Origin: Oscillospiraceae bacterium
GTDB taxonomy: Bacteria > Bacillota > Clostridia > Oscillospirales > Oscillospiraceae
Length of the DNA stretch: 64,000 nt
Assembly: GCA_902790375.1 (NCBI GenBank)
Contig: CADARY010000006.1
Coordinates: 62,001-126,000 of the forward strand
Direction: 5' to 3'
The position numbers were made by a program, and so were the translations under genes. The stretch's first letter is position 1. The number at the start of each line of letters is the position of its first letter. Below the pieces are notes generated by a model. The model did no database searches and was not told the DNA's origin. It was given only the letters and a program-made list of their open reading frames with translations. Below are positions 1-64,000 of the stretch, one piece after another.

Positions 1-812
1 GGGGTTTCAAGACCCTGAGCCGTGTTTTCAAAAAACGCCTCGTCCAGCCTGACGCGATCCTTCTGCAGCAGCAGGACCACGGTGCTCCCGCCGTAGAGGA
101 AGCGGCCCTTCTCCTCGCCGCGGCGAAAGGAGACGCCCGCGCCCTTGTAGTTTTCGATGCGCCCGACCAGCATGGCGCCCACCTCGACCTGGCAGAGCGG
201 GCCGAAATGCGCCGTCTCCACCAGGGTGTATTCCCGGCAGTTGCGGGTGAAGACCGGCAGCGCCGCGAGGGCGATGGGCCGCACGGTATGCAGCTCGCCG
301 GGGATAAAGCGCCTTGAGACGATCCTCCCCTCGTCGATATAGCAATAGCGGTGGTAATGCTGCACACACAGGCGAAAAACCAGGCAGATCCCGTCCCGGA
401 AGCGCTCCGCCGCCGGATCGCCGTCGAGGAGGCCGGACACGGTATACCGGCTCTGCTTGACCGGCAGCACCAGATCGTCCGTGATCCGGTACGCGCTCAG
501 ATACCCGTCGCAGGGGGCCGGGAAAAGCCCGCCCTCGTCCGGCATGGGTCGCAGCTCCTTGCGGATGGGGCGGCAGAAAAAAGCGTTGAAGCTGGGGTAG
601 GGGAGCGGGAGATAGTCCGCCATGCGTATCTTGTTTTTGCGGATAAAGGGAGCGATCAGGGGTCTGGAAAGCGGCGAGTCCATAAAGCGCCCCGCCGCCT
701 GCGACACAGGCCGGGAGACCAGCAGCTTCAGCAGCGCGCGCCCTGCCGTGTGCCCGTAGAGAAAGCGCAGCGCCGCGCCCTCCTGCGCGGGACGGATCCC
801 CGGGCGGCCCAT
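1..812 (-). CDS. psd: Phosphatidylserine decarboxylase (3' end beyond window)
   Basis: This enzyme decarboxylates phosphatidylserine to phosphatidylethanolamine at the membrane. About 270 residues are visible from the ATG at 812, and the frame is still open at the window edge. Near residues 152-155 there is a HYHR motif like the conserved YHR of the family. Residues 241-244 read GGST, the site where the proenzyme normally cleaves itself between Gly and Ser to make the pyruvoyl group. The ATG overlaps the stop of pssA by one base (TGATG), so the two are probably translationally coupled and consecutive in the pathway. The last residues after the GGST region lie outside the window, so completeness cannot be judged. 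Confidence 0.93.
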   Translation of the reverse strand, partial: MGRPGIRPAQEGAALRFLYGHTAGRALLKLLVSRPVSQAAGRFMDSPLSRPLIAPFIRKNKIRMADYLPLPYPSFNAFFCRPIRKELRPMPDEGGLFPAPCDGYLSAYRITDDLVLPVKQSRYTVSGLLDGDPAAERFRDGICLVFRLCVQHYHRYCYIDEGRIVSRRFIPGELHTVRPIALAALPVFTRNCREYTLVETAHFGPLCQVEVGAMLVGRIENYKGAGVSFRRGEEKGRFLYGGSTVVLLLQKDRVRLDEAFFENTAQGLET

Positions 813-1504
813 CACAGAATCACCTTGCGCAGCAGGAGCAGCACAAACTCCACCGCGCCGATGCCGACCATGATGAGGATGCCGCGCATCCCGGGCTTCG
901 GCACCCGAACGGGGCTGATAAAGAGCACCGCCGTGATGAGACTCACCAGCAGGTAGACCAGCGTGATATCCGTCTTCGACATGTACTGCACGAGCAGCAC
1001 GAAGGGGAAGATCAGCGCCGCCGAGGTCACGGGCAGACCGAGATATTCCTTCCTTGCCGTGTCCTCCTTCTCCTGCCGCTCCTCCTCGGTGACATTGTAG
1101 TAGGCCAGGCGGATCATGGCCGCCAGCACATACAGCACAAGGCAGGCGTGCAGGAGGAGCTTGCCCGAGGCGATCTCCCAGCGGACAGGCAGCCCCTCCA
1201 TCAGACCGGTCAGATAGGGGGACACCCGGATCAGCGCTGCGCCGATGCAGGCCGGGAGCACCCCGAAGGCCACGAGATCGGAAAGGGAGTCGATCTGGAT
1301 GCCGAAGTCCTTTTCCATTTTTGTCCGGCCCTTTTTCGTCCGGGCCACCTTGCCGTCAAAGGCGTCGCACAGGCCGCAGAACAGCAGGAACAGGCAGCCG
1401 TAATAGGGATGCCCGCCGCCGGACAGAGCCACCACGATCCCCGACGTGGCGGACAGCAGCGAAAAATAAGTCAGAATAACAGTATAATCATAGAATCCGA
1501 TCAT
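812..1504 (-). CDS. pssA: CDP-diacylglycerol--serine O-phosphatidyltransferase
   Basis: The 230-residue membrane protein makes phosphatidylserine from CDP-diacylglycerol and serine, the substrate for the following psd. It carries the CDP-alcohol phosphatidyltransferase signature: Asp47 and Asp50-Gly51, Ala54-Arg55, Gly68, Asp72 and Asp76. The spacing between AR and G is four residues longer than the textbook pattern, an insertion rich in Lys. Several hydrophobic segments follow. I chose the ATG at 1504 because a GAGGAAGGA ribosome binding site precedes it; the longer reading upstream is the end of the neighbouring gene. It sits 16 bp after the zinc-ribbon gene and is probably cotranscribed with it. 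Confidence 0.93.
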   Translation of the reverse strand: MIGFYDYTVILTYFSLLSATSGIVVALSGGGHPYYGCLFLLFCGLCDAFDGKVARTKKGRTKMEKDFGIQIDSLSDLVAFGVLPACIGAALIRVSPYLTGLMEGLPVRWEIASGKLLLHACLVLYVLAAMIRLAYYNVTEEERQEKEDTARKEYLGLPVTSAALIFPFVLLVQYMSKTDITLVYLLVSLITAVLFISPVRVPKPGMRGILIMVGIGAVEFVLLLLRKVIL

Positions 1505-1520
1505 GCGTACAGTTCCTTCC

Positions 1521-1745
1521 TCAGTCACCGATCCCGCTGCGCATGATCTTGCCGATGTTCCAGAGATGCGCCGCGCTGCGGGCGGCTTCCTCGCGGGCCT
1601 CCGGCGTCTTGAAGGCGATCTGGGCGGTCTGGGCGCCGCAGTCCAGGCACATCGCATACCAGCACCAGCCCTGTTCCTCCTCCAGAAGTCCCGCGCCGCC
1701 GCAGTAGGGGCAGTCGTGCAGGATCAGCTCTTCATGCAAACTCAT
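1521..1745 (-). CDS. Lar-family-like zinc-ribbon protein
   Basis: A 74-residue protein with two CxxC pairs (CPYCGG near residue 12 and CLDCGA near residue 34) followed by a helical segment ending in HLWN. This is the layout of the Lar restriction-alleviation-like zinc-ribbon family, whose members are mostly of unknown role; a true anti-restriction function is not supported by anything here. The ATG at 1745 is preceded by GGAGGA at good spacing; an in-frame TTG upstream at 1760 is less likely. It is the first gene of a probable unit with pssA and psd. Confidence 0.7.
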   Translation of the reverse strand: MSLHEELILHDCPYCGGAGLLEEEQGWCWYAMCLDCGAQTAQIAFKTPEAREEAARSAAHLWNIGKIMRSGIGD

Positions 1746-1797
1746 GTCTCTTCCTCCCAATTGTTGTCATCCCGAGATCATCAGGCGCCTCAGGATG

Positions 1798-1826
1798 ATC
1801 ATATCAGCCATATCCTTTATCAAGAA
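1798..1826 (-). promoter_or_regulatory. Possible promoter for the zinc-ribbon/pssA/psd unit
   Basis: On the minus strand TTCTTG (1826-1821) and TATGAT (1803-1798) are separated by 17 bp, about 50 bp upstream of the zinc-ribbon ATG. The -35 is weak. Confidence 0.35.
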
Positions 1827-1877
1827 CATTTTTCATTCTATTCTACTGAATTGTGCGCCGAAAAGCAAGAGCTTTTC

Positions 1878-1919
1878 CAAAAAAAGAAAAAGTCGCCGTT
1901 CCGAATGGAGCAGCGACTT
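1878..1919 (-). terminator. Rho-independent terminator after the small membrane protein
   Basis: A stem of AGTCGC-x-GTTCC with its complement around a GAAT loop is followed on the minus strand by a T-rich run (rc of 1878-1890). It lies just downstream of the stop at 1926. Confidence 0.75.
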
Positions 1920-1925
1920 GCTTTT

Positions 1926-2144
1926 TTACTTGATTGCGCCCTGAATATTCTGCGCGACCTCCGGAACCCATTCGTGGATAAAGAGATTCGCGTCAACATC
2001 ATAATGCTCTGCGACGTGGGACTGCATGGCCGCGGAGATGCGGTCAAAATCGGCGCCGGTCAGCACGCCGACACCGGCGCTCACAGCCCCGAAGGCAATG
2101 GCAATGACGACGATGACAAGGATGACCCTCCATGCTTTTTTCAT
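1926..2144 (-). CDS. Small membrane-anchored protein, unknown
   Basis: The 72-residue product has a basic N-terminus, one hydrophobic segment at about residues 5-29 and a short polar C-terminal part. No family is recognised. The ATG overlaps the stop of the larger HAAS-type membrane gene upstream (ATGA), with AGGGAGG as ribosome binding site, so the two are coupled and may act together. A terminator follows directly, making this the last gene of a two-gene operon. Confidence 0.7.
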   Translation of the reverse strand: MKKAWRVILVIVVIAIAFGAVSAGVGVLTGADFDRISAAMQSHVAEHYDVDANLFIHEWVPEVAQNIQGAIK

Positions 2145-3343
2145 TCCTTGACCTCCCTATAGCAGAGCTTGCGGGCAAGGGCGCAGATGCCCCGCACCAT
2201 GTCGGGGAGCACCCCGATCAGCAGCCACACGAAAATCCAGAAGAACAGCAGGCTGAATGCGGCCGCAGCCAGAGACAGGCCGAAGACCAGCAGAATGTCG
2301 GCAAAGACAGAGAAGGCCGTAAATGCCGCGCGAAAGCCGATGATGGCCCCGCCCAGCAGCCCTGCTCCCATGGACAGAAACGCACAGGCGACCGTCACGA
2401 TCACCCCGGCGCACAGAAGACCCAGCGGGATAGCAAGCAGGATAAAGAGGATCAGCAGCGGCACATTGGGCTCCTTCGGCGGCTCCTCCGGCTCGCTGAG
2501 GTCCGGCAGATCGGCCACCGACACGCGCTTTGCACGCGGCGCGGCGGATTTTCCCGCCTGTGAAGCGGGCTGCTGCTGGGGCTGCACGGCGACAGGCGGC
2601 TCCTGCACGACAGAGGCCTGCCGTTCAACTGCCGCGGGGGCGTCGGCGGCATCCTGTTCGGGCGCAGGAGAATCAGCGGGCATGGGGTCCACGGCAGACA
2701 GCTCGAGCCTGTCCGACCCGGGTACGCCTGCGGCGGCATTTTCGGCAGGGGCGGCGGGATCCGGCGTCAGAGTATCGTCGCTGATCTTGAAATCGGCGAG
2801 AAAGGCCTCTACCGCGTCGGCAAAATCATCCACGCTCTGCTCCTGCACCCTGGCATTCTCCACGGCCCTCACCGGCGCAGCGGGCGGCGGAGTGGGCACT
2901 GCGGCAGGCGCGTCCTTATCCTCGTCCGGGAAGGAATTGATCTCCTCCGGCAGCGGCGCGGGCGGCAGCTCTTCCGTCTCCCGGATGCCGAGATCGGCAA
3001 GGGGATCGTTTTGCGCGTTGATCTGTTCAAAAAGGGAGAGCTGATCGCTGTCGAGCCTGGGGGCGGCAGGGGCCAGCGAGCGCACCTGGGCGCGAAGCTG
3101 CTCGATTACCTGCAGGTAACCCGGCGTGCTCCCCTCCTCCAGGTAGCTGCGATCCTTGGCGTCATAAGCCCGGGCAAGATTGACGGCCTGGCGCGTCGGC
3201 GAGACAAGAAGCTGCAGCACAGCCGTCTCGTTGTCGCTCTCATCAAATAATTCATCATACAGTTCCAATACCCGGACCCTGTCCTCTTCATACATGAAGG
3301 TCAGCAGCCGTCCGAGCTCAGCGAGAAATTTCTGCTTGTTTAT
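2141..3343 (-). CDS. HAAS/DUF1700-like membrane protein with an apparent ATA start
   Basis: The N-terminus (NKQKFLAELGRLL through EEDRVRVLELYDELFDE) resembles the HAAS signalling domain of DUF1700-type proteins, small helical domains often controlled by PadR regulators. A long Pro/Ala-rich acidic linker (about residues 105-285) leads to four or so membrane segments at the C-terminus. The first in-frame ATG is at 3295, but that start cuts off the beginning of the HAAS domain. The reading frame continues to an ATA at 3343 that sits 7 nt after a perfect GGAGGTG, and a TGA lies just two codons further upstream. I therefore place the start at ATA 3343 (400 residues); the ATG at 3295 (384 residues) is the conservative alternative. 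Promoter and RBS are both strong. Confidence 0.75.
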   Translation of the reverse strand: MNKQKFLAELGRLLTFMYEEDRVRVLELYDELFDESDNETAVLQLLVSPTRQAVNLARAYDAKDRSYLEEGSTPGYLQVIEQLRAQVRSLAPAAPRLDSDQLSLFEQINAQNDPLADLGIRETEELPPAPLPEEINSFPDEDKDAPAAVPTPPPAAPVRAVENARVQEQSVDDFADAVEAFLADFKISDDTLTPDPAAPAENAAAGVPGSDRLELSAVDPMPADSPAPEQDAADAPAAVERQASVVQEPPVAVQPQQQPASQAGKSAAPRAKRVSVADLPDLSEPEEPPKEPNVPLLILFILLAIPLGLLCAGVIVTVACAFLSMGAGLLGGAIIGFRAAFTAFSVFADILLVFGLSLAAAAFSLLFFWIFVWLLIGVLPDMVRGICALARKLCYREVKE

Positions 3344-3382
3344 GGGGTTTCACCTCCATCGCTTTTTACGGCACTCTCCGGA

Positions 3383-3411
3383 ATTATACCTGTTCTGCGG
3401 CGTTTGGTCAA
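3383..3411 (-). promoter_or_regulatory. Sigma-A promoter for the HAAS membrane gene
   Basis: On the minus strand TTGACC (3411-3406) and a perfect TATAAT (3388-3383) are separated by 17 bp. It reads leftwards into the HAAS gene and is back to back with the proS promoter. Confidence 0.8.
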
Positions 3412-3464
3412 GGATAAAAATGCATATTCCGGTACAAATGCACGAAAGGGCAGCCGAAAAGTGG

Positions 3465-3493
3465 TTGACAAGGCCGCGGCGCGGCTTTACAAT
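3465..3493 (+). promoter_or_regulatory. Sigma-A promoter for proS
   Basis: TTGACA at 3465-3470 and TACAAT at 3488-3493 with a 17-bp spacer give a near-consensus promoter, leaving a leader of about 60 nt before the proS ATG. No T-box element fits in that short leader. Confidence 0.85.
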
Positions 3494-3559
3494 AAGTACC
3501 TGCGGCCTCGGGCCGAGATTACGGCGGGGCAAGGGCCCTGGCGATTGAGAGGGAAAGTT

Positions 3560-4996
3560 ATGGCTAAAGAGAAGAGAGTTGAGCAGATCACCGACATGGA
3601 GGTGGACTTTGCCCAGTGGTATACCGACATCTGCCGCAAGGCGGAGCTGGTGGAGTATGCCTCAGTCAAGGGCTTTACCATCCTGCGGCCTTACGGCTAT
3701 GCGATCTGGGAGAATATGCAGCGGATCATGGACGCGGAGTTCAAGAAGACCGGACACGTGAATGTGGCAATGCCGGTCCTGATCCCGGAGAGCCTTCTGA
3801 AGAAGGAAGGGGAGCTGGTCAACGGCTTTGCGCCCGAGGTGGCCTGGGTCACCATGGGCGGCAGTGAGCAGCTTGAAGAGCGCCTTGCCTTCCGACCCAC
3901 TTCCGAGACCATGTTCTGCGACCACTGGTCCCGTGTGCTGCACTCTTACCGTGAGCTGCCCATGCTGTATAATCAGTGGTGCTCCGTCATCCGCTGGGAG
4001 AAGACCACCCGCCCCTTCCTGCGCTCGCGCGAGTTCTGGTGGCAGGAGGGACACACCATCCACGAGACGGCGGAAGAGGCCCAGGCGGAGACCGAGCAGC
4101 AGCTCAACTGCTACGCCGATTTCTTTGAGAAGGTCCTGGCCATCCCCGTGGTGCGCGGCCGCAAGACCGATAAGGAGAAGTTTGCCGGGGCGGAGGCCAC
4201 CTATACCGTCGAGTGCATGATGAAGGACCGCAAGGCCCTGCAGGGCGCGACCTCCCACTACTTCGGAGACAAGTTCTCCCGCGCCTACAATGTGACCTTC
4301 ACCGGCCGCGACAACAAGCTGCAGTACCCCTTCCAGACCTCCTGGGGCTCTACGACCCGCATGATCGGCGCGGTCATCATGGCCCACGGCGATAACAACG
4401 GCCTGGTTCTGCCCCCGCATGTGGCGCCCATCCAGGCGGTGGTCGTGCCTGTGGCGCAGCACAAGCCCGGCGTGCTGGAGAAGGCAAACGAGCTCTATGA
4501 GACGCTGAAGGCGGCCGGCGTGCGCGTCACGCTGGACGACAGCGACAACAGCCTCGGCTGGAAGTGCGCCCAGTATGAGATGAAGGGCGTGCCCCTGCGC
4601 GTGGAGATCGGGCCCAAGGATATGGAAAACGGAGTATGCATGGCGGTTCGCCGCGACAACGGCGAAAAGATCTCCATCGCCATCGACGAGCTGGCGGCCA
4701 GGGTGCCCGAGCTTCTGGAGCAGGTGCAGCAGGGTCTGTACGAAAAGGCGAAGAAGAACCTGGACGAGCATATCTATGCCGCCCACTCCATTGAAGAGGC
4801 GAAGCAGCTGCAGGAGAAAAACGGCGGCTTCATCAAGACCATGTGGTGCGGCGAAGAAGCGTGTGAGCTCAAGATGAAGGAGCAGGCGGGCATGTCTTCC
4901 CGCTGCATCCCCTTCCACCAGGAGAAGCTGGACGAGGTCTGCGCCTGCTGCGGCAAGCCCGCCAGGCATATGATCTTCTGGGGCGTGGCATATTGA
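3560..4996 (+). CDS. proS: Prolyl-tRNA synthetase, short (archaeal/eukaryote-like) type
   Basis: This class II synthetase charges tRNA-Pro with proline. The 478-residue length, the absence of the bacterial editing insertion and the C-terminal cysteine-rich zinc region (CGEEACE near residue 430 and CACCGK near 465) place it in the short ProRS type found in many Firmicutes. Class II motifs are visible: RPTSE around residue 113, the motif 2 region with RWEKTTRPFLR, and GSTTRMIG of motif 3. The ATG at 3560 follows GAGAGGG at good spacing; the longer in-frame upstream reading overlaps the promoter and is not used. A terminator lies immediately after the stop. Confidence 0.96.
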   Translation: MAKEKRVEQITDMEVDFAQWYTDICRKAELVEYASVKGFTILRPYGYAIWENMQRIMDAEFKKTGHVNVAMPVLIPESLLKKEGELVNGFAPEVAWVTMGGSEQLEERLAFRPTSETMFCDHWSRVLHSYRELPMLYNQWCSVIRWEKTTRPFLRSREFWWQEGHTIHETAEEAQAETEQQLNCYADFFEKVLAIPVVRGRKTDKEKFAGAEATYTVECMMKDRKALQGATSHYFGDKFSRAYNVTFTGRDNKLQYPFQTSWGSTTRMIGAVIMAHGDNNGLVLPPHVAPIQAVVVPVAQHKPGVLEKANELYETLKAAGVRVTLDDSDNSLGWKCAQYEMKGVPLRVEIGPKDMENGVCMAVRRDNGEKISIAIDELAARVPELLEQVQQGLYEKAKKNLDEHIYAAHSIEEAKQLQEKNGGFIKTMWCGEEACELKMKEQAGMSSRCIPFHQEKLDEVCACCGKPARHMIFWGVAY

Positions 4997-5006
4997 TAAA
5001 AAACTT

Positions 5007-5040
5007 CCGGGCGGATACGGCTGTATCCGCCCGGCGTTTT
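5007..5040 (+). terminator. proS terminator
   Basis: A 12-bp GC-rich perfect stem (5007-5018 with 5023-5034) around a 4-nt loop is followed by CGTTTT. Confidence 0.85.
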
Positions 5041-5095
5041 ATCCGGGGCGCGCCTGTGCCCGGCAGGGGATCAGCGCTTCACCGGGAGCGGCAGC

Positions 5096-5132
5096 ACAAA
5101 AAAGAAGAGCAGGCAGACGCTTGCTCTTCTTT
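5096..5132 (-). terminator. Terminator of the tRNA operon
   Basis: An 11-bp stem (5101-5111 with 5122-5132) is followed on the minus strand by a run of six T. It lies directly after the tRNA-Cys CCA end. Confidence 0.85.
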
Positions 5133-5136
5133 CTTT

Positions 5137-5210
5137 TGGAGGCGCCACCCGGACTTGAACCGGGGGTCAGGGATTTGCAGTCCCGTGCCTTACCACTTGG
5201 CTATGGCGCC
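5137..5210 (-). tRNA. tRNA-Cys (GCA)
   Basis: The cloverleaf folds with a GGCGCCA acceptor, anticodon GCA and TTCAAGT in the T arm. CCA is encoded. It is the last gene of the four-tRNA minus-strand operon. Confidence 0.93.
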
Positions 5211-5217
5211 ATATATG

Positions 5218-5247
5218 GGATTTGCGGACGGGAACGTCCGCAAATCC
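5218..5247 (-). other. Perfect 13-bp hairpin between tRNA-Gly and tRNA-Cys
   Basis: The two arms, starting GGATTTGCGGACG, are perfect inverted copies around a 4-nt loop. There is no T run on either strand, so it looks like a processing or stability hairpin rather than a terminator. Confidence 0.6.
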
Positions 5248-5253
5248 TTTGTG

Positions 5254-5329
5254 TGGAGCGGCTTACGAGGCTCGAACTCGCTACCTCCACCTTGGCAAGG
5301 TGGCGCTCTACCGGATGAGCTAAAGCCGC
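5254..5329 (-). tRNA. tRNA-Gly (GCC)
   Basis: GCGGCTT acceptor, anticodon GCC in the CACCTTGCCAAGGTG arm, GGTTCGA-type T arm (here AGTTCGA) and encoded CCA support a normal 76-nt tRNA. Confidence 0.93.
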
Positions 5330-5332
5330 ACA

Positions 5333-5408
<76 letters not shown>

Positions 5409-5428
5409 GAATCGTGTGAGAGGAAGCA

Positions 5429-5505
5429 TGGTGGGAACAACTGGACTCGAACCAGTGACCCCCTGCTTGTAAGGCAGGTGCTCTAACCAGCTGAGCTATG
5501 CTCCC
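5429..5505 (-). tRNA. tRNA-Val (TAC)
   Basis: GGGAGCA acceptor, anticodon TAC within CTGCCTTACAAGCAG, GGTTCGA T arm and encoded CCA. It is first in the operon. Confidence 0.93.
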
Positions 5506-5602
5506 GCGTCACAGCTCAGTCATAATACTAAATTATCCCGGATTTGTCAAGAGCTTTTTTCAATATTTTGAATGTCCCTGCGGCGCGGTCATTTTTACAC
5601 GG

Positions 5603-5632
5603 CAGGCGCCGGTCACATTCCGACCGGCGCCT
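5603..5632 (-). terminator. Strong hairpin after the DUF1269 gene, probable terminator
   Basis: A 12-bp perfect stem built on CAGGCGCCGGTC lies 40 bp past the DUF1269 stop. The T tract is poor on both strands, so termination is likely but not certain. Confidence 0.5.
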
Positions 5633-5671
5633 GTATTTGCGGATGCGCCTTCGTGCGCGGGGAAGACGAGC

Positions 5672-6214
5672 TTACTCTTCCTTTGCTTCCGGAAGCGCGG
5701 CAGTCTCTTCTTCCTTCAGGCGCGCCTGCTCCTCAGCCTGCTCGATCTCAGCGGCGATCTCGGCCGCGTCCATGCGGGTAATGGAGACCTGGAAATCCTT
5801 CAGCTTTGCGCCAAGCGCAGTCTCATCGGCTTCCTGCATCAGCAGCAGCAGTGCAGTTTCCCCGTCGGTAAGGCAGCCGCCGGCTCTCTCCAGCAGAGCG
5901 GATTTGCCTTCCATCTCCTTGACGTCCATGGAGTCGCCGATCAGCGAGCCGACGCTGCCGCCGAACAGAACGCCCAGGGGGCCGCCGAGGATGCCGACCA
6001 GGCTGCCGATCAGGCCGCCGGTCCAGCCGCGACCCTCCAGCGGGTTGCCGGCCACAAAGCCGTCCTCCAGCGAGAGGTGCCCGGCGTCCTTCTTCACAAC
6101 AGCCGCCTGGGAAATCGTGAAGCTCTCGTTGTCAAAATTCTGGCGCAGCATGCTCAGGATCTGGTAAGCTTCACTCGGCACTTTGCAGTTTACAATGATG
6201 ACGTTTTCTTTCAT
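5672..6214 (-). CDS. DUF1269-like protein with a glycine-rich membrane hairpin
   Basis: The 180-residue protein starts with a short alpha/beta segment, then has a Gly-rich hydrophobic stretch (about residues 63-95, repeated GG and LGGPLG) like the glycine-zipper part of DUF1269 proteins, and ends in a charged helical tail. The function of the family is unknown. The ATG at 6214 follows AAAGGA. It has its own candidate promoter and a hairpin downstream, so it is probably monocistronic. Assignment to the family is from the overall pattern and not from a catalytic motif. Confidence 0.72.
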   Translation of the reverse strand: MKENVIIVNCKVPSEAYQILSMLRQNFDNESFTISQAAVVKKDAGHLSLEDGFVAGNPLEGRGWTGGLIGSLVGILGGPLGVLFGGSVGSLIGDSMDVKEMEGKSALLERAGGCLTDGETALLLLMQEADETALGAKLKDFQVSITRMDAAEIAAEIEQAEEQARLKEEETAALPEAKEE

Positions 6215-6315
6215 GGTGCATAATTCCTTTCTGTTTCACCGGTATGGATGCGCTTGCGCTGATACCGGCTGTAATACGGATTTCGGCGGCGCTTCCTGGG
6301 AAGCATCACAGAATA

Positions 6316-6344
6316 ATAATACACGATTACCCGTTAATAGTCCA
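6316..6344 (-). promoter_or_regulatory. Candidate promoter for the DUF1269 gene
   Basis: Minus strand TGGACT (6344-6339) and TATTAT (6321-6316) with a 17-bp spacer, about 100 bp upstream of the ATG. The remainder of the 6215-6410 gap shows nothing else I can name. Confidence 0.5.
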
Positions 6345-6410
6345 GAACAATTTGTGAATAAGAACCGCCGCAGACGATCCGTGCCGCAGCGATCCTTTCC
6401 TTATCCGGCT

Positions 6411-7577
6411 TTATTCCGAAAACAGCGCCGTCAGCCGCTTTACTGCCTCCTGCAGAGATTCCCTGCTCGCCGCGAAGGAGAGACGGATGCATTTCTCGCC
6501 GCCCTCGCCGAAGGCGGTGCCGGGCACCACGAGGATCCCTGCCTTTTCAAGGATATAGTCGGCAAGCTGCTCGGAGCTCATGCCCCTGCAGTCGATGCGG
6601 AAAAAGGCGTAGAACGCCCCCTCCGCCCGCGGGCACTCGATGCAGGGGATGGCGTTGAGACCGTCGCAGATGAGGTTGCGCCGCTCCAGATAGCTCAGGC
6701 GCATGCGCTCGGCATCCGCCGCGCAGTCAAGGGCGGCGATGGAGGCGGTCTGGGTGAAGGAGGCGGTGCAGTTGACGGTGTTCTGCTGCAGCTTCAGCAT
6801 GACCTTCGTCAGCTCCGGGGAGGCCGCCGAATAGCCGATGCGCCAGCCAGTCATGGCGGCGCTCTTTGAGAGCCCGTTGAGGGTGATGACCCGGTCCCGG
6901 ATCTCCGGAATGGCGCCGAGGCTCAGGTGCTTGCGCCCGTCGTAAATGAGCTTCTCATAAATTTCATCCGCGATGAGGAGCAGATCATGGGCCAGCACGA
7001 AATCGGCAATGTCCCGCAGCTCCTGCTCCGTCAGCACATGGCCCGTGGGATTGCAGGGGTTGCAGACAATGAGCATCTTGGCGTGCTTTGTTACCTTCGC
7101 CTCCAGCATCTCGCGGGTGACGACAAAGCCGTTGTCGAAGGAGAGCGGCACCGGCACATAGTCCGCCCCCGCCATCAGAATACCGGAGCGGTAGGAGGGA
7201 TAGGCGGGCGTGAGCACCATGCAGGCATCCCCCTCCTGCAGAAAGCAGGTCATGGCGGCATAGAGGGCGAGCTTGGCTCCGGGGGTGACGAGGATGCCGT
7301 CCTCGCTTGCCTCGATGCCGTTTTCCTCCCGCAGCTTCTGTACGATGCGGCGGCGCAGGGCCATGGTCCCGGCGGCGCTGGTGTAGTGGGTGTCGTTGCG
7401 GCGGATAGCCTCGATGGCGGCGTCCTTCACCGCCTCGGGCGTGTCAAAATCCGGTTCCCCGGCGGCAAAGGAGAGAACGTCGATCCCCTCCTCCTTCATG
7501 CGGATGCCCCTGGCGTTGAGCGCCACGGTGGGGGAGCCGCCGGCAAGCTTCATTCTTCTGGCTTCAAAATCTCTCAT
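6411..7577 (-). CDS. Pyridoxal-phosphate aminotransferase, aspartate aminotransferase subfamily I-gamma-like
   Basis: The 388-residue enzyme belongs to fold-type I aminotransferases, which swap an amino group between an amino acid and a 2-oxo acid in the cytoplasm. Visible landmarks are NPCNPTG (about 173-179), DEIY (204-207), the PLP-binding lysine in SKSAAMTGWRIGY (Lys238) and a C-terminal IRLSFA with the substrate-binding Arg. Aspartate is the most likely substrate by subfamily, but other amino acids cannot be excluded. The ATG at 7577 matches the usual N-terminus; a longer frame upstream runs into the channel gene and is rejected. It lies 65 bp after the potassium channel gene and may share the cysteine synthase transcript. 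Confidence 0.88.
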   Translation of the reverse strand: MRDFEARRMKLAGGSPTVALNARGIRMKEEGIDVLSFAAGEPDFDTPEAVKDAAIEAIRRNDTHYTSAAGTMALRRRIVQKLREENGIEASEDGILVTPGAKLALYAAMTCFLQEGDACMVLTPAYPSYRSGILMAGADYVPVPLSFDNGFVVTREMLEAKVTKHAKMLIVCNPCNPTGHVLTEQELRDIADFVLAHDLLLIADEIYEKLIYDGRKHLSLGAIPEIRDRVITLNGLSKSAAMTGWRIGYSAASPELTKVMLKLQQNTVNCTASFTQTASIAALDCAADAERMRLSYLERRNLICDGLNAIPCIECPRAEGAFYAFFRIDCRGMSSEQLADYILEKAGILVVPGTAFGEGGEKCIRLSFAASRESLQEAVKRLTALFSE

Positions 7578-7642
7578 GTGTTGGATCACTCCCGTTTTCT
7601 GTTTTCCGGCGGCGCCGGCATTTGTGCGGCGGGGACACAGGC

Positions 7643-8851
7643 TCAGAAGCGCAGCTCTTTCGGCCGCTCCTTGCTGTAGAGGATCACCGTGTCCCCCTCC
7701 ATGAGCTTCATGTCGCCGCGGGGCACCAGCATGGTTCCGCTGCGGCGCACCATCACGATATAGGTCTGGCGCGAAATATCCAGATCCCGGATCAGCGCGC
7801 CGTTCCACTCGTGATCCCGGCCCAGAACGATCTCGCGGAGATCAAACTGCCGGTCGCGCTTGTGCGCCTCGGCGCAGAGCACGAGGGTGTCCCCGGCGCG
7901 CAGGATCACGTCGCCCCGGGGGACGATGATCTCGCCGCTGCGCTGGACGGCCGCGACCATAATGCCGCGCGGCAGCTTCAGATCCCGGATGCACTTGCCG
8001 GGCCAGTCGTCCCGGCCGGTGAGCTCGACATTGATAAAGTGAAGATCAATCTCGGTCGCGTAGTCGCCGTACTGCTTGAAGCGGGAGTACTGCTCGACAA
8101 AGCCGGCGCTGATGATACCGGTGGGGATGGCGACCATCAGCACCCCCAGGAAGGTGATGACGATGCTCACGGCCTTGCCCAGCGGCGTGATGGGATAGAT
8201 GTCCCCGTAGCCCACGGTCAGCAGGGTGGAGACGGACCACCAGATGCCGGAGAAGGCGTTTTTGAAGACCTCCGGCTGGGCGTCATGCTCAAGCGAGTAC
8301 ATGCACAGGCTCGACGCCAGCATCAGCACCCCCAGGATGAAGAAGGAGGAGAGAAGCTGCTGCCGCTTGCCGGCAATGACCTCGGTGATGACGTTGAGCG
8401 AGTCGTAATAGGCGTTGATGCGAAAGAGCCGGAAGATGCGCGCAATGCGAAACAGGCGGAACACCACCGCCCCCGCGGGGAAGAACACCGGCAGATAGTA
8501 GGGGAGGAAGGAGAGCAGGTCCACGATGCCGGAGAAGGAGAAGATATATTTCAGAAGACTCTTTCCCTCGGGCAGATCGGGGTAGAGATTGTTCGCCGTG
8601 AAAAGGCGCAGCGCGTAGTCCAGCGCGAAGAAGGCCACCGTGATGGCCTCCAGCTTATACAGCAGCGGGCCGAAGTCGGCCACCATCCTGTCGAAGGTGA
8701 GCGCAAAGGTGACGACGAGGTTTATCAGCAGAGCGAGGGTGCTGATAATGTCGTAGCTGCCGTTGATGGGATCGTCCACCACGCCGACGGAGACCATGCG
8801 GAAAATCCGCTGCCGCAAGAGGGCAAGGCCGTTTTGTTTCTTGTTTTTCAT
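7643..8851 (-). CDS. Voltage-gated-type potassium channel with two TrkA-C (RCK_C) domains
   Basis: The 402-residue protein has six membrane segments: S1-S3 between residues 35 and 120, an S4 with regularly spaced arginines (RLFRIARIFRLFRI, about 132-145), S5 (about 165-185), a pore loop with the selectivity filter TVGYGD (212-217) and S6. The cytoplasmic tail holds two TrkA-C-like ligand-binding domains (about 265-330 and 340-402), so gating by a small ligand as well as voltage is plausible. It lies 12 bp after cysK, a compact operon. A potassium channel between cysteine synthase and an aminotransferase has no obvious metabolic link. Confidence 0.9.
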   Translation of the reverse strand: MKNKKQNGLALLRQRIFRMVSVGVVDDPINGSYDIISTLALLINLVVTFALTFDRMVADFGPLLYKLEAITVAFFALDYALRLFTANNLYPDLPEGKSLLKYIFSFSGIVDLLSFLPYYLPVFFPAGAVVFRLFRIARIFRLFRINAYYDSLNVITEVIAGKRQQLLSSFFILGVLMLASSLCMYSLEHDAQPEVFKNAFSGIWWSVSTLLTVGYGDIYPITPLGKAVSIVITFLGVLMVAIPTGIISAGFVEQYSRFKQYGDYATEIDLHFINVELTGRDDWPGKCIRDLKLPRGIMVAAVQRSGEIIVPRGDVILRAGDTLVLCAEAHKRDRQFDLREIVLGRDHEWNGALIRDLDISRQTYIVMVRRSGTMLVPRGDMKLMEGDTVILYSKERPKELRF

Positions 8852-8863
8852 CAGGCTTTTGTG

Positions 8864-9796
8864 TTATTCCCCGTCGAAAAGCGGGGTGGAGAAGTAGCGC
8901 TCCGCCGTGTCGGGCAGAACGGTGACCACGGTCCTGCCTGGCCCCAGCTTCTTTGCCAGGCGCAGGGCGGCGGCGACGTTCGTGCCGCTGGAGATGCCGC
9001 ACATCAGGCCCTCTTCCCTTGCCAGACGCCGGGCGGTATGAAGCGCCTCCCCGTCTGTGACGATGCAGACCTCGCTGCAGATCTCGCGGTTGAGGATCTC
9101 CGGGATGATCCCGTCGCCGATGCCCATCTGGATGTGGGTGCCGATGGCCCCGCCGGAGAGGATGGCGGCGTTCTCCGGCTCCACTGCCCAGATCTCAATG
9201 TCGGGGTTGCGCTCCTTCAGCACCTCTCCGATGCCGGAGATGGTGCCGCCGGTGCCGATGCCGCTGCAAAAGCCGTGGATCGGCCGACCTGCCTGCTCCA
9301 GGATCTCCTGCGCGGTGTATTTTATATGGGTGAGCTTGTTGTCCGGGTTTTCGAACTGCTGGGGGATAAAGACCCTGGGGTCCTCTTCGCGCATGCGCAG
9401 AGCCGTTTGCAGGCACGCCTCGATGCACTTGCCGATGTCCCCGTCGTCGTGGATGAGGCGGACCTCCGCCCCGTAGTGGCGCACCAGCTTGCGCCGCTCC
9501 AGACTCACGGAGTCCGGCATGACGATCACGGTGCGGTAGCCCTTGATGGCGCCGACCAACGCAAGGCCGATGCCCTGGTTGCCGCTGGTGGGCTCGACCA
9601 GGATGGAGCCGGGGGACAGGAGCCCTGCCTTCTCCGCCCCCTCGATCATGTTGAGGGCAGTGCGGCTTTTGATGGAGCCGCCCACGTTCAGGGCCTCCAC
9701 CTTCACGAGGATCTCGGCGCTGCCGGGCTCGGGGAGCCGGTTCAGACGGACCAGCGGCGTGTGGCCCATGGCCTCGAGGATATTGTTGCAGATCAT
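8864..9796 (-). CDS. Cysteine synthase family enzyme with variant substrate motifs
   Basis: A 310-residue fold-type II PLP enzyme that most likely forms cysteine from an activated serine and sulfide. The PLP lysine is Lys43 in GGSIKSR, the phosphate loop is GTGGT (181-185) and the C-terminus has LPDTAERYFST, as in CysK. Two motifs differ from the usual CysK: the lysine is followed by SR where DR is normal, and the substrate loop is TSGNQG (70-75) where TSGNTG is normal. Those changes lie in the substrate pocket, so a different activated serine or a different beta-replacement is possible. The ATG at 9796 is the only good start. It leads the cysK-channel operon from a near-consensus promoter. 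Confidence 0.85.
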   Translation of the reverse strand: MICNNILEAMGHTPLVRLNRLPEPGSAEILVKVEALNVGGSIKSRTALNMIEGAEKAGLLSPGSILVEPTSGNQGIGLALVGAIKGYRTVIVMPDSVSLERRKLVRHYGAEVRLIHDDGDIGKCIEACLQTALRMREEDPRVFIPQQFENPDNKLTHIKYTAQEILEQAGRPIHGFCSGIGTGGTISGIGEVLKERNPDIEIWAVEPENAAILSGGAIGTHIQMGIGDGIIPEILNREICSEVCIVTDGEALHTARRLAREEGLMCGISSGTNVAAALRLAKKLGPGRTVVTVLPDTAERYFSTPLFDGE

Positions 9797-9844
9797 AGGA
9801 TGCTGTCCACTCCTTCTGAAAAACGCGAAAAACGCGTATATGAC

Positions 9845-9873
9845 ATTATAGCAGAGCGGCCAAAAAATGTCAC
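9845..9873 (-). promoter_or_regulatory. Sigma-A promoter for the cysteine synthase operon
   Basis: Minus strand GTGACA (9873-9868) and TATAAT (9850-9845) are separated by 17 bp. Confidence 0.8.
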
Positions 9874-9890
9874 CCCGTTTTTTCTTTCAC

Positions 9891-9919
9891 TTGCAATTGC
9901 GCACCGCGCGGGTTATCAT
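9891..9919 (+). promoter_or_regulatory. Promoter for the membrane acyltransferase-like gene
   Basis: TTGCAA (9891-9896) and TATCAT (9914-9919) with a 17-bp spacer, back to back with the cysK promoter. Confidence 0.65.
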
Positions 9920-9950
9920 GCTGTCATCCAACGAGAGGGGAGAAAAGCCT

Positions 9951-10691
9951 GTGGAAAAGAAGCGCTATCATCTGATCGACGCGCTGCGGGGCCTTGCGCT
10001 TTTGAACATGCTGGGGATGCACTTTCTCTATGACGTGAACGTGGTCTACGGGCGGGAGCCGGACTGGTATCTGCGCCCGGGCGTGCGCCTCTGGCAGCAG
10101 TGCATCTGCTGGAGCTTTATTCTGATCGCGGGCTTTTCCTTCCAATGGGGGCGGAAAAACAACCTGCGCCGCGGCCTGCTGCTGAATGCCTGCGGCCTTG
10201 TGATCACCGCCGTCACGCTGCTCGTGATGCCCTCCGAAGCGATCTGGTTCGGCATCCTGAACTTTATGGGCTGTGCGATCCTGCTCACGATCCCGCTGGA
10301 AAAAGGGCTGAAAAAAAGCAGGCCGGCCATCGGGCTTGCCGCCTGCTTTCTGCTGTTTCTTATGCTGCGCCGGGTTCCCGAGGGCGTGATCGTCCTCGGC
10401 CCCTGGCAGTGGCGCCTGCCGGCGGGACTCTATCGCTTCCGCATCCTCGCGCCGCTGGGCTTTCCGGACCCGGGCTTTCGCTCCAGCGATTATTTCCCCA
10501 TGCTGCCCTGGTATCTGCTGTTTCTGTGCGGCTGGTTTCTCGGCCGGCTCTTTCAGCGCGCACCGCGCTGGCAGCGCCTCGCGGAGACGAGGATCCCCGT
10601 CCTCTCCGCCCTCGGGCGCAGCACCATCTGGGTTTACATGCTCCATCAGCCGGTCCTGATGGGGATCTGCATGCTGCTGTTCGGGCGGTAG
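9951..10691 (+). CDS. Heparan-alpha-glucosaminide N-acetyltransferase-like membrane protein (DUF1624)
   Basis: The 246-residue integral membrane protein begins with RYHLIDALRGLALLNMLGMH, the conserved first helix of the DUF1624/HGSNAT-like acyltransferase superfamily, and has about seven hydrophobic segments. Family members are thought to transfer acetyl groups across the membrane to surface glycans, but the bacterial substrates are mostly unknown. The start is GTG at 9951, placed 8 nt after GAGAGGGGAG; a reading from 9867 would include the promoter. It is probably monocistronic. Confidence 0.75.
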   Translation: MEKKRYHLIDALRGLALLNMLGMHFLYDVNVVYGREPDWYLRPGVRLWQQCICWSFILIAGFSFQWGRKNNLRRGLLLNACGLVITAVTLLVMPSEAIWFGILNFMGCAILLTIPLEKGLKKSRPAIGLAACFLLFLMLRRVPEGVIVLGPWQWRLPAGLYRFRILAPLGFPDPGFRSSDYFPMLPWYLLFLCGWFLGRLFQRAPRWQRLAETRIPVLSALGRSTIWVYMLHQPVLMGICMLLFGR

Positions 10692-10713
10692 GACGGGGAC
10701 GCGGCCCCTCGTT

Positions 10714-10920
10714 TCATTTCACCGCAAACCACGCGGGATCAAGCTCGTCAAAGAGATTGGCGTACTGGATGTACTGATATTTCCGGATCAGCGGATCGTC
10801 CATGACCTCGGCGACGCCGGAATAGAGTTTGCCCTCACTGTCCATGACGCCCTGAGAGGAAATGATCGGGTATTTGGCATTTACCTCCTTGAGCAGAATG
10901 CAAATCGCTGGCGGAGGGCC
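10714..10920 (-). pseudogene. C-terminal remnant of an LTA-synthase-like sulfatase
   Basis: In the frame ending at TGA 10716-10714 the translation runs LLKEVNAKYPIISSQG, then MDSEGKLYSG, then YQYIQYANLFD. This mirrors the C-terminal tail of sulfatase/LtaS-type proteins, including the intact one at 13960-15762 (EYPVVTANFILDKDGKLVG and YELVQYMRMFD). There is no start codon or catalytic domain; the match begins right after the stop of the lipoprotein gene at 10924. I read it as the 3' end of an older sulfatase gene whose body was lost or displaced when the adjoining cassette arrived. About 65 residues are left. Confidence 0.7.
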
Positions 10921-10923
10921 ATA

Positions 10924-12093
10924 TCATTTCTCCTCATAGTACAGGTCCATCTGTTCTGAAAAATCCTCAACGCCTAAATAGTATTGATCGTAACAATTTT
11001 GCATTTTGACAGCGGTTTCAATGGGGGGTAGTTGCGTGTTTTTCAGGGGCGACCATACTTCGCTCGAAAGATAATAGGCGCAATTCCGGCAGGGCTTCGC
11101 TTGTCGGATAAAGTTGTCCAGGCGCTCCAGGGCTTCGTCGTCGCCCCTGTCCGCCCCGGCTGCCTGCATGAGGTGCCTGCAAAGTTCCACGCAAAGTGCC
11201 AGTTTCCCGGCATCCTCCGCCAGGCGGGCATTGATGAAGAAGCCGTATGGCACGCCAATAGGCGTATTTTTTTCCCCTGCTATTGATGGGAATACTGAGA
11301 ACCGCAACAGCTTGCGCCGTTCAGAATCCAATTGGTCGATAAGCCTGTATACGCTCTCCTCATTCAGCACAACCGCGCAATACTTTCGGTTAATGAACGC
11401 CAGTATTGCTTCATCTGCCGTCATTTCGACCAGCAGGCCGCTGTCGCGCATTTCCGTTGCATCGACGATGGCTTCCATGATGTCGTCGTTCAGGAAGGTG
11501 CATTCTTTGTCTGCCGCAATCATGTGATCAAACCACGCCTGAGCGCCATTTGCGGCCATGGCAGGGCTCAGCAGGTCGGTGATGTTGCCGCCCCAAGCGA
11601 CCTTGTACCTGCGGGCGTACAGTGCCGTCCATGTATCCGGGAAGTCTCCCTCGTGAATGACGACGGAAAACGAGGGCGCGGTGGCGGGGAAGGCATAGGC
11701 TGCGCCGCCGTAGACAAAGGGTTCGACCCGTTCCTGTACAGGAATGTAATCCGATAGATCCAGCACAAGGCCCTTTTCCACCAGCAGTCGGCCGAGCGTG
11801 GGGGACGCCATGAATACATCCGGTAGGTGATCGGCGCCCAATACGGCCAGGGCTGAAATATCGCCGCTGCCCGCACGCTTTTTTTCATCGAGTTCAATAT
11901 CGGGGTGTCCATCCTTCCACGCTTCCAGCAGGGCGTCAAACCGAAGGGCGGGCGCGTTGAAGCACTCCCCCAGGGTGTCGTCCTGGATGAAATTGTCCAT
12001 GACGGTGATGTCCGCCCGCTGCTTTGCGCAACCGCCTAAACACAGCGCCAGCAATCCCAGCAGCCCAAGGGCGATCCATTTCAGCTTGACCAT
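10924..12093 (-). CDS. Extracellular solute-binding-like lipoprotein
   Basis: The 389-residue precursor has a signal peptide and lipobox LGGC (Cys22), so it should be anchored outside the membrane by a lipid. The mature part resembles ABC-type extracellular solute-binding proteins (family 1 type: a VMASPTLGRLL region, a PFVYGGAAYAFP hinge-like region and an IGVPYGFFINA region). No ABC permease genes are nearby, so here it may serve surface polymer assembly and not import. The start ATG at 12093 has GGAGG 5 nt upstream and overlaps the polymerase gene by 13 nt; an in-frame ATG at 12105 lacks its own site. It is the last gene of the cassette. Confidence 0.75.
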   Translation of the reverse strand: MVKLKWIALGLLGLLALCLGGCAKQRADITVMDNFIQDDTLGECFNAPALRFDALLEAWKDGHPDIELDEKKRAGSGDISALAVLGADHLPDVFMASPTLGRLLVEKGLVLDLSDYIPVQERVEPFVYGGAAYAFPATAPSFSVVIHEGDFPDTWTALYARRYKVAWGGNITDLLSPAMAANGAQAWFDHMIAADKECTFLNDDIMEAIVDATEMRDSGLLVEMTADEAILAFINRKYCAVVLNEESVYRLIDQLDSERRKLLRFSVFPSIAGEKNTPIGVPYGFFINARLAEDAGKLALCVELCRHLMQAAGADRGDDEALERLDNFIRQAKPCRNCAYYLSSEVWSPLKNTQLPPIETAVKMQNCYDQYYLGVEDFSEQMDLYYEEK

Positions 12094-13940
12094 AGCAGCC
12101 TCCATTGTTCCGCGGTGAAATTGGCAAGGTGCAGGCCGAAGGGCATGTTCATGGTCAGGCTGTTGACGGGAATGTATAACGCCCTTGCGTGCCGCTGGAC
12201 GCGCGCCTGTTGTATGGCGTAGGTGCATACGGTCAGGCGCGGCGGGAAGTCGTTTTCCGCCATGAACGTGCTGGCATTGAGCAGCATTTCGTCAACGGAA
12301 GTAGCGGGCGCAACGGCGATCCTGTCCGCGTCTACAGCCTGCGCAACCAGCCAATCCCGGTCTTGTTCGTTATCGACGATACAGCGCGCGTCCTTATGGG
12401 AATTGAGGTAGCGCATCGCGCGGGTGAGCCGGGGCCTGTGCAGGGCTTCGCTCTTAACCTCGTCCATATACGCGCCGGGAACCACCACGGTTGCGGCATA
12501 ATGGGGCGTATATCCCCGCCAGTTGGACACTTGCCAGGCGGTGGCGCACCAAAGAACCAAAACGGCGAGCAGCGCGGTAAACGCTCCTGCCAGGGCAATC
12601 CGGCGGGCTTTACCTGTGGGCAGCAAAGATTTCCTCTCGCAGGCTTCAACGCCCGGCTTATCGGAATATTTGCAAAAGGCCAGCAGAATGAACAGGTTAT
12701 AAACGAAGTTGGTGAGCTGGAATTCCATCGTAGAATCCAATGCGAACAGGAACAGCAGGAAGGAAACATAATACCTGTGGTGCTTTTGCAGGCGGTACTG
12801 CGTCCACGTCATTAGGACGATGACGACAATAAATATCAGTGCGCCATATTGCAGCAGGGTTTTTATATAGCTGCTGTCAAACACGAAATAGAGCGGTTGC
12901 GCGGCTTCATTGCCGCCGAGCCCGATTTGGGGAATTTGGTTTCCAAACCAGCGCACCGGGAACTGCTCAAAGCCGAGCTGACCCAAATTAAAGCGCGAAA
13001 GTATGGTTCCGATGCCGGGTATTTTCTCCCATAAAGGGCTGAATTGCCGGTAGGTCGCGGTGGCGAGGATGAACAGGCCGCCGCATAGGATATAGCCATT
13101 CCTGATGAAGAAACGGAGGGCCCCTTTACCCCTGCGGAGCTTCAAGCGCTCGACCGCGCCTTTGACCAGGGCGATGGGGCAGTAGATGACGCTGAACAGG
13201 AGGGGGATTACAGGACCAAAGCGGTCGCGGTCCTGATAGGGGGCTCCGCCGATTCGTCCGTAATGCCTGTACATGGTGCAGGCGGCAAGAATCAGGCCGC
13301 ATACGAAAGCGGTCTTGGAATCGTTGCATTTCAGGCAGACGAAGGGCAGCGCCAACAGCGCCAGCTCCCCGAGCCAGGTCAACCAGCCGTCCCTGAGGAT
13401 GCAGTAAAACAGGGAAAGGCACAGCATGTAGCAGCCCAGGTTGTCTCTGTACTGAAAGCCAAAGGCGGTACCCCGGTTGTTCTCCATGAGGCCGAGCATG
13501 GCCAGAATGAACAGTATTGCCGTATAGGCCGCACCCAGTCCAAAGCCCGTTGAGAAAAGCCGGTTCTCGTCCTGCTCGTCCGCGGACAGGGCAAAGAAGA
13601 GCATGAGAAGAAGGGGAGGCGTTTTATGGTCTTCTACACCAAAGTGCATGTACAGTATTAGACCGGTGAGCACCGCCAGCTTGAACAGATACACCGATAT
13701 AAGGCGCTTGGAATCGACCTTTCCCCATTGAGAACAGAAATTGACGATGAGGCAAAGACAGGCGAACAGGCGGGCGAGATCAACGCAATAATATATATAT
13801 GGGTCAAAGAAAGACAATTGTGGGCTACCTACCAGAATTGTATTGTGCAAGTAACAGACAGAATAGGAAAATACAAACAGGACAAACCAAATAATTCCCG
13901 ATGCCCTCTTGGCGTGTCGCAATACAGATGAACCAGTCAT
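12081..13940 (-). CDS. Wzy/O-antigen-ligase-like membrane protein with a C-terminal DUF218-like domain
   Basis: The 619-residue protein has about eleven membrane segments (residues 15-430), with a large loop near 310-360 of the kind seen in O-antigen polymerases and ligases. After a last membrane helix (about 455-475) comes a soluble part starting ATVVVPGAYMDE and continuing LTRAMRYLNS, WLVAQAV and ATSVDEMLLNAS. That order resembles the DUF218 (SanA/YdcF/ElyC) fold, which is linked to envelope polymer steps. The fusion is inference. The ATG at 13940 has GGAGG 7 nt upstream and lies 20 bp after the sulfatase. Probably it polymerises or ligates a surface glycan. Confidence 0.7.
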   Translation of the reverse strand: MTGSSVLRHAKRASGIIWFVLFVFSYSVCYLHNTILVGSPQLSFFDPYIYYCVDLARLFACLCLIVNFCSQWGKVDSKRLISVYLFKLAVLTGLILYMHFGVEDHKTPPLLLMLFFALSADEQDENRLFSTGFGLGAAYTAILFILAMLGLMENNRGTAFGFQYRDNLGCYMLCLSLFYCILRDGWLTWLGELALLALPFVCLKCNDSKTAFVCGLILAACTMYRHYGRIGGAPYQDRDRFGPVIPLLFSVIYCPIALVKGAVERLKLRRGKGALRFFIRNGYILCGGLFILATATYRQFSPLWEKIPGIGTILSRFNLGQLGFEQFPVRWFGNQIPQIGLGGNEAAQPLYFVFDSSYIKTLLQYGALIFIVVIVLMTWTQYRLQKHHRYYVSFLLFLFALDSTMEFQLTNFVYNLFILLAFCKYSDKPGVEACERKSLLPTGKARRIALAGAFTALLAVLVLWCATAWQVSNWRGYTPHYAATVVVPGAYMDEVKSEALHRPRLTRAMRYLNSHKDARCIVDNEQDRDWLVAQAVDADRIAVAPATSVDEMLLNASTFMAENDFPPRLTVCTYAIQQARVQRHARALYIPVNSLTMNMPFGLHLANFTAEQWRLLWSS

Positions 13941-13959
13941 GGCGCTTCCTCCGATTTGT

Positions 13960-15762
13960 TCAGCGGTCAAACATGCGCATGTACTGTACCAGCTCGTAGT
14001 CCTTCAGGCTGTCCTTGCCCACCAGCTTCCCATCCTTGTCCAGTATAAAATTCGCCGTGACCACAGGGTATTCCTGCATCGCATTCAATCGAAATTGATC
14101 CCAGGCGGTCAGCGGCAGGCCCGCGTTCTTTTTCAGGATGGCCGACAGGTAATTGGGGCTGGTGTATTCCGGCGCGTCGAATTCAATGTCGTAGTTGGCC
14201 CAGAGGATGTAGGGGACGGTGTAGTATGTGGCATCGTTAAAGTCATCAACTTTCATGTATTTTCCCGCAATAAACAGCGATGGTTGGTGATCGCCAAACA
14301 TCAGCACGACGGTCTTTTGGTCGCTGGCTTCCAGCGCGTCAGTGAGAGCTTTGAAAGCGGCGTCGCTCAGGTTTATGCAAGTCAGGTACTGGTTGATGCT
14401 GTAGACCTCGTCCGCGGCATTGCTGATGGTTGCCTGGAGCGGGGCCTTTGGCCGGTCGGCAATGGGAATGATATCCTTCTCAGTCACATATTCCCGGTTG
14501 GTAAAATCTTCCCCTGAGTAGGCATAACCCCCGTGGTTCTGCATGGTCACGGCAAATACGAATGAGCGCCCGGTGGATTCCTCCAGCACACGCTCCAGAC
14601 AGGTCTGGTCGCTGATCAGGCCGCGGACGTACAGCGGGCCGTCGCCGAAGCTAATCATGTTTTCGGTGCGTACAGTGGTCGCGCCAATGCCGTTTGTAAC
14701 CACGGTATTGCCGAAGTCAACGCCGGAAATGAAGCGGTCGAAACCGAGGAATTTGTAGACCTGTGTGCGGTTCCATTCCTCCGAGTAATACGGGTGAATG
14801 GCGATTTTGCTGTAGTCCAGCTCTGCCACGTCCCGTGCGATGCTGTTTTCGTCTCCTGCCACGTATTGCAGGAAAGGCGTAGAGCCATCAGGCAGGAAGG
14901 CCATCGCGTTGCCAGTCAGGAATTCGTATTCGGTGCAGGATGTGCCGCCGCCAAATACGCTGACTGCCAGCTTGCCGTAAAAAGCATTGTCTCTGTAGCC
15001 ATGCAGGTTGGGAAGGGGATCATCGAAGGGCGGTTTCCCGAGCAGGCTGTAATCCGTCAGGGATTCGTTCATGATGACGATGATGTTTGTGTCGGCGTCA
15101 CCATCTGACGGCGCGTAGGCAGACAGAATATCACTTGCATTGGCGTTGGAATAGCCCTCAGGCGCTTCCTGTTTGCCCTCGTGATACTGGCAATACCAGC
15201 TGTAGACGAGGCCGTTGCGCTCCGCGTCGGTGTTGAAGTCGAATGTTTCATGGTTGTGGGGCAGGAGGCCCAAGAAAAAGACGGTTATGCCCACTGCGAC
15301 GAATCCCAACCCCGTCAGACAAACGGCCTTTTTGGAATACTTCAACTTGTAGTATTTTTCGAGGAATGTTAGGAAGCCGCAAAGGGCGCCAGCGATCAAC
15401 AGCCGCCGGGTCATTTCGGAGTTCCAAACAAACTGATAACGGTTAGCGACGCGGAAGGCCTGGCCAAGCAGTAAGAAATCGCTGAGCCGTATGTGGGTCA
15501 GCCGCAGGCTGTAAACCAAGGCGTCCGCATAATAGATCATGAAGGCGACAGCGGACGCGAAGATCGCGGCCAGGTCAAAACGGCGAAAGAGCGCCAGGGA
15601 AAATCCCAGCATGGGTAGGAGCAGCAGCAGGTTGTAAAGGGCGGCGGAAAAGGAAAGATTGAATGTATCAAAGATACAGGCAAACGAGACGAGGGTGAAG
15701 AATATGGCAAGAGAGGGATAGATTTTGTGTATTACCCCGTCAAACGGCTTTGATTTGCTCAT
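13960..15762 (-). CDS. LTA-synthase/sulfatase-superfamily membrane phosphoglycerol transferase
   Basis: The 600-residue protein has five N-terminal membrane segments (residues 15-170) and an external alkaline-phosphatase-superfamily domain. The metal-binding NES (Glu233), the nucleophile threonine in FGGGTSCTEYEFLTG (Thr274), NHGGY and FGDHQPS are all present, matching LtaS/MdoB-type enzymes that transfer glycerol phosphate to surface polymers. It probably decorates or builds a teichoic-type polymer together with the Wzy-like protein downstream. The ATG at 15762 has a G-rich site 7 nt upstream; ATG at 15768 is a close alternative. A MITE-like repeat ends about 30 bp upstream of the start. Confidence 0.88.
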   Translation of the reverse strand: MSKSKPFDGVIHKIYPSLAIFFTLVSFACIFDTFNLSFSAALYNLLLLLPMLGFSLALFRRFDLAAIFASAVAFMIYYADALVYSLRLTHIRLSDFLLLGQAFRVANRYQFVWNSEMTRRLLIAGALCGFLTFLEKYYKLKYSKKAVCLTGLGFVAVGITVFFLGLLPHNHETFDFNTDAERNGLVYSWYCQYHEGKQEAPEGYSNANASDILSAYAPSDGDADTNIIVIMNESLTDYSLLGKPPFDDPLPNLHGYRDNAFYGKLAVSVFGGGTSCTEYEFLTGNAMAFLPDGSTPFLQYVAGDENSIARDVAELDYSKIAIHPYYSEEWNRTQVYKFLGFDRFISGVDFGNTVVTNGIGATTVRTENMISFGDGPLYVRGLISDQTCLERVLEESTGRSFVFAVTMQNHGGYAYSGEDFTNREYVTEKDIIPIADRPKAPLQATISNAADEVYSINQYLTCINLSDAAFKALTDALEASDQKTVVLMFGDHQPSLFIAGKYMKVDDFNDATYYTVPYILWANYDIEFDAPEYTSPNYLSAILKKNAGLPLTAWDQFRLNAMQEYPVVTANFILDKDGKLVGKDSLKDYELVQYMRMFDR

Positions 15763-15793
15763 ATCCATGCCCCCTTTGTTTTTATTCCTTTTA

Positions 15794-15919
15794 ATGGGTA
15801 TCGGCATTCATCAGCAAGGTTCCCTGTATGACCGTAGGGGCGATTCACGAATCGCCCGGCGGCAAAGGCCGCATCCGACGAATGCGCGTGATTGTTAGCT
15901 GAGTAAAGCCGATACCCAT
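15794..15919. repeat. MITE-like palindromic element upstream of the sulfatase gene
   Basis: Terminal inverted repeats of about 22 bp (15794-15815 and 15898-15919, starting ATGGGTATCGGC) match at 19 positions. Inside is a short palindrome, GGGCGATTC with its complement (15838-15857). The element is flanked by near-identical direct repeats ATTCCTTTTA (15784-15793) and ATTCCTTTTTA (15920-15930), as expected for a target-site duplication. It encodes nothing. Confidence 0.65.
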
Positions 15920-15982
15920 ATTCCTTTTTATCAATCTCAAATGCCAAAAGCAATTGTTATGCAGAAAAAAAGGCATGCGTAT

Positions 15983-16027
15983 CTGAAAGGGCCATATTCC
16001 CAATATAAGGGAATATGGCCCTTTCAG
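15983..16027 (-). terminator. Very strong hairpin after the prepilin gene
   Basis: A 19-bp perfect stem (15983-16001 with 16009-16027) and 7-nt loop lie 56 bp after the prepilin stop. On the minus strand a run of seven T follows about 10 nt after the stem, so it probably ends the prepilin transcript. Confidence 0.65.
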
Positions 16028-16083
16028 GAAACTGCTGCTGCCCGTCCTCTTCCCGGAGAGTATGGGCGGCATGATAGACTAAG

Positions 16084-16470
16084 TTAGTGAACAGTAACCA
16101 CGCCTGTTTTAGTATCAACAGAAACGGTGTAACTATTTCCGACGGTCTTATAGGGAACCTTAACTCCGCCATTACTACCCGACTTGCCCTGAGAAATAAT
16201 GGCTTCATCCTGTTCACCCTGGCTCTGCCATTTTTCAATCGTCTGCTTCGCGGGAACGTGGATATCGTCAATTGCGGTCGAGTTGTCGCCGGTTAGATAA
16301 GCGGCCATCTGCTCAGCGTAAGCGGAACGGACGTTGGCAAGGTCGGTAGCCTCACGGCTCTTCTCAAGCTGGGAAGTGAATACGGGGATAGCGATGGCGA
16401 CGAGGACGGCGATGATCGCAACAACGATCAGCAGCTCGGCCAGGGTAAAGCCTTTGTTGTTTTTCTTCAA
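16084..16470 (-). CDS. Type IV prepilin / pseudopilin
   Basis: The 128-residue precursor begins MKKNNKG followed by FTLAELLIVVAIIAVLVAI, the class III signal that prepilin peptidase cleaves after Gly and methylates at Phe. The Glu at mature position 5 is present. The mature protein is a short pilin-like subunit with no disulfide cysteines. The start is TTG at 16470, 8 nt after GGAGG; no ATG fits. No pilus assembly ATPase, platform protein or peptidase is in the window, so it is an orphan subunit that must use machinery encoded elsewhere. It is preceded by a leader of more than 400 nt and followed by a strong hairpin. Confidence 0.88.
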   Translation of the reverse strand: MKKNNKGFTLAELLIVVAIIAVLVAIAIPVFTSQLEKSREATDLANVRSAYAEQMAAYLTGDNSTAIDDIHVPAKQTIEKWQSQGEQDEAIISQGKSGSNGGVKVPYKTVGNSYTVSVDTKTGVVTVH

Positions 16471-16898
16471 ATCAGTATCCTCCTTAATATGTATTTTGTT
16501 AAAATTTATTTCCTGGCTACCGGGAATAGCCTTAGAAACCTTTCCGATACCCGCGCTGACGGGCGGGGCTTTCGGCGCGGCCTCTTCCGCTCTGTGGGCT
16601 GGAAAAAGGCGCAGCATTGTCCGGCAACACGGTGAGCCACCGTTTTCCCGGAACTGCGGGAGAGAAGAACGAAGGGACAGGAGTGCGAAGAACAACAAGG
16701 GCTCAGCCCATGCCGCTCCGAATAAACGCCGCAATCACCCTGCCGCCCGGGCAGGCGTCCCGCTTCTGTCCGCAGCAACAGCGGACCCGCAAAGCGCCGG
16801 AAAAGACGCGCCTTTTTCCAACCCGCAGAAGATAAACGCAGCAAGGGGAACGCCGTTACCCTTCCGTACAGCACCGGATCGCTTTTCCTGTGCTCCGT
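16471..16898 (-). promoter_or_regulatory. Long structured 5' leader of the prepilin gene
   Basis: About 430 nt separate the promoter from the TTG start. The leader has several GC-rich hairpins, for example around 16621-16651 (CGGTGAGCCACCG) and 16741-16757 (CCTGCC with GGCAGG). An open frame of 144 codons crosses it on the same strand but has no ribosome binding site or family match. Cyclic-di-GMP riboswitches precede pilin genes in some Clostridia, but I do not see the conserved GEMM core, so the element stays unassigned. Confidence 0.45.
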
Positions 16899-16905
16899 TA
16901 TGATG

Positions 16906-16934
16906 ATTATAACACAGTCGCCTGTGGAAAGCAA
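16906..16934 (-). promoter_or_regulatory. Promoter of the prepilin gene
   Basis: Minus strand TTGCTT (16934-16929) and TATAAT (16911-16906), 17-bp spacer. The bases around the -10 (GTGTTATAATCAT) are shared with the DUF6465 promoter at 37838. Confidence 0.7.
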
Positions 16935-17013
16935 TAACAAATCCGGAGAATTTTACAAATTGTAACTTTTAGACATCCCGTCTGCGCAGGCCGGGCAGGC
17001 TTCTGTCAGAGGT

Positions 17014-17460
17014 TTACAGCGCCGCCCTGATCTTTTCGATCATGTCGGCGTATTCCGCGTCGCTTAAAAAGACCCTGCCGGGGTTCATGGCGAACACGCC
17101 GCCCCACTCAAAGCCGTCTTTATACTTGGGCACAAGGTGCATGTGCAGGTGGCAGCCCGTGTCGCCGTAGGCGCCGTAATTGAGCTTCTCCGGGTGGAAG
17201 GCCGCGTGGATGGCTTTGGCGGCGCGGTGCACATCGGCAAAGAAGGCGTTGCGCTCCGCCTCCGTGATGTCGGTGATCTCGCTCACATGGTCCTTGTAGG
17301 CCACGATGCAGCGGCCGGGGTGGCTCTGCTCCTTGAAGAGGATGAGCTGGCTCACGTTCAGATCGCAGATCTTGATGCCGAAGGCGCCCAGCAGCTCCCC
17401 GCCCATGCAGTAGCCGCAGGCCTCTCTCGGGGCGGCCTTCTGTCTTTCTTCCAGTGTCAT
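17014..17460 (-). CDS. HIT-family nucleotide hydrolase/transferase-like protein
   Basis: The 148-residue protein carries the histidine triad HLHMHLV near residues 117-123, the active site of HIT proteins that act on nucleotide phosphoramidates or AMP conjugates. An N-terminal CGYC pair could bind zinc. The ATG at 17460 is preceded by AAGGGAG at 8 nt; an ATG at 17484 is possible but has a poor site. As the last gene of the acyl-ligase operon it could hydrolyse acyl-adenylates released by the ligase, which is inference from context. Confidence 0.83.
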   Translation of the reverse strand: MTLEERQKAAPREACGYCMGGELLGAFGIKICDLNVSQLILFKEQSHPGRCIVAYKDHVSEITDITEAERNAFFADVHRAAKAIHAAFHPEKLNYGAYGDTGCHLHMHLVPKYKDGFEWGGVFAMNPGRVFLSDAEYADMIEKIRAAL

Positions 17461-17480
17461 GTCGATTGCTCCCTTTCCAT

Positions 17481-17954
17481 TCATAATTCTTTTCCCTGTT
17501 TGCCGCTGAGATGCTCGATCTCGAGGGCCAGCACGCACAGGGCCCCGGAAGTGCGCATCTCGCGCTGAAAGGCTTCCTCCCCCTCGTGGGGAGAATACTT
17601 GCCCGCGAGCGCCCGCATGATATCCTCGATCTCCGCGGGCTCCGTGACCTCCCGGACCCGGCCGAAGACGATGGCGCTGCGGTATTTGGTGGTGAACTTC
17701 CCGGGCAGAACCTCGTCCCGGTCGATGACGCAGAAGCTCGCCTTGTCGCAGGCGCGCACGGCGTCCAGCTTGTGGCCTGAGCGCGCGCAGTGGAAGTACA
17801 GCCGCCCGCCGTAATACACATAGCTCAGCGGCACGGCGTAGGGATAGCCCCCGTCGCCCAGCACGGCGAGCGTGCCGGAGGTGTTCCTCTCCAGAATCTC
17901 CAGGGTCTCAGGCCCGGAGAGGGCCTGCCGGCCTCTTCGCATTTCACGAAACAT
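17481..17954 (-). CDS. NimA-like pyridoxamine-phosphate-oxidase-fold flavoprotein
   Basis: The 157-residue protein starts MRRGRQ after a short MFRE extension and contains GYPYAVPLSYVYYGGRLYFH and ARSGHK, matching the nitroimidazole-resistance (Nim) branch of the split-barrel flavin-binding family. Such proteins bind FMN and may act as reductases, though most are uncharacterised. It lies 16 bp after the thioesterase gene and overlaps the end of the reading that precedes the HIT gene, so it is part of the five-gene operon. The role within a lipid operon is unknown. Confidence 0.8.
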   Translation of the reverse strand: MFREMRRGRQALSGPETLEILERNTSGTLAVLGDGGYPYAVPLSYVYYGGRLYFHCARSGHKLDAVRACDKASFCVIDRDEVLPGKFTTKYRSAIVFGRVREVTEPAEIEDIMRALAGKYSPHEGEEAFQREMRTSGALCVLALEIEHLSGKQGKEL

Positions 17955-17970
17955 GGGTAACCGCCTTTCT

Positions 17971-18681
17971 TTATCGGTATTCCATCACCATGCGGAAAAT
18001 CTTCTTTTCCCCGTCGCCGCTGATGTAAAAGCAGTCGCCGGCCTCTTCCACCGCGACGCTGAGCTTTTCGCCGAGGCAGGCCTCGCATGCGTATTCCACC
18101 GACGCCCGGCAGAGCCGCCGCCCTGCCGCCGCCGCGGGGATCAGATCCTCCGCAAGGTCAAAGTAGCGGGTGTTGTTCATGTGGCCGTTCAGGTCCACAT
18201 AGCTGAAAGGCACCGTGAAAGTCTGCGCCTCCCCGCCGGAAGCCCTGCGGGGGGTGGAGGGCAGGGCGGTCTCCTCGCCGGTCTCGACCCCCTCGATCAC
18301 GATGCCGTGGCGGTCGGGGAAGACCATGCGCCTTGTCCCGGCATCCACCAGCGCCCAGAGAGAGCTTGCGCGCAGAAGCACCTGCCCCTGCTCGTCCAGC
18401 ACGCGGTAAAAGCGGGGGAAGAGCAGGTGCAGGGTTTTCCCGGGCCAGGATTCCAGCGTGATGCGCTCGTCATATGCCGGCATGCGCGTGATCTCGGCCT
18501 GCTGGTGGGTGACCATCCACAAAAGCCCCCGGTCCAGGGTCATCTCCCGGCCCATGCCCAGCTCCTCGGTATGGCGGATGGAGGCCTCCTGCATCAGCTC
18601 GAAGAGGGTGGAGGTGCGCAGGACGCGGTGGAGGTTCACATCCCGGTTGCGCAGGCGAAGCTGCGTGGAATAGATACTCAT
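17971..18681 (-). CDS. Acyl-ACP thioesterase (FatA/FatB-like)
   Basis: The 236-residue protein is a double hot-dog thioesterase that should release fatty acids from acyl carrier protein. The N-terminal hot dog includes the FELMQEASIRHTEELG helix; the second half has DLNGHMNNTRYFD (Asn and His of the active site, about residues 168-180) and an ASVEY segment. The ATG shares its A with the ACP stop codon (TAATG), so translation is coupled. Together with the free-standing ACP and ligase it can load, hold and release an acyl chain. Confidence 0.86.
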   Translation of the reverse strand: MSIYSTQLRLRNRDVNLHRVLRTSTLFELMQEASIRHTEELGMGREMTLDRGLLWMVTHQQAEITRMPAYDERITLESWPGKTLHLLFPRFYRVLDEQGQVLLRASSLWALVDAGTRRMVFPDRHGIVIEGVETGEETALPSTPRRASGGEAQTFTVPFSYVDLNGHMNNTRYFDLAEDLIPAAAAGRRLCRASVEYACEACLGEKLSVAVEEAGDCFYISGDGEKKIFRMVMEYR

Positions 18682-18929
18682 TACTTCGGCAGACGCTTCA
18701 TGATGGCGTCGGCCACGTCGCCCACGGTGCTGAGCTTCTGCCACTGCCGCTCGGGGATGCGCACGTCAAACATGGCCTCCAGCTTACAGATGACCAGGAT
18801 AAAGCCCATGGAGTCAATGGCGGTCTCGGTGTTGATGACGGTGTCCTCCCTGAGGTCCACAGGGGCCATTTCGGGCACGCAGTCACGGATGACCTGGCAG
18901 ATCTTTTCGATTACTTCTTCTCTATTCAT
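18681..18929 (-). CDS. Acyl carrier protein, dedicated
   Basis: The 82-residue acidic helical protein has DSMGF with Ser40, the site for the 4'-phosphopantetheine arm. It is short, stands alone and is coupled at both ends: its ATG overlaps the ligase stop (ATGA) and its stop overlaps the thioesterase start. This marks a dedicated carrier and not the housekeeping fatty-acid ACP, which normally sits with fab genes. GGAGG lies 4 nt before the ATG at 18929. Confidence 0.92.
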   Translation of the reverse strand: MNREEVIEKICQVIRDCVPEMAPVDLREDTVINTETAIDSMGFILVICKLEAMFDVRIPERQWQKLSTVGDVADAIMKRLPK

Positions 18930-20275
18930 AATGCCTCCATTCTCTGTTGGAGTTCCCAACGCTTTATTTTCCCCGTGGCCGTGCGCGGCAGGGGGCTTGA
19001 CGAAAGGATGATCTCGCTCAGCTGCCTGCCCCGGGGCTGGGTCTCCATGAGGGGCCGGAGCTTCTTTTCGATTTCCTGCCTGTCTCCCTCGCCGGCATAC
19101 ACCAGCGCAGGCTTTCCGTTTCGGAGGATCACGGCGATCTCCGGGTTCCCGAGGGCCTGCATGACAGCCCCCTCGTACTCCGGCAGAAAGAGCTTGGTGC
19201 CGTCCGACAGAACGAGCATGTCCTTCTTGCGCCCTGTGATATGGAGCCTGCCCTCTTCATCGAAGCGGCCGAGGTCCCCGCTGTACAGGACGCCGTCCCG
19301 CAGGACCGCCGCCGTGTCCGCCGGGCGCTTGTAGTAGCCCTGCATCATGCAGGTGGGGGCCTGAATGAGGATCTCCCCGTCCTCCGCGAGGGTGATGGTA
19401 TCGTCCGGGCAGACCTCCATGGCAAAGGGGTCGCCCCCCACGCTGATGGCGACGCCGGAGCTGGTCTCGGTCAGGCCGTAGCCGAAGCTCACGCGCAGGC
19501 CCTTTGCCGCCGCCGCGTCCAGCAGCGCCTTCGGGCAGTCGCCCGCGCCCACCAGCACAAGCCTGAGCTGCGGGTTTATCAGCTCCCGCTGCAAAAGAAA
19601 GCCCAGCAGCATCGGCACCACGGACACCGCCGTGGGCTTAAAGAAGGCGCAGTCGTCGGCATAATGGCGCGCGCCGCGGCCCAGCGCCACGGACGCCCCG
19701 CAGCTCAGACCCCAGAGAAGCCCGCACACAAAGCCGAACACATGTCCCAGCGGCAGCAGGCACAGGAGCCTGTCCCCCGGGTGCAGCGGGAGCATGGCCC
19801 CGCCGTTGTAAGCGCTCTGGCAGAGGGAATGATCGGTCAGCACCACGGCCTTGGCCTGCTCCGTGGTGCCGGAGGTGAAGAAGAGGAGCCTGCCTGCGCC
19901 CTCCTTCACGCCGTCCGTCAGGTACGGCCGCAGCTCCTCGCAGAGCTCCGCGTCGCCCCAGAGCCTGTCCGCATCCGTGTAGCGCAGAAGCTTTCCCAGG
20001 GTCTCGTCCGGCAGGCCCGCGTCCAGCATCACGATCTGCAGCCCTGCCTCGGCCGCGGCGAAGATCTCCGTCACGCAGGCAAGACTTCCGTCCGAAAGAA
20101 TGCCGATGCAGCTCCCGCCGTCCTCCTTCAGCTCCTGCGCCCGGCGCGTGACCGCGTCGTAAAGCGCCGCAAAGCTCATGGTCTTCTGCCCGCGCTCGTC
20201 ATACGCAAGCGCCGGCGCCGCGGGCGTTTCCTCCGCCCAGTGGCGGAGCATGTGGGAAAAGGATGCAAACCGCAA
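18926..20275 (-). CDS. AMP-dependent acyl ligase (acyl-ACP synthetase-like)
   Basis: The 449-residue ANL-superfamily enzyme activates a carboxylic acid with ATP and probably loads it on the adjacent ACP. Motifs are the phosphate loop FFTSGTTEQAKAV (about 155-168), GYGLTETSSG, YSGDLGRFDEEG and the C-terminal catalytic lysine in TATGKIKRW. The protein is short for the family and its substrate is unknown; a fatty or unsaturated acid is inferred from the neighbours. I start it at TTG 20275, 7 nt after GGGAGG, since no ATG precedes the conserved N-terminus. Confidence 0.86.
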   Translation of the reverse strand: MRFASFSHMLRHWAEETPAAPALAYDERGQKTMSFAALYDAVTRRAQELKEDGGSCIGILSDGSLACVTEIFAAAEAGLQIVMLDAGLPDETLGKLLRYTDADRLWGDAELCEELRPYLTDGVKEGAGRLLFFTSGTTEQAKAVVLTDHSLCQSAYNGGAMLPLHPGDRLLCLLPLGHVFGFVCGLLWGLSCGASVALGRGARHYADDCAFFKPTAVSVVPMLLGFLLQRELINPQLRLVLVGAGDCPKALLDAAAAKGLRVSFGYGLTETSSGVAISVGGDPFAMEVCPDDTITLAEDGEILIQAPTCMMQGYYKRPADTAAVLRDGVLYSGDLGRFDEEGRLHITGRKKDMLVLSDGTKLFLPEYEGAVMQALGNPEIAVILRNGKPALVYAGEGDRQEIEKKLRPLMETQPRGRQLSEIILSSSPLPRTATGKIKRWELQQRMEAL

Positions 20276-20333
20276 ACGGCCACCTCCCTTCACGGTTTCA
20301 GTAACCCGTGCTGAATATTGTTGCTCTGCTGAT

Positions 20334-20362
20334 ACTATATCATAGCGCGCCCCCGATGGAAA
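20334..20362 (-). promoter_or_regulatory. Candidate promoter of the ligase-ACP-thioesterase operon
   Basis: Minus strand TTTCCA (20362-20357) and TATAGT (20339-20334), 17-bp spacer. On the plus strand a TATAAT at 20411-20416 could serve the divergent isomerase operon; its -35 (TTGTAC at 20390) is 15 bp away and weak. Confidence 0.45.
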
Positions 20363-20506
20363 GAGATTTTTTTCGCAGAACGCCCGAAATTGTACACTCG
20401 CCGCGAATTGTATAATGCATTTTTCACAGTTTTGTTGTATCTTTAACATAGAAGCGAAGGCACAAAAATCAGGCGGAAAAACTACTTAGAATAAATGGAG
20501 GCAATT

Positions 20507-21934
20507 ATGGACAAAAACATTCGCATCTGCATCGTCGGCGGCGGCCCTGCCGGCCTCTCCGCAGGCATGTACCTCGAGAAAAAGGGCTACACCAACTACA
20601 CGATCCTCGAGCGCTCCGACCGCGTCGGCGGCAAGTGCTGGTCCCCGCACTTTAACGGCAAGCGCTATGAGATGGGCGCCATCATGGGCGTGCCCTCCTA
20701 CTACGCCGTGCACGATGTGGAGGAGTTCTGCGGCATCACCCACGACGGCCCGAAGCTCAACCGCAACTACAAGGATGCCAGGGGCAACGTCATCGAGCCC
20801 TTTGAGCCCAAGAAGAACCCCCTCAAGATCCCGCGCCTGCTGAAAATGAAAAAGCAGGTCAAGAAGTTCGGCGAGCTGCTGGAGACCAAGTACAAGGGCT
20901 ATGACCTCAACGGCCACCGCGGCGTTGCCGAGGGGCGGTATGAGGGCTTCGCCGTCACCCCCGGCCGTGAAAAGGTCGAGGGCTACAACTCCAACCTCAA
21001 GGATCTGGCCCTGCCCTTCAAGGAATTCTGCGAGATGAACGGCGTCGAGCTCGTACAGGATATCTGGATCGGGCCCTACACCTCCTTCGGCTACGGCTAC
21101 TTTGACGAGATCCCCGCGGCCTACGTCCTGAAGTATCTGGACTTCCAGACCACGATGAACTTCGTCAAGGTCAATCTCTGGACCTGGGAGCAGGGAACCC
21201 AGTATATCTGGGAGCAGCTCAATGAGCACATCGCCCACCCCGCCCGCCTCAACTCCGAGATCACCAGGGTCGAGCGTAAGGACGGCAAGGTCTATGTCAC
21301 CGTCAACGGCATGGTCGAGGAGTATGACAAGATCATCGTCACCGCCCCGCTCTATGTGGCCGACGGCAACATGGGCAACAACAACGGCATGGTCGATTAC
21401 TTTGACGCCCGCGACGATGAGAAGGAGCTCTTCTCCAAGATCGACTACGAGCGCTACACCGTCCAGGCCATCACCACCACCCCCGAGAACCACCCCGAGA
21501 TCTCCTACTATGTCTTCGACAACATGGTGCCCGAGAAGCTCGGCCATCTGATGGTCTACTACCGCCGCTGGAAGGAGAACATCGACCAGGTCATCACCAC
21601 CTACGCGCTGCGCACCCACAAGCGCATGAAGGAGATCCCCTACGACAAGTGCAACGAGATGGTGCTGGAGGATCTCAAGACCATGCACAACCCCGCCAAG
21701 GAGGTCATCAACAAGTGGTCCGTATACTACTTCCCCCATGTCTCCTGCGAGGACTACGCCGCCGGCTGGTATGACAAGGTCGAGGCCATGCAGGGCAAGT
21801 ATGACACCTACTACGCCGGCGAGGTCATGTCCTTCGGCGACATGGACGAGACCGCCGATCCCGCGAGCTGGTGGAGCGCTTCTTCTGAAATCCGCTTTTT
21901 ACTCTTGGCTCTCCCCGAAGGGGGAGCCAAGTAA
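20507..21934 (+). CDS. Polyunsaturated fatty acid isomerase-like flavoprotein, 3' end probably frameshifted
   Basis: A flavin-containing amine-oxidase-fold protein with the dinucleotide-binding motif GGGPAGLSAGMYLEKKG near the N-terminus. Stretches such as RVGGKCWSPHFNGKRYEMGA, the FGYGYFDEIPAAYVLKYLDF region and the SVYYFPHVS region recall, from memory, the polyenoic fatty acid isomerase (PAI, linoleate 10E,12Z isomerase) of Cutibacterium acnes. It would move double bonds in polyunsaturated fatty acids by hydride transfer to FAD. The ATG at 20507 has GGAGG 5 nt upstream. The frame ends in an unnatural tail after DETADP. Adding one C in the run at 21860-21862 would give RELVERFF and a TGA at 21886, a typical end for the family. 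First of three oxidoreductase genes. Confidence 0.82.
   Translation: MDKNIRICIVGGGPAGLSAGMYLEKKGYTNYTILERSDRVGGKCWSPHFNGKRYEMGAIMGVPSYYAVHDVEEFCGITHDGPKLNRNYKDARGNVIEPFEPKKNPLKIPRLLKMKKQVKKFGELLETKYKGYDLNGHRGVAEGRYEGFAVTPGREKVEGYNSNLKDLALPFKEFCEMNGVELVQDIWIGPYTSFGYGYFDEIPAAYVLKYLDFQTTMNFVKVNLWTWEQGTQYIWEQLNEHIAHPARLNSEITRVERKDGKVYVTVNGMVEEYDKIIVTAPLYVADGNMGNNNGMVDYFDARDDEKELFSKIDYERYTVQAITTTPENHPEISYYVFDNMVPEKLGHLMVYYRRWKENIDQVITTYALRTHKRMKEIPYDKCNEMVLEDLKTMHNPAKEVINKWSVYYFPHVSCEDYAAGWYDKVEAMQGKYDTYYAGEVMSFGDMDETADPASWWSASSEIRFLLLALPEGGAK
21904..21931 (+). other. Hairpin between isomerase and saturase-like genes
   Basis: CTTGGCTC-T-CCCC pairs with GGGGGAGCCAAG around a short loop. As read now it lies inside the isomerase tail; with the frameshift corrected it is intergenic. 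No T run follows, so it may tune mRNA stability between the genes. Confidence 0.55.
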
Positions 21935-21966
21935 TCTTTTACAATTCCTTTTGAAAGGACAACAAC

Positions 21967-23523
21967 ATGAAATTCTACAAAGACCATTATGACGTGGTCA
22001 TCATCGGCGGGGCGCTGGCCGGCATGTCCGCCTGCCTGCAGCTGCAGGCCTGGGGCATCAAGGACATCCTGATCCTCGAAAAGCACAACATGCCCGGCGG
22101 CCTTGCCACCGACTTTGTGCGCAACGGCTTCGAGATCGAGGCCACCCTGCATGAGATGATGTCCATCGGCCAGCCCGGCAAACGCCTCAAGGTCGGCCAG
22201 TTCTTCGACGATATGGGCGTCAAGGTCGACTGGCTGCCCGTGCACGAGTGCTACCGCGTCGCCCTGCCGAACTCCGGCATCGACAAGATCCTGCACCATG
22301 ACTATGACGACAGCTATACCACCGTCGCCAAAGAGGTCAACGAGGTCTGCCCCGGCACCTATGACAAGGTGCATGAGCTGATGTGCCTCTGCCGCCGGGT
22401 CTACGACAGCATGAACTACCTCTCCACCCACCCGATGGGCAAGCTGTCCATGCTGATCCATCACCCCGATTTCGTCAGGACCGTGGGCTACACCGCGACC
22501 GAGGTCATCAATACCTTCAACCTGCCGAAGAAGGCCGTCGAAATGCTGACGCCGTACTGGATCTACGTCGGCAACCGCATGGACGATCTGCCCTTCACCA
22601 TCTACGCCTTCCTGATGGCCGACTACTTCACCGGCTCCTATGTCTGCCGCGGCTTCAGCCATGAGATGAGCCTGAAGCTCCAGACCAAGTGCGAGGAAAA
22701 CGGCGCGCAGTACGAGTTTAACCAGGAGGTCGAAAAGATCCTGGTCAAGGACGGCAAGGTATACGGCGTGCGCACCCGCCGCGGGGATGAGATCCACTGT
22801 GACTATGTCATCTCCGGCCCCTATCCCAACCGCGTTTACAGCCAGATGATCGAGCCGAAAAGCGAGGTGCCCGAGGGCGCCATCCGGATGATCAACAACC
22901 GCAAGCTCTCCGTGGTCCCCGTGTCCGTCATCATGGTCATCGAGGGCACGCCCGAGGAAAACGGCATCATCAACTACTCCACCTTCTCCGGCACCACCAT
23001 GGACACCAACGAGATCTGGCGCAACTACTCCAATCTCACCGAGCCCTATAACTACATCACCACCATCTGCCTGAACTACGCCAACCCCGGCCTGCCGGAG
23101 GGCTACACCCAGCTCTCCATCACGGCGCTCGTCCCCTCCAAGCCCTTTGAGAGCGTGACGGAGGAGGAGTACCACGATCTCAAGCGCCGCCTGGCCAAAG
23201 AGATGATCGACGAGTGCATCAAGATCACGAAGGTGGACTTCACCCACCGCATCACCGAGATCGAGGTCACCACACCCATGACCGTCTCCCACTATGTGGG
23301 GGCCTGGAAGGGCAACATCTACGGCTATCTCCACTCCATGGAGGACCATGCGGTGGCGAGACTGCAGATGAAGGAGCAGGATCATTTCATTGAAGGCCTG
23401 GAGTTTGCCGGCGCCCACGGCATGTCCGGCGACGGCATGGGCCCGCAGATCACCAACGGCCGCGCCGCAGCCAAGGCCGTGAAGGAAGACATGGACAAGA
23501 AAAAGGAGGCGGCGAAGAAATGA
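21967..23523 (+). CDS. CrtI/retinol-saturase-like FAD oxidoreductase
   Basis: The 518-residue protein has an N-terminal FAD-binding motif (VVIIGGALAGMSAC) and a C-terminal FAGAHGMSGDGMGPQ segment, typical of the phytoene desaturase/saturase superfamily. These enzymes add or remove hydrogens at isolated or conjugated double bonds in lipids. Placed between an isomerase-like protein and a ferredoxin-type reductase it is best read as a saturase acting on an isomerised fatty acid, which is inference. AAAGGA precedes the ATG. Its end overlaps the next gene by four bases (ATGA). Confidence 0.82.
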   Translation: MKFYKDHYDVVIIGGALAGMSACLQLQAWGIKDILILEKHNMPGGLATDFVRNGFEIEATLHEMMSIGQPGKRLKVGQFFDDMGVKVDWLPVHECYRVALPNSGIDKILHHDYDDSYTTVAKEVNEVCPGTYDKVHELMCLCRRVYDSMNYLSTHPMGKLSMLIHHPDFVRTVGYTATEVINTFNLPKKAVEMLTPYWIYVGNRMDDLPFTIYAFLMADYFTGSYVCRGFSHEMSLKLQTKCEENGAQYEFNQEVEKILVKDGKVYGVRTRRGDEIHCDYVISGPYPNRVYSQMIEPKSEVPEGAIRMINNRKLSVVPVSVIMVIEGTPEENGIINYSTFSGTTMDTNEIWRNYSNLTEPYNYITTICLNYANPGLPEGYTQLSITALVPSKPFESVTEEEYHDLKRRLAKEMIDECIKITKVDFTHRITEIEVTTPMTVSHYVGAWKGNIYGYLHSMEDHAVARLQMKEQDHFIEGLEFAGAHGMSGDGMGPQITNGRAAAKAVKEDMDKKKEAAKK

Positions 23524-24710
23524 GCATCAAAGTCAAGGGCTTCTTCCAGGACATCGGCGGGGCCTCCCGCGTCGTCAAGCTCAGAGAGGAAAACTTCGCC
23601 AAGGGCTCTCCCGTCCCCGATCCCCGGGACCCCATCCGCGAGGTGGCGGACCTGCTGCATCCGGAGCATATGCTCTTCAAGGTCGTGGACATCCGCGAGG
23701 CCTCTCCCAGCTCCCGCACCTTCCGCTTTGAATCCGTCGACGGGCACATCCCCGTGTTCCAGAGCGGCCAGTATGTGAACTTCCGCTTCAAAATCGGCGA
23801 GAGCATGCTCTCCCGCCCTTACACCATCTCCTCCGCCCCCTTCGAGGCGCGAGGCGAGCACCCCTTCTTCGAGATCACCGTGCGCCGCAATGTCTCCTAC
23901 TTTGTGCCGGACTACCTCTTTGAGAACGTCAGGGTGGGCGACACTCTGGAGGGCGCGCTGCCCTTCGGCTTCTTCTACTGGGAGCCCCTGCGCGACACGA
24001 GGGAGCTCGTGGCCCTGGCCGGCGGCTCGGGCATCACGCCCTTCCACTCCATGGCCAAGGAGATCGCCTGCGGCAAGATGAAGGGCGTCAAGCTCACGAT
24101 CCTCTACGGCTCCGTGAAGGCCAACGACATCGTCCTCAAGGACGAGCTTGCCAAAATCGAAGCCGACTGCCCCGACGTCAAGGTCGTGCACGTCCTCTCC
24201 GACGAGCCCGACTGGCCCGGCGAGAAGGGCTTTATCACCAGGGAGATCATCGAGAAGTACTCCACGCCCGACTGCACCTACATGTTCTGCGGCCCGCTGC
24301 CCATGTTCCGCTTTGTCAAGAAGGCGCTTGATGAGATGGGCGTGCCCGTGCGCCGCTTCCGCCACGACGTGGTCAATAACCCAGCCGACGTTTCCACGCT
24401 CCCGGGCTACCCCAAGGGCACAGAGACCAAAACCTTCAAGATCACGGTCGTGCGCGGCATCCATGAGGATGTGATCGACGCGAAGGCCTCCGAGCCGGTG
24501 GCCGTCTCCCTCGAGCGCGCCGGCATCGCCATCGACACCCACTGCCGCAACGGCGAGTGCGGCTTCTGCCGCAGCCACCTGTTGTCCGGTGAGATCTTTG
24601 TCTCCCCGATCGGCGACGGGCGGCGCATGATGGACAAGGAAATGGGCTGGTTCCACGCCTGCTCCTCCTGGCCGCTCACGGACCTGAAGATCAAGATCCC
24701 CATTATGTAA
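23520..24710 (+). CDS. NAD(P)H oxidoreductase with FAD, nucleotide-binding and 2Fe-2S domains
   Basis: The 396-residue protein has an N-terminal extension of about 50 residues, a ferredoxin-reductase-type FAD barrel (RPYTISSAPF, about 99-108), an NAD(P)-binding part (AGGSGITPFHSM) and a C-terminal plant-type 2Fe-2S domain with CRNGECGFC and a distal Cys in FHACSSW. It should pass electrons from NAD(P)H through FAD to the cluster and then to a partner, most simply the flavoprotein encoded just upstream. It is translationally coupled to that gene and followed by a terminator, closing the three-gene operon. Confidence 0.88.
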   Translation: MSIKVKGFFQDIGGASRVVKLREENFAKGSPVPDPRDPIREVADLLHPEHMLFKVVDIREASPSSRTFRFESVDGHIPVFQSGQYVNFRFKIGESMLSRPYTISSAPFEARGEHPFFEITVRRNVSYFVPDYLFENVRVGDTLEGALPFGFFYWEPLRDTRELVALAGGSGITPFHSMAKEIACGKMKGVKLTILYGSVKANDIVLKDELAKIEADCPDVKVVHVLSDEPDWPGEKGFITREIIEKYSTPDCTYMFCGPLPMFRFVKKALDEMGVPVRRFRHDVVNNPADVSTLPGYPKGTETKTFKITVVRGIHEDVIDAKASEPVAVSLERAGIAIDTHCRNGECGFCRSHLLSGEIFVSPIGDGRRMMDKEMGWFHACSSWPLTDLKIKIPIM

Positions 24711-24719
24711 CGATGCAAA

Positions 24720-24760
24720 GGGAGCCGTCTCAAAGCGAGGCGGCTCCCCATATTTTTGTT
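24720..24760 (+). terminator. Terminator of the isomerase-saturase-reductase operon
   Basis: Stem GGGAGCCG (24720-24727) with CGGCTCCC (24741-24748), followed by CATATTTTTGTTT. Confidence 0.88.
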
Positions 24761-24762
24761 TA

Positions 24763-24909
24763 GGCAACACCGCACAATCCGCCTTCGGCATCTCCTGGAA
24801 AATTTGCGCTCTGATTTCGTCACTTTTTCTTGAGGTACACAATACGATTCGCTTCGCTCAAACCCAAATTTTCTCAGGATCTGCTCTTGCCGAATTATGC
24901 GGTATTGCC
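24763..24909. repeat. Dispersed palindromic repeat family 1, copy A (MITE-like)
   Basis: The 147-bp copy begins GGCAACACCGCACAATCCG and ends with the inverted form GAATTATGCGGTATTGCC. It shares long identical stretches with copy D (57101-57223) and, inverted, with copy C (41021-41126). It is non-coding. Its last base touches the -35 of the acetyltransferase promoter. Confidence 0.85.
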
Positions 24910-24938
24910 TTTACACTTTGCCCCGCATCCCATATAAT
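24910..24938 (+). promoter_or_regulatory. Promoter of the sugar acetyltransferase gene
   Basis: TTTACA (24910-24915), 17 bp, TATAAT (24933-24938), immediately next to repeat copy A. Confidence 0.8.
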
Positions 24939-24963
24939 AGGCAGAGAGAAAGGGGGCTGCGCC

Positions 24964-25572
24964 ATGTTTGACGTGCTGCACAGCGGCGCGCTGTATTACC
25001 CGCTGGCCGGGGAGATCACCGAGGAACAGACCCGGTGCCTGGAGAAGCTTTACGACTATAACCACACCCGCCCAAGCGAGGGAGCGCGGCGGGAGGCCAT
25101 GCTGCGGGACATGTTCGCAGCCTTCGGCGAGGGCTCGTATATCGAGCCGCCCCTGCACGCCAACTGGGGCGGGCGCTTTGTCTCCTTCGGCAAAAACGTC
25201 TACGCCAATTTCGGCCTCACGCTGGTGGACGATACCTATATCCGGGTGGGGGATAACTGCATGTTCGGCCCCAACGTCGTCATCGCCACGGCGGGGCACC
25301 CCATCCTGCCTGCGCTTCGGGAGCAGGGCCTGCAATATAACGCCCCTGTCCGCATCGGGAAAAACTGCTGGCTCGGCGCGGGCGCCCTCGTGATGCCGGG
25401 GGTCACCATCGGCGATAACAGCGTCATCGGCGCGGGCAGCGTGGTGACGCGGGATATCCCCTCAAATGTCGTGGCGGCGGGCAATCCCTGCCGCGTGCTG
25501 CGCCCCGTCGGGGAGCGGGACCGGCAGTTCTACTTCCGCGATAAAGCCATCCCGCCGGAGCTTCTGGACTGA
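24964..25572 (+). CDS. Maltose/galactoside O-acetyltransferase-like (LbH hexapeptide repeat) enzyme
   Basis: The 202-residue protein has the N-terminal Mac helix region followed by left-handed beta-helix hexapeptide repeats (IRVGDN, VRIGKN, VTIGDN, VIGAGS) and the active-site ATAGHP histidine. This is the LacA/Maa family, which acetylates sugars with acetyl-CoA in the cytoplasm. The exact sugar is not predictable. GGGGG precedes the ATG at 24964. Its stop is directly adjacent to the stop of the convergent metallopeptidase-like gene. Confidence 0.88.
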   Translation: MFDVLHSGALYYPLAGEITEEQTRCLEKLYDYNHTRPSEGARREAMLRDMFAAFGEGSYIEPPLHANWGGRFVSFGKNVYANFGLTLVDDTYIRVGDNCMFGPNVVIATAGHPILPALREQGLQYNAPVRIGKNCWLGAGALVMPGVTIGDNSVIGAGSVVTRDIPSNVVAAGNPCRVLRPVGERDRQFYFRDKAIPPELLD

Positions 25573-26412
25573 TCAGGGGAAGATCCTGAGAAGCAGGGCA
25601 AAGATGTCCTGCCCCTCTTCGCGCGCCCTTTCGATGCGCGCGGCGTACTCGTCGATCAGGGCGTTGACGCGGCGTACCGCATCGCCGAGCTCCTCTGCCG
25701 CGGCATAGTGGCTCAGACGGCCGCCCTCCCGGAACACGCCGTCCTCCACTCCGAGGAAAAGGCGGGCAAGATGCCTGTCGCAGCGCCCGAAGGCCGCCAT
25801 GAGACCGATGCTGTCCGCGATCACCTCGTCCCGCAGGGCGTCGATATCCTCCGGATAAAGACCCCGGCAGGTAAAATGCGTGAGCTCATGGAACTTCCGG
25901 ATGAGATAGGATTTCTCCTTCCACTCCTCCGCGGAGAGGCCCACGGCCTCGGGCGGGACGTTGCTGTAATAGCCGCCGCTCAAGAGGATCACGCTGTCCC
26001 GGTAGTTCTTTTTCTCCGCCGTGAAGCGCGCAAACTCCGCGTCCCAGTCGCCTCCGCCTGCGCCGAGATATTCGTCGCGGTGCGTATGGATCTTTTCCCA
26101 GTTGATGAGGCCCCCGATCGTGACGGCGCCGACGGAGTCCGGGATGGGCGTCGGCTCACAGCGGTAGGCCAGGGCCTGATAAGCCTGCAAAAAATCCTGC
26201 CTGTCTCCGAAGTACAGGATCTCAGCCCGCCCTGCCGGGGTGTCCGCCGTCTCGGCGCGAAACGCCTCGCAACAGCGGAAGTGCGGCTGCGTATCCGGGA
26301 TCTCGCCGCCGAGCACGGCGTTTTTGTATTCCTCCGTCTGGCGCATCCCCGCCCGGATGGGCAGCAGAAGCTGCGGATAGCGCCGCGCGATTTTCAGAAG
26401 AGCTTCCTGCAT
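25573..26412 (-). CDS. Uncharacterised protein with an HExxH zinc-peptidase motif
   Basis: The 279-residue soluble protein contains HELTH (175-179) followed 17 residues later by Glu196 in LRDEVIADSIG, the arrangement of gluzincin-type metallopeptidases. The flanking helix FHELTHFTCRGLYPEDIDALRDE is well formed. I do not recognise a named peptidase family, and no signal peptide or membrane segment is present, so it should act inside the cell. The ATG at 26412 has GGAGG 5 nt upstream. It is divergent from the FUSC-type transporter gene. Confidence 0.7.
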   Translation of the reverse strand: MQEALLKIARRYPQLLLPIRAGMRQTEEYKNAVLGGEIPDTQPHFRCCEAFRAETADTPAGRAEILYFGDRQDFLQAYQALAYRCEPTPIPDSVGAVTIGGLINWEKIHTHRDEYLGAGGGDWDAEFARFTAEKKNYRDSVILLSGGYYSNVPPEAVGLSAEEWKEKSYLIRKFHELTHFTCRGLYPEDIDALRDEVIADSIGLMAAFGRCDRHLARLFLGVEDGVFREGGRLSHYAAAEELGDAVRRVNALIDEYAARIERAREEGQDIFALLLRIFP

Positions 26413-26498
26413 GCGTACCTCCTGCCTTTGCTTATAATGCTCATTTTCCGCTGATTATTACCTTTTTCCGCACGCCGCGTCAATGAAAGGAAAAAGCG

Positions 26499-27818
26499 AT
26501 GAACAAACTGCAAACCAAGCGCCCGATCTATCTGCCGAGGATCGGGCAGCGCATCGTCAAAACGAGTATCGCCGTGCTGATCACGCTCCTGGTCTACTAT
26601 CTGCGGGGCTACCGCGGGGCCGACATGCCCGCCGAGGCCGCCATCACCGCCATCATCTGCATGCAGCCCTATGTGCACGACACGCGCGAATACGCCATGA
26701 GCCGCTTTATCGGCACGCTGATCGGCGCGGCCTGGGGCCTGGGCTTTCTGCTGCTGATGCTCGTCTTTCCCCGTATGGGGGAGGTGCTGCTGCTCGTGTA
26801 CCTGCGCATGGCTGTCGGCGTGATGCTGACGCTCTACACCTGCGTGCTGGTGCGCAGGCCCGACACGGCGGGGCAGGCGGCCATCGTCTTCATCTGCGTG
26901 GTCATCGCCTTTCCCGAGATCGAAGAGCCGCTGCAGCAGGCCCTCACCCGCTTTGGCGGGGTGCTGCTCGGCACCGCCGCCGCGATCGTGGTCAACGTCT
27001 TCCGCCTGCCGCGGGACAAGGAGCGCAGCCTTGTCTTTTTCATCAAGCTCTCCGACCTGCTGCCGGATCGCTTCTCGCAGCTGCCTGCGGCGGCGCTCTT
27101 TCGCCTCAACTATCTCTACAATGACGGGGCAAAGATCTGCATCATGTCCGAGCATGCCCCCGCCTTCTTCACCCTGAGCCTGAGCCAGGCGAAGCTGAGC
27201 GTGCCCTTTATCGTCATGGACGGGGCCGCCATCTACGACGCCAATGAGAATACCTACCTGCGCTCCGAGACCCTGGAGCCTGCCGAGACCGAGCACCTGC
27301 GCGCCCGTCTGGACGCCCTGGGCCTGAGCTACTTCCTCTATACGATCCACAACGGCAAGGTCTGCATCTTCCACCAGGGGGAGATGCGGGAGCAGGAGCA
27401 GGCCATTTATGAGAACATGAAACGCTCCCCCTACCGCAGCTATCTGGAGGGGGAGATCTGCCGGGCGGAGGAAATCGTCTACCTCAAGGTCATCGACCGG
27501 GACGACAGGATCCGCATGCTGGAGAAGAAGCTGCGCCGGGAGCTGCGGGGACGGAAGCTCCGCGTCGTCATGCGGGAGGAGCATTCCGTCCCCGGAGTCA
27601 GCAGCCTCTACTTCTACACCGCCGCCGCCGCGATGCCCCTCGCGGAAAAGCGCCTCATGGCCATCCTTCGGGAGAAGGAGCCGAAGCTGCGGGCGCGGGA
27701 GGTGTTTCTGGAGACCCCTTACCAGACGGAGCATGACGCCATGCACCTGCTGCACCGGCTCACCAATCTCTATGAGCCGCTCAAGATCCTCCGCCTGTTC
27801 CAGCGAAAAGCCAAATAA
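26499..27818 (+). CDS. FUSC/ArAE-type membrane protein fused to a degenerate HAD (Cof-like) domain
   Basis: Residues 1-170 form six membrane segments like the N-terminal half of aromatic acid exporters (FUSC family). The rest (about 175-439) follows the order of a Cof-type HAD phosphatase: a GAKICIMSEH strand where AxxTGR is normal and a VPFIVMDGAAIYD segment where 'NGA.IYD' is normal. The first HAD motif (DxDGT) is replaced by a region reading IKLSDLL, so both catalytic aspartates are missing. I infer a transporter with a pseudo-phosphatase sensor domain. AAAGGA precedes the ATG at 26499. Confidence 0.72.
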   Translation: MNKLQTKRPIYLPRIGQRIVKTSIAVLITLLVYYLRGYRGADMPAEAAITAIICMQPYVHDTREYAMSRFIGTLIGAAWGLGFLLLMLVFPRMGEVLLLVYLRMAVGVMLTLYTCVLVRRPDTAGQAAIVFICVVIAFPEIEEPLQQALTRFGGVLLGTAAAIVVNVFRLPRDKERSLVFFIKLSDLLPDRFSQLPAAALFRLNYLYNDGAKICIMSEHAPAFFTLSLSQAKLSVPFIVMDGAAIYDANENTYLRSETLEPAETEHLRARLDALGLSYFLYTIHNGKVCIFHQGEMREQEQAIYENMKRSPYRSYLEGEICRAEEIVYLKVIDRDDRIRMLEKKLRRELRGRKLRVVMREEHSVPGVSSLYFYTAAAAMPLAEKRLMAILREKEPKLRAREVFLETPYQTEHDAMHLLHRLTNLYEPLKILRLFQRKAK

Positions 27819-27863
27819 TCAAAACCGGGCGCCCGAAAGCATGCGGGGATAAAACGGACTGCG

Positions 27864-28550
27864 TCACTTCGCCCGCGGGTACTCGGTGCACAGCAGGCGA
27901 TAGGGCGGCTCGTCCTCCTCGATGGCGGGGAAGCGGCCCACCGGAGGGTTGAAGCGGTTGTCGTTGGCGTCGTCGTTGACCTGGCTCACCTCGCCGAGCA
28001 GCACCGGGCCTGTGCCTTTTTCTACCTCGAAATCGTGGTAGAGACCGGGCGTGATGCTGATGCTCTGCCCCGGGCGGAGCTTTACCTGCGACCCGGCGGG
28101 GACGGTGACCGTGCGCCCGTCGAGATGGACGGTGACGGGGCTTTCTTTGTCGAGCGCTTCATCCGGCAGGGAGTTGTAGACCCGGATCAGCACCGTCCCG
28201 CCGCCGCGGTTGATGATGTCCTCCATCTTTGCCCAGTGAAAGTGCATGGGGCTGTATTGCCCCTCCCGGAGGTACAGGAGCTTTTCGGCGTAGGTCTTGG
28301 GGTACTGATCCGGCTTCTTGAGGTTGCCGTTCCTCAGTGTGATGAGGGAGAAGCCTACCTCGTCAAACCTTCCGAGACCATAGTCTGTAATATCCCAGCC
28401 AAGCAGGTTATCGCGTATTTCATCGTACTCATGGCCCTTGCTCTGCCATTCCTCCGGGGTGAAATGGCAGAAATCGGGCAGGGGAAAACGGCAGTCCCGG
28501 ATCATCTGCTCCATCTCCCGGAGCGCGGCATTGATCTCACTGCGTTTCAT
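27864..28550 (-). CDS. D-lyxose ketol-isomerase
   Basis: The 228-residue cupin enzyme interconverts D-lyxose and D-xylulose. Metal ligands are visible as His103 and His105 in PMHFHW, Glu110 in KMEDI and His172 in PGLYHDFE. Length and the WDITDYGLG region match the YdaE-type D-lyxose isomerase family. It lies 12 bp after the kinase gene, with AAGGAGG before the ATG at 28550, so isomerase and kinase form a pair that can feed lyxose or a related pentose into the pentose phosphate pathway. Confidence 0.88.
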   Translation of the reverse strand: MKRSEINAALREMEQMIRDCRFPLPDFCHFTPEEWQSKGHEYDEIRDNLLGWDITDYGLGRFDEVGFSLITLRNGNLKKPDQYPKTYAEKLLYLREGQYSPMHFHWAKMEDIINRGGGTVLIRVYNSLPDEALDKESPVTVHLDGRTVTVPAGSQVKLRPGQSISITPGLYHDFEVEKGTGPVLLGEVSQVNDDANDNRFNPPVGRFPAIEEDEPPYRLLCTEYPRAK

Positions 28551-28562
28551 GTTTCGTCCTCC

Positions 28563-30305
28563 TTATGTCAAGGCAAAGTAAATAGAACCCACAGCCTGCC
28601 CGAACTGAGCCACTGTAACGTCCGCCATATCGGCAAGCGCACGCATGAGCGGAGTGCTGGCGAGTCCTTCATCCGAGGGGATCAGGCGAAGCCCCTCGAC
28701 TCCGGCCCGAAAGCCCTCATCCATGAGCGTGAAGACCGCAGGCCGCTTGATAAAACGACCGAAGAGAAAACGCGCTTTCGCCGCGGGCCGGAGAAGATAC
28801 TCCGTCTCCCGGGCTACGATGGCGAGATTGCCTCCAATGATCCGAAAAACCTCGCAGGCGGCGGCATTTCCCGCCTCAGCCTCCCGCATCAGATGCTCCA
28901 GACAGGGCTTGCGCAAATCCTGCGGCCCGGTCTGAATGCACAGGAGATCGTTCCTGTTCTCAGTAAACCCATCCAGCAGCGAAGGAGCCAGCTTCTGTGC
29001 CAGGCGATAGGCCGCGGCCTGCCCCATGTAGCGCTTCACGCCGGCCAGGCCCGAGTTTTCGTTGCGCGTGCTGCGCAGATCCTCCGGCGCAAAGGCGCGT
29101 GAGGGAAAGCTGCCGAGGTCAAGGATCAGATCGTACATCTCCAGCGGCAGGGCGGGGATCGTCCCGTCGGCCTGCAGCCAGCCGGTGCCGAGATCGGTAC
29201 CCAGGCTGTGGGCGATGACGCCTTCGCGCAGCAGCTGCGCGTCTTCCCTGTGCGCGATTTCCACAGCGGCGGTAAAGGCGGCCATGTTGCCGTCGTTCGT
29301 GATGTGTACGCGCCCGCCTGCGCGGCAGAGGGACAGCAGAGCGTCCTTCAGCTCGGAGATTTTGGCAAAGGCGGTCTCATAATCCAGCGCCTCATTTTGG
29401 CGCATGCCGTAGGTCTTGGGCGTCTCACCGCCGAGGATGCGATCGTCGATGACGGTATCGGGAAAGCTCAGGCCCACGCCATCGAGCGCCCTGATCTCAC
29501 TGCCCAAATACGCCTCGGCGGCTTCCACCGCCCCACGCATCACGGACAGCGGCGCGGCTTTATCGAGCGCGGCATGGAGGGCAGCGCGGACGGCCTCCGG
29601 CAAAGCGCCGCGCTCAGCTGCAAGACAGCAGCGCATCAGCCGCGTAAGCACCAGGATCGGTTCTGTGATCTCCTCCACGGTCTCATACGCCGCGGGATTC
29701 CAGTCATACTCCTTGGTGCACAGCAGACGCATCCCGTCGGAGAGAGCCAGCTTGATGTCCGTGCCGCCCACATCGATGCCGCAGAGGGCAAGGCCGGCTG
29801 CATCCCGGCACAGCGCCCGGAGCGCTTTGTCCAGCGGCGCGGGCGGTTGGCAGGGCGTTTCGGGCAGCGGCGCATAATCGTGCCCGTCCGAGCGGGCAAA
29901 GCGGAAAGCCGGGCCGCCGAAGCTTCGGGCAATGCGCCCGGCAATGTTGATGACCTTGCCGTAGCCGTGCCGCTTTGCGGCATGGAGCTGGAATACGTCG
30001 TCAAGGCTGTCCGCCAGGGCGCAAAGCTCGGCATCGGCGGTATCAAAGAAAAGCCGCAGCTCCTGTCCGCTGCATGCGGCGAGAATGTTGTAGACGCAGG
30101 CATAGAAATACTCTGAGACAAAGCGCCGCTCCTCCTCCCCCTCCCAGCGGGGAACGGCGCAGGGATAGTCCCGCTGCTTCCCGTCATGCAGGGTGAGGCG
30201 CAGAGTCATCGGTCTTGACGTGGGATCGTGAAGAAAAGCCGCACGGAGATCCGGCAGCCAGAGAGGGCTGTCGGCGCGGGCGCGCGCAAGCAGAGTCTGG
30301 AGCAT
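28563..30305 (-). CDS. ROK/hexokinase-like sugar kinase with N-terminal extension
   Basis: The 580-residue protein has about 170 N-terminal residues of unknown type and then an ASKHA kinase core: GIDVGGTDIKLAL (176-188) for phosphate binding, GVGLSFPDTV, NDGNMAAF with the catalytic-type Asp, and SLGTDLGTGW. Kinases of this core phosphorylate sugars with ATP; pairing with D-lyxose isomerase suggests D-xylulose or a similar ketose. The ATG at 30305 has AAAGGAG upstream; a longer frame runs into repeat copy B and is rejected. The N-terminal part is unusual for the ROK family. Confidence 0.78.
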   Translation of the reverse strand: MLQTLLARARADSPLWLPDLRAAFLHDPTSRPMTLRLTLHDGKQRDYPCAVPRWEGEEERRFVSEYFYACVYNILAACSGQELRLFFDTADAELCALADSLDDVFQLHAAKRHGYGKVINIAGRIARSFGGPAFRFARSDGHDYAPLPETPCQPPAPLDKALRALCRDAAGLALCGIDVGGTDIKLALSDGMRLLCTKEYDWNPAAYETVEEITEPILVLTRLMRCCLAAERGALPEAVRAALHAALDKAAPLSVMRGAVEAAEAYLGSEIRALDGVGLSFPDTVIDDRILGGETPKTYGMRQNEALDYETAFAKISELKDALLSLCRAGGRVHITNDGNMAAFTAAVEIAHREDAQLLREGVIAHSLGTDLGTGWLQADGTIPALPLEMYDLILDLGSFPSRAFAPEDLRSTRNENSGLAGVKRYMGQAAAYRLAQKLAPSLLDGFTENRNDLLCIQTGPQDLRKPCLEHLMREAEAGNAAACEVFRIIGGNLAIVARETEYLLRPAAKARFLFGRFIKRPAVFTLMDEGFRAGVEGLRLIPSDEGLASTPLMRALADMADVTVAQFGQAVGSIYFALT

Positions 30306-30327
30306 GGCAGCGTCTCCTTTTCTCTTG

Positions 30328-30421
30328 GGCAGCACCGCACAACACGACTGCGGCAGCTTCCGGAAAAATCACGCTCTGATTTTTCTCGGGATCCGCTCTT
30401 GCCGCATGGGGCGGGTTTGCC
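30328..30421. repeat. Dispersed palindromic repeat family 1, copy B (short, degenerate)
   Basis: The 94-bp copy starts GGCAGCACCGCACAA and ends GGCGGGTTTGCC, with CTCTGATTTTTCTCGGGATC in the middle as in the other copies. It lies within the predicted 5' leader of the sugar kinase. Confidence 0.65.
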
Positions 30422-30437
30422 CTTGGTGATACACATT

Positions 30438-30487
30438 ATTATATCCGCAAATGATATGCTTGTAAAGCGGCGGCAATATGATATACT
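30438..30487. promoter_or_regulatory. Overlapping divergent promoters sharing one -35 site
   Basis: Minus strand: TTTACA (30466-30461), 17 bp, TATAAT (30443-30438) for the kinase-isomerase pair. Plus strand: TTGTAA (30460-30465), 16 bp, TATACT (30482-30487) for the dehydrogenase. The two -35 hexamers occupy the same seven bases, so the promoters should compete for polymerase. Confidence 0.75.
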
Positions 30488-30545
30488 GGTGCAAAAGAAA
30501 ACACATGACGTGTGATGAAAGCGCTTTGGGCAAGGAGGCATCAAC

Positions 30546-31505
30546 ATGAAAATCGTGATCCTGGACGGCTATACCGAAAATCCCGGCGATCTGAGCTGGG
30601 AAGTGCTGAAGCAATACGGCACGCTCACCGTCTATGACCGCACCCCATATGAGGATACCGAGATCATGCGCCGCATCGGGGACGCCGAGATCGTCATCAC
30701 CAACAAAACGCCCCTGAACCGGACGGTGCTGGCGGCCTGCCCGTCTGTCCGCTTCATTGCGGTGCTGGCCACGGGCTATAACGTAGTGGACGTGGCCTTC
30801 GCGCGGGAGAAGAACATCCCGGTCTCCAACGTCCCCGCCTACGGTACGGCAGCCGTCGGGCAGTTTGCCATCGCCCTTCTGCTGGAGATCTGCTCCCACG
30901 TCGCCCACCATTCCGACGCGGTGCATGCGGGCCGCTGGCAGAGCGCGCCGGACTGGACCTTCTGGGACTACCCGCTCATCGAGCTTGCGGGCAAAACCAT
31001 GGGCATCATCGGCTTCGGGCGCATCGGCCAGACCACCGGGCGCATCGCCAAAGCCCTCGGCATGACGGTGCTTGCCGCCGGCAGCCGCGAGACGGAGGCG
31101 GGCCGCGCCATCGCGCAGTACACCGATCTCGACACGCTCCTCAGAACGTCGGACGTGATCTGTCTGCACTGTCCGCTCTTCCCTGACACCGCCGGGATCA
31201 TCAACCGCGAGAGCATCGCGAAGATGAAGGACGGGGTCATCCTCATCAACAACAGCCGCGGCGGGCTCATTGTCGAGCAGGATCTGGCGGACGCCCTCAA
31301 TACAGGGAAGGTTCTGGCCGCAGGGCTGGACGTGGTGTCCACCGAGCCCATCCGGGCGGACAACCCCCTCCTCACGGCGAAAAACTGCCTCATCACCCCG
31401 CACATCTCCTGGGCGCCGAAGGAGGCCAGACAGCGCATTCTGGACTGCACGGCGCAGAATCTGCACGCTTTCCTTGACGGAAAGCCTGTTAATGTGGTAA
31501 ATTAA
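30546..31505 (+). CDS. D-2-hydroxyacid dehydrogenase (glycerate/hydroxypyruvate reductase-like)
   Basis: The 319-residue NAD-dependent enzyme has the GFGRIGQTTGRIA nucleotide-binding motif (about 152-164), the substrate-binding Arg in NNSRGGLI, Glu near residue 263 and the catalytic His in TPHISWAP. This order fits glycerate dehydrogenase/hydroxypyruvate reductase members of the family, though lactate or other 2-oxo acids are possible. CAAGGAGG precedes the ATG. It has its own promoter overlapping the one for the sugar kinase. Confidence 0.9.
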   Translation: MKIVILDGYTENPGDLSWEVLKQYGTLTVYDRTPYEDTEIMRRIGDAEIVITNKTPLNRTVLAACPSVRFIAVLATGYNVVDVAFAREKNIPVSNVPAYGTAAVGQFAIALLLEICSHVAHHSDAVHAGRWQSAPDWTFWDYPLIELAGKTMGIIGFGRIGQTTGRIAKALGMTVLAAGSRETEAGRAIAQYTDLDTLLRTSDVICLHCPLFPDTAGIINRESIAKMKDGVILINNSRGGLIVEQDLADALNTGKVLAAGLDVVSTEPIRADNPLLTAKNCLITPHISWAPKEARQRILDCTAQNLHAFLDGKPVNVVN

Positions 31506-31580
31506 GCAAGGCTTTAAACAAGCGAACTATGCCTCCCCCTGCAAGGAGAGCCATATAACGAAAGAAAAGAGTTGATTTTG

Positions 31581-33062
31581 ATGAACCGCAGCAGCGGCGT
31601 ACTCATGCCCCTGAGCTCCCTGCCCTCTCCCTACGGGATCGGCACCATGGGAAAAAGCGCTTATGAATTTGTCGATTTTCTGAAGGCGGGCGGTCAGCGC
31701 TACTGGCAGCTTCTGCCCCTCGTGCCCCCCGGCGCAGGCAACAGCCCGTATTCCTCCTTCTCCACCTTCGCGGGCAATCCCTACTTCATCGACCTGGACC
31801 TGCTGACGAAGTACAAGCTCCTCAAGGCCAAGGAGATCGACGAGATCGGCTGGGGCGACGACCCGGAAAAGGTGGACTACGATACGGTCGCCCAAAAACG
31901 TGAGCCTCTCCTGCGTCTGGCCTTCAAGCGCGGCTGGGACAGCCTCTCCAACGAGATCGACAGCTTCCGCAAGGAGAACAGATGGGTGGAGAACTACGCC
32001 CTGTACATGGCCATCAAGGAGTACTTTGACATGCTCCCCTGGACCGAGTGGCCGGAGGAGGATATCCGCATGCACCGCGACAACGCCCTGCGCTACTGGT
32101 CGGAGCGGCTCAGGGATGAGGTCAATTTCCATATCTTCCTGCAGTATCTCTTCTACTTCCAGTGGCAAAAGCTGCAGGAATACGCCCACAAGCAGGGTGT
32201 GAAGTTCATCGGCGACATCCCCATCTACGTAGCCCTGGACTCCGCCGACGTGTGGAGCGAGCCGCATTTCTTCCAGCTTGACGAGAAGAACGTGCCCAAG
32301 GCCGTGGCCGGCGTGCCGCCTGATCCCTTCACCGCCGACGGGCAGCTCTGGGGCAACCCCCTCTATAACTGGGACGCCATGGAGCGCGACGGCTTCGGCT
32401 GGTGGATCCGCCGCATCGAGGGCGCGCAGAAGCTCTATGACGTGATCCGCATCGACCACTTCCGCGGCTTTGAGAGCTACTGGTCCGTCCCCTATGGCGA
32501 GACGACCGCCAAAAACGGCACCTGGCGCCCCGGCCCCGGCATGAAGCTGGTGGGCGTGCTGACCTCGTGGTTCCACGACCTGGACTTCATTGCGGAGGAT
32601 CTGGGCTACGTGACTGAGGGCGTGCGCCGCCTCGTGCAGGATTCCGGCATGCCCGGCATGAAGATCCTGGAGTTTGCCTTCGACGCCCACGGCGATTCCG
32701 ACTACCTGCCCCACTGCATCTCCTACAACAGCGTCTGCTATCTCGGCACCCACGACAACAACACGGTCCTGGGCTGGCTCAAGGATACGGGCAAGCGCGA
32801 CCGGGACTTTGCCGCCCAGTACATGCACATCACGGAGGACGAGGGCTGGTGCTGGGGCATGATCCGCACCGGCATGACCACCTGCGCCGACCTCTTTGTC
32901 GTGCAGATGCAGGATCTGCTGGAGCTCGGCCCCGAGGCGCGCATGAACACCCCGGGTGTGCCCACCGGCAACTGGCGCTGGCGCATGCTGCCGGGCGCGG
33001 CGAGCAAGGAGCTTGCCAAGAAGCTGCAGCTTTACACCCGCACCTACCGCAGAACATACTGA
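31581..33062 (+). CDS. malQ: 4-alpha-glucanotransferase (amylomaltase)
   Basis: The 493-residue GH77 enzyme rearranges alpha-1,4-glucans for maltodextrin and glycogen use in the cytoplasm. Diagnostic stretches are the N-terminal PLSSLPSPYGIG, NSPYSS, the nucleophile Asp in VIRIDHFRGFE, the acid/base Glu in IAEDLG and the stabilising Asp in GTHDNNT. Start ATG 31581 is chosen over an in-frame TTG at 31572, since spacing to the purine-rich AAAGAAAAGAG is better. The 31506-31580 gap holds no clear terminator or promoter, so it may be cotranscribed with the dehydrogenase gene. Confidence 0.96.
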   Translation: MNRSSGVLMPLSSLPSPYGIGTMGKSAYEFVDFLKAGGQRYWQLLPLVPPGAGNSPYSSFSTFAGNPYFIDLDLLTKYKLLKAKEIDEIGWGDDPEKVDYDTVAQKREPLLRLAFKRGWDSLSNEIDSFRKENRWVENYALYMAIKEYFDMLPWTEWPEEDIRMHRDNALRYWSERLRDEVNFHIFLQYLFYFQWQKLQEYAHKQGVKFIGDIPIYVALDSADVWSEPHFFQLDEKNVPKAVAGVPPDPFTADGQLWGNPLYNWDAMERDGFGWWIRRIEGAQKLYDVIRIDHFRGFESYWSVPYGETTAKNGTWRPGPGMKLVGVLTSWFHDLDFIAEDLGYVTEGVRRLVQDSGMPGMKILEFAFDAHGDSDYLPHCISYNSVCYLGTHDNNTVLGWLKDTGKRDRDFAAQYMHITEDEGWCWGMIRTGMTTCADLFVVQMQDLLELGPEARMNTPGVPTGNWRWRMLPGAASKELAKKLQLYTRTYRRTY

Positions 33063-33074
33063 TACAAAGCACAC

Positions 33075-33117
33075 CGCCCCGGCGAAGCCGTACACCTGGT
33101 ACGGTTTCGCCGGGGCG
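33075..33117. terminator. Bidirectional hairpin between malQ and trkH
   Basis: A near-perfect 19-bp stem (CGCCCCGGCGAAGCCGTAC with its complement, one mismatch) lies between the convergent genes. T runs are short on both sides. Confidence 0.65.
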
Positions 33118-33136
33118 TATTCCTGCATGCGCGGCG

Positions 33137-34576
33137 TTACCGCCTGCGCCAGACGCTGGGGGAGAAGAGGAAGAGCACCGGGAAAATTTCGAGCCTGCCG
33201 AGGAGCATCTCGAGGATCAGCACGAGCTTCGACGGCACGGAGAAGAAAGCATAATTCCCCGCCGGGCCCACGAGGCCGAGACCCGGGCCAATGTTGGACA
33301 TGCAGGCCAGGGAGGCGGTGCAGTTGGTCACAAAGTCGTTCCCGTCAAGGCTGAGAAACAGGACGCAGAGCGCGATGATGGAGACATAGGTCGCAAAGTA
33401 GACGAGGACGCTGTGCACAGTCTGCTCGCTCTGGGCCTTGCCCTCAAACCAGATACGCTTGACGCGCGTGGGGAGAATGAGCTGCTTGAGCTCATAGAGG
33501 TAGGATTTGAAGAGGATGATGATGCGGGAGAGCTTCAGGCCGCCCGCCGTGGACCCGGCGCAGGCCCCGCCGAACATCAGCATCACCAGAAGCCAGCGGG
33601 AGAGCTCCGGCCATTTGTCAAAGTCGGCGGTGGCAAAGCCCGTGGTGCTCATGACCGTGGCGACCTGAAAATAGGCGTAGCGCAGGCCCTGGCCGAAGCC
33701 GCCGACGCTGTCCATGATGTTCAGGGCGATGACAAGCGTGGAACCGAAGACCAGGGCGAGATAGACCCGCAGCTCCTCGCTTTTGAAAATGGCGAGGCCC
33801 TGGCCCAGCAGGATGAAATAAAAGAGGTTGAAGTTCACGCCGAAGAGCATCATGAACACCGCGCACACCATCTCGAGATAGACGCTGTCAAAGGCGGCAA
33901 GGCTTGCGCCCCTTGTCGAGAAGCCGCCGGTGCCGGCGGTGGCAAAGGCGTGCAGGATGGCCTCATAAAAGCTCATCCCGCCGAGCATGAGCAGCACGAA
34001 CTCCATGAACGTGAGGCCCGCATAGATCATGTACAGGATTCTTGCGGTCTTGCGCGCCTTGGGCACGAGCTTTGACACCGTGGGTCCCGGTACCTCAGCC
34101 CGCATGACGTGGATATAGTGGTCGCCCGAGATGGGCAGCACTGCCGCAATGAAGACCAGAACGCCCATGCCGCCGACCCAGTGGGTGAAGAGGCGCCAGA
34201 ACATGCAGCCCCGGCTCATGCGCTCCACATCCGTCAGGATGCTCGCGCCCGTTGTGGTAAAGCCGGAGACGGTTTCAAACAGAGCGTCGATGTAATGAGG
34301 GATGTCCCCGGAGAGAACAAAGGGCAGGGCCCCGAAGGCGGACATCAGAAGCCAGGACAGACCCACGGTCACAAAGCCCTCCCGGGCGAAGAAGTCACTG
34401 TGCGCGGGCTTGATGCTGTTCAGCACGCCGCCGAGGATCAGCAGCGGCAGCATGGTATAGAGGAAGGGCAGCGCCGACTCGCGGTACACAAGCGCCGAGA
34501 TAAGCGGCAGCAGCAGCAGAATCGCCTCCGCCAGCAGCACCTTGCCCAGAATGTTCAGTACAACACGATAATTCAT
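33137..34576 (-). CDS. trkH: Potassium uptake protein TrkH
   Basis: The 479-residue membrane subunit of the Trk/Ktr potassium uptake system has the four pore repeats with glycines of the filter: SGFTTTGASI (about 105-114), ATAGTGGFS, MSTTGFA and MSNIGPGLG. About ten membrane segments are visible. It follows trkA by 11 bp in the same operon, the normal partner pair. The ATG at 34576 is the only good start. Confidence 0.94.
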   Translation of the reverse strand: MNYRVVLNILGKVLLAEAILLLLPLISALVYRESALPFLYTMLPLLILGGVLNSIKPAHSDFFAREGFVTVGLSWLLMSAFGALPFVLSGDIPHYIDALFETVSGFTTTGASILTDVERMSRGCMFWRLFTHWVGGMGVLVFIAAVLPISGDHYIHVMRAEVPGPTVSKLVPKARKTARILYMIYAGLTFMEFVLLMLGGMSFYEAILHAFATAGTGGFSTRGASLAAFDSVYLEMVCAVFMMLFGVNFNLFYFILLGQGLAIFKSEELRVYLALVFGSTLVIALNIMDSVGGFGQGLRYAYFQVATVMSTTGFATADFDKWPELSRWLLVMLMFGGACAGSTAGGLKLSRIIILFKSYLYELKQLILPTRVKRIWFEGKAQSEQTVHSVLVYFATYVSIIALCVLFLSLDGNDFVTNCTASLACMSNIGPGLGLVGPAGNYAFFSVPSKLVLILEMLLGRLEIFPVLFLFSPSVWRRR

Positions 34577-34587
34577 GGCAGCCTCCC

Positions 34588-35943
34588 TCAGGCAAGGATC
34601 TCGTCCAGGCTGAAGATCTGCTGCCCCGCCGTCACGATGACGACCCGGTCGTCCGCGTTCAGGGAGGTTTCGCCGTCCGGCAGGAAGCTCTTCCCATCGC
34701 GCACCACGGCGGCGAGCAGCACCCCGGGCTTGAGCCGCAGCTCCTTGAGGGTCCTGCCGATGCAGGCGGATTTGGCCCCCACGATAAACTCCGTCGCCGT
34801 CACGTTCTTGGCGAGGGTGTAGAGCGCCTCAATGGTGGAGCTGTCGCTTGCGTGGGCAATGCCCGTGACATAGCCAGCAATGCGCTCCGCCACCAGGTTT
34901 TTCGGGGAGAGAGAGGTGTCGGGGAACAAGTCGCGCAGCAAATCCGTGAATTTCTCGTTGTTGATTTTCGACACGACCTTATCCACGCCCTGCTTTTTCG
35001 CGTAGATGCTGAGGATGATGTTGTCCTCATCATAATTGGTGAGGGCCACAAAACCGTCGGCCTCGTGGATGCTGTTTCGTGCGAGCACGGTGGTGTCCGT
35101 CCCGTCGCCGCCGTCGATATCCGCCCACTGCAGAAGCTCTGCGAGCTGATTGCCGCGCCGGCGGTCGTTTTCAATGATGGTCACCTTGATGCCGGTGGTC
35201 TGCAGGAGCTGGGCAAGGTAGACGGCGATGCGGCTGCCGCCGAGGATCAGCACGTTTCGCACCGGCTTCGGGCTCACGCCCACGTCGCGGTAGAAGCCGC
35301 GCAGGGCCTTGGGCGGGGCGGTGACGGAGATGCTGTCTCCCGCGCGCAGGACGAAGCTGCCGTCGGGGATGCAGACGCTGCCGTCACGCTCCACGGCGCA
35401 GACAAGGGCGCGCTGCTTGACCTTCTTCGGCAGGTCGAAAAGCTTTGTCCCGTCCAGGCGGTTGCCCTCGGGCAGGCGGAAGGTCACGATTTCCAGCTCA
35501 CAGTCGGAGAAGGAATCAATCTGCGTGGCGGTGGGGAACTGGAGCGCGCGGGAGATCTCCTGCGCGGTGACGTAGTCGGGATTGATGACAAGGCCGAGCC
35601 CCATGAAGCGCTGGAGCGATTCGATATCGTCCATGTAATCCTGGTTCCTGAGGCGGGCGACGGTATGCCCTGCGCCCATCTTGCGGGCAAACTGGCAGGA
35701 GACAAGGTTTGCCTCGTCATTGCCGGTGGCGGCGATGAACACGTCGGCATCCGCGATCTCGGCTTCGCGCAGCACACTCGGGGCGGCGCAGCTTCCGCAC
35801 ACGCCCATCACATCCATGGCGTTCGAGGCGTTTTCCAGCAGCTCGCGGTTCGTGTCGATGAGAATAATGTCGTGCCCTTCCGCACAGAGCCTTCGGGCGA
35901 CGGTATCGCCCACCTTTCCCGCGCCGGCGATCACGATATTCAT
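34588..35943 (-). CDS. trkA: Potassium uptake regulator TrkA
   Basis: The 451-residue cytoplasmic protein has two tandem RCK units: an N-terminal Rossmann domain (MNIVIAGAGKVGDTVARRL) with its TrkA-C, and a second Rossmann domain (VLILGGSRIAVYLAQLL, about 228) with TrkA-C. It binds nucleotides and gates TrkH. The ATG at 35943 has AAGGAGG upstream. It is transcribed first, then trkH. Confidence 0.95.
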   Translation of the reverse strand: MNIVIAGAGKVGDTVARRLCAEGHDIILIDTNRELLENASNAMDVMGVCGSCAAPSVLREAEIADADVFIAATGNDEANLVSCQFARKMGAGHTVARLRNQDYMDDIESLQRFMGLGLVINPDYVTAQEISRALQFPTATQIDSFSDCELEIVTFRLPEGNRLDGTKLFDLPKKVKQRALVCAVERDGSVCIPDGSFVLRAGDSISVTAPPKALRGFYRDVGVSPKPVRNVLILGGSRIAVYLAQLLQTTGIKVTIIENDRRRGNQLAELLQWADIDGGDGTDTTVLARNSIHEADGFVALTNYDEDNIILSIYAKKQGVDKVVSKINNEKFTDLLRDLFPDTSLSPKNLVAERIAGYVTGIAHASDSSTIEALYTLAKNVTATEFIVGAKSACIGRTLKELRLKPGVLLAAVVRDGKSFLPDGETSLNADDRVVIVTAGQQIFSLDEILA

Positions 35944-36001
35944 GGCAGCCTCCTTACGCGCCAAGGGCGCTCGTTAAAGTATATCTCGTCAAGATTTTTA
36001 T

Positions 36002-36030
36002 ATTATACCACAGGCGGACGGTAAAGTGAA
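36002..36030 (-). promoter_or_regulatory. Promoter of trkA-trkH
   Basis: Minus strand TTCACT (36030-36025) and TATAAT (36007-36002), 17-bp spacer with a GG just before the -10. Confidence 0.65.
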
Positions 36031-36120
36031 GAGCGAAGCAAGGAAAAAGTGGAAAAGGGGAGTGCAGGCAGGAAAAAACTGTGCTATACTGCAGGGGAAA
36101 CTGACGCAGGAGGCATATCC

Positions 36121-37227
36121 ATGAACGACAGCAAGATCCGTGAACAGCAAATTACCCGCACCAGCATCATCGGCATCGTGACCAATGTCCTGCTCGCCGC
36201 CTTCAAGGCCATGGTGGGGCTTTTGTCCAGCTCCATCGCCATCGTGCTCGATGCGGTCAACAACCTGACCGACGCCCTGAGCTCGGTCATCACCATCCTC
36301 GGCGTAAAGCTTGCCAAGCGCCGCCCGGATGCCAAACACCCCTTCGGCTACGGGCGCATCGAATACTTCAGCGCCGTCCTCATTGCGACCATCGTCATCG
36401 CCGCGGGCGCAACCTCGTTCATCGAATCGGTCAAGAAGATCCTCCACCCCGAGACGCCTGACTACAGCGTCGCAACGCTTGTCATCGTGGCGGTCGCGGT
36501 GGTGGTCAAGCTGGCTCTCGGCCGCTATGTCAAGGCCCAGGGCGAGAAGTATAATTCCGAGGCGCTGATCGCCTCCGGCTCGGACGCAAGCTTTGACGCC
36601 GTCATCTCCGCCTCGACGCTGGTGGGCGCGCTCATCAATATGATCTTCAAGCTGAACCTTGACGGCATCATCGGCGCGGTGATCTCCGTGTTCATCCTCA
36701 AGGCGGGCTTTGAAATGCTGATGGATTCGATCAGCGACATCATGGGCTCCCGGCCTGACAGTGAGATCACCCGCCAGATCCGCGCGTGCGTGGAGGCCGT
36801 GCCCGGCGTGCGCGGGGCCTATGACCTCATCCTGCACAACTACGGCCCGGACACCGCCATCGGCTCGATCCATGTGGAGGTGCCCGCCGATGCCGACGGA
36901 CGGAGCCTGCACAAGCTGACCCTCGCCATCCAGAACGAGGTGCTGCAGAAGTTCCACGTCTTTCTCACGGTGGGCTTTTACGCCGTGGAGACGGAGCGGC
37001 AGGCGGACTTTGACAAAATCAATGCCGCCGCCAAGGCCCATCCCGGCGTGCTCGGCACCCACGGGGTATACTTCGACGATGAAAAGAAGACCCTCAGCTT
37101 CGACGTGCTGGTGGACTTCACGGTGCGCGACAAGGCGGCGCTGTGCAAGGCGCTGCGGGAGGAGCTGTCCCCGGTCTTCCCGGGTTACGCGATCACGGTG
37201 AATTTTGACACAAACTATACGGACTGA
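36121..37227 (+). CDS. Cation diffusion facilitator family transporter
   Basis: The 368-residue protein has six membrane segments with the CDF metal site: a Asp-rich NNLTDA motif (about 42-47) and, in TM5, SDASFDA, plus the amphipathic HPFGYGRIEY stretch. The long C-terminal cytoplasmic part (about 200-368) looks like two ferredoxin-like dimerisation domains, longer than in small zinc exporters and similar to MntA-like CDF proteins. It probably exports zinc, manganese or iron. AGGAGG precedes ATG 36121; upstream in-frame readings lack a start signal. Confidence 0.9.
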   Translation: MNDSKIREQQITRTSIIGIVTNVLLAAFKAMVGLLSSSIAIVLDAVNNLTDALSSVITILGVKLAKRRPDAKHPFGYGRIEYFSAVLIATIVIAAGATSFIESVKKILHPETPDYSVATLVIVAVAVVVKLALGRYVKAQGEKYNSEALIASGSDASFDAVISASTLVGALINMIFKLNLDGIIGAVISVFILKAGFEMLMDSISDIMGSRPDSEITRQIRACVEAVPGVRGAYDLILHNYGPDTAIGSIHVEVPADADGRSLHKLTLAIQNEVLQKFHVFLTVGFYAVETERQADFDKINAAAKAHPGVLGTHGVYFDDEKKTLSFDVLVDFTVRDKAALCKALREELSPVFPGYAITVNFDTNYTD

Positions 37228-37229
37228 AC

Positions 37230-37271
37230 ACATGCGCAGGGGTCGATGACAACATCGGCCCCTGCGCATGT
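37230..37271 (+). terminator. Hairpin after the cation transporter gene
   Basis: ACATGCGCAGGGG and its complement form a 13-bp outer stem directly after the stop. The T run is missing, so its role as terminator is likely but unproven. Confidence 0.5.
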
Positions 37272-37287
37272 ACATATTCGATGGGTA

Positions 37288-37313
37288 TAAAAAAACCCGG
37301 CAGAATGCCGGGT
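37288..37313 (-). terminator. Terminator of the DUF6465 gene
   Basis: ACCCGGCATTCTGCCGGGT followed on the minus strand by a run of seven T is a textbook terminator. Confidence 0.88.
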
Positions 37314-37320
37314 GATGAAA

Positions 37321-37623
37321 TCACCAGAGATCGACGTCGCCGGTCTCTTCGCCGCGTACCCAATACGCTTTGTTCTGGTCGACTCTCACATATATTTTGT
37401 CAGCCTGGCCGACTTTTGCAAGAATCTCTTCATAGGAGATTTCGCCGCCGAGGGGAGACTGAACGATCACTTCCGTAACAGCCTTCTTCGCTGCGGGCTT
37501 TCTCCCTGCGGGCTTCCTGGCAGGAGCCTCGGCCTTGGGAGCAGCAGCCTTCTTCTCAACGGGCTTCTTCTCGGCGGCCTTTTTTTCAACTGCAGCTTCG
37601 CCGCTTGCCTTTTTGGGTGCCAT
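37321..37623 (-). CDS. DUF6465-like protein with Lys/Ala-rich basic tail
   Basis: The 100-residue protein has an N-terminal half made of AEKKPVEKKAAAPK-type repeats, like histone H1 tails, and a compact C-terminal part (VTEVIVQSPLGGEISYEEI, YWVRGEETGDVDLW). This arrangement fits the DUF6465 family of Clostridia, whose role is unknown; binding of DNA or RNA through the basic tail is a guess. GGAGG precedes the ATG at 37623. It has its own promoter with a leader of about 200 nt and its own terminator. Confidence 0.78.
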   Translation of the reverse strand: MAPKKASGEAAVEKKAAEKKPVEKKAAAPKAEAPARKPAGRKPAAKKAVTEVIVQSPLGGEISYEEILAKVGQADKIYVRVDQNKAYWVRGEETGDVDLW

Positions 37624-37837
37624 AATGATTTCCTCCTTCTTGCATGATGATACGATCCCCCGACAGAACCCTTTCCGTCTTCCCGGCAAAAATCGTGCCA
37701 TGCTTCGTCATCGGCCCGGTCATACACGGAGTATGCCCTGCGGCCGCCGCCTTGCCTGCCGTATCTTTTGCGCGGAGATCCATGAAATCGCCTGATCGAG
37801 GAATAGAATGCGATATCTATTTCAGGATATCGCCATG

Positions 37838-37865
37838 ATTATAACACGGCCGCGCTAAAAAGCAA
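37838..37865 (-). promoter_or_regulatory. Promoter of the DUF6465 gene
   Basis: Minus strand TTGCTT (37865-37860), 16 bp, TATAAT (37843-37838), with a GCGATATC hairpin (37811-37834) in the first transcribed bases. The leader 37624-37835 holds no gene I can support. Confidence 0.7.
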
Positions 37866-37906
37866 TCATTTTTTGTACAAATTTTGCAAGTTTTTCAAAA
37901 TGATTG

Positions 37907-38449
37907 TCACTGAATATAAACAATCGCCGTTTTTTGGAAGGCGGAGACAAACTGAACGCAGGCGGAATAGAACAGGCACGCGGCATAGAGGTAGACCAGA
38001 TCGGTGGTGGAGTGCAGAAAAACGACCGCGACCACCGCGCCGACGGCGACGAGCAGGTTGACGACCCCGGCGGCCAGACTCCTGCGCCAGGCCGAAGCCC
38101 CGTAGCGCTTTGCCTCCAGAGCGTGCAGGATCTCCATGACGCCGGAAAAGGCGTGGATGACCAGCAGATACAGCATGATGAAAAAGTGCGGATCATCCAC
38201 CATGCTGAGGGTGAAAACGGCCAGATCCAGAATGATGATCCCCTGGTAGAGGGTCGCCTTTCCGCCCACCATATGCCGCGCCATGGTGAAGTAGAAGAAC
38301 AGGCTGCGAAGCCCCGACAGCAGCATCGACACACCCAGGATCAGTGCCACCACGTACAGGCCGAGCTCCGGCTCCGCGATCAGCAGAATGCTGCAGGCCA
38401 GCATCAGCAGGCCTGACAGGATTTTTTGGACACGCTGTATTTTAGTCAT
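37907..38449 (-). CDS. HdeD/DUF308-like membrane protein
   Basis: The 180-residue protein has six hydrophobic segments in pairs, the repeated pattern of DUF308/HdeD proteins (LLMLACSILLI and VALILGVSMLLSG in the first unit). The function in Firmicutes is unknown; in enterobacteria HdeD is tied to acid stress. The ATG at 38449 lies inside the end of the DUF6765 gene, with GGAGG upstream, so the two are coupled. It is the last gene of a three-gene minus-strand operon. Confidence 0.75.
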   Translation of the reverse strand: MTKIQRVQKILSGLLMLACSILLIAEPELGLYVVALILGVSMLLSGLRSLFFYFTMARHMVGGKATLYQGIIILDLAVFTLSMVDDPHFFIMLYLLVIHAFSGVMEILHALEAKRYGASAWRRSLAAGVVNLLVAVGAVVAVVFLHSTTDLVYLYAACLFYSACVQFVSAFQKTAIVYIQ

Positions 38450-39614
38450 GGCGCGCCTCCTCCGCAAAGGCTTCGATCAGCTTGAAGAAATCCCGGATGC
38501 CTGCAAAGCCGTTCTCCGCATAATCCACGGAGAAGCCCGCAAGCAGGTTCCCGGATTTGAAGATCTTGTTGGTGACCATGCTCTTCTGCGCCAGGGACGC
38601 GAGGAAAAAGCGGCCGAGAAAGCTGTTATTCTTCTCCTTCTCGGGGAGGGCCATGTAAGCGGCCTGGTGTTTGTTGAGGTCGAAGTCCTCAACTGTCTCT
38701 CCGGAGAGCTTTTCGCCCAGGGCCTTCCAATCGGCGCAGGCGTCGAGCTGCCGCTTTTCGAGGATCTGCCGGATCTCCTCCTCATAGGGGGCGACAGCCT
38801 GGATGGCATAGCGGCCCGTCTCAAAATGGGGGATGAGCCCGCGCAGAAATTCCAGCGCGTAGACCATCTGGCAGAAGGCGTAGTAGTAGTCGTGGGGGTT
38901 ATCCTTGATGATCTCCTCGTAATTGCCCCAGGCGGGCAGGTATTTGTATCGGATGAAGCTGTAGTCCGGCAGATGACCGGCCCGGCCGTGGCCGAGGTTC
39001 ATGATGCTGTTCTCGCTGCCCTGGTAGATGCTGTTGTTGTAGATCCCCTTCTCCAGATCGTCAGGGCTGCCGGGGGAGTGGTGGAAGTCCACAAGCCTTT
39101 CCTGATAGCCGGTGTCGGATGGGAAGAGCTCATAGAAATAATTGTTGGTGTTATTGATGACAAGCGAGGGCGTGCCCGCAAAATAGCTGTGGGCCCAGGT
39201 GTCAGCCAGCACGTGCATCGCAATGCCGGCGGCCTGGAGGCTGCCGCCCTTTGCAAGGTCCACCGTGTCCTTGACAAGATCCCCGTTCGGCCTGCAGATC
39301 AGGCGGTACTTGTTCCGATACATGCGCCCGGCCTTCTCCGGCCCCTCGGCACGCAGATCGCCCGGCAGAAAGTGGAAGGAGGCCCAGATGCGCGTGATGT
39401 CCTGCAGGCCCACAAGGTCCGTGCGGGCATTCATCAGCTCAAGCTGGAGCTGAGTCGTCGCGGCGGAAAGAGGGGCCTTGAGCTTGGAGAGCAGCGTGCG
39501 CGAGCACAGGTCCACAAACTGGGCGCTGTAGGCGATGTCAAGGCTCTCCTCATGGGAGTAGCCGGCGATAAAGGCGGCGCAGTAGGTCGCGTAATAGTGA
39601 AAATCCTTCTGCAT
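38442..39614 (-). CDS. DUF6765-like protein, possible zinc-dependent phospholipase/nuclease fold
   Basis: The 390-residue soluble protein starts MQKDFHYYATYCAAFIAGYS and has HVLADTWAHSYFAG near residue 133, conserved in DUF6765. A His/Asp arrangement of this kind is also found in the zinc-dependent phospholipase C/S1 nuclease fold, so a lipase-like or nuclease-like activity is conceivable but not shown. The ATG at 39614 has GGAGGG 8 nt upstream. It lies 4 bp after a small membrane protein gene and overlaps the HdeD-like gene, suggesting a membrane-linked unit. Confidence 0.72.
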   Translation of the reverse strand: MQKDFHYYATYCAAFIAGYSHEESLDIAYSAQFVDLCSRTLLSKLKAPLSAATTQLQLELMNARTDLVGLQDITRIWASFHFLPGDLRAEGPEKAGRMYRNKYRLICRPNGDLVKDTVDLAKGGSLQAAGIAMHVLADTWAHSYFAGTPSLVINNTNNYFYELFPSDTGYQERLVDFHHSPGSPDDLEKGIYNNSIYQGSENSIMNLGHGRAGHLPDYSFIRYKYLPAWGNYEEIIKDNPHDYYYAFCQMVYALEFLRGLIPHFETGRYAIQAVAPYEEEIRQILEKRQLDACADWKALGEKLSGETVEDFDLNKHQAAYMALPEKEKNNSFLGRFFLASLAQKSMVTNKIFKSGNLLAGFSVDYAENGFAGIRDFFKLIEAFAEEARHD

Positions 39615-39618
39615 GCGC

Positions 39619-40098
39619 TCAGCCCTCCAACTGACGGCGAAGCTGCCTGACCTTGACAGCGTTGTATACCAGCCTTGCCAGAATGGCAATGGACGTGAGA
39701 TCCACCACCATCGAAACGATATAGTCCATCAGGGAATCGTCCTCCGCCCGTGTCTGGATATATCCGAGTGAGGCAAACCACAGCAGGACGCTGACCAGCA
39801 GCATCAGGGAAGCGACCACGATATAGGCGCGGCCCTTTTTCTTCCCGAGCCCCTCCGCCCGGGCGGACATTCCCACGTACAGGCGCAGGCCCAGATCCAT
39901 CGCCAGCACGATCGTGATCATGACATAGCCGAGGATGGTGGCAGCCGTTTTGTATTGCTCCTCCACATCCACGTTCTGAACAAGGGGATCGACCCAGGTA
40001 TAGAGGTAGGTCTTCAATACGCTCCAGACGCCGAAGGCAATGATCCCAAAGCCGAGGGTCAGCAGCTCACTCCTGCGCCGGCGCAATTCCGTTTCCAT
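39619..40098 (-). CDS. Four-helix membrane protein, unknown
   Basis: The 159-residue protein has four predicted membrane segments (about 12-32, 53-75, 92-113 and 125-147) with a basic C-terminal end. I do not recognise the family. It is the first gene of the operon with the DUF6765 and HdeD-like genes, 4 bp upstream of the former. The start ATG 40098 is followed by a charged METELRRRRSE stretch typical of a cytoplasmic N-terminus. Confidence 0.7.
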   Translation of the reverse strand: METELRRRRSELLTLGFGIIAFGVWSVLKTYLYTWVDPLVQNVDVEEQYKTAATILGYVMITIVLAMDLGLRLYVGMSARAEGLGKKKGRAYIVVASLMLLVSVLLWFASLGYIQTRAEDDSLMDYIVSMVVDLTSIAILARLVYNAVKVRQLRRQLEG

Positions 40099-40187
40099 TC
40101 GTCAGACCTTCTTTGCAAAAAATGTCATTTAAAACATTATATCACAGACACAGTGAAAAGAAAAGGGAGCAGAAATGAGAAATCCGA

Positions 40188-40216
40188 TATACAAATTGCT
40201 GTTTTCATGGTATAAT
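40188..40216 (+). promoter_or_regulatory. Candidate promoter of the VTC operon
   Basis: TATACA (40188-40193), 17 bp, TATAAT (40211-40216) with an extended -10 TGG. The leader to the VTC gene is about 105 nt. Confidence 0.5.
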
Positions 40217-40329
40217 GATACAATTACGGAGACTTTTCATTTTCTTCACAGCTTTATTCAGCAAAAATTAAGCGGCCTGTTCTATCCTTGCAGAGACAAC
40301 GCGGCATGCGATACAGAGAGGGGAAGCAT

Positions 40330-41007
40330 ATGGGGGAACACTACCGGCACGAGTGGAAGCATGAGATCAGCTATGCCGATCTTCTGGCCATCCGTCAGCG
40401 TCTGCGCGCGATCATGGAGAGCGACGCGCACGCAAGGGACGGGAAATACCAGATCCGCAGCCTCTACCTGGATAACCTCGACGACAAGGCCCTGCGGGAG
40501 AAGATCGACGGCGTGAACTGCAGGGAAAAGTTCCGCATCCGCTATTATAACGGCGACCTGTCCGTGATCCATCTGGAGAAGAAGAGCAAGCGTGCCGGCC
40601 TCGGCACAAAGCACAGCGCGGACCTGAGCCGGGAGGAGGCGCAGGCCATCGTGGACGGGAAGCTCGACTGGATGCTGGACAGCGGCAGACCCCTGGTGCA
40701 GGAGCTCTGCTGCAAGATGAAATCCCAGGGCCTCAGGCCGATGACGATCGTGGACTATACGCGCGAGCCCTTTCTTTACCGCCCCGGCAACGTGCGCGTC
40801 ACCCTCGACTACGATCTGCGCACCGGTCTGAAGTGCACGGACTTTCTGAACCCGGCCTGCGTCACCGTCCCCGCCGGGGACGCCCCTATTCTCCTGGAGG
40901 TCAAGTGGGACGCCTTCCTCCCCGCCATCATCCGCGACGCCGTTCAGACCCCCGGCCGCCGGGTGGAGGCGTTTTCCAAATACGCTCAGTGCAGGATCTA
41001 CGGATAA
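40330..41007 (+). CDS. VTC-domain polyphosphate polymerase-like protein
   Basis: The 225-residue protein is a tunnel-fold VTC domain: an N-terminal RHEWKHEI, basic residues in REKFRIRYYNGD and HLEKKSKR, and Glu in LLEVKWDAFLP. In yeast Vtc4 this domain makes polyphosphate from ATP; bacterial stand-alone versions commonly sit next to DUF4956 membrane proteins, as here. The ATG at 40330 has GAGAGGGGAAG upstream. Repeat copy C separates it from the DUF4956 gene by 150 bp. Confidence 0.86.
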   Translation: MGEHYRHEWKHEISYADLLAIRQRLRAIMESDAHARDGKYQIRSLYLDNLDDKALREKIDGVNCREKFRIRYYNGDLSVIHLEKKSKRAGLGTKHSADLSREEAQAIVDGKLDWMLDSGRPLVQELCCKMKSQGLRPMTIVDYTREPFLYRPGNVRVTLDYDLRTGLKCTDFLNPACVTVPAGDAPILLEVKWDAFLPAIIRDAVQTPGRRVEAFSKYAQCRIYG

Positions 41008-41020
41008 GCTTGACTGATAA

Positions 41021-41126
41021 GGCAATACCGCATAATTCGGCAAGAGCAGATCCTGAGAAAATTTGGGTTCTGATAAAGGCACTTTTTCGCAGATGTACTT
41101 TGTGTACCTCAAGAAGCGGTGTTGCC
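41021..41126. repeat. Dispersed palindromic repeat family 1, copy C
   Basis: The 106-bp copy starts GGCAATACCGCATAATTCGG and ends AGCGGTGTTGCC. It is inverted relative to copies A and D and contains the GCAGATGTACTTTGTGTACC core found in copy D. It sits in the operon between the VTC and DUF4956 genes. Confidence 0.85.
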
Positions 41127-41157
41127 ATAAACAAATACAAGACAAGGAGCAAGAACA

Positions 41158-41829
41158 ATGACCTTTCAAGACATTTTCAAATCCGGCTTTCTGGAGAACG
41201 TGAGCGCGGTCAGCGTGCTGGACATGGCGCTCGCGCTCGTGCTGGCCTTCGGGCTGGGCCTTTTCATCTTCTTCGTGTATAAGAAGACCTATGCTGGCGT
41301 CATGTATTCCTCGAGCTTCGGCGTGACCCTGGTGGCACTCACGATGATCACCACGCTCGTGATCCTTGCGGTCACGTCCAACATCGTGCTGTCCCTCGGC
41401 ATGGTGGGCGCGCTGTCCATTGTGCGCTTTCGCACCGCCATCAAGGAGCCGCTGGACATCGCCTTCCTCTTCTGGGCCATTGCCGCAGGCATTGTGCTGG
41501 CTGCGGGAATGATCCCGCTGGCCGTCTTCGGCAGCGTCTTCATCGGCATCATCATCCTGCTCTTTGCCAACCGCAAGGACACGACCCGGCCCTTCATCGT
41601 GGTCATCGACTGTGACGGCCACAACAGCGAGACCGAGGCCCTGCGCCTTCTGGAGCAGCACACCGTGCGCTGCAGCGTCAAGAGCAAGACTGCCCGCAAG
41701 GACGCTGTGGAGCTGAACGCGGAGGTCCGCCTCCGGGACGGCAACACCGATTTCGTCAACGACATTGCAAAGCTCAAGGGCGTCAGCAACGTGGTCCTGG
41801 TCAGCTACAACGGCGATTACATGGGCTAA
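41158..41829 (+). CDS. DUF4956 membrane protein
   Basis: The 223-residue protein has four membrane segments (about 20-150), the conserved GALSIVRFRTAIKEPLDIAFLFW region of DUF4956 and a soluble C-terminal ferredoxin-like part (about 150-223). Proteins of this family accompany VTC domains and CotH or carbohydrate-binding proteins in gut Clostridia, probably as the membrane channel or anchor of the complex. AAGGAG precedes the ATG. The next gene starts 12 bp after its stop. Confidence 0.85.
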   Translation: MTFQDIFKSGFLENVSAVSVLDMALALVLAFGLGLFIFFVYKKTYAGVMYSSSFGVTLVALTMITTLVILAVTSNIVLSLGMVGALSIVRFRTAIKEPLDIAFLFWAIAAGIVLAAGMIPLAVFGSVFIGIIILLFANRKDTTRPFIVVIDCDGHNSETEALRLLEQHTVRCSVKSKTARKDAVELNAEVRLRDGNTDFVNDIAKLKGVSNVVLVSYNGDYMG

Positions 41830-41841
41830 GGGGGAACGCAG

Positions 41842-43872
41842 GTGTCAGCGCACAGACATTTTGACTGGATCTGCGTTGCCGTCCTTATCTGCACCGTCCT
41901 GATCACGACCCTGTTTATGAACGGCGCCCGCTTCGGGATCGAGACCGTGAAGGACGGGGATGCAGAGGGCAGCACCGATTCCGCGTACTTCACCAAAAAT
42001 GACCGCGACGGGAGCTGGAACGGCGCGACCGCCACCCAAATCCGCCTGGCCGGGGACAGCGCCTCCGTCTCCGGAGGCGGGGCCTACGTCTTTGACGGCG
42101 ACGTGGTCATTGCCCAGGCGGGGCGCTATGTGGTCTCCGGCACGCTGGATGACGGCAGCATCCGCGTCAGCGCCGAGAGCGGCTCGAAGATCTGGCTCAT
42201 GCTGAACGGCGCCGACATCCGCTGCTCAGACGACGCGCCCATCCGCATCGAGCAGGCCGACAAGGTCTTTCTCACCCTGGCCGAGGGGACGGAAAACAGC
42301 CTCACCGGGGGCGAAGCGTACAGCGAGAGCGCGCTTGCAGACAAGGTGGGCGGCGTGCTCTTCAGCCGCGATGATCTCACCGTCAACGGCAGCGGGACCC
42401 TGCGCATCACGGCAGGGTATAAGCACGGCATCGACGCCAATGACGAGCTGGTCATCAGCGGCGGCAGGATCGTCATCGACGCCCCGGGCGACGGCATCCA
42501 CGTCAACGAGGGCTTCCGCTGCGAAAACGCCGCGCTCACGATCCGCGCGGGGGACGAGGGCATCCATGTCCAGGGAAATGAAGCGGAGCTCTGCATCACG
42601 TCCGGCAGCTTTGACATCGAGAGTGCCGGCGCTGCCCTCAAGAGCGCGTTCAACATGCTCCTCACGGGCGGCAGCTATACCGTCAGGACGCAGGCCGACG
42701 GCCTCCACAGCGGGGGGAGCGTCGGCATCCTGGGCGGTGATTTCACGATCCGCGCCGCAGACGACGGAGTTCACGCCGACGCCGCGGTCAGTGTATTGGA
42801 CGGCCGCCTCCTGCTCGCGGAGTGCTATGAGGGCATTGAGGCCCTGACCATCGACTTGAGCGGCGGCGAACTCGAGATCTATCCCGCGGACGACGGTTTG
42901 AACGCAAACGGCGGCAGCTACGGCGGCATGTTCATGCGCCCCGGCGAGACGGCGGCAGCGGCCCCGGCGGCGGATGCGGAGGCCGAGACCTGGATCCGCA
43001 TCAGCGGCGGCAGCATCACCGTGGTCAACGACACGGCCCGGGATGCCGACGGCCTGGACTCCAACGGCGATATTGTCATCTCCGGCGGCAGTGTGCGCGT
43101 CAGCCTCAGCTCCTCCGGCAGCAACAATGCCATCGACTACGGCAGTGAGAGCGGCGGCAGCTGCGTCATCACCGGCGGTGAGGTGGTGGCCTGCGGCAGC
43201 GCCGTGATGGCCGAGGGCTTCAGCGGCTCCTCGACCCAATGCTCCATCCTCTACAATGCCGGCTACAACGTGGCAGCCGGGACGGAAGTGAGCCTGCGGG
43301 ACAGCGACGGGCAGGTCCTGCTCCGCTATGCGCCCCCCTGCACCTTCTCCTCCGTCTCTCTGAGCGCGCCGGGAATGAAGCAGGGCGAGACCTGCACCCT
43401 TGTGATCGGCGACAGGGAGGAGCAGATCACGCTCACCGACGTCACGACCGGCGCCGGCGAGAGCGCCGGGATGGGCGGCATGGGCTGGGGCAGCATGCGC
43501 CAGCGCGGCGACGGCGGACAAAACGGCGGCGGACCGAACGGCCGCCCCGGCTTCGGCGGCAGGCCGGAGGGCATGGATATGCCCTCGGATCAGAGCGTCA
43601 ACGGCCCGCTGCCCACGGACGGGAGCTTCCCGCCCGCAGGCTTTGACGGCGCAAGGCCCGCCTTCTCCGGCATGCCCGGGCAGGACGGCGGACGGCCGGG
43701 AGGCGGGCAGAGACCCGAGCTGCCGCAGCAGACCCCGGAGGAGAGCGAGCTCCCGGCAGAGCCGATGCCCGTGGGAGCGCAGCCGGTCAGCGCCTACACA
43801 TGGCTGATGGTCGCTGCCTCTGCCCTCGTGCTGGCGCTGGGGATTCTCTTCGTGGTAAAGTATAGACCGTAA
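41842..43872 (+). CDS. Surface beta-helix protein with DUF4353-like carbohydrate-binding repeats
   Basis: The 676-residue protein starts at GTG 41842 (GGGGGAAC upstream), has an N-terminal membrane anchor (about 9-26), then some 450 residues of regular ISGG-rich turns (GGRIVIDAPGDGIHVNEG, SGGSVRVSLSSSG) like right-handed beta-helix carbohydrate-binding domains. A Gly/Pro-rich linker (about 545-640) and a C-terminal membrane helix follow. It should be displayed outside the cell, tethered at both ends. With the VTC and DUF4956 proteins it forms an operon; a CotH kinase, the common third partner, is absent here and replaced by this protein. Confidence 0.8.
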   Translation: MSAHRHFDWICVAVLICTVLITTLFMNGARFGIETVKDGDAEGSTDSAYFTKNDRDGSWNGATATQIRLAGDSASVSGGGAYVFDGDVVIAQAGRYVVSGTLDDGSIRVSAESGSKIWLMLNGADIRCSDDAPIRIEQADKVFLTLAEGTENSLTGGEAYSESALADKVGGVLFSRDDLTVNGSGTLRITAGYKHGIDANDELVISGGRIVIDAPGDGIHVNEGFRCENAALTIRAGDEGIHVQGNEAELCITSGSFDIESAGAALKSAFNMLLTGGSYTVRTQADGLHSGGSVGILGGDFTIRAADDGVHADAAVSVLDGRLLLAECYEGIEALTIDLSGGELEIYPADDGLNANGGSYGGMFMRPGETAAAAPAADAEAETWIRISGGSITVVNDTARDADGLDSNGDIVISGGSVRVSLSSSGSNNAIDYGSESGGSCVITGGEVVACGSAVMAEGFSGSSTQCSILYNAGYNVAAGTEVSLRDSDGQVLLRYAPPCTFSSVSLSAPGMKQGETCTLVIGDREEQITLTDVTTGAGESAGMGGMGWGSMRQRGDGGQNGGGPNGRPGFGGRPEGMDMPSDQSVNGPLPTDGSFPPAGFDGARPAFSGMPGQDGGRPGGGQRPELPQQTPEESELPAEPMPVGAQPVSAYTWLMVAASALVLALGILFVVKYRP

Positions 43873-43880
43873 GCGTGATG

Positions 43881-43946
43881 ATGGGTGCGCTGCAAAATGA
43901 CGAACCGGCCCGGCAGGGACGGCGTATTTTGCGGCGCACCCATTTT
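43881..43946 (+). terminator. Long hairpin after the beta-helix gene
   Basis: ATGGGTGCGC-T-GCAAAAT pairs with ATTTTGC-G-GCGCACCCAT across about 30 nt and is followed by a short TTTT. Confidence 0.65.
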
Positions 43947-43950
43947 CGCC

Positions 43951-43979
43951 TTGCACACGGGCGAAAAAGATTGTAAAAT
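43951..43979 (+). promoter_or_regulatory. Promoter of the CARF nuclease gene
   Basis: TTGCAC (43951-43956), 17 bp, TAAAAT (43974-43979), starting 5 bp after the preceding hairpin. Confidence 0.7.
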
Positions 43980-43999
43980 AGGAAAAAAGAGGTGAGCGT

Positions 44000-45181
44000 A
44001 TGCAGACATTGATCGAACTGTATGATGAGCGGCCGCTGGAAAACGTGCTGGGGGTGGAGATGTTCCGGCCCGAGCGGGTCGTTTATATCTGCACCGAGGA
44101 GATCGGCAGCGTAAAGCCGATCCTGGAAACGCTGCGCATCTATTTCCAATGGCGCGGCCTGAACCCGGAACTGAGCATCGTCAAGGGCAGCTTCTATGAG
44201 GTCGGCACCATGCTTGAACTGTTCCGGCGTGTCGTCAGCGAGTATCCGGACTGCGCCATTGATATCACCGGCGGCACCGACGCGGTGCTCTTCGCGGCGG
44301 GGCTTTTGTGCGCCGAGAGCGCAGTCCCGGTCTTTACCTACAGCCGGCGCAAAAACTGCTTCTATGATATCCGCGGCACCGTTTTCAAGGAGGCCCTGCC
44401 CTGCACCGTCGTCTACACAGTGGAGGATTTCTTCCTGATGGCGGGCGGCTCCATGCGCGAGGGGCGGGTCGACAATGCGATCCTGGTGCAGTATCTGCAT
44501 GTGATCGACCCCTTCTTCCAGCTCTATCTCCGGCATCGGCGGGACTGGAAAAGGGCCGTGAATTATATACAGCGCGTCTCGCAGGCCGAGGATAACAGCA
44601 ACGCCAGCCTCTTTGTGCAGGGAAAATATCTGGTGAAGGGGGAGCGCGGCAGCCGGATCGAGGCGCCTGCGGAGACCCTGAAGGATCTGGAGCGTATCGG
44701 CTTCCTGCAGAATCTCGTGATCGTGCCGGGCGAATCGGTCTCCTTCCGCTTCCGGGACAGGCAGATCCGCACCTGGCTGCGGGATGTCGGCAGCTTGCTG
44801 GAGCTCTATGTCTACAAGGCCTGCCTCGATACGGGCCTCTTTCAGGACGTGCGCACCAGCGTCATTGTAGACTGGCAGGGAGACGAGAAGATCAAGCCCG
44901 TCAGCAATGAGCTGGACGTGATGTGCACCCGCGGCGTGACGCCGGTGTTTATCAGCTGCAAGGTCTGTGATGTCAGGACGGACGACCTCAACGAGCTCGC
45001 CATTCTGCGCAACCGCTTCGGCGGGGTGATGGCCCGCGCCGCCATCGTCACGGCGGAGCGCGGCGGCTTCGGCATGCGCAACCGCGCCGAGGAGCTCGGC
45101 ATCATGGTCATCGACCTCAACGACCTCACCAGAGGTCGGATCGGCGAACGCCTGAGGAGCCTCATGCGGGACATTCGTTAG
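44000..45181 (+). CDS. Card1/Can2-like CARF nuclease (DUF1887), without CRISPR genes nearby
   Basis: The 393-residue protein has an N-terminal CARF-like Rossmann domain (about 1-150, including DITGGTDAVLFAAG where the nucleotide ligand would bind), a winged-helix linker (about 200-265) and a C-terminal PD-(D/E)xK nuclease: Glu in LLELYVYKACL, Asp in NELDVM and Lys in FISCKV. Card1/Can2 proteins are switched on by cyclic oligoadenylate from type III CRISPR systems and then cut nucleic acids. No Cas genes or CRISPR array are in the window, so its activator is unknown. It has its own promoter and RBS (AGAGGTGAG). Confidence 0.86.
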   Translation: MQTLIELYDERPLENVLGVEMFRPERVVYICTEEIGSVKPILETLRIYFQWRGLNPELSIVKGSFYEVGTMLELFRRVVSEYPDCAIDITGGTDAVLFAAGLLCAESAVPVFTYSRRKNCFYDIRGTVFKEALPCTVVYTVEDFFLMAGGSMREGRVDNAILVQYLHVIDPFFQLYLRHRRDWKRAVNYIQRVSQAEDNSNASLFVQGKYLVKGERGSRIEAPAETLKDLERIGFLQNLVIVPGESVSFRFRDRQIRTWLRDVGSLLELYVYKACLDTGLFQDVRTSVIVDWQGDEKIKPVSNELDVMCTRGVTPVFISCKVCDVRTDDLNELAILRNRFGGVMARAAIVTAERGGFGMRNRAEELGIMVIDLNDLTRGRIGERLRSLMRDIR

Positions 45182-45188
45182 GGCAGCA

Positions 45189-45357
45189 GGGGCTGTGAAA
45201 AAAGTCGATTCACAGAAGCTGTGAAAAAAGTTGGCTGCCTTCGCAGGGGGCGGTCTCCCCGAACGCTCCGCGAAGAATAGCCTCATAAAATGATAACAGC
45301 CTTCGGCGAAAACGTACAAAAATACGAACTCGCCGAAGGTCTGTTTTTCACAGCCCC
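45189..45357. repeat. MITE-like element with GGGGCTGTGAAAAA termini
   Basis: Terminal inverted repeats GGGGCTGTGAAAAA (45189-45203 and 45344-45357) bound 169 bp that also hold a second direct copy of GCTGTGAAAAAAGT and an inner hairpin (CCTTCGGCGA with its complement, 45300-45339). No coding potential is seen. Confidence 0.7.
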
Positions 45358-45389
45358 TTTTCCATAAAACACAGTGTTTTATGGAAAAA
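45357..45389 (-). terminator. Terminator of cdsA
   Basis: TCCATAAAACAC with its complement around a 3-nt loop, with A/T runs on both sides, just after the cdsA stop at 45395. Confidence 0.75.
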
Positions 45390-45394
45390 CAATA

Positions 45395-46189
45395 TCAAAT
45401 CCCCACCACGAGAAAGCATAGATACACCGTGGGGATGGAGAAAAGCAGACTGTCGGCCCGGTCGAAGACGCCGCCGTGGCCGGGGATGAGGTTGGAGAAA
45501 TCCTTCACGCCGATCATGCGCTTCAACAGAGATTCCGCGAGATCGCCGATCTGCCCCATAAAGGCGCCGAGGAAAGCCGTCACCAGGCACACGCGCAGGG
45601 GCACGGGACTCCCGGACTGGCCCAGAATCCACCAGGCGGCAAAGCCTGAGAGGATCGACGAGAGCTGGCCGCACACGGCGCCCTCGATCGTTTTTTTGGG
45701 ACTCACGGCGGGGGCCAGCTTGTGCTTGCCGAAGCGCATACCGCCGAAGAGGGCCGCGCTGTCACAGACCCAGGTGGCAAGACAGGCCGTCAGCAGCGTC
45801 TGCCACCAGATCTCACTCACGCTGATGACCAGAATGATCCCGAAGAGCACACAGGGATAGTTCATCCCGGCGAGGGTGTAGAGCGCGCCGATACCGGAGA
45901 CCTCCCTGTGCAGTACGCCCGAGAAGAGCGCCAGGTACAGGCAGAAGACAAAGCAAACCACATACAGGAAAAGCCCCATGTGCAGATACGCAAGCGCCGC
46001 CTGCACGGCGAGATAGACGAGCATGACCCACAGCGTACACCGGGCGTTGAGCTTTTCCACATTCTTGCTGTATTCATAGGCGCACAGGCCGCCTGCCACG
46101 GCAAAATACAGGATCCTGGAGATGGCCCACGGCATGCACGCCGCCGTCACGGCGACAAGGATAACGGCAGATTTGACACGGTCCTTCAA
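45395..46189 (-). CDS. cdsA: Phosphatidate cytidylyltransferase
   Basis: The 264-residue membrane enzyme makes CDP-diacylglycerol from phosphatidate and CTP, the substrate of pssA at the other end of the window. The family signature is present near the C-terminus: SLLKRMIGVKDFSNLIPGHG, followed by GVFDR. About seven membrane segments are visible. I choose TTG 46189 as start (GAGGGAG 5 nt upstream, matching the short family N-terminus); ATG at 46216 is a possible alternative, and longer starts cross the promoter. Confidence 0.92.
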   Translation of the reverse strand: MKDRVKSAVILVAVTAACMPWAISRILYFAVAGGLCAYEYSKNVEKLNARCTLWVMLVYLAVQAALAYLHMGLFLYVVCFVFCLYLALFSGVLHREVSGIGALYTLAGMNYPCVLFGIILVISVSEIWWQTLLTACLATWVCDSAALFGGMRFGKHKLAPAVSPKKTIEGAVCGQLSSILSGFAAWWILGQSGSPVPLRVCLVTAFLGAFMGQIGDLAESLLKRMIGVKDFSNLIPGHGGVFDRADSLLFSIPTVYLCFLVVGI

Positions 46190-46233
46190 AGCAGCTCCCT
46201 CTCTTTCCTGCGGCATTGAACGAAGGCGAGATA

Positions 46234-46262
46234 AGAATACCATAAACGCAAGCGAAACACAA
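46234..46262 (-). promoter_or_regulatory. Candidate promoter of cdsA
   Basis: Minus strand TTGTGT (46262-46257), 17 bp, TATTCT (46239-46234), with TGG just before the -10. Confidence 0.45.
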
Positions 46263-46326
46263 CAGGGCAAGCCCACCCGGACAGCGAGTTTTTTTCAAGT
46301 ACCCGCCCTACAGCTTGACTTTTTTG

Positions 46327-46355
46327 TTGTACTGACAAACAAGATGTGGTATGAT
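46327..46355 (+). promoter_or_regulatory. Promoter of the HerA-like ATPase gene
   Basis: TTGTAC (46327-46332), 17 bp, TATGAT (46350-46355) with an extended TGG. Confidence 0.6.
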
Positions 46356-46405
46356 ACGAATATGCATTCATATCCTCGGCAAAAAAATAAACAGGGGGAC
46401 AGAAC

Positions 46406-48133
46406 ATGTTAAGCGATAATAAAATCTGGATGGCGAAATCCGACAAACGCCTTTACCTGCTGCCCGACATGGCAAACCGCCACGGCCTGATCGCAGGCGC
46501 GACCGGCACCGGCAAAACCATCACCATGAAGGTCATGGCGGAGTCCTTCTCCGATATGGGCGTGCCGGTCTTCCTTGCGGACATCAAGGGCGACCTGACC
46601 GGCATGTGCAAGCCGGGCATCGACAGTGCCGATATGCGCTCGCGCATCGAGCGCTTCGGGATTGAGGATTTTTCCTACCGCAGCTATCCCACCCGCTTCT
46701 GGGACATCTTCGGTGAGGTCGGCCATCCCGTGCGCGTCACGGTCAGCTCCATGGGCCCCGTGCTGCTGGCACGGCTGCTGGGCCTGACGGAGATCCAGGC
46801 AGGCGTTCTGAACATCGTGTTCAAGGTGGCTGATGACAACGGCCTGCTGCTGCTTGACCTGAAGGATCTGCGCTCCCTGCTGAGCTTTGTGGGCGAGAAC
46901 CGCGCGGAGTTTACCGTAGAGTACGGCAACGTCTCCGCCGCCAGCATCGGCGCCATTCAGCGCGCCCTGCTCGCCTTTGAGCAGGAGGGCGGCGAGATGT
47001 TCTTCGGCGAGCCGGAGCTGGACTTTGACGACTGGATGGCAACCGATGCCGACGGGCGCGGCTACATCAACATCCTCTCCAGCCAGAAGCTGATCCAGAG
47101 CCCCACGGTCTATGCGACCTTCCTGCTCTGGATGCTCTCCGAGCTCTTTGAGCGCCTGCCCGAGGTGGGCGATCCCGAAAAGCCGAAGATGATTTTCTTC
47201 TTTGACGAGGCCCACCTGCTCTTCAACAACATGCCCAAGGCTCTGCTGCAGAAGATCGTCCAGGTGGTCAAGCTGATCCGCTCCAAGGGCGTGGGCGTCT
47301 ACTTCATCACCCAGAGTCCGAGCGACATCCCCGGCGATGTGCTGGCCCAGCTCTCCAACCGTGTGCAGCATGCCCTGCGCGCCTACACGCCGGACGAGAT
47401 GAAGGCAGTGCGCGCTGCGGCCAAGGCCTTCCGCGTAAACCCCGCCTTCAAGACCGAGGACGCCATCATGGAGCTCGGCGTGGGCGAGGCGCTGGTCAGC
47501 TTCCTCGATGAGGACGGCATCCCCAGCCTTGTGGAGCGCGCAAAGATCCTCCCGCCCCAGAGCCTGATGGGCGCGGCCGGGACCGAAGAGGTCAGGCGCC
47601 TGATCTTTGCCGATCCTCTGGACGAGAAATACCGCGAGGCGGTGGACCGGGAGTCGGCCTACGAAATCCTCACCCGCGCGAAGATCGAGCTTGAAAAGAC
47701 GCTGGCCGAGGCCGCCGCTGCCGCCGCGGAGGAGGCCGCCCGGCGCAAGGCCGAGGCCGAGGCTGAGAAGCAGCGCCTGAAGGAGGAGGCCGCCGCCGAG
47801 CGTGAGCGCATCCGCAGCGCGGCCGCCGCCGAAAAGCAGCGTCTCAAGGAAGAAGCCGCCGCCCTCAAGGCAGCCGAGAAGGAAGCTCTCGCCGCCCAGA
47901 AGGAGGCCGAACGCGAGGCTGCCAGGAAGAAGAAGCTGGCCCAGCAGGCGGCAACCACCGCCGCCTCCACCGTGGTGGGCGCCCTGTCCACGAACCTCAT
48001 CAACGCGGCCACCGGCGGCAAGACCTCCAGCGCCCAGACCATTGCCAAGCGCGCTGCCAGAAACGCTTTAAGCTCCGCCATGCGCTCCGGCACCGGGGCT
48101 ATCATACGCGGCCTGTTCGGGAACAAGAAGTAA
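46406..48133 (+). CDS. HerA/DUF853-type ATPase with long coiled coil
   Basis: The 575-residue protein has Walker A GATGTGKT (31-38), Walker B in MIFFFDEAH (about 267-275) and the sensor [11 protein letters not shown], as in the DUF853 branch of HerA-like FtsK-superfamily ATPases. Residues 420-520 form an Ala/Glu/Lys-rich coiled coil, and the last 60 residues are Ala/Ser-rich and weakly hydrophobic. The branch is found widely but its role is not established; DNA translocation or protein remodelling are both possible. GGGGG precedes ATG 46406. It is next to no nuclease such as NurA. Confidence 0.85.
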
Positions 48134-48159
48134 TACTTGGCATAATAAGAGAAAGAGAT

Positions 48160-48184
48160 CCGCCCCGGGTTCATCCCGGGGCGG
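48160..48184 (+). terminator. Terminator between convergent genes
   Basis: CCGCCCCGGG with its complement around a short loop, followed by TCGTTATT, lies between the HerA-like gene and the Lgt-like gene. Confidence 0.7.
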
Positions 48185-48202
48185 TCGTTATTGGGATCGT
48201 GA

Positions 48203-49264
48203 TTACGCTTGCGCGGGCGCTTCGTTCTCTGCCGGCGCATCTTCCTCCGGGGCTCTGTCCTCCGGCATCTCGACGATCACAGCTCTGCCGCAGCAGCTCA
48301 GGTACAGCCGGTAAACAATGGCGGCAAGGAGAATGCAGCAGAAGCCCATGGCGGTGTAGCAGCCCAGATACCAGTTGCCGTGGCGCTGAACCAGATATTC
48401 CATGTAGCCGCCGACACCCAGGGCCGCAATCCACAGCAGCCACAAAAACCAGTGCCACCAGCGCAGACCGTTTGCCCGGATGGACAGGCGGCTGTAGCGG
48501 ATGAGCAGCAGCAGCATGCACACCGCGGCGAGGATCTGCACAATGCTGACAAAGCCGTTGATGGGCAGAAAGCTGGAGTCGTAACGGGTGGAATCCAGCA
48601 CAAGCTCCGAGGCGGAATAGTAAAGCAGGAACATGCAGATCGTGCAGCCCTGGAAGCGACCAGCGCGCATGGGGACATAGCGCCGCCGGTAGAAAAAGCG
48701 CAGCAGGCCGTGGCACAGGAGCAGCATCAGCAGAAAATGCGCAAAGAAGGTGGCGAAGCGGTATTCCGTCACGCCGGCGGAATTGGTGATCCCGGAGGCG
48801 AGGGGCAGGTGCTGCAGCAGGCCCGTGGTCACGGGGATCTTGCTGCGGCAGGAGCTGTTGAAGAGAGAGCTGAGGCGGATAAAGGCGACAGCCAGGGCAA
48901 TCCCCGGCGCGGCGGCGTCCAGGAGCTTTGCGGTGTCCCCGTCGTCAAGCTTCGCAGCGAGCCAGGCGGCGAGCCACACCCCGGGGATGGCGGCGGAGAG
49001 CACATAGCTGCCTGTGGTATAGTTCGTCAGGGCGGCGAGCAGGCTCCCGTACTGCTCCTGGTGGCAGTACCAGTGCAGCGCGCGGCACAGGGGAAGAGAA
49101 AACAGGATCGCCAGCGGGAAGAAGAGCAGCATCGACACAAGCCTGCCGCGGCTCGAGAGCTGCACGGAGCAGCTCATGAACAGGGCGGCCAGGAGCCCGA
49201 CGCTGATGATGACAGCACTCCAATAGAGGACGGTGGACCCGCTGTAGACGGCAATGGGATTCAT
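48203..49264 (-). CDS. Lgt-like polytopic membrane protein
   Basis: The 353-residue protein has about eight membrane segments. A mid-protein RLSSLFNSSCRSK segment followed by a region with a Pro and Tyr pair resembles the diacylglyceryl-binding part of prolipoprotein diacylglyceryl transferase (Lgt), where RxGNF.N.E is normal. The active-site residues are not conserved, so it may be a distant relative with a different lipid task. The end is an acidic Pro/Ala-rich tail. Its ATG overlaps the stop of the NAGPA gene (ATGA), so it belongs to that envelope operon. Confidence 0.55.
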   Translation of the reverse strand: MNPIAVYSGSTVLYWSAVIISVGLLAALFMSCSVQLSSRGRLVSMLLFFPLAILFSLPLCRALHWYCHQEQYGSLLAALTNYTTGSYVLSAAIPGVWLAAWLAAKLDDGDTAKLLDAAAPGIALAVAFIRLSSLFNSSCRSKIPVTTGLLQHLPLASGITNSAGVTEYRFATFFAHFLLMLLLCHGLLRFFYRRRYVPMRAGRFQGCTICMFLLYYSASELVLDSTRYDSSFLPINGFVSIVQILAAVCMLLLLIRYSRLSIRANGLRWWHWFLWLLWIAALGVGGYMEYLVQRHGNWYLGCYTAMGFCCILLAAIVYRLYLSCCGRAVIVEMPEDRAPEEDAPAENEAPAQA

Positions 49265-50835
49265 GAACGCACCTCCTCCGGAATGGCGGTGGCAAAGTAG
49301 ATGATATCGCTCACCGCGCGCTCCTCGCCGAAATCGACATGGTTGATGGGCCCGCCCATCATGATGATCTCCGCTGTCTGGCCGCCGTCAAGGGTATAGG
49401 CCTTCCGGACGTTCTTGGAGTAGATGATGCGCGCAAGCTCATTGATGGTGGCACGGGGCCGCGCGTCGGGCGTGTGGTTGATGGTCATCAGCAGATAGTG
49501 CAGATCGTCCGTCATGGAGATGCAGGAGCGGGAATACTCGGTGTTGACCTCGCCGATGGGATAGCCCGCGCAGTACTGCAGCTCTCCGTTATCCACCAGG
49601 ATGGGACCGAAGGCCACGGCAAAGACCACGTCGTTTGCCTGCATGAAGGCCTCGGCCTCCCCCTCACCCATGAGCTCCCCGGCGCGGGAGAAGAGCATGT
49701 CGCCGGAGGCTGTGAAGAAGCAGGAGTCCACCTGGGCGGGATTGTTGCGGTAGAGCTTGCGCTGGTAGGCTGTGATGCCGAGATCGCGGAAGGCGTAGAA
49801 GTCGCCGTTCATGGCGACCACCGCGTTGGAGGCCTCCGCCATGTCCGAGGCGTAGAGCTGCACGCTGGAGCTGTAGCTGTCCTCGGCAAGCTTGCGCCGC
49901 AGCTGGGAGCCATGGGCGATCTTGACCTCGGCAAAGGTGCAGCAGCGCTGCTCGATATATTCCTTCCAGGCCACGACCAGGATCGTATCGTCAAAATAGT
50001 AGAGGATCGGCTCGTCCGGGACAAAATCGGCGCTCACGTCGAAGGTCATGCGCTGCCCGTCCAGCAGGATGGCGGCCTTCTGGATCACTGCCTGAACCTC
50101 CGCAGGATCGTTGGTTTTGCCGAAGCCGTTGGGGTTCGGGACGGGGGAGACCGTGTCGCTCTCCTGCAGGGTGTAGATCTTCTTGATATAGGTCAGATCG
50201 CCCAGCGCGTCGGAGGCGGCGTTGTTGACGTACACATCCAGCTTGTCCGACAGGCGCAGCTTCGCGTCTGCCGACGAGAAGGACAGCGTGCCGGAGGCGG
50301 GGTGCACGTTCAGCCCCGTCCAGGCGATGACGCCAAGCCCGAACACCATAAACACAAGTGACATCAGGGCCCGCAGAATCCAGGGGATGCGGACCTTTTT
50401 ATATTCGCGCGGCGGCTTTTTTGCCTTCGGCTTCCCGGGCTTTTCGGCCTTTGCCTTTCTGCCGGGACGGCGTGGCTCTGCCGCGTCCTCCGACGGGCTC
50501 TGCGGCGCGGTTCTTCCTCTTCTGCGCCCGAAGCGCCCCGCCGGCTTTTCGTCCTGCGGCGGCGCGGCCTCGAGAGTCGCCGGGTCAAAGCGAATCGTGG
50601 GGGCCTCGGACAGCTCGTCGGCCGGGACGGGCTCCTCCTGGGAGGTCGTATACACGCTCACCTGCTTCTTCGCAGGGGCGGGCTGCTCGTCAAAGGTGAA
50701 GGGCGAGTCCAAAGGCTCCGTCGCCGCGGCCGGCTGCCGGGGCGCGGGCTCTTTTGGCGGCTCGACGGTCTCCTCACCGCGAAATTCGGCCAGGATCGCG
50801 TCAAGATCGCTAAAATCGTAATTCTCTTTACTCAT
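49261..50835 (-). CDS. Membrane-anchored phosphodiester glycosidase (NAGPA domain) protein
   Basis: The 524-residue protein has a charged, Pro/Lys-rich cytoplasmic N-terminus (about 1-148), one membrane segment (about 150-172) and an external part whose second half (about 320-520) shows NAGPA features: AMNGDFYAFRDLG, the AFGPILVDNG strand and AYTLDGGQTAEI. NAGPA-type enzymes cleave GlcNAc-phosphodiester links and in bacteria act on wall polymers. It lies 14 bp after the beta-lactamase-like gene and is coupled to the Lgt-like gene, so the three may form a wall-remodelling set. Confidence 0.82.
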   Translation of the reverse strand: MSKENYDFSDLDAILAEFRGEETVEPPKEPAPRQPAAATEPLDSPFTFDEQPAPAKKQVSVYTTSQEEPVPADELSEAPTIRFDPATLEAAPPQDEKPAGRFGRRRGRTAPQSPSEDAAEPRRPGRKAKAEKPGKPKAKKPPREYKKVRIPWILRALMSLVFMVFGLGVIAWTGLNVHPASGTLSFSSADAKLRLSDKLDVYVNNAASDALGDLTYIKKIYTLQESDTVSPVPNPNGFGKTNDPAEVQAVIQKAAILLDGQRMTFDVSADFVPDEPILYYFDDTILVVAWKEYIEQRCCTFAEVKIAHGSQLRRKLAEDSYSSSVQLYASDMAEASNAVVAMNGDFYAFRDLGITAYQRKLYRNNPAQVDSCFFTASGDMLFSRAGELMGEGEAEAFMQANDVVFAVAFGPILVDNGELQYCAGYPIGEVNTEYSRSCISMTDDLHYLLMTINHTPDARPRATINELARIIYSKNVRKAYTLDGGQTAEIIMMGGPINHVDFGEERAVSDIIYFATAIPEEVRS

Positions 50836-50849
50836 GCTCTGTCTCCCAA

Positions 50850-52463
50850 TCAGTATCCGATCCCACCGGCGAGAGCGCGCAGCAGCGCGGGACTCGCAAG
50901 GATCTGCCAGCGGCTGTCGGTATAGGCCAGAGAAAGCTCAAACGCCGCCTCGGAATAGTAGGCCGGGGCGTTGCGCAGCACCACATCCAGCGCGGCCAGA
51001 TACGCCTCATCGGCGATCTCGGGGCGATAGCGCCGGTTCTCGTCGTAGACCTCGCTGATCGGGCGGGACTGGACGATCGACTCGGCCTGGCGCTGGGTCT
51101 CCGCCGCTACGGCTTCCTCCAGGCGGGGCAGATCCAGGTAGCGCATGCGCACCGGCTGCACCGCATTGAGCTTATCCGTGCGGCACTCGCCCGCAAGGGC
51201 GTAGGCATAGCTCTCGTGCAGGGCGTTGTAGATCCGTTGCCCGGCGGGGCTTGCGGGCATGTCGGCAAGGCCGAGGTCCGCGTAGTCGCGCAGCTCCTTG
51301 TAGGCGGTGGGATAGTCCCCGGTGCACACGGCGTCAAAGAAACGCACGACGCTCTGACTCGGGTCGCCGCTGGGCTTTGCGTAGACTGTCCCCACATACA
51401 CTCCGGCCACGGCCATCAGCATGGCAGCGCCGCTCAGCACCAGCGCGAGGAAGAGCCCGATAAAGCGCGCCTTGTATTTTACACACAGCACGATGATTAC
51501 GATCAGGCCGATCAGCAGGAACAGGGCGATGGCGGCCAGCGGGACGAGCGTGGGGAAGGCGATGCGGTCAGGCGCGGCGGAGGCTGCGGGCGTGGGCTCC
51601 GGCGTCTGGACGACGGACACGGGCACGGGCGTGGGCTCCGGTGTCGGCTCCGGCGTGGGGCTGGGGACGTTTGCAAGCCTCTCGGTATACTCGCACATGG
51701 CGGTGCACCAGGCGCTCAGAAACTCCTCGGACGTGCTGCCGCCCTGGGAGAAGAGCACCAGAACCGTCGGCTGCGTGGTATAGCAGATGGCGCAGTCGTT
51801 GAGAATAAGATCCTCTGCGATCCAGCCCGGCTTGTGCGCGATGCGAAAGCGCGGCTCGTTGAGCTTGAAGAAGCGGTCAATCATGGCCTTCTGCATGGTC
51901 TCGATGATGCCCGGAAAGCGCTCCGGCTCGTTGCAGAGAAGAGAGAGGCAGTTGACAAACTCCCGGGCGGTGTACATGTTGTACATCGTCTGCTCAATGC
52001 GCTCCGAGCCGGGCTCCACCCCCATGTAGGGCGCGCTCTTGAGGCGGAACTCATTGTATCCGCCGAGGAAGTTGTCGCACAGGAAGTAGGCCCGCTCGTT
52101 GCTCGAGTCGATCAGGATGTCGTCCAGCACGGACTCGAAGGTGAAATACTGCTCGTACACCGACCAGTCGATGTTGCCCTTCTGGCGCTCCTCGGCAGCG
52201 AGCATGCACAATGGCACCTTGAACATGCTGGCGGCGACGGCATAGTCATCGCCGTTGATGTAGTGCTCCTCCCCGGTCACGAGGTTGCGGTAACCGGCAT
52301 GGATGCTCTCGGGGCTGACGTTGTATTCGCGCAGTATACGCTGCGCGACCGCGTCCCAATCCTCTCCGTCGGTCCCGAGCTCCGCGGCAAACGCGGGGGA
52401 GCACAGGCCCAGACAGAGCAGAAGCGCAAAGGCCGCGGCAAAGATCTTCTGAAATGCTTTCAT
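50850..52463 (-). CDS. Class A beta-lactamase-fold membrane protein
   Basis: The 537-residue precursor has a signal peptide (1-26) and a serine beta-lactamase-like domain: SMFK (Ser79, Lys82), SSN near 119 in place of SDN, and HKPGW near 209 in place of KTG. A PEPTPEPTP linker (about 266-295) leads to two membrane helices (about 305-358) and an external C-terminal domain of about 170 residues rich in Tyr and Arg. Antibiotic resistance is unlikely given the architecture; a peptidoglycan or sensor role is more plausible. It leads the operon from a recognisable promoter. Confidence 0.82.
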   Translation of the reverse strand: MKAFQKIFAAAFALLLCLGLCSPAFAAELGTDGEDWDAVAQRILREYNVSPESIHAGYRNLVTGEEHYINGDDYAVAASMFKVPLCMLAAEERQKGNIDWSVYEQYFTFESVLDDILIDSSNERAYFLCDNFLGGYNEFRLKSAPYMGVEPGSERIEQTMYNMYTAREFVNCLSLLCNEPERFPGIIETMQKAMIDRFFKLNEPRFRIAHKPGWIAEDLILNDCAICYTTQPTVLVLFSQGGSTSEEFLSAWCTAMCEYTERLANVPSPTPEPTPEPTPVPVSVVQTPEPTPAASAAPDRIAFPTLVPLAAIALFLLIGLIVIIVLCVKYKARFIGLFLALVLSGAAMLMAVAGVYVGTVYAKPSGDPSQSVVRFFDAVCTGDYPTAYKELRDYADLGLADMPASPAGQRIYNALHESYAYALAGECRTDKLNAVQPVRMRYLDLPRLEEAVAAETQRQAESIVQSRPISEVYDENRRYRPEIADEAYLAALDVVLRNAPAYYSEAAFELSLAYTDSRWQILASPALLRALAGGIGY

Positions 52464-52510
52464 GCAGACACTCCGATAAAAGTAGTGATAGCTATTAATT
52501 GTAACACTTT

Positions 52511-52538
52511 ATTTTAACACGTTACAGGAATATTGCAA
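52511..52538 (-). promoter_or_regulatory. Promoter of the beta-lactamase-like/NAGPA/Lgt-like operon
   Basis: Minus strand TTGCAA (52538-52533), 16 bp, TAAAAT (52516-52511). Confidence 0.6.
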
Positions 52539-52605
52539 GAGCAGATGCGGAAAAATCGGCTGTTTTCACCGAATTTTTGCTTTCCGGGGGAGGAAATCGG
52601 GCCGA

Positions 52606-53529
52606 TCAGCCCTCCATGATGTGCATGGCCCTCAGCTGGGGGCTCTCGATATGAGAGGCGATCTCAAAGGCGTGGGGCTCCAGATAGTCCCAGGACCCGT
52701 GACTGAGGTGCTGGGCACGCACTTCGGCGGCGACGGCGGCGCAGATATCCTCCACCACTGCGGATTTGAGGATGCGGCCCTGCTCGTCGTTCTCAGCGGT
52801 CAGCAGAAATTCCAGCGCGTCCTTCATTCCGGCGAGCCTTTCAAGCCCCGCCATCCCCCGCAGCTGCCACTTGTAGTAGGGCATGTGACGGCGGTTCAAA
52901 AGATAGATCGCCCCGCAGGCGGCGTTTACAAACTCGGTCATGGCGAGCATGGCCGCCCCGTATTCCCCGTGACGCACACAGCGGGGATAGTTATACTGCC
53001 CGGCCTGGGCCATGGCAATCACCCGCGCCGCGAGCTTTTTGAGGCGCACATCCTCCGGCATGCCGTGCAGCAGCGTTTCGCGGATGGAGGAAAACAGCCC
53101 CTGATCGTCCCGGAAGACCGCCCCGTTCGTGGCCTCGGCCAGGGCGTGGGAGGGCAGGGAGAGCCACTGCAGCGCGCTCTCCGGCGCTCCGTCACAGCCG
53201 GTGTAGCGGCTGTAGAAATCCCGGATGCGCCGTACGCCGCGGCTCGTCTCGCTCAGGGCGCTGCGCGCCTCCGCCTTCTTGAAGGGCAGGGCACGGTAGG
53301 CGCGGGCAAGCTGGACGCCGATGGCGCGGTCCGTCTCATCATCCACCCAGAGGCAGAAGCCCTCCGGGAAATCGTGATCCCGGGAGAGCGCGTCGTCAAA
53401 GCCGAAGCACTCCGACCCGTGCCCGGCAAGGCCCGCGGCAATGCGCCCGGCCCATTTGGGAAAGAGGCGGTCGATCATGTCCGTGCCGTAGCGCTCATAG
53501 AGGCGGCGCGCCTCCTCAAGTCCCTGCAT
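52606..53529 (-). CDS. DUF4037 nucleotidyltransferase-like protein
   Basis: The 307-residue protein has SECFGFDDALSRDHDF near residue 39, the DUF4037 hallmark, where paired Asp residues resemble a nucleotidyltransferase metal site. The remainder is helical. Substrate and role are unknown. It overlaps the TPR gene by 14 nt and follows it in the transcript, so the two products probably work together. No membrane segment is present. Confidence 0.8.
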   Translation of the reverse strand: MQGLEEARRLYERYGTDMIDRLFPKWAGRIAAGLAGHGSECFGFDDALSRDHDFPEGFCLWVDDETDRAIGVQLARAYRALPFKKAEARSALSETSRGVRRIRDFYSRYTGCDGAPESALQWLSLPSHALAEATNGAVFRDDQGLFSSIRETLLHGMPEDVRLKKLAARVIAMAQAGQYNYPRCVRHGEYGAAMLAMTEFVNAACGAIYLLNRRHMPYYKWQLRGMAGLERLAGMKDALEFLLTAENDEQGRILKSAVVEDICAAVAAEVRAQHLSHGSWDYLEPHAFEIASHIESPQLRAMHIMEG

Positions 53530-54334
53530 AGATTTCCTCCGATCTTTTCCTCAGTTCGTTTGCGTACAGGAAGTAGCCGTAATAATCGAACGTCGGCGCA
53601 CACTTGGAGATCGTGAAGGCGTGGTAGCCGTCCCGCTTGAGGCCGGGCGCATTCAGGCATTCCCAGGCTTTTTCAAGGCAATCCCCGATCCGTTCATCCT
53701 CCAGGTCGCGCCTGCCGTACATCTCGGCGAGGTTGCACCAGGTCACGGCGCTGTCGTTTTCCTGCCCGCCGATCCTTTCGAGGATCGCGAGGGCAAGCTT
53801 GAAACAGCGCTCGGCGTTTGGCACATCGCCCGTCTCGTCATAGCTCAGCGCCATGTTGTTATAGAGCCCCGCAAAGCGGTAATCGCCCGGATCGAGATTG
53901 TCGGCATACACGCGGGCGACGTGGACAAAGATCGGGATCGACTCGGCAGCGTGAACGAAGGCTTTGAGCGTCGTCGCGGCATTCAGGAGCACCGTCGCCC
54001 CGGAGACCGTGCGGCCCATGTGATGGACGCGCGTAAGCTCCAGCGCCTCGCCGACCGTCCGAAGCCCCTTGTCCGCCTCTCCCGTGCGGCGGTACTGACC
54101 CAAAAGCTCGCTTAATACCGTGAGCTCGGAGCGCCAGTCGCTGTGTGAGCGTGCGTCTGCGAGGGAGCTTTCCAGCAGCTCGCGGGCCTCCTGCTCACGC
54201 CCTTCGCCGCAGAGCTCGTCCACCTCCTGAATCAGAAGCGGCACGCTCAGCGCGTTCGGGCACGGCGCCGTGTCGGGCGCGCCGGTATACTGACTGGTAT
54301 CAAAAACACAGCAAAATTCGTTGTGATCCATCAT
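53516..54334 (-). CDS. Tetratricopeptide-repeat protein
   Basis: The 272-residue protein consists of TPR-type helix pairs from about residue 45 on (for example GLYNNMALSYDETGDVPNAE and AVTWCNLAEMYGRRD). It probably serves as a scaffold or a sensor for its DUF4037 partner, whose gene overlaps it. Start ATG 54334 has GGAG 5 nt upstream; ATG at 54331 is equivalent. An upstream in-frame ATG lacks a ribosome binding site. Confidence 0.78.
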   Translation of the reverse strand: MMDHNEFCCVFDTSQYTGAPDTAPCPNALSVPLLIQEVDELCGEGREQEARELLESSLADARSHSDWRSELTVLSELLGQYRRTGEADKGLRTVGEALELTRVHHMGRTVSGATVLLNAATTLKAFVHAAESIPIFVHVARVYADNLDPGDYRFAGLYNNMALSYDETGDVPNAERCFKLALAILERIGGQENDSAVTWCNLAEMYGRRDLEDERIGDCLEKAWECLNAPGLKRDGYHAFTISKCAPTFDYYGYFLYANELRKRSEEIYAGT

Positions 54335-54382
54335 CGACACTCCATCATCGCAATATATCAATTACTATAGCACAAAAGCGCC

Positions 54383-54411
54383 TTGAAAGAAAGCCGCAAA
54401 ACGGGTATACT
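54383..54411 (+). promoter_or_regulatory. Promoter of the YyaL-like gene
   Basis: TTGAAA (54383-54388), 17 bp, TATACT (54406-54411). Confidence 0.7.
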
Positions 54412-54444
54412 AAATAAAACCATATCTCTGAGAGGAACAAACGC

Positions 54445-56418
54445 ATGAGCAATCGGCTGCAATTCGAAAAATCTCCCTATCTGCGCCAGCACGCGGACAA
54501 TCCCGTGGACTGGTATCCCTGGGGGGAGGAGGCCTTTGAAAAGGCAAAGCGGGAGGACAAGCCTGTCTTCCTCTCCATCGGCTACGCCACCTGCCACTGG
54601 TGCCATGTGATGGCGCACGAATCCTTTGAGGATGCGGGCGTGGCGGAGATCCTCAACGCCCGCTATGTCCCCGTCAAGGTGGACCGGGAGGAGCGGCCCG
54701 ATATCGACAGCGTGTATATGCAGGCCTGCATCGCCGCCAACGGCAGCGGCGGCTGGCCCCTGACCGCGATCCTCACTCCGGCGCAGGAGCCGTTTTTCAT
54801 CGGCACCTATTTCCCGAAGGAGAACCGGGGCGGGCGTATGGGCCTGCGCTTTCTCCTCACGGCGATTGCGGAGAAGTGGGAAACGGAGCGGGACGAGCTT
54901 CTGCGCACGGCAAGCGAGATGACCGCTTACCTCCGGCAGGAGCGCGAGGCGGCAGAGCCGCAGGACGAGCTCCCGAAGAAGGCCGCCGAACAGCTCCTGC
55001 GCTCCTACGACAAGGAGTACGGCGGCTTCGGCTGGTCTACCAAGTTCCCGTCCCCCCACAATCTGCTGTTTCTGATGGAGTACGCCGCCATCACCGGTGA
55101 CCGGAAGCCCCGCGAGGCCGTGGAGCACACCCTGCGGCAGATGCTGCGCGGCGGGATCCGGGATCACTTCGGCGGCGGCTTCTGCCGCTATTCCACGGAT
55201 CGCGAGTGGCTCAAGCCCCACTTTGAAAAGACCCTCTATGACAACGCCCTGCTGGCCCTGACCTATACCGAGGCCTGGCAGGACGGGCACATGGCCCTGT
55301 GGCGCGAGGCGGCGGAGCAAACGCTCGACTACTGCCTGCGGGAGCTCAAAGCCCCGGACGGCGGCTTTTACAGCGGCCAGGATGCGGACAGCGAGGGGCA
55401 GGAGGGCGCCTACTATCTCTTCACGCCGGACGAGGTCAACGAGGTCCTCGGCCCCGAGGCGGGCCGGCACTTCTGCGAGTGCTACGACATCACGCCGGAG
55501 GGCAACTTCCAGGGCAAGAGCATTCCGAACCTCCTGCTCAATAACCGCTGGAACTTCCTGCCCGAGGGCTATGACGAATACCGCGAGAAGCTGCGCGAAT
55601 ACCGGGCGGGGCGCATGGCGCTCTTTACCGACACAAAGATCCTCACCGGCTGGAACGGACTCATGCTCATGGCTCTCGCCCGCGCGGCCCGGGCCTTCGG
55701 CGACCGGCGCTATCTTATCGAGGCGCAGGAGCTTGCGGCGTTCATGCAGGATCACATGCGTGAGGACGGCCGCTGGAGGGCCCGCCTCTGCGGCGGGGAG
55801 CTGCGATTTGACGCCTCGCTCAGTGACCACGTCTTTCTCGCCCTGGGACTGCTGGAGCTCTATGAGGCGGATTTTGAGCCCCGGCATATCCTGGACGCGA
55901 TTGCCCTCTCCGAAGAGCTGCCGCGCCGCTTTGCCGATCCCGGCGGCGGCTGCTTCGATACGCCCGCGGACGGCGAAAAGCTCCTCCTGCGCCCAAAGGA
56001 GACGCAGGACGGCGCCCTGCCCTGCGGCAACAGCGCGGCCGCCGTACTCTTTGACAGGCTCTTTCGTCTCACGGCGGAGGAGCGCTGGCGGGCGCTTCTG
56101 GACGGGCAGCTTGCCTTCCTCAAGGCCGGCGCGGGACGCTACCCCGCAGCCTGTGCCTACGGGCTCACGGCCCTCGCGCTCAGTGAAGGGCCGAGCCGCG
56201 AGACGGTGGCGGTCCTCCCGGACGAGAGCTTCCCGACGGAGCTCAAGGCGATCCTCGGCAAGTTCTCCCCGGGCCTGTGCGTTCTGGTGAAGACGCCTCA
56301 GCGCGCGGCGTCCCTGGCCGTCGCCGCGCCCTTTACCGCCGCTATGGACGCCAAAAACGGCAGGCCTACCTACTATGTCTGCACCGACGGGGCCTGCGCC
56401 CTGCCGGTGAGCACCTGA
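54445..56418 (+). CDS. YyaL-type thioredoxin-domain protein (DUF255)
   Basis: The 657-residue protein begins with [21 protein letters not shown] and has a thioredoxin-like domain with CHWCH near residue 50, followed by an (alpha/alpha)6-barrel like that of N-acylglucosamine 2-epimerases (about 180-600). This is the YyaL/spermatogenesis-associated protein 20 family. Its function is not established in bacteria. AGAGG precedes the ATG. A small lipoprotein gene follows 16 bp downstream. Confidence 0.92.
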
Positions 56419-56434
56419 ACGGGGGTGAACATAG

Positions 56435-57043
56435 ATGAGACGAGTCGTCGCGCTGCTCCTGTGTATCGGGTTGGCGCTCTGCCTCACGGCCTGCGGCAAA
56501 AACAAGAAGGCGGAACCCGCGCCCGTGTCCGCCGTCCCGACCCCAACGCCCAACGAGATCTTTGAGGTGAGGCTGAACCCGGAGAATTTTTACACCTACT
56601 TCGACTATAAGGAGTACCGCGCAGATATCCGCGACGAGAACACCAGCGACATCAATTCCTCCACCATTGCCTACGGCTTTGAGCTCAAGCCCCAGTTCGC
56701 CGCTGCGAACGACCCTGAACACCGGGACACCATGACTTTGCGCTTTGAAGCGGACGGCACGGTGATGAGCGGAGATTTCCAGATCAACTTTGACGATCTC
56801 AGCTATACCGGCACCGCCGCCGAGCGTGAGCATGTGCATGTCAGCGAGCTGCTGCACTTTTGGCCCAAGGGCGATCGGACCACTACCTGGGCCTTCGGGA
56901 ACTACTCCAACAGCAACATTATGTATTTTGACAGCTTTCGCGTCGCCGAGGTGAGCGGCAGCGTCTTTCTCAAAATGAAGGACCTGAACGCGCAGCCTAC
57001 GCCCACCTTCATCCCGGTGGCCTATGAGCAGGGATTGGAATGA
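56435..57043 (+). CDS. Lipoprotein of unknown function
   Basis: The 202-residue precursor has a signal peptide with lipobox LTAC (Cys20 region) and a Pro/Thr-rich spacer, then a compact beta-rich domain (about 45-200). I recognise no family; the C-terminal PTPTFIPVAYEQGLE ends the protein. GGGGG precedes the ATG. It is probably cotranscribed with the YyaL-like gene and sits on the outer face of the membrane. Confidence 0.78.
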   Translation: MRRVVALLLCIGLALCLTACGKNKKAEPAPVSAVPTPTPNEIFEVRLNPENFYTYFDYKEYRADIRDENTSDINSSTIAYGFELKPQFAAANDPEHRDTMTLRFEADGTVMSGDFQINFDDLSYTGTAAEREHVHVSELLHFWPKGDRTTTWAFGNYSNSNIMYFDSFRVAEVSGSVFLKMKDLNAQPTPTFIPVAYEQGLE

Positions 57044-57046
57044 AAT

Positions 57047-57085
57047 AAGCGGAGCCCTGCACATCACACGCAGGGCTCCGCTTAT
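57047..57085 (+). terminator. Hairpin after the lipoprotein gene
   Basis: AAGCGGAGCCCTGC pairs with GCAGGGCTCCGCTT around a 9-nt loop. The T run is weak. Confidence 0.65.
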
Positions 57086-57100
57086 CGGTGGGAGCGTTAT

Positions 57101-57223
57101 GGCAACACCGCACAATCCGCCTTCGGCATCTCCTGGAAAATTTGTGCCCTGATTTCGTCACTTTTTCTTGAGGTACACAAAGTACATCTGCGAAATGCTC
57201 TTGCCGAATTATGCGGTATTGCC
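57101..57223. repeat. Dispersed palindromic repeat family 1, copy D
   Basis: The 123-bp copy starts GGCAACACCGCACAATCCG and ends GAATTATGCGGTATTGCC. The first 75 bp are almost identical to copy A. It abuts the stop codon of the Rrf2 gene. Confidence 0.88.
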
Positions 57224-57631
57224 TTATTCCTTTTTCATCAGCTCCGCAAGGGATTTGCTGTCCAGGTAATGCTTCACCAGCTCGTTCAGCTCCCGCCATA
57301 CCGGCAAAGTGCGGCAGTCAGCCTCGCGCGGACAGGGGGCCGCATCGTGGGCAAGACAGGCGACCGGCGCAAGATCCCCCTCTGCGGCAAGCAAAATCTC
57401 GCCGAGGGAATACTCTTTCGGATCCTTGGTCAGGCGGTAGCCGCCGCCCTTGCCGCGCATGCCCTCCACCAGTTTCCGCTCCACCAGGAGAGGCAGGATC
57501 CGCTCCAGGTATTTCAGGGAAATCTGCTGGCGCTCAGCCACCTCCTTCATGGCGACAAAGCTGCCGTCGGAATGCTCTGCCAGATCGACCATCACGCGCA
57601 GCGCGTAACGCCCGCGGGTAGATATCATCAT
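57224..57631 (-). CDS. Rrf2-family transcription regulator (IscR/CymR-like)
   Basis: The 135-residue protein has an N-terminal winged helix (STRGRYALRVMVDLAEH, QQISLKYLERIL, KGGGYRL) and three cysteines in CLAHDAAPCPREADC (about residues 92-106) that could hold an iron-sulfur cluster, as in IscR or NsrR. It would control iron-sulfur, cysteine or redox genes. Start ATG 57631 has AAAGGAG upstream. A palindrome over its own transcription start suggests self-control. No suf or isc genes are adjacent. Confidence 0.9.
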   Translation of the reverse strand: MMISTRGRYALRVMVDLAEHSDGSFVAMKEVAERQQISLKYLERILPLLVERKLVEGMRGKGGGYRLTKDPKEYSLGEILLAAEGDLAPVACLAHDAAPCPREADCRTLPVWRELNELVKHYLDSKSLAELMKKE

Positions 57632-57683
57632 CAGTTTGCTCCTTTCTCTCTCACAGCCTGCGCTGTATCCGAGACAATCATAT

Positions 57684-57730
57684 TTAACCAAGTTAATAAT
57701 ATTATACCACGAAAGAAGCAAAACAGTCAA
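57684..57730 (-). promoter_or_regulatory. Promoter and likely operator of the Rrf2 gene
   Basis: Minus strand TTGACT (57730-57725), 18 bp, TATAAT (57706-57701) with extended TGG. The palindrome TTAACCAAGTTAA (57684-57696) covers the expected start of transcription and is a good candidate for the regulator's own site. Confidence 0.65.
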
Positions 57731-57857
57731 TTATTGGAAACCACGAAATTTCAGCAGATTTTATCCTCGCACCCCCATTGATTAACAGCCGGATCTGGCC
57801 TGCAGACCGGCCAAAAGAGCGTGAAAAAGGAAAAACAAAGAAAACAGAAAAAAAGCC

Positions 57858-57886
57858 TTGCATTTTAAAAAGCTTTGTGCTATTAT
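57858..57886 (+). promoter_or_regulatory. Promoter of tRNA-Pro
   Basis: TTGCAT (57858-57863), 17 bp, TATTAT (57881-57886). Confidence 0.65.
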
Positions 57887-57903
57887 AATCCAGCGCAAGA
57901 GAT

Positions 57904-57979
57904 CCGGGTGTAGCGCAGTTGGTAGCGTGCTTGAATGGGGTTCAAGAGGCCGGAAGTTCGAATCTTCTCACTCGGACCA
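57904..57979 (+). tRNA. tRNA-Pro (GGG)
   Basis: CCGGGTG acceptor with its CACTCGG partner, anticodon GGG in the TTGAATGGGGTTCAA arm, AGTTCGAAT T arm and encoded CCA give a complete 76-nt tRNA. Prophage-like genes begin directly downstream, so its 3' end may be an attachment site. Confidence 0.9.
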
Positions 57980-57980
57980 A

Positions 57981-58022
57981 TAAAAGAGGCTTGAAACTAA
58001 GGTTTTGAGCCTCTTTTATGTT
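57981..58022 (+). terminator. tRNA-Pro terminator
   Basis: TAAAAGAGGCT pairs with AGCCTCTTTTA across about 18 nt, followed by TGTTGTTTTC. Confidence 0.75.
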
Positions 58023-58094
58023 GTTTTCGGTACTTTTTCGGGCAAATCAGAAAACGCCATTTTGCAGGGTGTCAACAGAAAGTGTCAACAAATA

Positions 58095-58137
58095 CGAAAA
58101 ATCCCGCTCAAAACCGTCTTGCAGGTCGAGCGGGATT
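58095..58137 (-). terminator. Fourth (last) terminator of the tandem small-RNA region
   Basis: AATCCCGCTC (58100-58109) pairs with GAGCGGGATT (58128-58137), followed on the minus strand by TTTTTCG. I found no strong promoter for it, so it may back up the upstream units. Confidence 0.75.
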
Positions 58138-58189
58138 GTCATAATTTCCGGTTTCGGCAAGTAATTTCCTTTTCGGCAATTTCAGGCCG

Positions 58190-58256
58190 TAAAGAAAGAC
58201 GGCGCTGTTTGCACCGTCTCCCAAATCACGGAGGGACAAATATGATAACCGGCTAT
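58190..58256 (-). ncRNA. Predicted small RNA C
   Basis: A transcript of about 67 nt is predicted from the promoter at 58263-58291 to a terminator built on AGACGGTG and CGCCGTCT with a TTTCTTT tail. It contains GTCCCTCCGTG, a CU-rich stretch complementary to Shine-Dalgarno sequences, in a probably unpaired part. No ORF with a ribosome binding site is seen. Confidence 0.55.
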
Positions 58257-58262
58257 GCTACG

Positions 58263-58291
58263 ATTATAACGGCGCTGCCGGTGGAAGTCAA
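58263..58291 (-). promoter_or_regulatory. Promoter of small RNA C
   Basis: Minus strand TTGACT (58291-58286), 17 bp, TATAAT (58268-58263). The spacer shares CCACCGGCAG with the promoter of unit B, and the -35 follows the T run of terminator B with no gap. Confidence 0.8.
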
Positions 58292-58363
58292 GAAAAAGCC
58301 CCTGCCGCTGGAAGATCGGTAGGGGCTTACACCGTGGCCAGGGGAAGCACGGTGTCAGAAAAC
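58292..58363 (-). ncRNA. Predicted small RNA B
   Basis: A transcript of about 72 nt with two hairpins: ACACCGTG/CACGGTGT with a C-rich loop (CTTCCCCTGGC), then the terminator AGCCCCTACC/GGCAGGGGCT with TTTTT. The loop is complementary to GGGGAAG-type ribosome binding sites. Confidence 0.6.
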
Positions 58364-58369
58364 AGTTGT

Positions 58370-58398
58370 ATTATAACCACTCTGCCGGTGGCTGTCAA
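58370..58398 (-). promoter_or_regulatory. Promoter of small RNA B
   Basis: Minus strand TTGACA (58398-58393), 17 bp, TATAAT (58375-58370): full consensus. Confidence 0.85.
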
Positions 58399-58411
58399 TC
58401 TCTGATCCACG

Positions 58412-58479
58412 GCAAAGAAAAGACGGCGCTGCACTCGGCAACACCGTCTTTTAGCTCGCGCATTGCGGCTGAACAAGTT
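58412..58479 (-). ncRNA. Predicted small RNA A
   Basis: A transcript of about 68 nt ending in the terminator AAAAGACGG/CCGTCTTTT with a TCTTTG tail. The terminator arm AGACGGTG and CAGCGCCGTCTTT are shared with unit C. A 22-codon frame from an ATG (58462) passes through the terminator, but it lacks a ribosome binding site. Confidence 0.55.
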
Positions 58480-58485
58480 GGGGTT

Positions 58486-58514
58486 ATCATATCACGGGCG
58501 GCTGGGCTTGTCAA
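58486..58514 (-). promoter_or_regulatory. Promoter of small RNA A
   Basis: Minus strand TTGACA (58514-58509), 17 bp, TATGAT (58491-58486), 20 bp past the stop of the 118-residue phage-type gene. Confidence 0.8.
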
Positions 58515-58533
58515 GCTCCCGCTCCCCTGCATG

Positions 58534-58890
58534 TCAAGCCGTGATCTGTGCGGCCTGCTGCATCCGGTGGGCTCGCTGCTGGGCAAGTATGCGCTCTTTG
58601 TTGCGTCTGTACCACTCGGCTTTCCGGCGCTTGATCCGCTCCCGGTTGGCTGTGTAATACTGCTTTTGCCTCTCCTGCTCCCGCTCATAGGTTCCGGCTG
58701 CAATCATAGCGGCCTTTTGCCTCTCGCGGGCTGCTCGGCCTCTCTCCCGCTCTCGCGTGATCTCTGGGAACAACAGGGAATCATTGAAAGCAATCTGTTC
58801 ATAGTCGGCGCGGGTCATCGGGGCATCATCTATCAGGGCATCGAAGAGGCGCAAGGCCTCCAGCTCGGCGGCGGTAAATCTTGAAATCAT
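58534..58890 (-). CDS. Charged helical phage-type protein, unknown
   Basis: The 118-residue product begins MISRFTAAELEALRLFDALI and continues as an Arg/Glu-rich helix with repeated NRERIKRRKAEWYRRNKERI, predicted coiled coil. No family is recognised. GGGGAG lies 8 nt before ATG 58890; a longer reading upstream overlaps the next gene without a site. It is the last of three small genes on the minus strand of the prophage-like element and is followed by the small-RNA array. Confidence 0.6.
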   Translation of the reverse strand: MISRFTAAELEALRLFDALIDDAPMTRADYEQIAFNDSLLFPEITRERERGRAARERQKAAMIAAGTYEREQERQKQYYTANRERIKRRKAEWYRRNKERILAQQRAHRMQQAAQITA

Positions 58891-58948
58891 GTCATCAGCT
58901 CCCCTATAAAGTGTAGGAGCTGCCCAGGCCGGACAGCTCCCGGAATGG

Positions 58949-59233
58949 TCAGGCTGTAAGCAGGTCGGAAAGGGTGTACAGAATTTCCGCGGTTTCGTCA
59001 TCGTTCGCGCCGTTTCGCCTGTATAGCTTTTTCGCGGTTTTGGCGTAGAGCTCGGCTTGATCGGCTATGTTATCGGTGTTGCGTGCTATAGCTTCGATCT
59101 GCTCCACAATGAGGGAAAGCAGGTCGGGGACGGCTCCACGGTCGGCGGGGTCGTCGTGGTTCATGAGGTTTACGGCCAGCTCGCAAAGCTGGGCAATTGT
59201 GCGGAATCGGTTGCTTATCTGAGCATAAAGCAT
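58949..59233 (-). CDS. Small helical protein of the prophage-like element
   Basis: The 94-residue acidic protein is all helical in appearance (FRTIAQLCELAVNLMN, LLSLIVEQIEAIARNTDNIA, YTLSDLLTA). GGAG lies 8 nt before ATG 59233. No family or function is recognised. It sits between two other small genes of the same strand, with gaps of 58 and 108 bp. Confidence 0.6.
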   Translation of the reverse strand: MLYAQISNRFRTIAQLCELAVNLMNHDDPADRGAVPDLLSLIVEQIEAIARNTDNIADQAELYAKTAKKLYRRNGANDDETAEILYTLSDLLTA

Positions 59234-59341
59234 TTGACTATCTCCATTCTGTCAGTTATAATCTGTGTGGCTATTGCTATGCATCCTATTTCCGGCTTGG
59301 GGGGGCGGCTTATGTGGTGGGACACATAAGCCGCTTTCCTT

Positions 59342-59674
59342 TTATCCGGCCGGAATGGGCTGTACTTGGGACGCGCTGAAGAATGAGGCGGTATAGGTGG
59401 CGTTATCGCCCTTGCTGCCGTGGACAAGCACCGCTTTGAAAAGTGCCTTGCTGCCGTGGATTACCTCAAAGCCGGCCTTTTTCCATCCTGCCCAGGTGTT
59501 GCACTCTTCGTCGATACCGGCGGCGGCCTTGGCTGCCTCGATCCTCTCAGCGTTCACCGGCTGGGCCTTCTCGCTGATCCATGCGCGGTGTAAGCACTCG
59601 GCGAAGCTCAAGCCCTCGCCCTTGCGGTAGAGCCTCCAGGCTCTCAGCATGATTGCTCTGAGATTGTACTTCAT
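59342..59674 (-). CDS. Small mobile-element protein (MKYNLRAIMLRAW type)
   Basis: The 110-residue protein starts MKYNLRAIMLRAWRLYRKGE followed by FAECLHRAW, a helical pattern I know from small proteins of phages and conjugative elements in Clostridia; the function is unknown. The second half has a beta-like TWAGWKKAGFEVIHGSKALF segment. AGGAGG precedes ATG 59674. It is preceded by a leader of about 270 nt from a consensus promoter. Confidence 0.65.
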   Translation of the reverse strand: MKYNLRAIMLRAWRLYRKGEGLSFAECLHRAWISEKAQPVNAERIEAAKAAAGIDEECNTWAGWKKAGFEVIHGSKALFKAVLVHGSKGDNATYTASFFSASQVQPIPAG

Positions 59675-59943
59675 GGTTTTACCTCCTGTTCTTTTGGTCT
59701 GGGGAAGTGGCGAGGGGCTTTATAGTCCTACGGTCTTTGACGCGCCTGCTATATCCGGTCTCACTCTTACCTCTGGTAGTCTTGGCTCGGCTGCCTTCTC
59801 GGCCTAACCTTGGGGCGCAATCCGTAGCCGTAGCCACATGATCCGCTTTCCTTGGTGCCTAATACGTCTGCCTGACTTCCCCGGTTTTTGATCCTGTATG
59901 CACTTTTCAAGGTTCCCTTGGGGGCTTCCTGTATCTCCCCTGT
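59675..59943 (-). promoter_or_regulatory. Long structured leader or candidate non-coding RNA
   Basis: Between the promoter at 59950-59978 and the small gene at 59674 lie about 270 nt without a reading frame. GC-rich self-complementary pieces are visible, such as GTGGCTACGGCTAC and the GGCCGAGAAGGC region (about 59792-59803). I cannot match it to a known RNA class. Confidence 0.45.
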
Positions 59944-59949
59944 GACTAT

Positions 59950-60076
59950 ATAATAGCACTATTGGTGCAAATAGTCAAGAAATATTGGGGTAAATAGTGT
60001 TTGAATAATAAACAATATTTACATCAATAGTTTGTGCAATGTGACTATTGATGTAAATAGAAACGCCTGATATAAT
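59950..60076. promoter_or_regulatory. Divergent promoters with iteron-like repeats
   Basis: Minus promoter: TTGACT (59978-59973), 17 bp, TATTAT (59955-59950). Plus promoter: TTGATG (60048-60053), 17 bp, TATAAT (60071-60076). Three direct copies of a TATTGxxGyAAATAG unit lie at 59960-59975, 59983-59998 and 60046-60060, and an inverted copy at 60016-60030. The first lies between the -10 and -35 of the minus promoter, the third over the -35 of the plus promoter, as expected for shared operators. Confidence 0.7.
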
Positions 60077-60121
60077 ACCAACTGGTATATGATAGATACC
60101 ACACGGAAAGAGGTGTAAATA

Positions 60122-60310
60122 ATGGCTGTATCCAAAAAGCAGCAAGCAAGCGTCAATAAGTACGTCAAGGCAAATTATGACAGGATCAATGTTACCTTTC
60201 AAAAAGGGGAAAAAGAGGATATAAAAGCCATTGCTGCCATGCACGGGGAAAGTGTAAACGCCTTTATAGTTCGGGCTGTGCGTGAAGCTATGGCACGGGA
60301 AAGCGCATAA
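60122..60310 (+). CDS. Ribbon-helix-helix (Arc-type) protein
   Basis: The 62-residue basic protein has RINVTFQKGEKEDIKAIAAM followed by GESVNAFIVRAV, a classic ribbon-helix-helix DNA-binding domain as in Arc and many antitoxins. It may bind the repeats and palindromes (ACCAACTGGT, GGTATATGATAGATACC at 60077-60100) just upstream. GGAAAGAGG lies before the ATG. It is first in a three-gene plus-strand unit with an antitoxin-like protein and RelE. Confidence 0.82.
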   Translation: MAVSKKQQASVNKYVKANYDRINVTFQKGEKEDIKAIAAMHGESVNAFIVRAVREAMARESA

Positions 60311-60331
60311 TATCACAAGGGGGTGTTTTGT

Positions 60332-60544
60332 GTGAGTGATCGTGAACAGGTTATGCAGATCATTGACCGGCTGCCAGAATCTACAGTTCGACAAGTCTTG
60401 ATTTTCCTGCGCGGCGTACAGTTTGCCGACGAAATGAACGATGATGAATTTTGTGAAAGACTGTATCAACAATACCTTGACGATCCTGAAAAGGATGAAA
60501 GCTATACCCTTGAGGAATGCAAGAGGGAATGGGGGCTTGATTGA
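60332..60544 (+). CDS. Antitoxin-like acidic protein
   Basis: The 70-residue acidic protein (SDREQVMQIIDRLPES, then FADEMNDDEFCERLYQQYLD) resembles DUF2281-like antitoxins that pair with RelE/ParE toxins; it has no clear DNA-binding domain, which the RHH protein may supply. Start GTG 60332 has AAGGGGG 8 nt upstream; GTG 60323 is an alternative. Its stop overlaps the toxin start (TGATG). Confidence 0.7.
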   Translation: MSDREQVMQIIDRLPESTVRQVLIFLRGVQFADEMNDDEFCERLYQQYLDDPEKDESYTLEECKREWGLD

Positions 60545-60795
60545 TGTATCGTATCATCATCAGAAAGCCCGCAAAGAAATTTATTGACCGCCTGCCCGTG
60601 GATGAGAAAAGGCGCGTGGTTGACGCTATCGAAAAGCTCCCGAACGGTGAAGATATAAAGCCCATGAAGGGGCATTCCGGCCTGCTCCGTCTGCGCGTTG
60701 GTGAGTACCGTATAATCTACAGCGTAGATAATGGGGAGTTGACCGTCTACGTTCTGGACGCCGGGAACAGAGGCCAGATATACAAGAGATATTGA
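60544..60795 (+). CDS. RelE/ParE-family toxin
   Basis: The 83-residue protein has IIIRKPAKKFIDRLP, VVDAIEKLP and LRLRVGEYRIIYSVDNGELTV, the RelE/ParE fold, with the C-terminal VYVLDAGNRGQIYKRY containing the Arg and Tyr typical of mRNA-cutting RelE toxins. The ATG overlaps the antitoxin stop. It is followed by a terminator. It probably helps to keep the element in the chromosome. Confidence 0.88.
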   Translation: MYRIIIRKPAKKFIDRLPVDEKRRVVDAIEKLPNGEDIKPMKGHSGLLRLRVGEYRIIYSVDNGELTVYVLDAGNRGQIYKRY

Positions 60796-60802
60796 GACAG
60801 AA

Positions 60803-60832
60803 AGAGCCGGGGCGGTGTGCCTCGGCTCTCTT
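60803..60832 (+). terminator. Terminator of the toxin-antitoxin unit
   Basis: AGAGCCG pairs with CGGCTCT around about 13 nt, followed by CTTGGCTTTG, 8 bp after the relE stop. The tail is modest. Confidence 0.55.
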
Positions 60833-60913
60833 GGCTTTGTGGGGCGCTGCCGTCCATCTCTTGCAGATCATCCATGACGTGCAGCGTGTCCAGCTCGCGC
60901 CGGTCATCCAGGT

Positions 60914-61495
60914 TCAGGTTACAAGGTGGCTCCATTGATCCGCCATAGCCTGAGCAATCCCCGGAAACGTCCGCGCCCTTATCGTGCTGCTGCTTGTCCT
61001 CTCTACCCATGAGCAAAGGGGCTCCACGTATTGCGTCTTGCGTAACAGCGGCAAGCCCTTTAACCATAAGCATGTCCGCTTTTTGAACGGGTCGCCAAAT
61101 TGGAAGGGCTGGACTGTCTGCATGTAATAGGGCAAGCCGAAATATGAAAGCGGTGTCGGGTTCTCAATGCAAAGATGTGGGACATCCAGCTCATAACAGA
61201 ACATGAAAAACTCCCTTGCTTTCCAGCCTTGTTGCTCCCGCTCTTCGTCCTTCACATTGCCGTGCTCATCAAAGAGCAAACAGGCGGTAACGCTGGAAAG
61301 AAATGTGCAAGGCGGATGAGCAATTACAAGGCCGAAATCCTTAAAATCTATGTTCCGGGCATCGTCCCTGATATGCCATTCCGGGTGTCCGCCGCTTGCT
61401 TTTTTTATATCGCAAGAATAGGCTTCAATGCCTTTACGCCGGAAAGCTATGGTGATTGCTTGTGATTCTTCGCAAAGCACGATCATCTTTCCCAT
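60914..61495 (-). CDS. Small phage-type cytosine-methyltransferase-like protein
   Basis: The 193-residue protein begins MGKMIVLCEESQAITIAFRR, has HPPC (60-63), where m5C methyltransferases have PC in their catalytic loop, and ENP (111-113), their next conserved motif. The first motif is replaced by a shorter segment (LCEESQAI), and there is no separate target-recognition domain. It may be a compact phage methyltransferase or a related enzyme without activity. ATG 61495 has GGAG 6 nt upstream; ATG 61507 is in frame. Confidence 0.7.
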   Translation of the reverse strand: MGKMIVLCEESQAITIAFRRKGIEAYSCDIKKASGGHPEWHIRDDARNIDFKDFGLVIAHPPCTFLSSVTACLLFDEHGNVKDEEREQQGWKAREFFMFCYELDVPHLCIENPTPLSYFGLPYYMQTVQPFQFGDPFKKRTCLWLKGLPLLRKTQYVEPLCSWVERTSSSTIRARTFPGIAQAMADQWSHLVT

Positions 61496-61511
61496 ATTGT
61501 GCTCCATTTAC

Positions 61512-61537
61512 TGAGCGGGAATCCCGCTCTTTTTCTT
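61512..61537 (+). terminator. Hairpin with T tract on the plus strand, upstream of the methyltransferase gene
   Basis: GAGCGGGA (61513-61520) and TCCCGCTC (61522-61529) with TTTTTCTTTT behind. It would stop plus-strand transcription before it enters the tape-measure gene from the wrong side. Confidence 0.55.
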
Positions 61538-61578
61538 TTGGAGGGGGAAGCGGAATAACTCCCGCTCCCCCCTTTTGC

Positions 61579-63984
61579 TTATAATCCCTCTGTGATTTTT
61601 TCGCGGCGCTGCTCCTTGGTAATCTTGCGGGCAAGCGCTCTGAGGTCTCCAAACTGTGCCACAAACTGCATGTTGTCCATCTGATACTCCATGTTTTGCA
61701 ATCGCTCCTCGATCCTGTCCAGGGCGGCCAACAGGTCAGGGGCTGCGCTCTGATCTCCGCCCACGGTCTGGGCGGTGGAGGTCTGGACGCTGTAGGGGGT
61801 AACTGTACCCTGGGCAATTGCCGGGGCCTTAAAGGAAATAGTGTCGGCTATGCCTTGCAGCACGGAAAGATACCGCATTTCGAGCGGGGGTGCAAGCTGC
61901 TCCATGAATTGGTCAGCAACTTTGCCTATCCACTCTGTATTTTTTTCCAGGGGGACAACTGCCTCGGCTCCGTCGCCCTCCAAAAGCCCCACTTGCCCGC
62001 GCTTCAGGACGCCGCCCTTTGCAAGATAGGGGATTTCATTCAAGTACGGAATGGAAAAGCCCACGACTGAGCCCAGGGCATTTGCGCCGTCGATAAGGTG
62101 ATTTATTCCGGCGATTGCTCCATTTATGAGACTGATTACGCCATTTAGCGGGGCTTTCAAGATGTATTCGAGCCCTGAGAAAATGCCCTCGAACACTTCC
62201 CGGACGCCTTGCCATGCTTGCGCCCAATTTCCCGAAAACGTCCCGGCGACAAAATCAACTATTCCGTCAAGGATGGTTTGCACGGACTCCCACACATTGC
62301 GGACTGTATCAAAGAATCCGTTTAAGGCTGTACCCAGGACGGGGCCGAAAACCTCTGTCCAGTCTTTGGAGAAAGTGCCTTTCAGGAAATCGGTGATTGC
62401 CTGGAATCCGGCCTTGATCTCATCGCCGTGCTGTACGATCTTGGAAACAAACTCGGCGAAGGTATCATACAGAGTTCCGAAAATCCCGCTCAAAATCTCG
62501 CTTATGCCTGTCCATGCTCTTTCCCAATCGGCGGAAAAAACGCCCTTGACAAAATCCACAATCCCGTCAAGCGTGGTCTTTATCCTGTCCCATATATCCT
62601 TGACGATCTTAAAAAAGCCGTTGAGAATGCCGCCCAGAATGGGGCCGAAGGTCTCCCGCCAGTCTTTCACAAAAACGCCTTGAAGGTAGGTGTCCAGCTC
62701 TTGCAGCTTTTCTTTGATCTGGTCGCCGTATTGGACGATTACCACAACAAGCGCGGCAACAGCGGCCGCAATTGCAAGAATGGGGTGAGCCGCAAGAACA
62801 GCCCATAATGCACTGACTTTTCCGGCAAGGGCCTCCACTTTCTCGCCGATCTTGAAAGCAAGCACGGCGGCTCCGATTGCCTCCAGAATGGTCAAAATGA
62901 GGGGGCCGTGATCTTCAATAAGCTGTGCCAGGAAGTCAATACCGCCTGAAAGACGATCTATCAGCCATGGGAGGCCGGTGTCTATCGTCCACTCAAGCAC
63001 GGGCTTCAATTCGCTTTCCCATGCCATTTGTACAAAATCGTCTATGGATTGATAGAGGCCGGCGAGACTATCCCCCAATTTTTGCAGGGACTTTATAAGC
63101 GGCGGCGGTTCGTTGCTGTCATCCTCGCCCATGAATCCCCACAAGAGATTAACAGCGCCTTTCCATGCAGCTTTCAGGAGTTCAAAAACGGTTTGCCTGA
63201 TTTCCGCCCAGTCGATAGCAAGGAAAAAAGCCTTTATGCTCTGTCCCAATTGCCGCCAGTCGAATTCCGAAACTGCCCCATATAAGGCTTGCAGCACGCC
63301 CAGAAAAAAGTTACTCACCTTTCTGCCCATGGCTGCCCAATCCACGCTTGCAATGGCCTTGTTGAGCATCCGGGCCAGCTCTCGCCCAAACTCTTCAAAC
63401 TGCCCGCCTTTCAGGAGGTCGGCCAGGTGGGTCAACCATTCGGGCGGGGTGATCTCTGCAAGGGGCGTTTGCTGCTGTGCGTCGCTGCCGGTGCTGCCGC
63501 TCTGATCTTGGGAAGAATCATCTTGCAGCACGTTCAATTCATCGAAGCCCAGGAGCGTCCGCTTGAGTTCTTCCACTCCCTTTTTCGCTGCGGCTGCTGC
63601 CTTTTCCGTGGCCTTGCCTGTCTGGGTGGAGGTGGAGCCGGTCACGCCTAACAGCTTCAGAAAGGCGGTAACATACTGAATAGCTGTTGTTACCCATCCA
63701 ACAACCTTTTCAATTATCGGGCCAATCAGGTTCCCCAGGGAGGTCCAGGCCGCGCCCATGTTCTGGGTGATCTGCTCATTACCCTGCATGAAGGTCTGAG
63801 CGGCCTTTGTGATGATCTGAAAAGCCGATCCCACGCCCAGGATGGAGGGAACAATCTGCTTTATGGAGCGCCCCATGGAATTGACGGTGCTGGAAAGGGA
63901 CTTGCAAGCGGCTTTGATTGCCTTTGATCCGGCCTCAAAGCCTGCCGTGCTGAGTTCTGTGTCTATCCGTATAACGTCGCCTAT
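61579..63984 (-). CDS. Phage tail tape-measure protein with an apparent ATA start
   Basis: The 801-residue protein (765 from the first ATG at 63876) has hydrophobic helices, an AAHPILAIAAAVAALVVVIV segment, and two tandem repeats of about 110 residues (KDWRETFGPILGGILNGFF and KDWTEVFGPVLGTALNGFF), as expected for a tail length ruler. The C-terminal LAKGGVLKRGQVGLLEGDGA is common in such proteins. In frame upstream of 63876 lies VIRIDTELSTAGFEAGSKAI, the normal tape-measure N-terminus. The only start candidate there is ATA 63984, which overlaps a TAG that ends an upstream frame reading GGEEL. Confidence 0.82.
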   Translation of the reverse strand: MGDVIRIDTELSTAGFEAGSKAIKAACKSLSSTVNSMGRSIKQIVPSILGVGSAFQIITKAAQTFMQGNEQITQNMGAAWTSLGNLIGPIIEKVVGWVTTAIQYVTAFLKLLGVTGSTSTQTGKATEKAAAAAKKGVEELKRTLLGFDELNVLQDDSSQDQSGSTGSDAQQQTPLAEITPPEWLTHLADLLKGGQFEEFGRELARMLNKAIASVDWAAMGRKVSNFFLGVLQALYGAVSEFDWRQLGQSIKAFFLAIDWAEIRQTVFELLKAAWKGAVNLLWGFMGEDDSNEPPPLIKSLQKLGDSLAGLYQSIDDFVQMAWESELKPVLEWTIDTGLPWLIDRLSGGIDFLAQLIEDHGPLILTILEAIGAAVLAFKIGEKVEALAGKVSALWAVLAAHPILAIAAAVAALVVVIVQYGDQIKEKLQELDTYLQGVFVKDWRETFGPILGGILNGFFKIVKDIWDRIKTTLDGIVDFVKGVFSADWERAWTGISEILSGIFGTLYDTFAEFVSKIVQHGDEIKAGFQAITDFLKGTFSKDWTEVFGPVLGTALNGFFDTVRNVWESVQTILDGIVDFVAGTFSGNWAQAWQGVREVFEGIFSGLEYILKAPLNGVISLINGAIAGINHLIDGANALGSVVGFSIPYLNEIPYLAKGGVLKRGQVGLLEGDGAEAVVPLEKNTEWIGKVADQFMEQLAPPLEMRYLSVLQGIADTISFKAPAIAQGTVTPYSVQTSTAQTVGGDQSAAPDLLAALDRIEERLQNMEYQMDNMQFVAQFGDLRALARKITKEQRREKITEGL

Positions 63985-64000
63985 AGTTCCTCACCACCTT

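Follow-up and report, generated by a model that had tools for sequence, protein, structure and literature searches.

Do the genes at this locus move, and then remove, the double bonds of dietary polyunsaturated fatty acids (PUFA)? To our knowledge, few of the genes responsible for the hydrogenation of such double bonds in the rumen have been identified. In the window (the whole 64,000-nucleotide stretch of DNA from Oscillospiraceae bacterium analysed here), an earlier note had read three genes as an operon for isomerisation and then hydrogenation of PUFA: ORF1, likened to the polyenoic fatty acid isomerase (PAI) of C. acnes; ORF2, described as a CrtI/saturase-like flavoprotein (CRTI); and ORF3, described as an NAD(P)H-FAD-2Fe-2S reductase (RED). 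We found all three frames open on the plus strand at the positions proposed for them (Table 1), with sequences resembling ribosome-binding sites upstream of ORF1 and ORF2 and with the stop codon of ORF2 overlapping the ATG of ORF3 (ATGA). Isomerisation followed by reduction stands as the natural reading of these genes, but a second half of the cluster had been overlooked: genes for an acyl ligase, an acyl carrier protein (ACP) and a thioesterase form a coupled trio on the minus strand, stops overlapping starts, divergent from PAI-CRTI-RED. The functional unit reaches leftwards to 17971 and consists of six genes.

Table 1. Coordinates of the six genes and of the noncoding elements of the cluster, in positions of the window.
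Feature	Coordinates	Strand	Basis or remark
Acyl-ACP thioesterase (TE)	17971..18681	-	probable start 18681
Dedicated acyl carrier protein (ACP)	18681..18929	-	probable start 18929
AMP-dependent acyl ligase	18926..20275	-	probable TTG start 20275; longest frame to 20449
Divergent intergenic region with -10-like sequences	20276..20506		
ORF1, PAI-family fatty acid isomerase	20507..21934	+	phmmer to 2b9w, conserved residues, tail comparison
12-pair hairpin between PAI and CRTI	21904..21931	+	z -4.35
ORF2, CRTI, CrtI/CrtISO-fold FAD protein, proposed saturase	21967..23523	+	
ORF3, RED, NAD(P)H-FAD-2Fe-2S reductase	23520..24710	+	three Pfam domains, four cluster cysteines
Terminator-like hairpin, 12 pairs, 3' of ORF3	24720..24748	+	z -4.51

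The PPOX/Nim-like and HIT genes to the left (17014-17954) were rejected as members of the cluster: PPOX recurs only in L001, the nearest relative, and HIT in 6 of 80 loci. The PPOX protein (17481-17954, minus strand) is nitroimidazole-reductase-like (Nim), scoring 188 bits to NimIJ, under the cut-off of 270. Further left, a minus-strand reading frame (16084-16734) holds KGFTLAELLIVVAIIAVLVAIAIP, which we take from its motif to be a type IV pilin-like stretch.

Employing phmmer, we matched ORF1 to the PAI structure 2b9w with 453 bits, the match falling into two segments (query 2-138 and 160-450). The next chain scored 34 bits, and a generic amine oxidase was rejected on this comparison; the likeness to C. 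acnes PAI was thus borne out. The two proteins are 47% identical in structure alignment, and 2b9w also ranked first by fold (TM 0.74/0.83) against a predicted model of ORF1, itself of low confidence (mean pLDDT 67). GGGPAG in the window's PAI is the FAD-binding GxGxxG motif. The positions aligned with Arg88, Phe168 and Phe193 of 2b9w, which we presume to be active-site residues, are conserved in 68/69, 71/71 and 71/71 loci, respectively; a literature search for active-site residues of PAI gave nothing. In C. acnes PAI, the arginine holds the free carboxylate of the fatty acid. Because this arginine is conserved, isomerisation would take place on the free acid, ahead of ACP loading. Recombinant C. 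acnes PAI converts free linoleic acid into trans-10,cis-12 CLA, according to the accessible text of PMC2885616. The window's PAI resembles that enzyme in full-length homology and at the three conserved positions, and differs from it in being one of six linked genes.

The 3' end of the window's PAI is altered. Four bases present in L001 are missing near 21860, so that the last residues of ORF1 are out of frame; the frame reads on to 21934, through the intergenic hairpin, whereas the stop codon of the relatives corresponds to about 21886-21888. A tail starting with YS(R/K) and holding RFF was found in 75 of 76 other loci and was absent from the 76th. The four-base gap may reflect either a genuine mutation or a fault of the assembly.

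The trio on the minus strand was assigned by Pfam matches of the ligase to PF00501 (134.6 bits), of the ACP to PF00550 (24.5 bits) and of the thioesterase to PF01643 and PF20791 (70.4 and 33.8 bits, both over cut-off). The catalytic residues of these families are intact. Among aligned relatives, each position of the ligase SGTT motif is conserved in 67/67 and K494 in 63/63; serine 50 of the ACP (numbered from the longest frame) is conserved in 62/62; and in the thioesterase D184, N186 and H188 are found in 61/61 and E221 in 60/60 where readable, these four being, we assume, its catalytic residues. In the window's genome, which is 88.6% complete, PF01643 matches the cluster thioesterase alone, and PF00550 matches at nine places, the cluster ACP and eight others.

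Linkage of the genes is conserved in other genomes. Among the best 80 of 218 relatives, a set of CRTI-bearing loci biased to near kin, RED follows CRTI at 79/79 testable loci (L068 ends inside CRTI and was excluded) and PAI precedes CRTI at 67/70, the count being limited to the 70 loci whose upstream sequence exceeds 1600 bases; the claim that the three genes are coupled and stay together elsewhere therefore held. The same 80 loci come mostly from uncultured Ruminococcaceae, Oscillospiraceae or Clostridiales, and ruminant gut compartments or RUG isolates (RUG presumably standing for rumen genomes) appear in many of their titles. At least 4300 bases upstream were available in 63 loci; PAI is present in 60 of these, jointly with ligase, ACP and thioesterase in 57 of the 60. 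In L034, L040 and L041, PAI loci without the trio, ligase-ACP-thioesterase lies elsewhere in the same genome; in L034 the contig that carries it equals the PAI contig in length, so the trio is probably a few kilobases from the PAI locus. In Baileyella intestinalis RF-744-FAT-WT-3 (L069), the six genes are consecutive on one strand, head to tail, and five of them touch or overlap; PAI, CRTI and RED follow one another within the run.

We also searched samples of genomes from the order, class and phylum, which are less biased than the 80 loci but overlap one another. PAI was found in 3/245 genomes of the order sample (E ≤ 1e-60), 2/391 of the class sample (E ≤ 1e-40) and 1/398 of the phylum sample, the last being the window's own. 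Across the samples there are four distinct PAI genomes (the window's, L118, L119 and L105), and all four carry the six genes together. A thioesterase of the cluster kind (E ≤ 1e-25) occurs in 3/391 class-sample genomes, two of which are the PAI genomes; in the third, no ligase, ACP, PAI or CRTI was found within the 16 kb fetched. The PAI-bearing genome of L077 yielded only a distant thioesterase (25% identity), which counts against full coupling as far as the available sequence of that genome extends; the L077 contig ends 0.5 kb before PAI.

CRTI belongs to the CrtI/CrtISO group, and its fold matches a carotenoid desaturase over the full length. The family part of the earlier description is thereby upheld, and the saturase direction is a proposal. 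Its best NCBIfam match is crtI_fam TIGR02734 (98.6 bits, under the cut-off of 238.1). In relation to carotenoid desaturases and isomerases (CrtI, CrtISO, 4rep), CRTI differs in scoring under the NCBIfam carotenoid cut-offs and in being always paired with a 2Fe-2S reductase. Retinol saturase, grouped with CrtI and CrtISO, is a further system for comparison. RED was confirmed as an NAD(P)H-FAD-2Fe-2S reductase, with FAD_binding_6, NAD_binding_1 and Fer2 at 26.9, 68.8 and 27.1 bits (Pfam cut-offs 21.1, 22 and 21) and with each of the four 2Fe-2S cluster cysteines conserved in 94/94. It has these domains in common with BenC/PaaE-type oxygenase reductases, but it falls under every NCBIfam cut-off (120 bits to BenC, NF040810, against 430), and its partner is a flavoprotein, not an oxygenase.

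In the class sample, CRTI (E ≤ 1e-60) occurs at 17 places in 15/391 genomes, and RED adjoins it at 17/17, down to about 30% identity. Because a 2Fe-2S reductase adjoins every CRTI examined, reduction by CRTI is favoured. The main rival is that CRTI is a reduced-flavin isomerase of the CrtISO kind, cis/trans or positional, with RED keeping its FAD reduced, so that PUFA would be reshaped and not saturated. CRTI does match carotenoid isomerase TIGR02730 over its full length (76 bits, second to crtI_fam and under the cut-off of 586.9), and CrtISO requires reduced FAD. However, the cluster already has an isomerase in PAI, which needs no partner in C. acnes, and a catalytic flavin would hardly call for a dedicated NAD(P)H-2Fe-2S reductase beside each CRTI examined. 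We consider this rival unlikely. In L110 and L112 the order is CRTI-RED-CRTI, with two divergent CRTI copies around one reductase.

We propose that the six genes encode a biohydrogenation pathway for dietary PUFA in rumen and gut Clostridia, and we give this proposal an even chance of being right. PAI would act on free linoleate or linolenate and shift a double bond; the resulting conjugated diene would most likely be of the trans-10,cis-12 kind. Next, at the expense of ATP, the ligase would probably load the acyl chain on the dedicated ACP; RED would pass electrons from NAD(P)H through FAD and 2Fe-2S to CRTI, which would reduce the conjugated diene; and the thioesterase would release the less unsaturated acid. 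The putative order of steps is thus free PUFA, PAI, conjugated diene, ligase/ACP, CRTI with RED, thioesterase, product. The stricter version, in which the chain is hydrogenated while bound to a carrier (PAI forms the C18 conjugated diene, the dedicated ACP carries it, the CrtI-fold enzyme fed by RED saturates it there and the thioesterase releases it), is tentative, and we judge it possible rather than probable. Likely gains for the cell are the removal of toxic PUFA and the disposal of reducing equivalents.

The trio would also be accounted for if the cluster made a conjugated or trans acyl chain that ligase and ACP passed to membrane lipids, with the thioesterase as an editor. Dedicated ligase, ACP and thioesterase genes are what such a route would use, and in L113 a distant CRTI-RED pair is followed by a glycerol-3-phosphate acyltransferase gene. 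However, a scan of ten window proteins gave no acyltransferase family save a sugar-type hexapeptide protein. The diene substrate, moreover, must come from outside if bacteria of this type make no methylene-interrupted dienes, and we know of none that they make. On balance, delivery to membrane lipids has a low probability.

Known systems resemble the proposed biohydrogenation pathway in part. JamABC-type cassettes comprise a dedicated ligase, a dedicated ACP and a desaturase; the ligase attaches the fatty acid to the ACP so that its chain can be modified. The six-gene cluster shares the dedicated ligase and ACP but has flavoproteins as its chain-modifying enzymes, includes a thioesterase and would work in the reductive direction. 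The CLA-HY/DH/DC/ER enzymes of Lactiplantibacillus plantarum, as treated in the accessible text of PMC13365329, likewise form a multi-enzyme linoleate conversion in a gut-type bacterium, but that route starts with a hydratase, unlike the six-gene cluster. A hydratase route was rejected here, no hydratase family being found among the ten window proteins scanned.

CRTI-RED has a wider distribution than the rest of the cluster. In 13 of the 15 CRTI genomes of the class sample, and likewise in L072-L074, neither PAI (E ≤ 1e-40 in the class sample) nor the ACP set accompanies it, so an ACP is not a necessary partner of CRTI; a strict model that requires one meets its main difficulty here. Ligase, ACP and thioesterase tend to accompany PAI, whereas CRTI-RED can exist without PAI and without the trio. 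Ten neighbour proteins, nine of them beside distant CRTI-RED pairs, were scanned: one was RED, two matched nothing, and seven matched a FadR-like GntR regulator, TetR regulators, a glycerol-3-phosphate acyltransferase, an acyl ligase and flavin reductases. These neighbours point loosely to lipid substrates.

A tree was built from 51 CRTI proteins (95 before thinning). Linkage to PAI is confined to a single group in it, which has strong support and contains 39 rows; PAI is present in 34 of these. The linkage label changes four times on this tree, which we read as one gain and three losses (L104; L078; L072-L074); in each of the three, PAI is gone and CRTI-RED is retained. In L104 (9437-10000), PAI residues 368-451 abut thioesterase residues 177-230 beside an intact CRTI-RED, and no ligase or ACP was found; a single deletion has apparently removed most of four genes, sparing CRTI-RED. 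L078 has kept the ligase; PAI is missing from its genome, and ACP and thioesterase from the locus. In the genomes of L072-L074, a search at E ≤ 1e-10 found no PAI, and the only thioesterases were distant ones (26-32% identity). Both the solitary pairs of the class sample and these presumed losses would fit a CRTI-RED that reduces another unsaturated lipid (isoprenoid, sterol or aromatic) and is merely co-located with PAI. Against this, the link to PAI looks ancestral in the close CRTI clade, judged from the tree, and the Baileyella run holds PAI, CRTI and RED without interruption; we regard mere co-location as very unlikely.

Between ligase and CRTI, L078 carries a gene for a DUF5692 membrane protein (6689-7810, minus strand). 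In L079 a 25-residue piece of DUF5692 follows RED, and the L069 genome has a full copy at another site. The case for DUF5692 as a substitute isomerase was too thin, since it stands beside CRTI in L078 only. In L118 (5477-8443, minus strand), PAI is 82% identical to that of the window, against 55% for CRTI and 52% for RED; in L119 the latter two are 76% and 68% identical. This disparity suggests that the CRTI-RED pair of L118 has been exchanged.

A perfect stem of at least 10 pairs was found in the PAI-CRTI interval of 55/76 loci, compared to 25/1440 shuffled copies that preserve base content but not dinucleotides. A T run follows the stem in 11 of the 55. Because the stem is kept while the sequences differ between loci, the hairpin may set the ratio of PAI to CRTI-RED. 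The hairpin at 21904-21931 was rejected as a repeated element, matching only its own site within the window. When the 220 bases upstream of PAI were compared across 68 loci, the -10-like sequence TGTATAAT was present in 45 of them, a raw count without a chance control. On the minus strand, a sigma-70-like site (20362-20334) has 9/12 matches, one of three such sites in the scanned stretch where 1.5 are expected. Rfam models gave no match over 16000-28000.

Rumen homologues of PAI are already known. The accessible part of PMC10019597 reports PAI homologues at 40% or more identity (BLAST) in 7 of 228 rumen MAGs, which belong to Lachnospiraceae, Oscillospiraceae and unclassified bacteria; MAG198, one of the seven, is among three MAGs correlated with trans-10,cis-12 CLA in milk. 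As far as that part extends, gene neighbourhoods are not described, and the term "reductase" is absent from the main text. In the sections available to us, PMC7339423 calls the formers of trans-10 intermediates unclear and names C. acnes as the sole producer among 28 cultured strains; PMC6249431 compares the genome of a Butyrivibrio fibrisolvens strain with other Butyrivibrio species and finds no linoleate isomerase gene in any of them; PMC6037716 treats rumen isomerases as a mixture; PMC13365329 reviews hydratase, MCRA and PAI groups, with "saturase" absent from those sections; and PMC11271093 reviews gut lipids. No report of a PAI-CrtI-reductase or ligase-ACP-thioesterase cluster was found in the open literature as far as it was accessible, which, most subscription papers and preprints lying outside that scope, is weak evidence of absence. 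As far as could be seen, the six-gene cluster is new as a system, its PAI being already known in kind.

The conserved six-gene set in uncultured rumen bacteria looks like machinery for moving, and then removing, the double bonds of dietary plant fatty acids. The compact gene set and a named carrier strain make the question directly testable, and the genes could serve as markers in rumen metagenomes. If true, the carrier-bound route would give ruminal biohydrogenation a genetically defined isomerise-and-saturate form and would account for a source of trans-10 intermediates.
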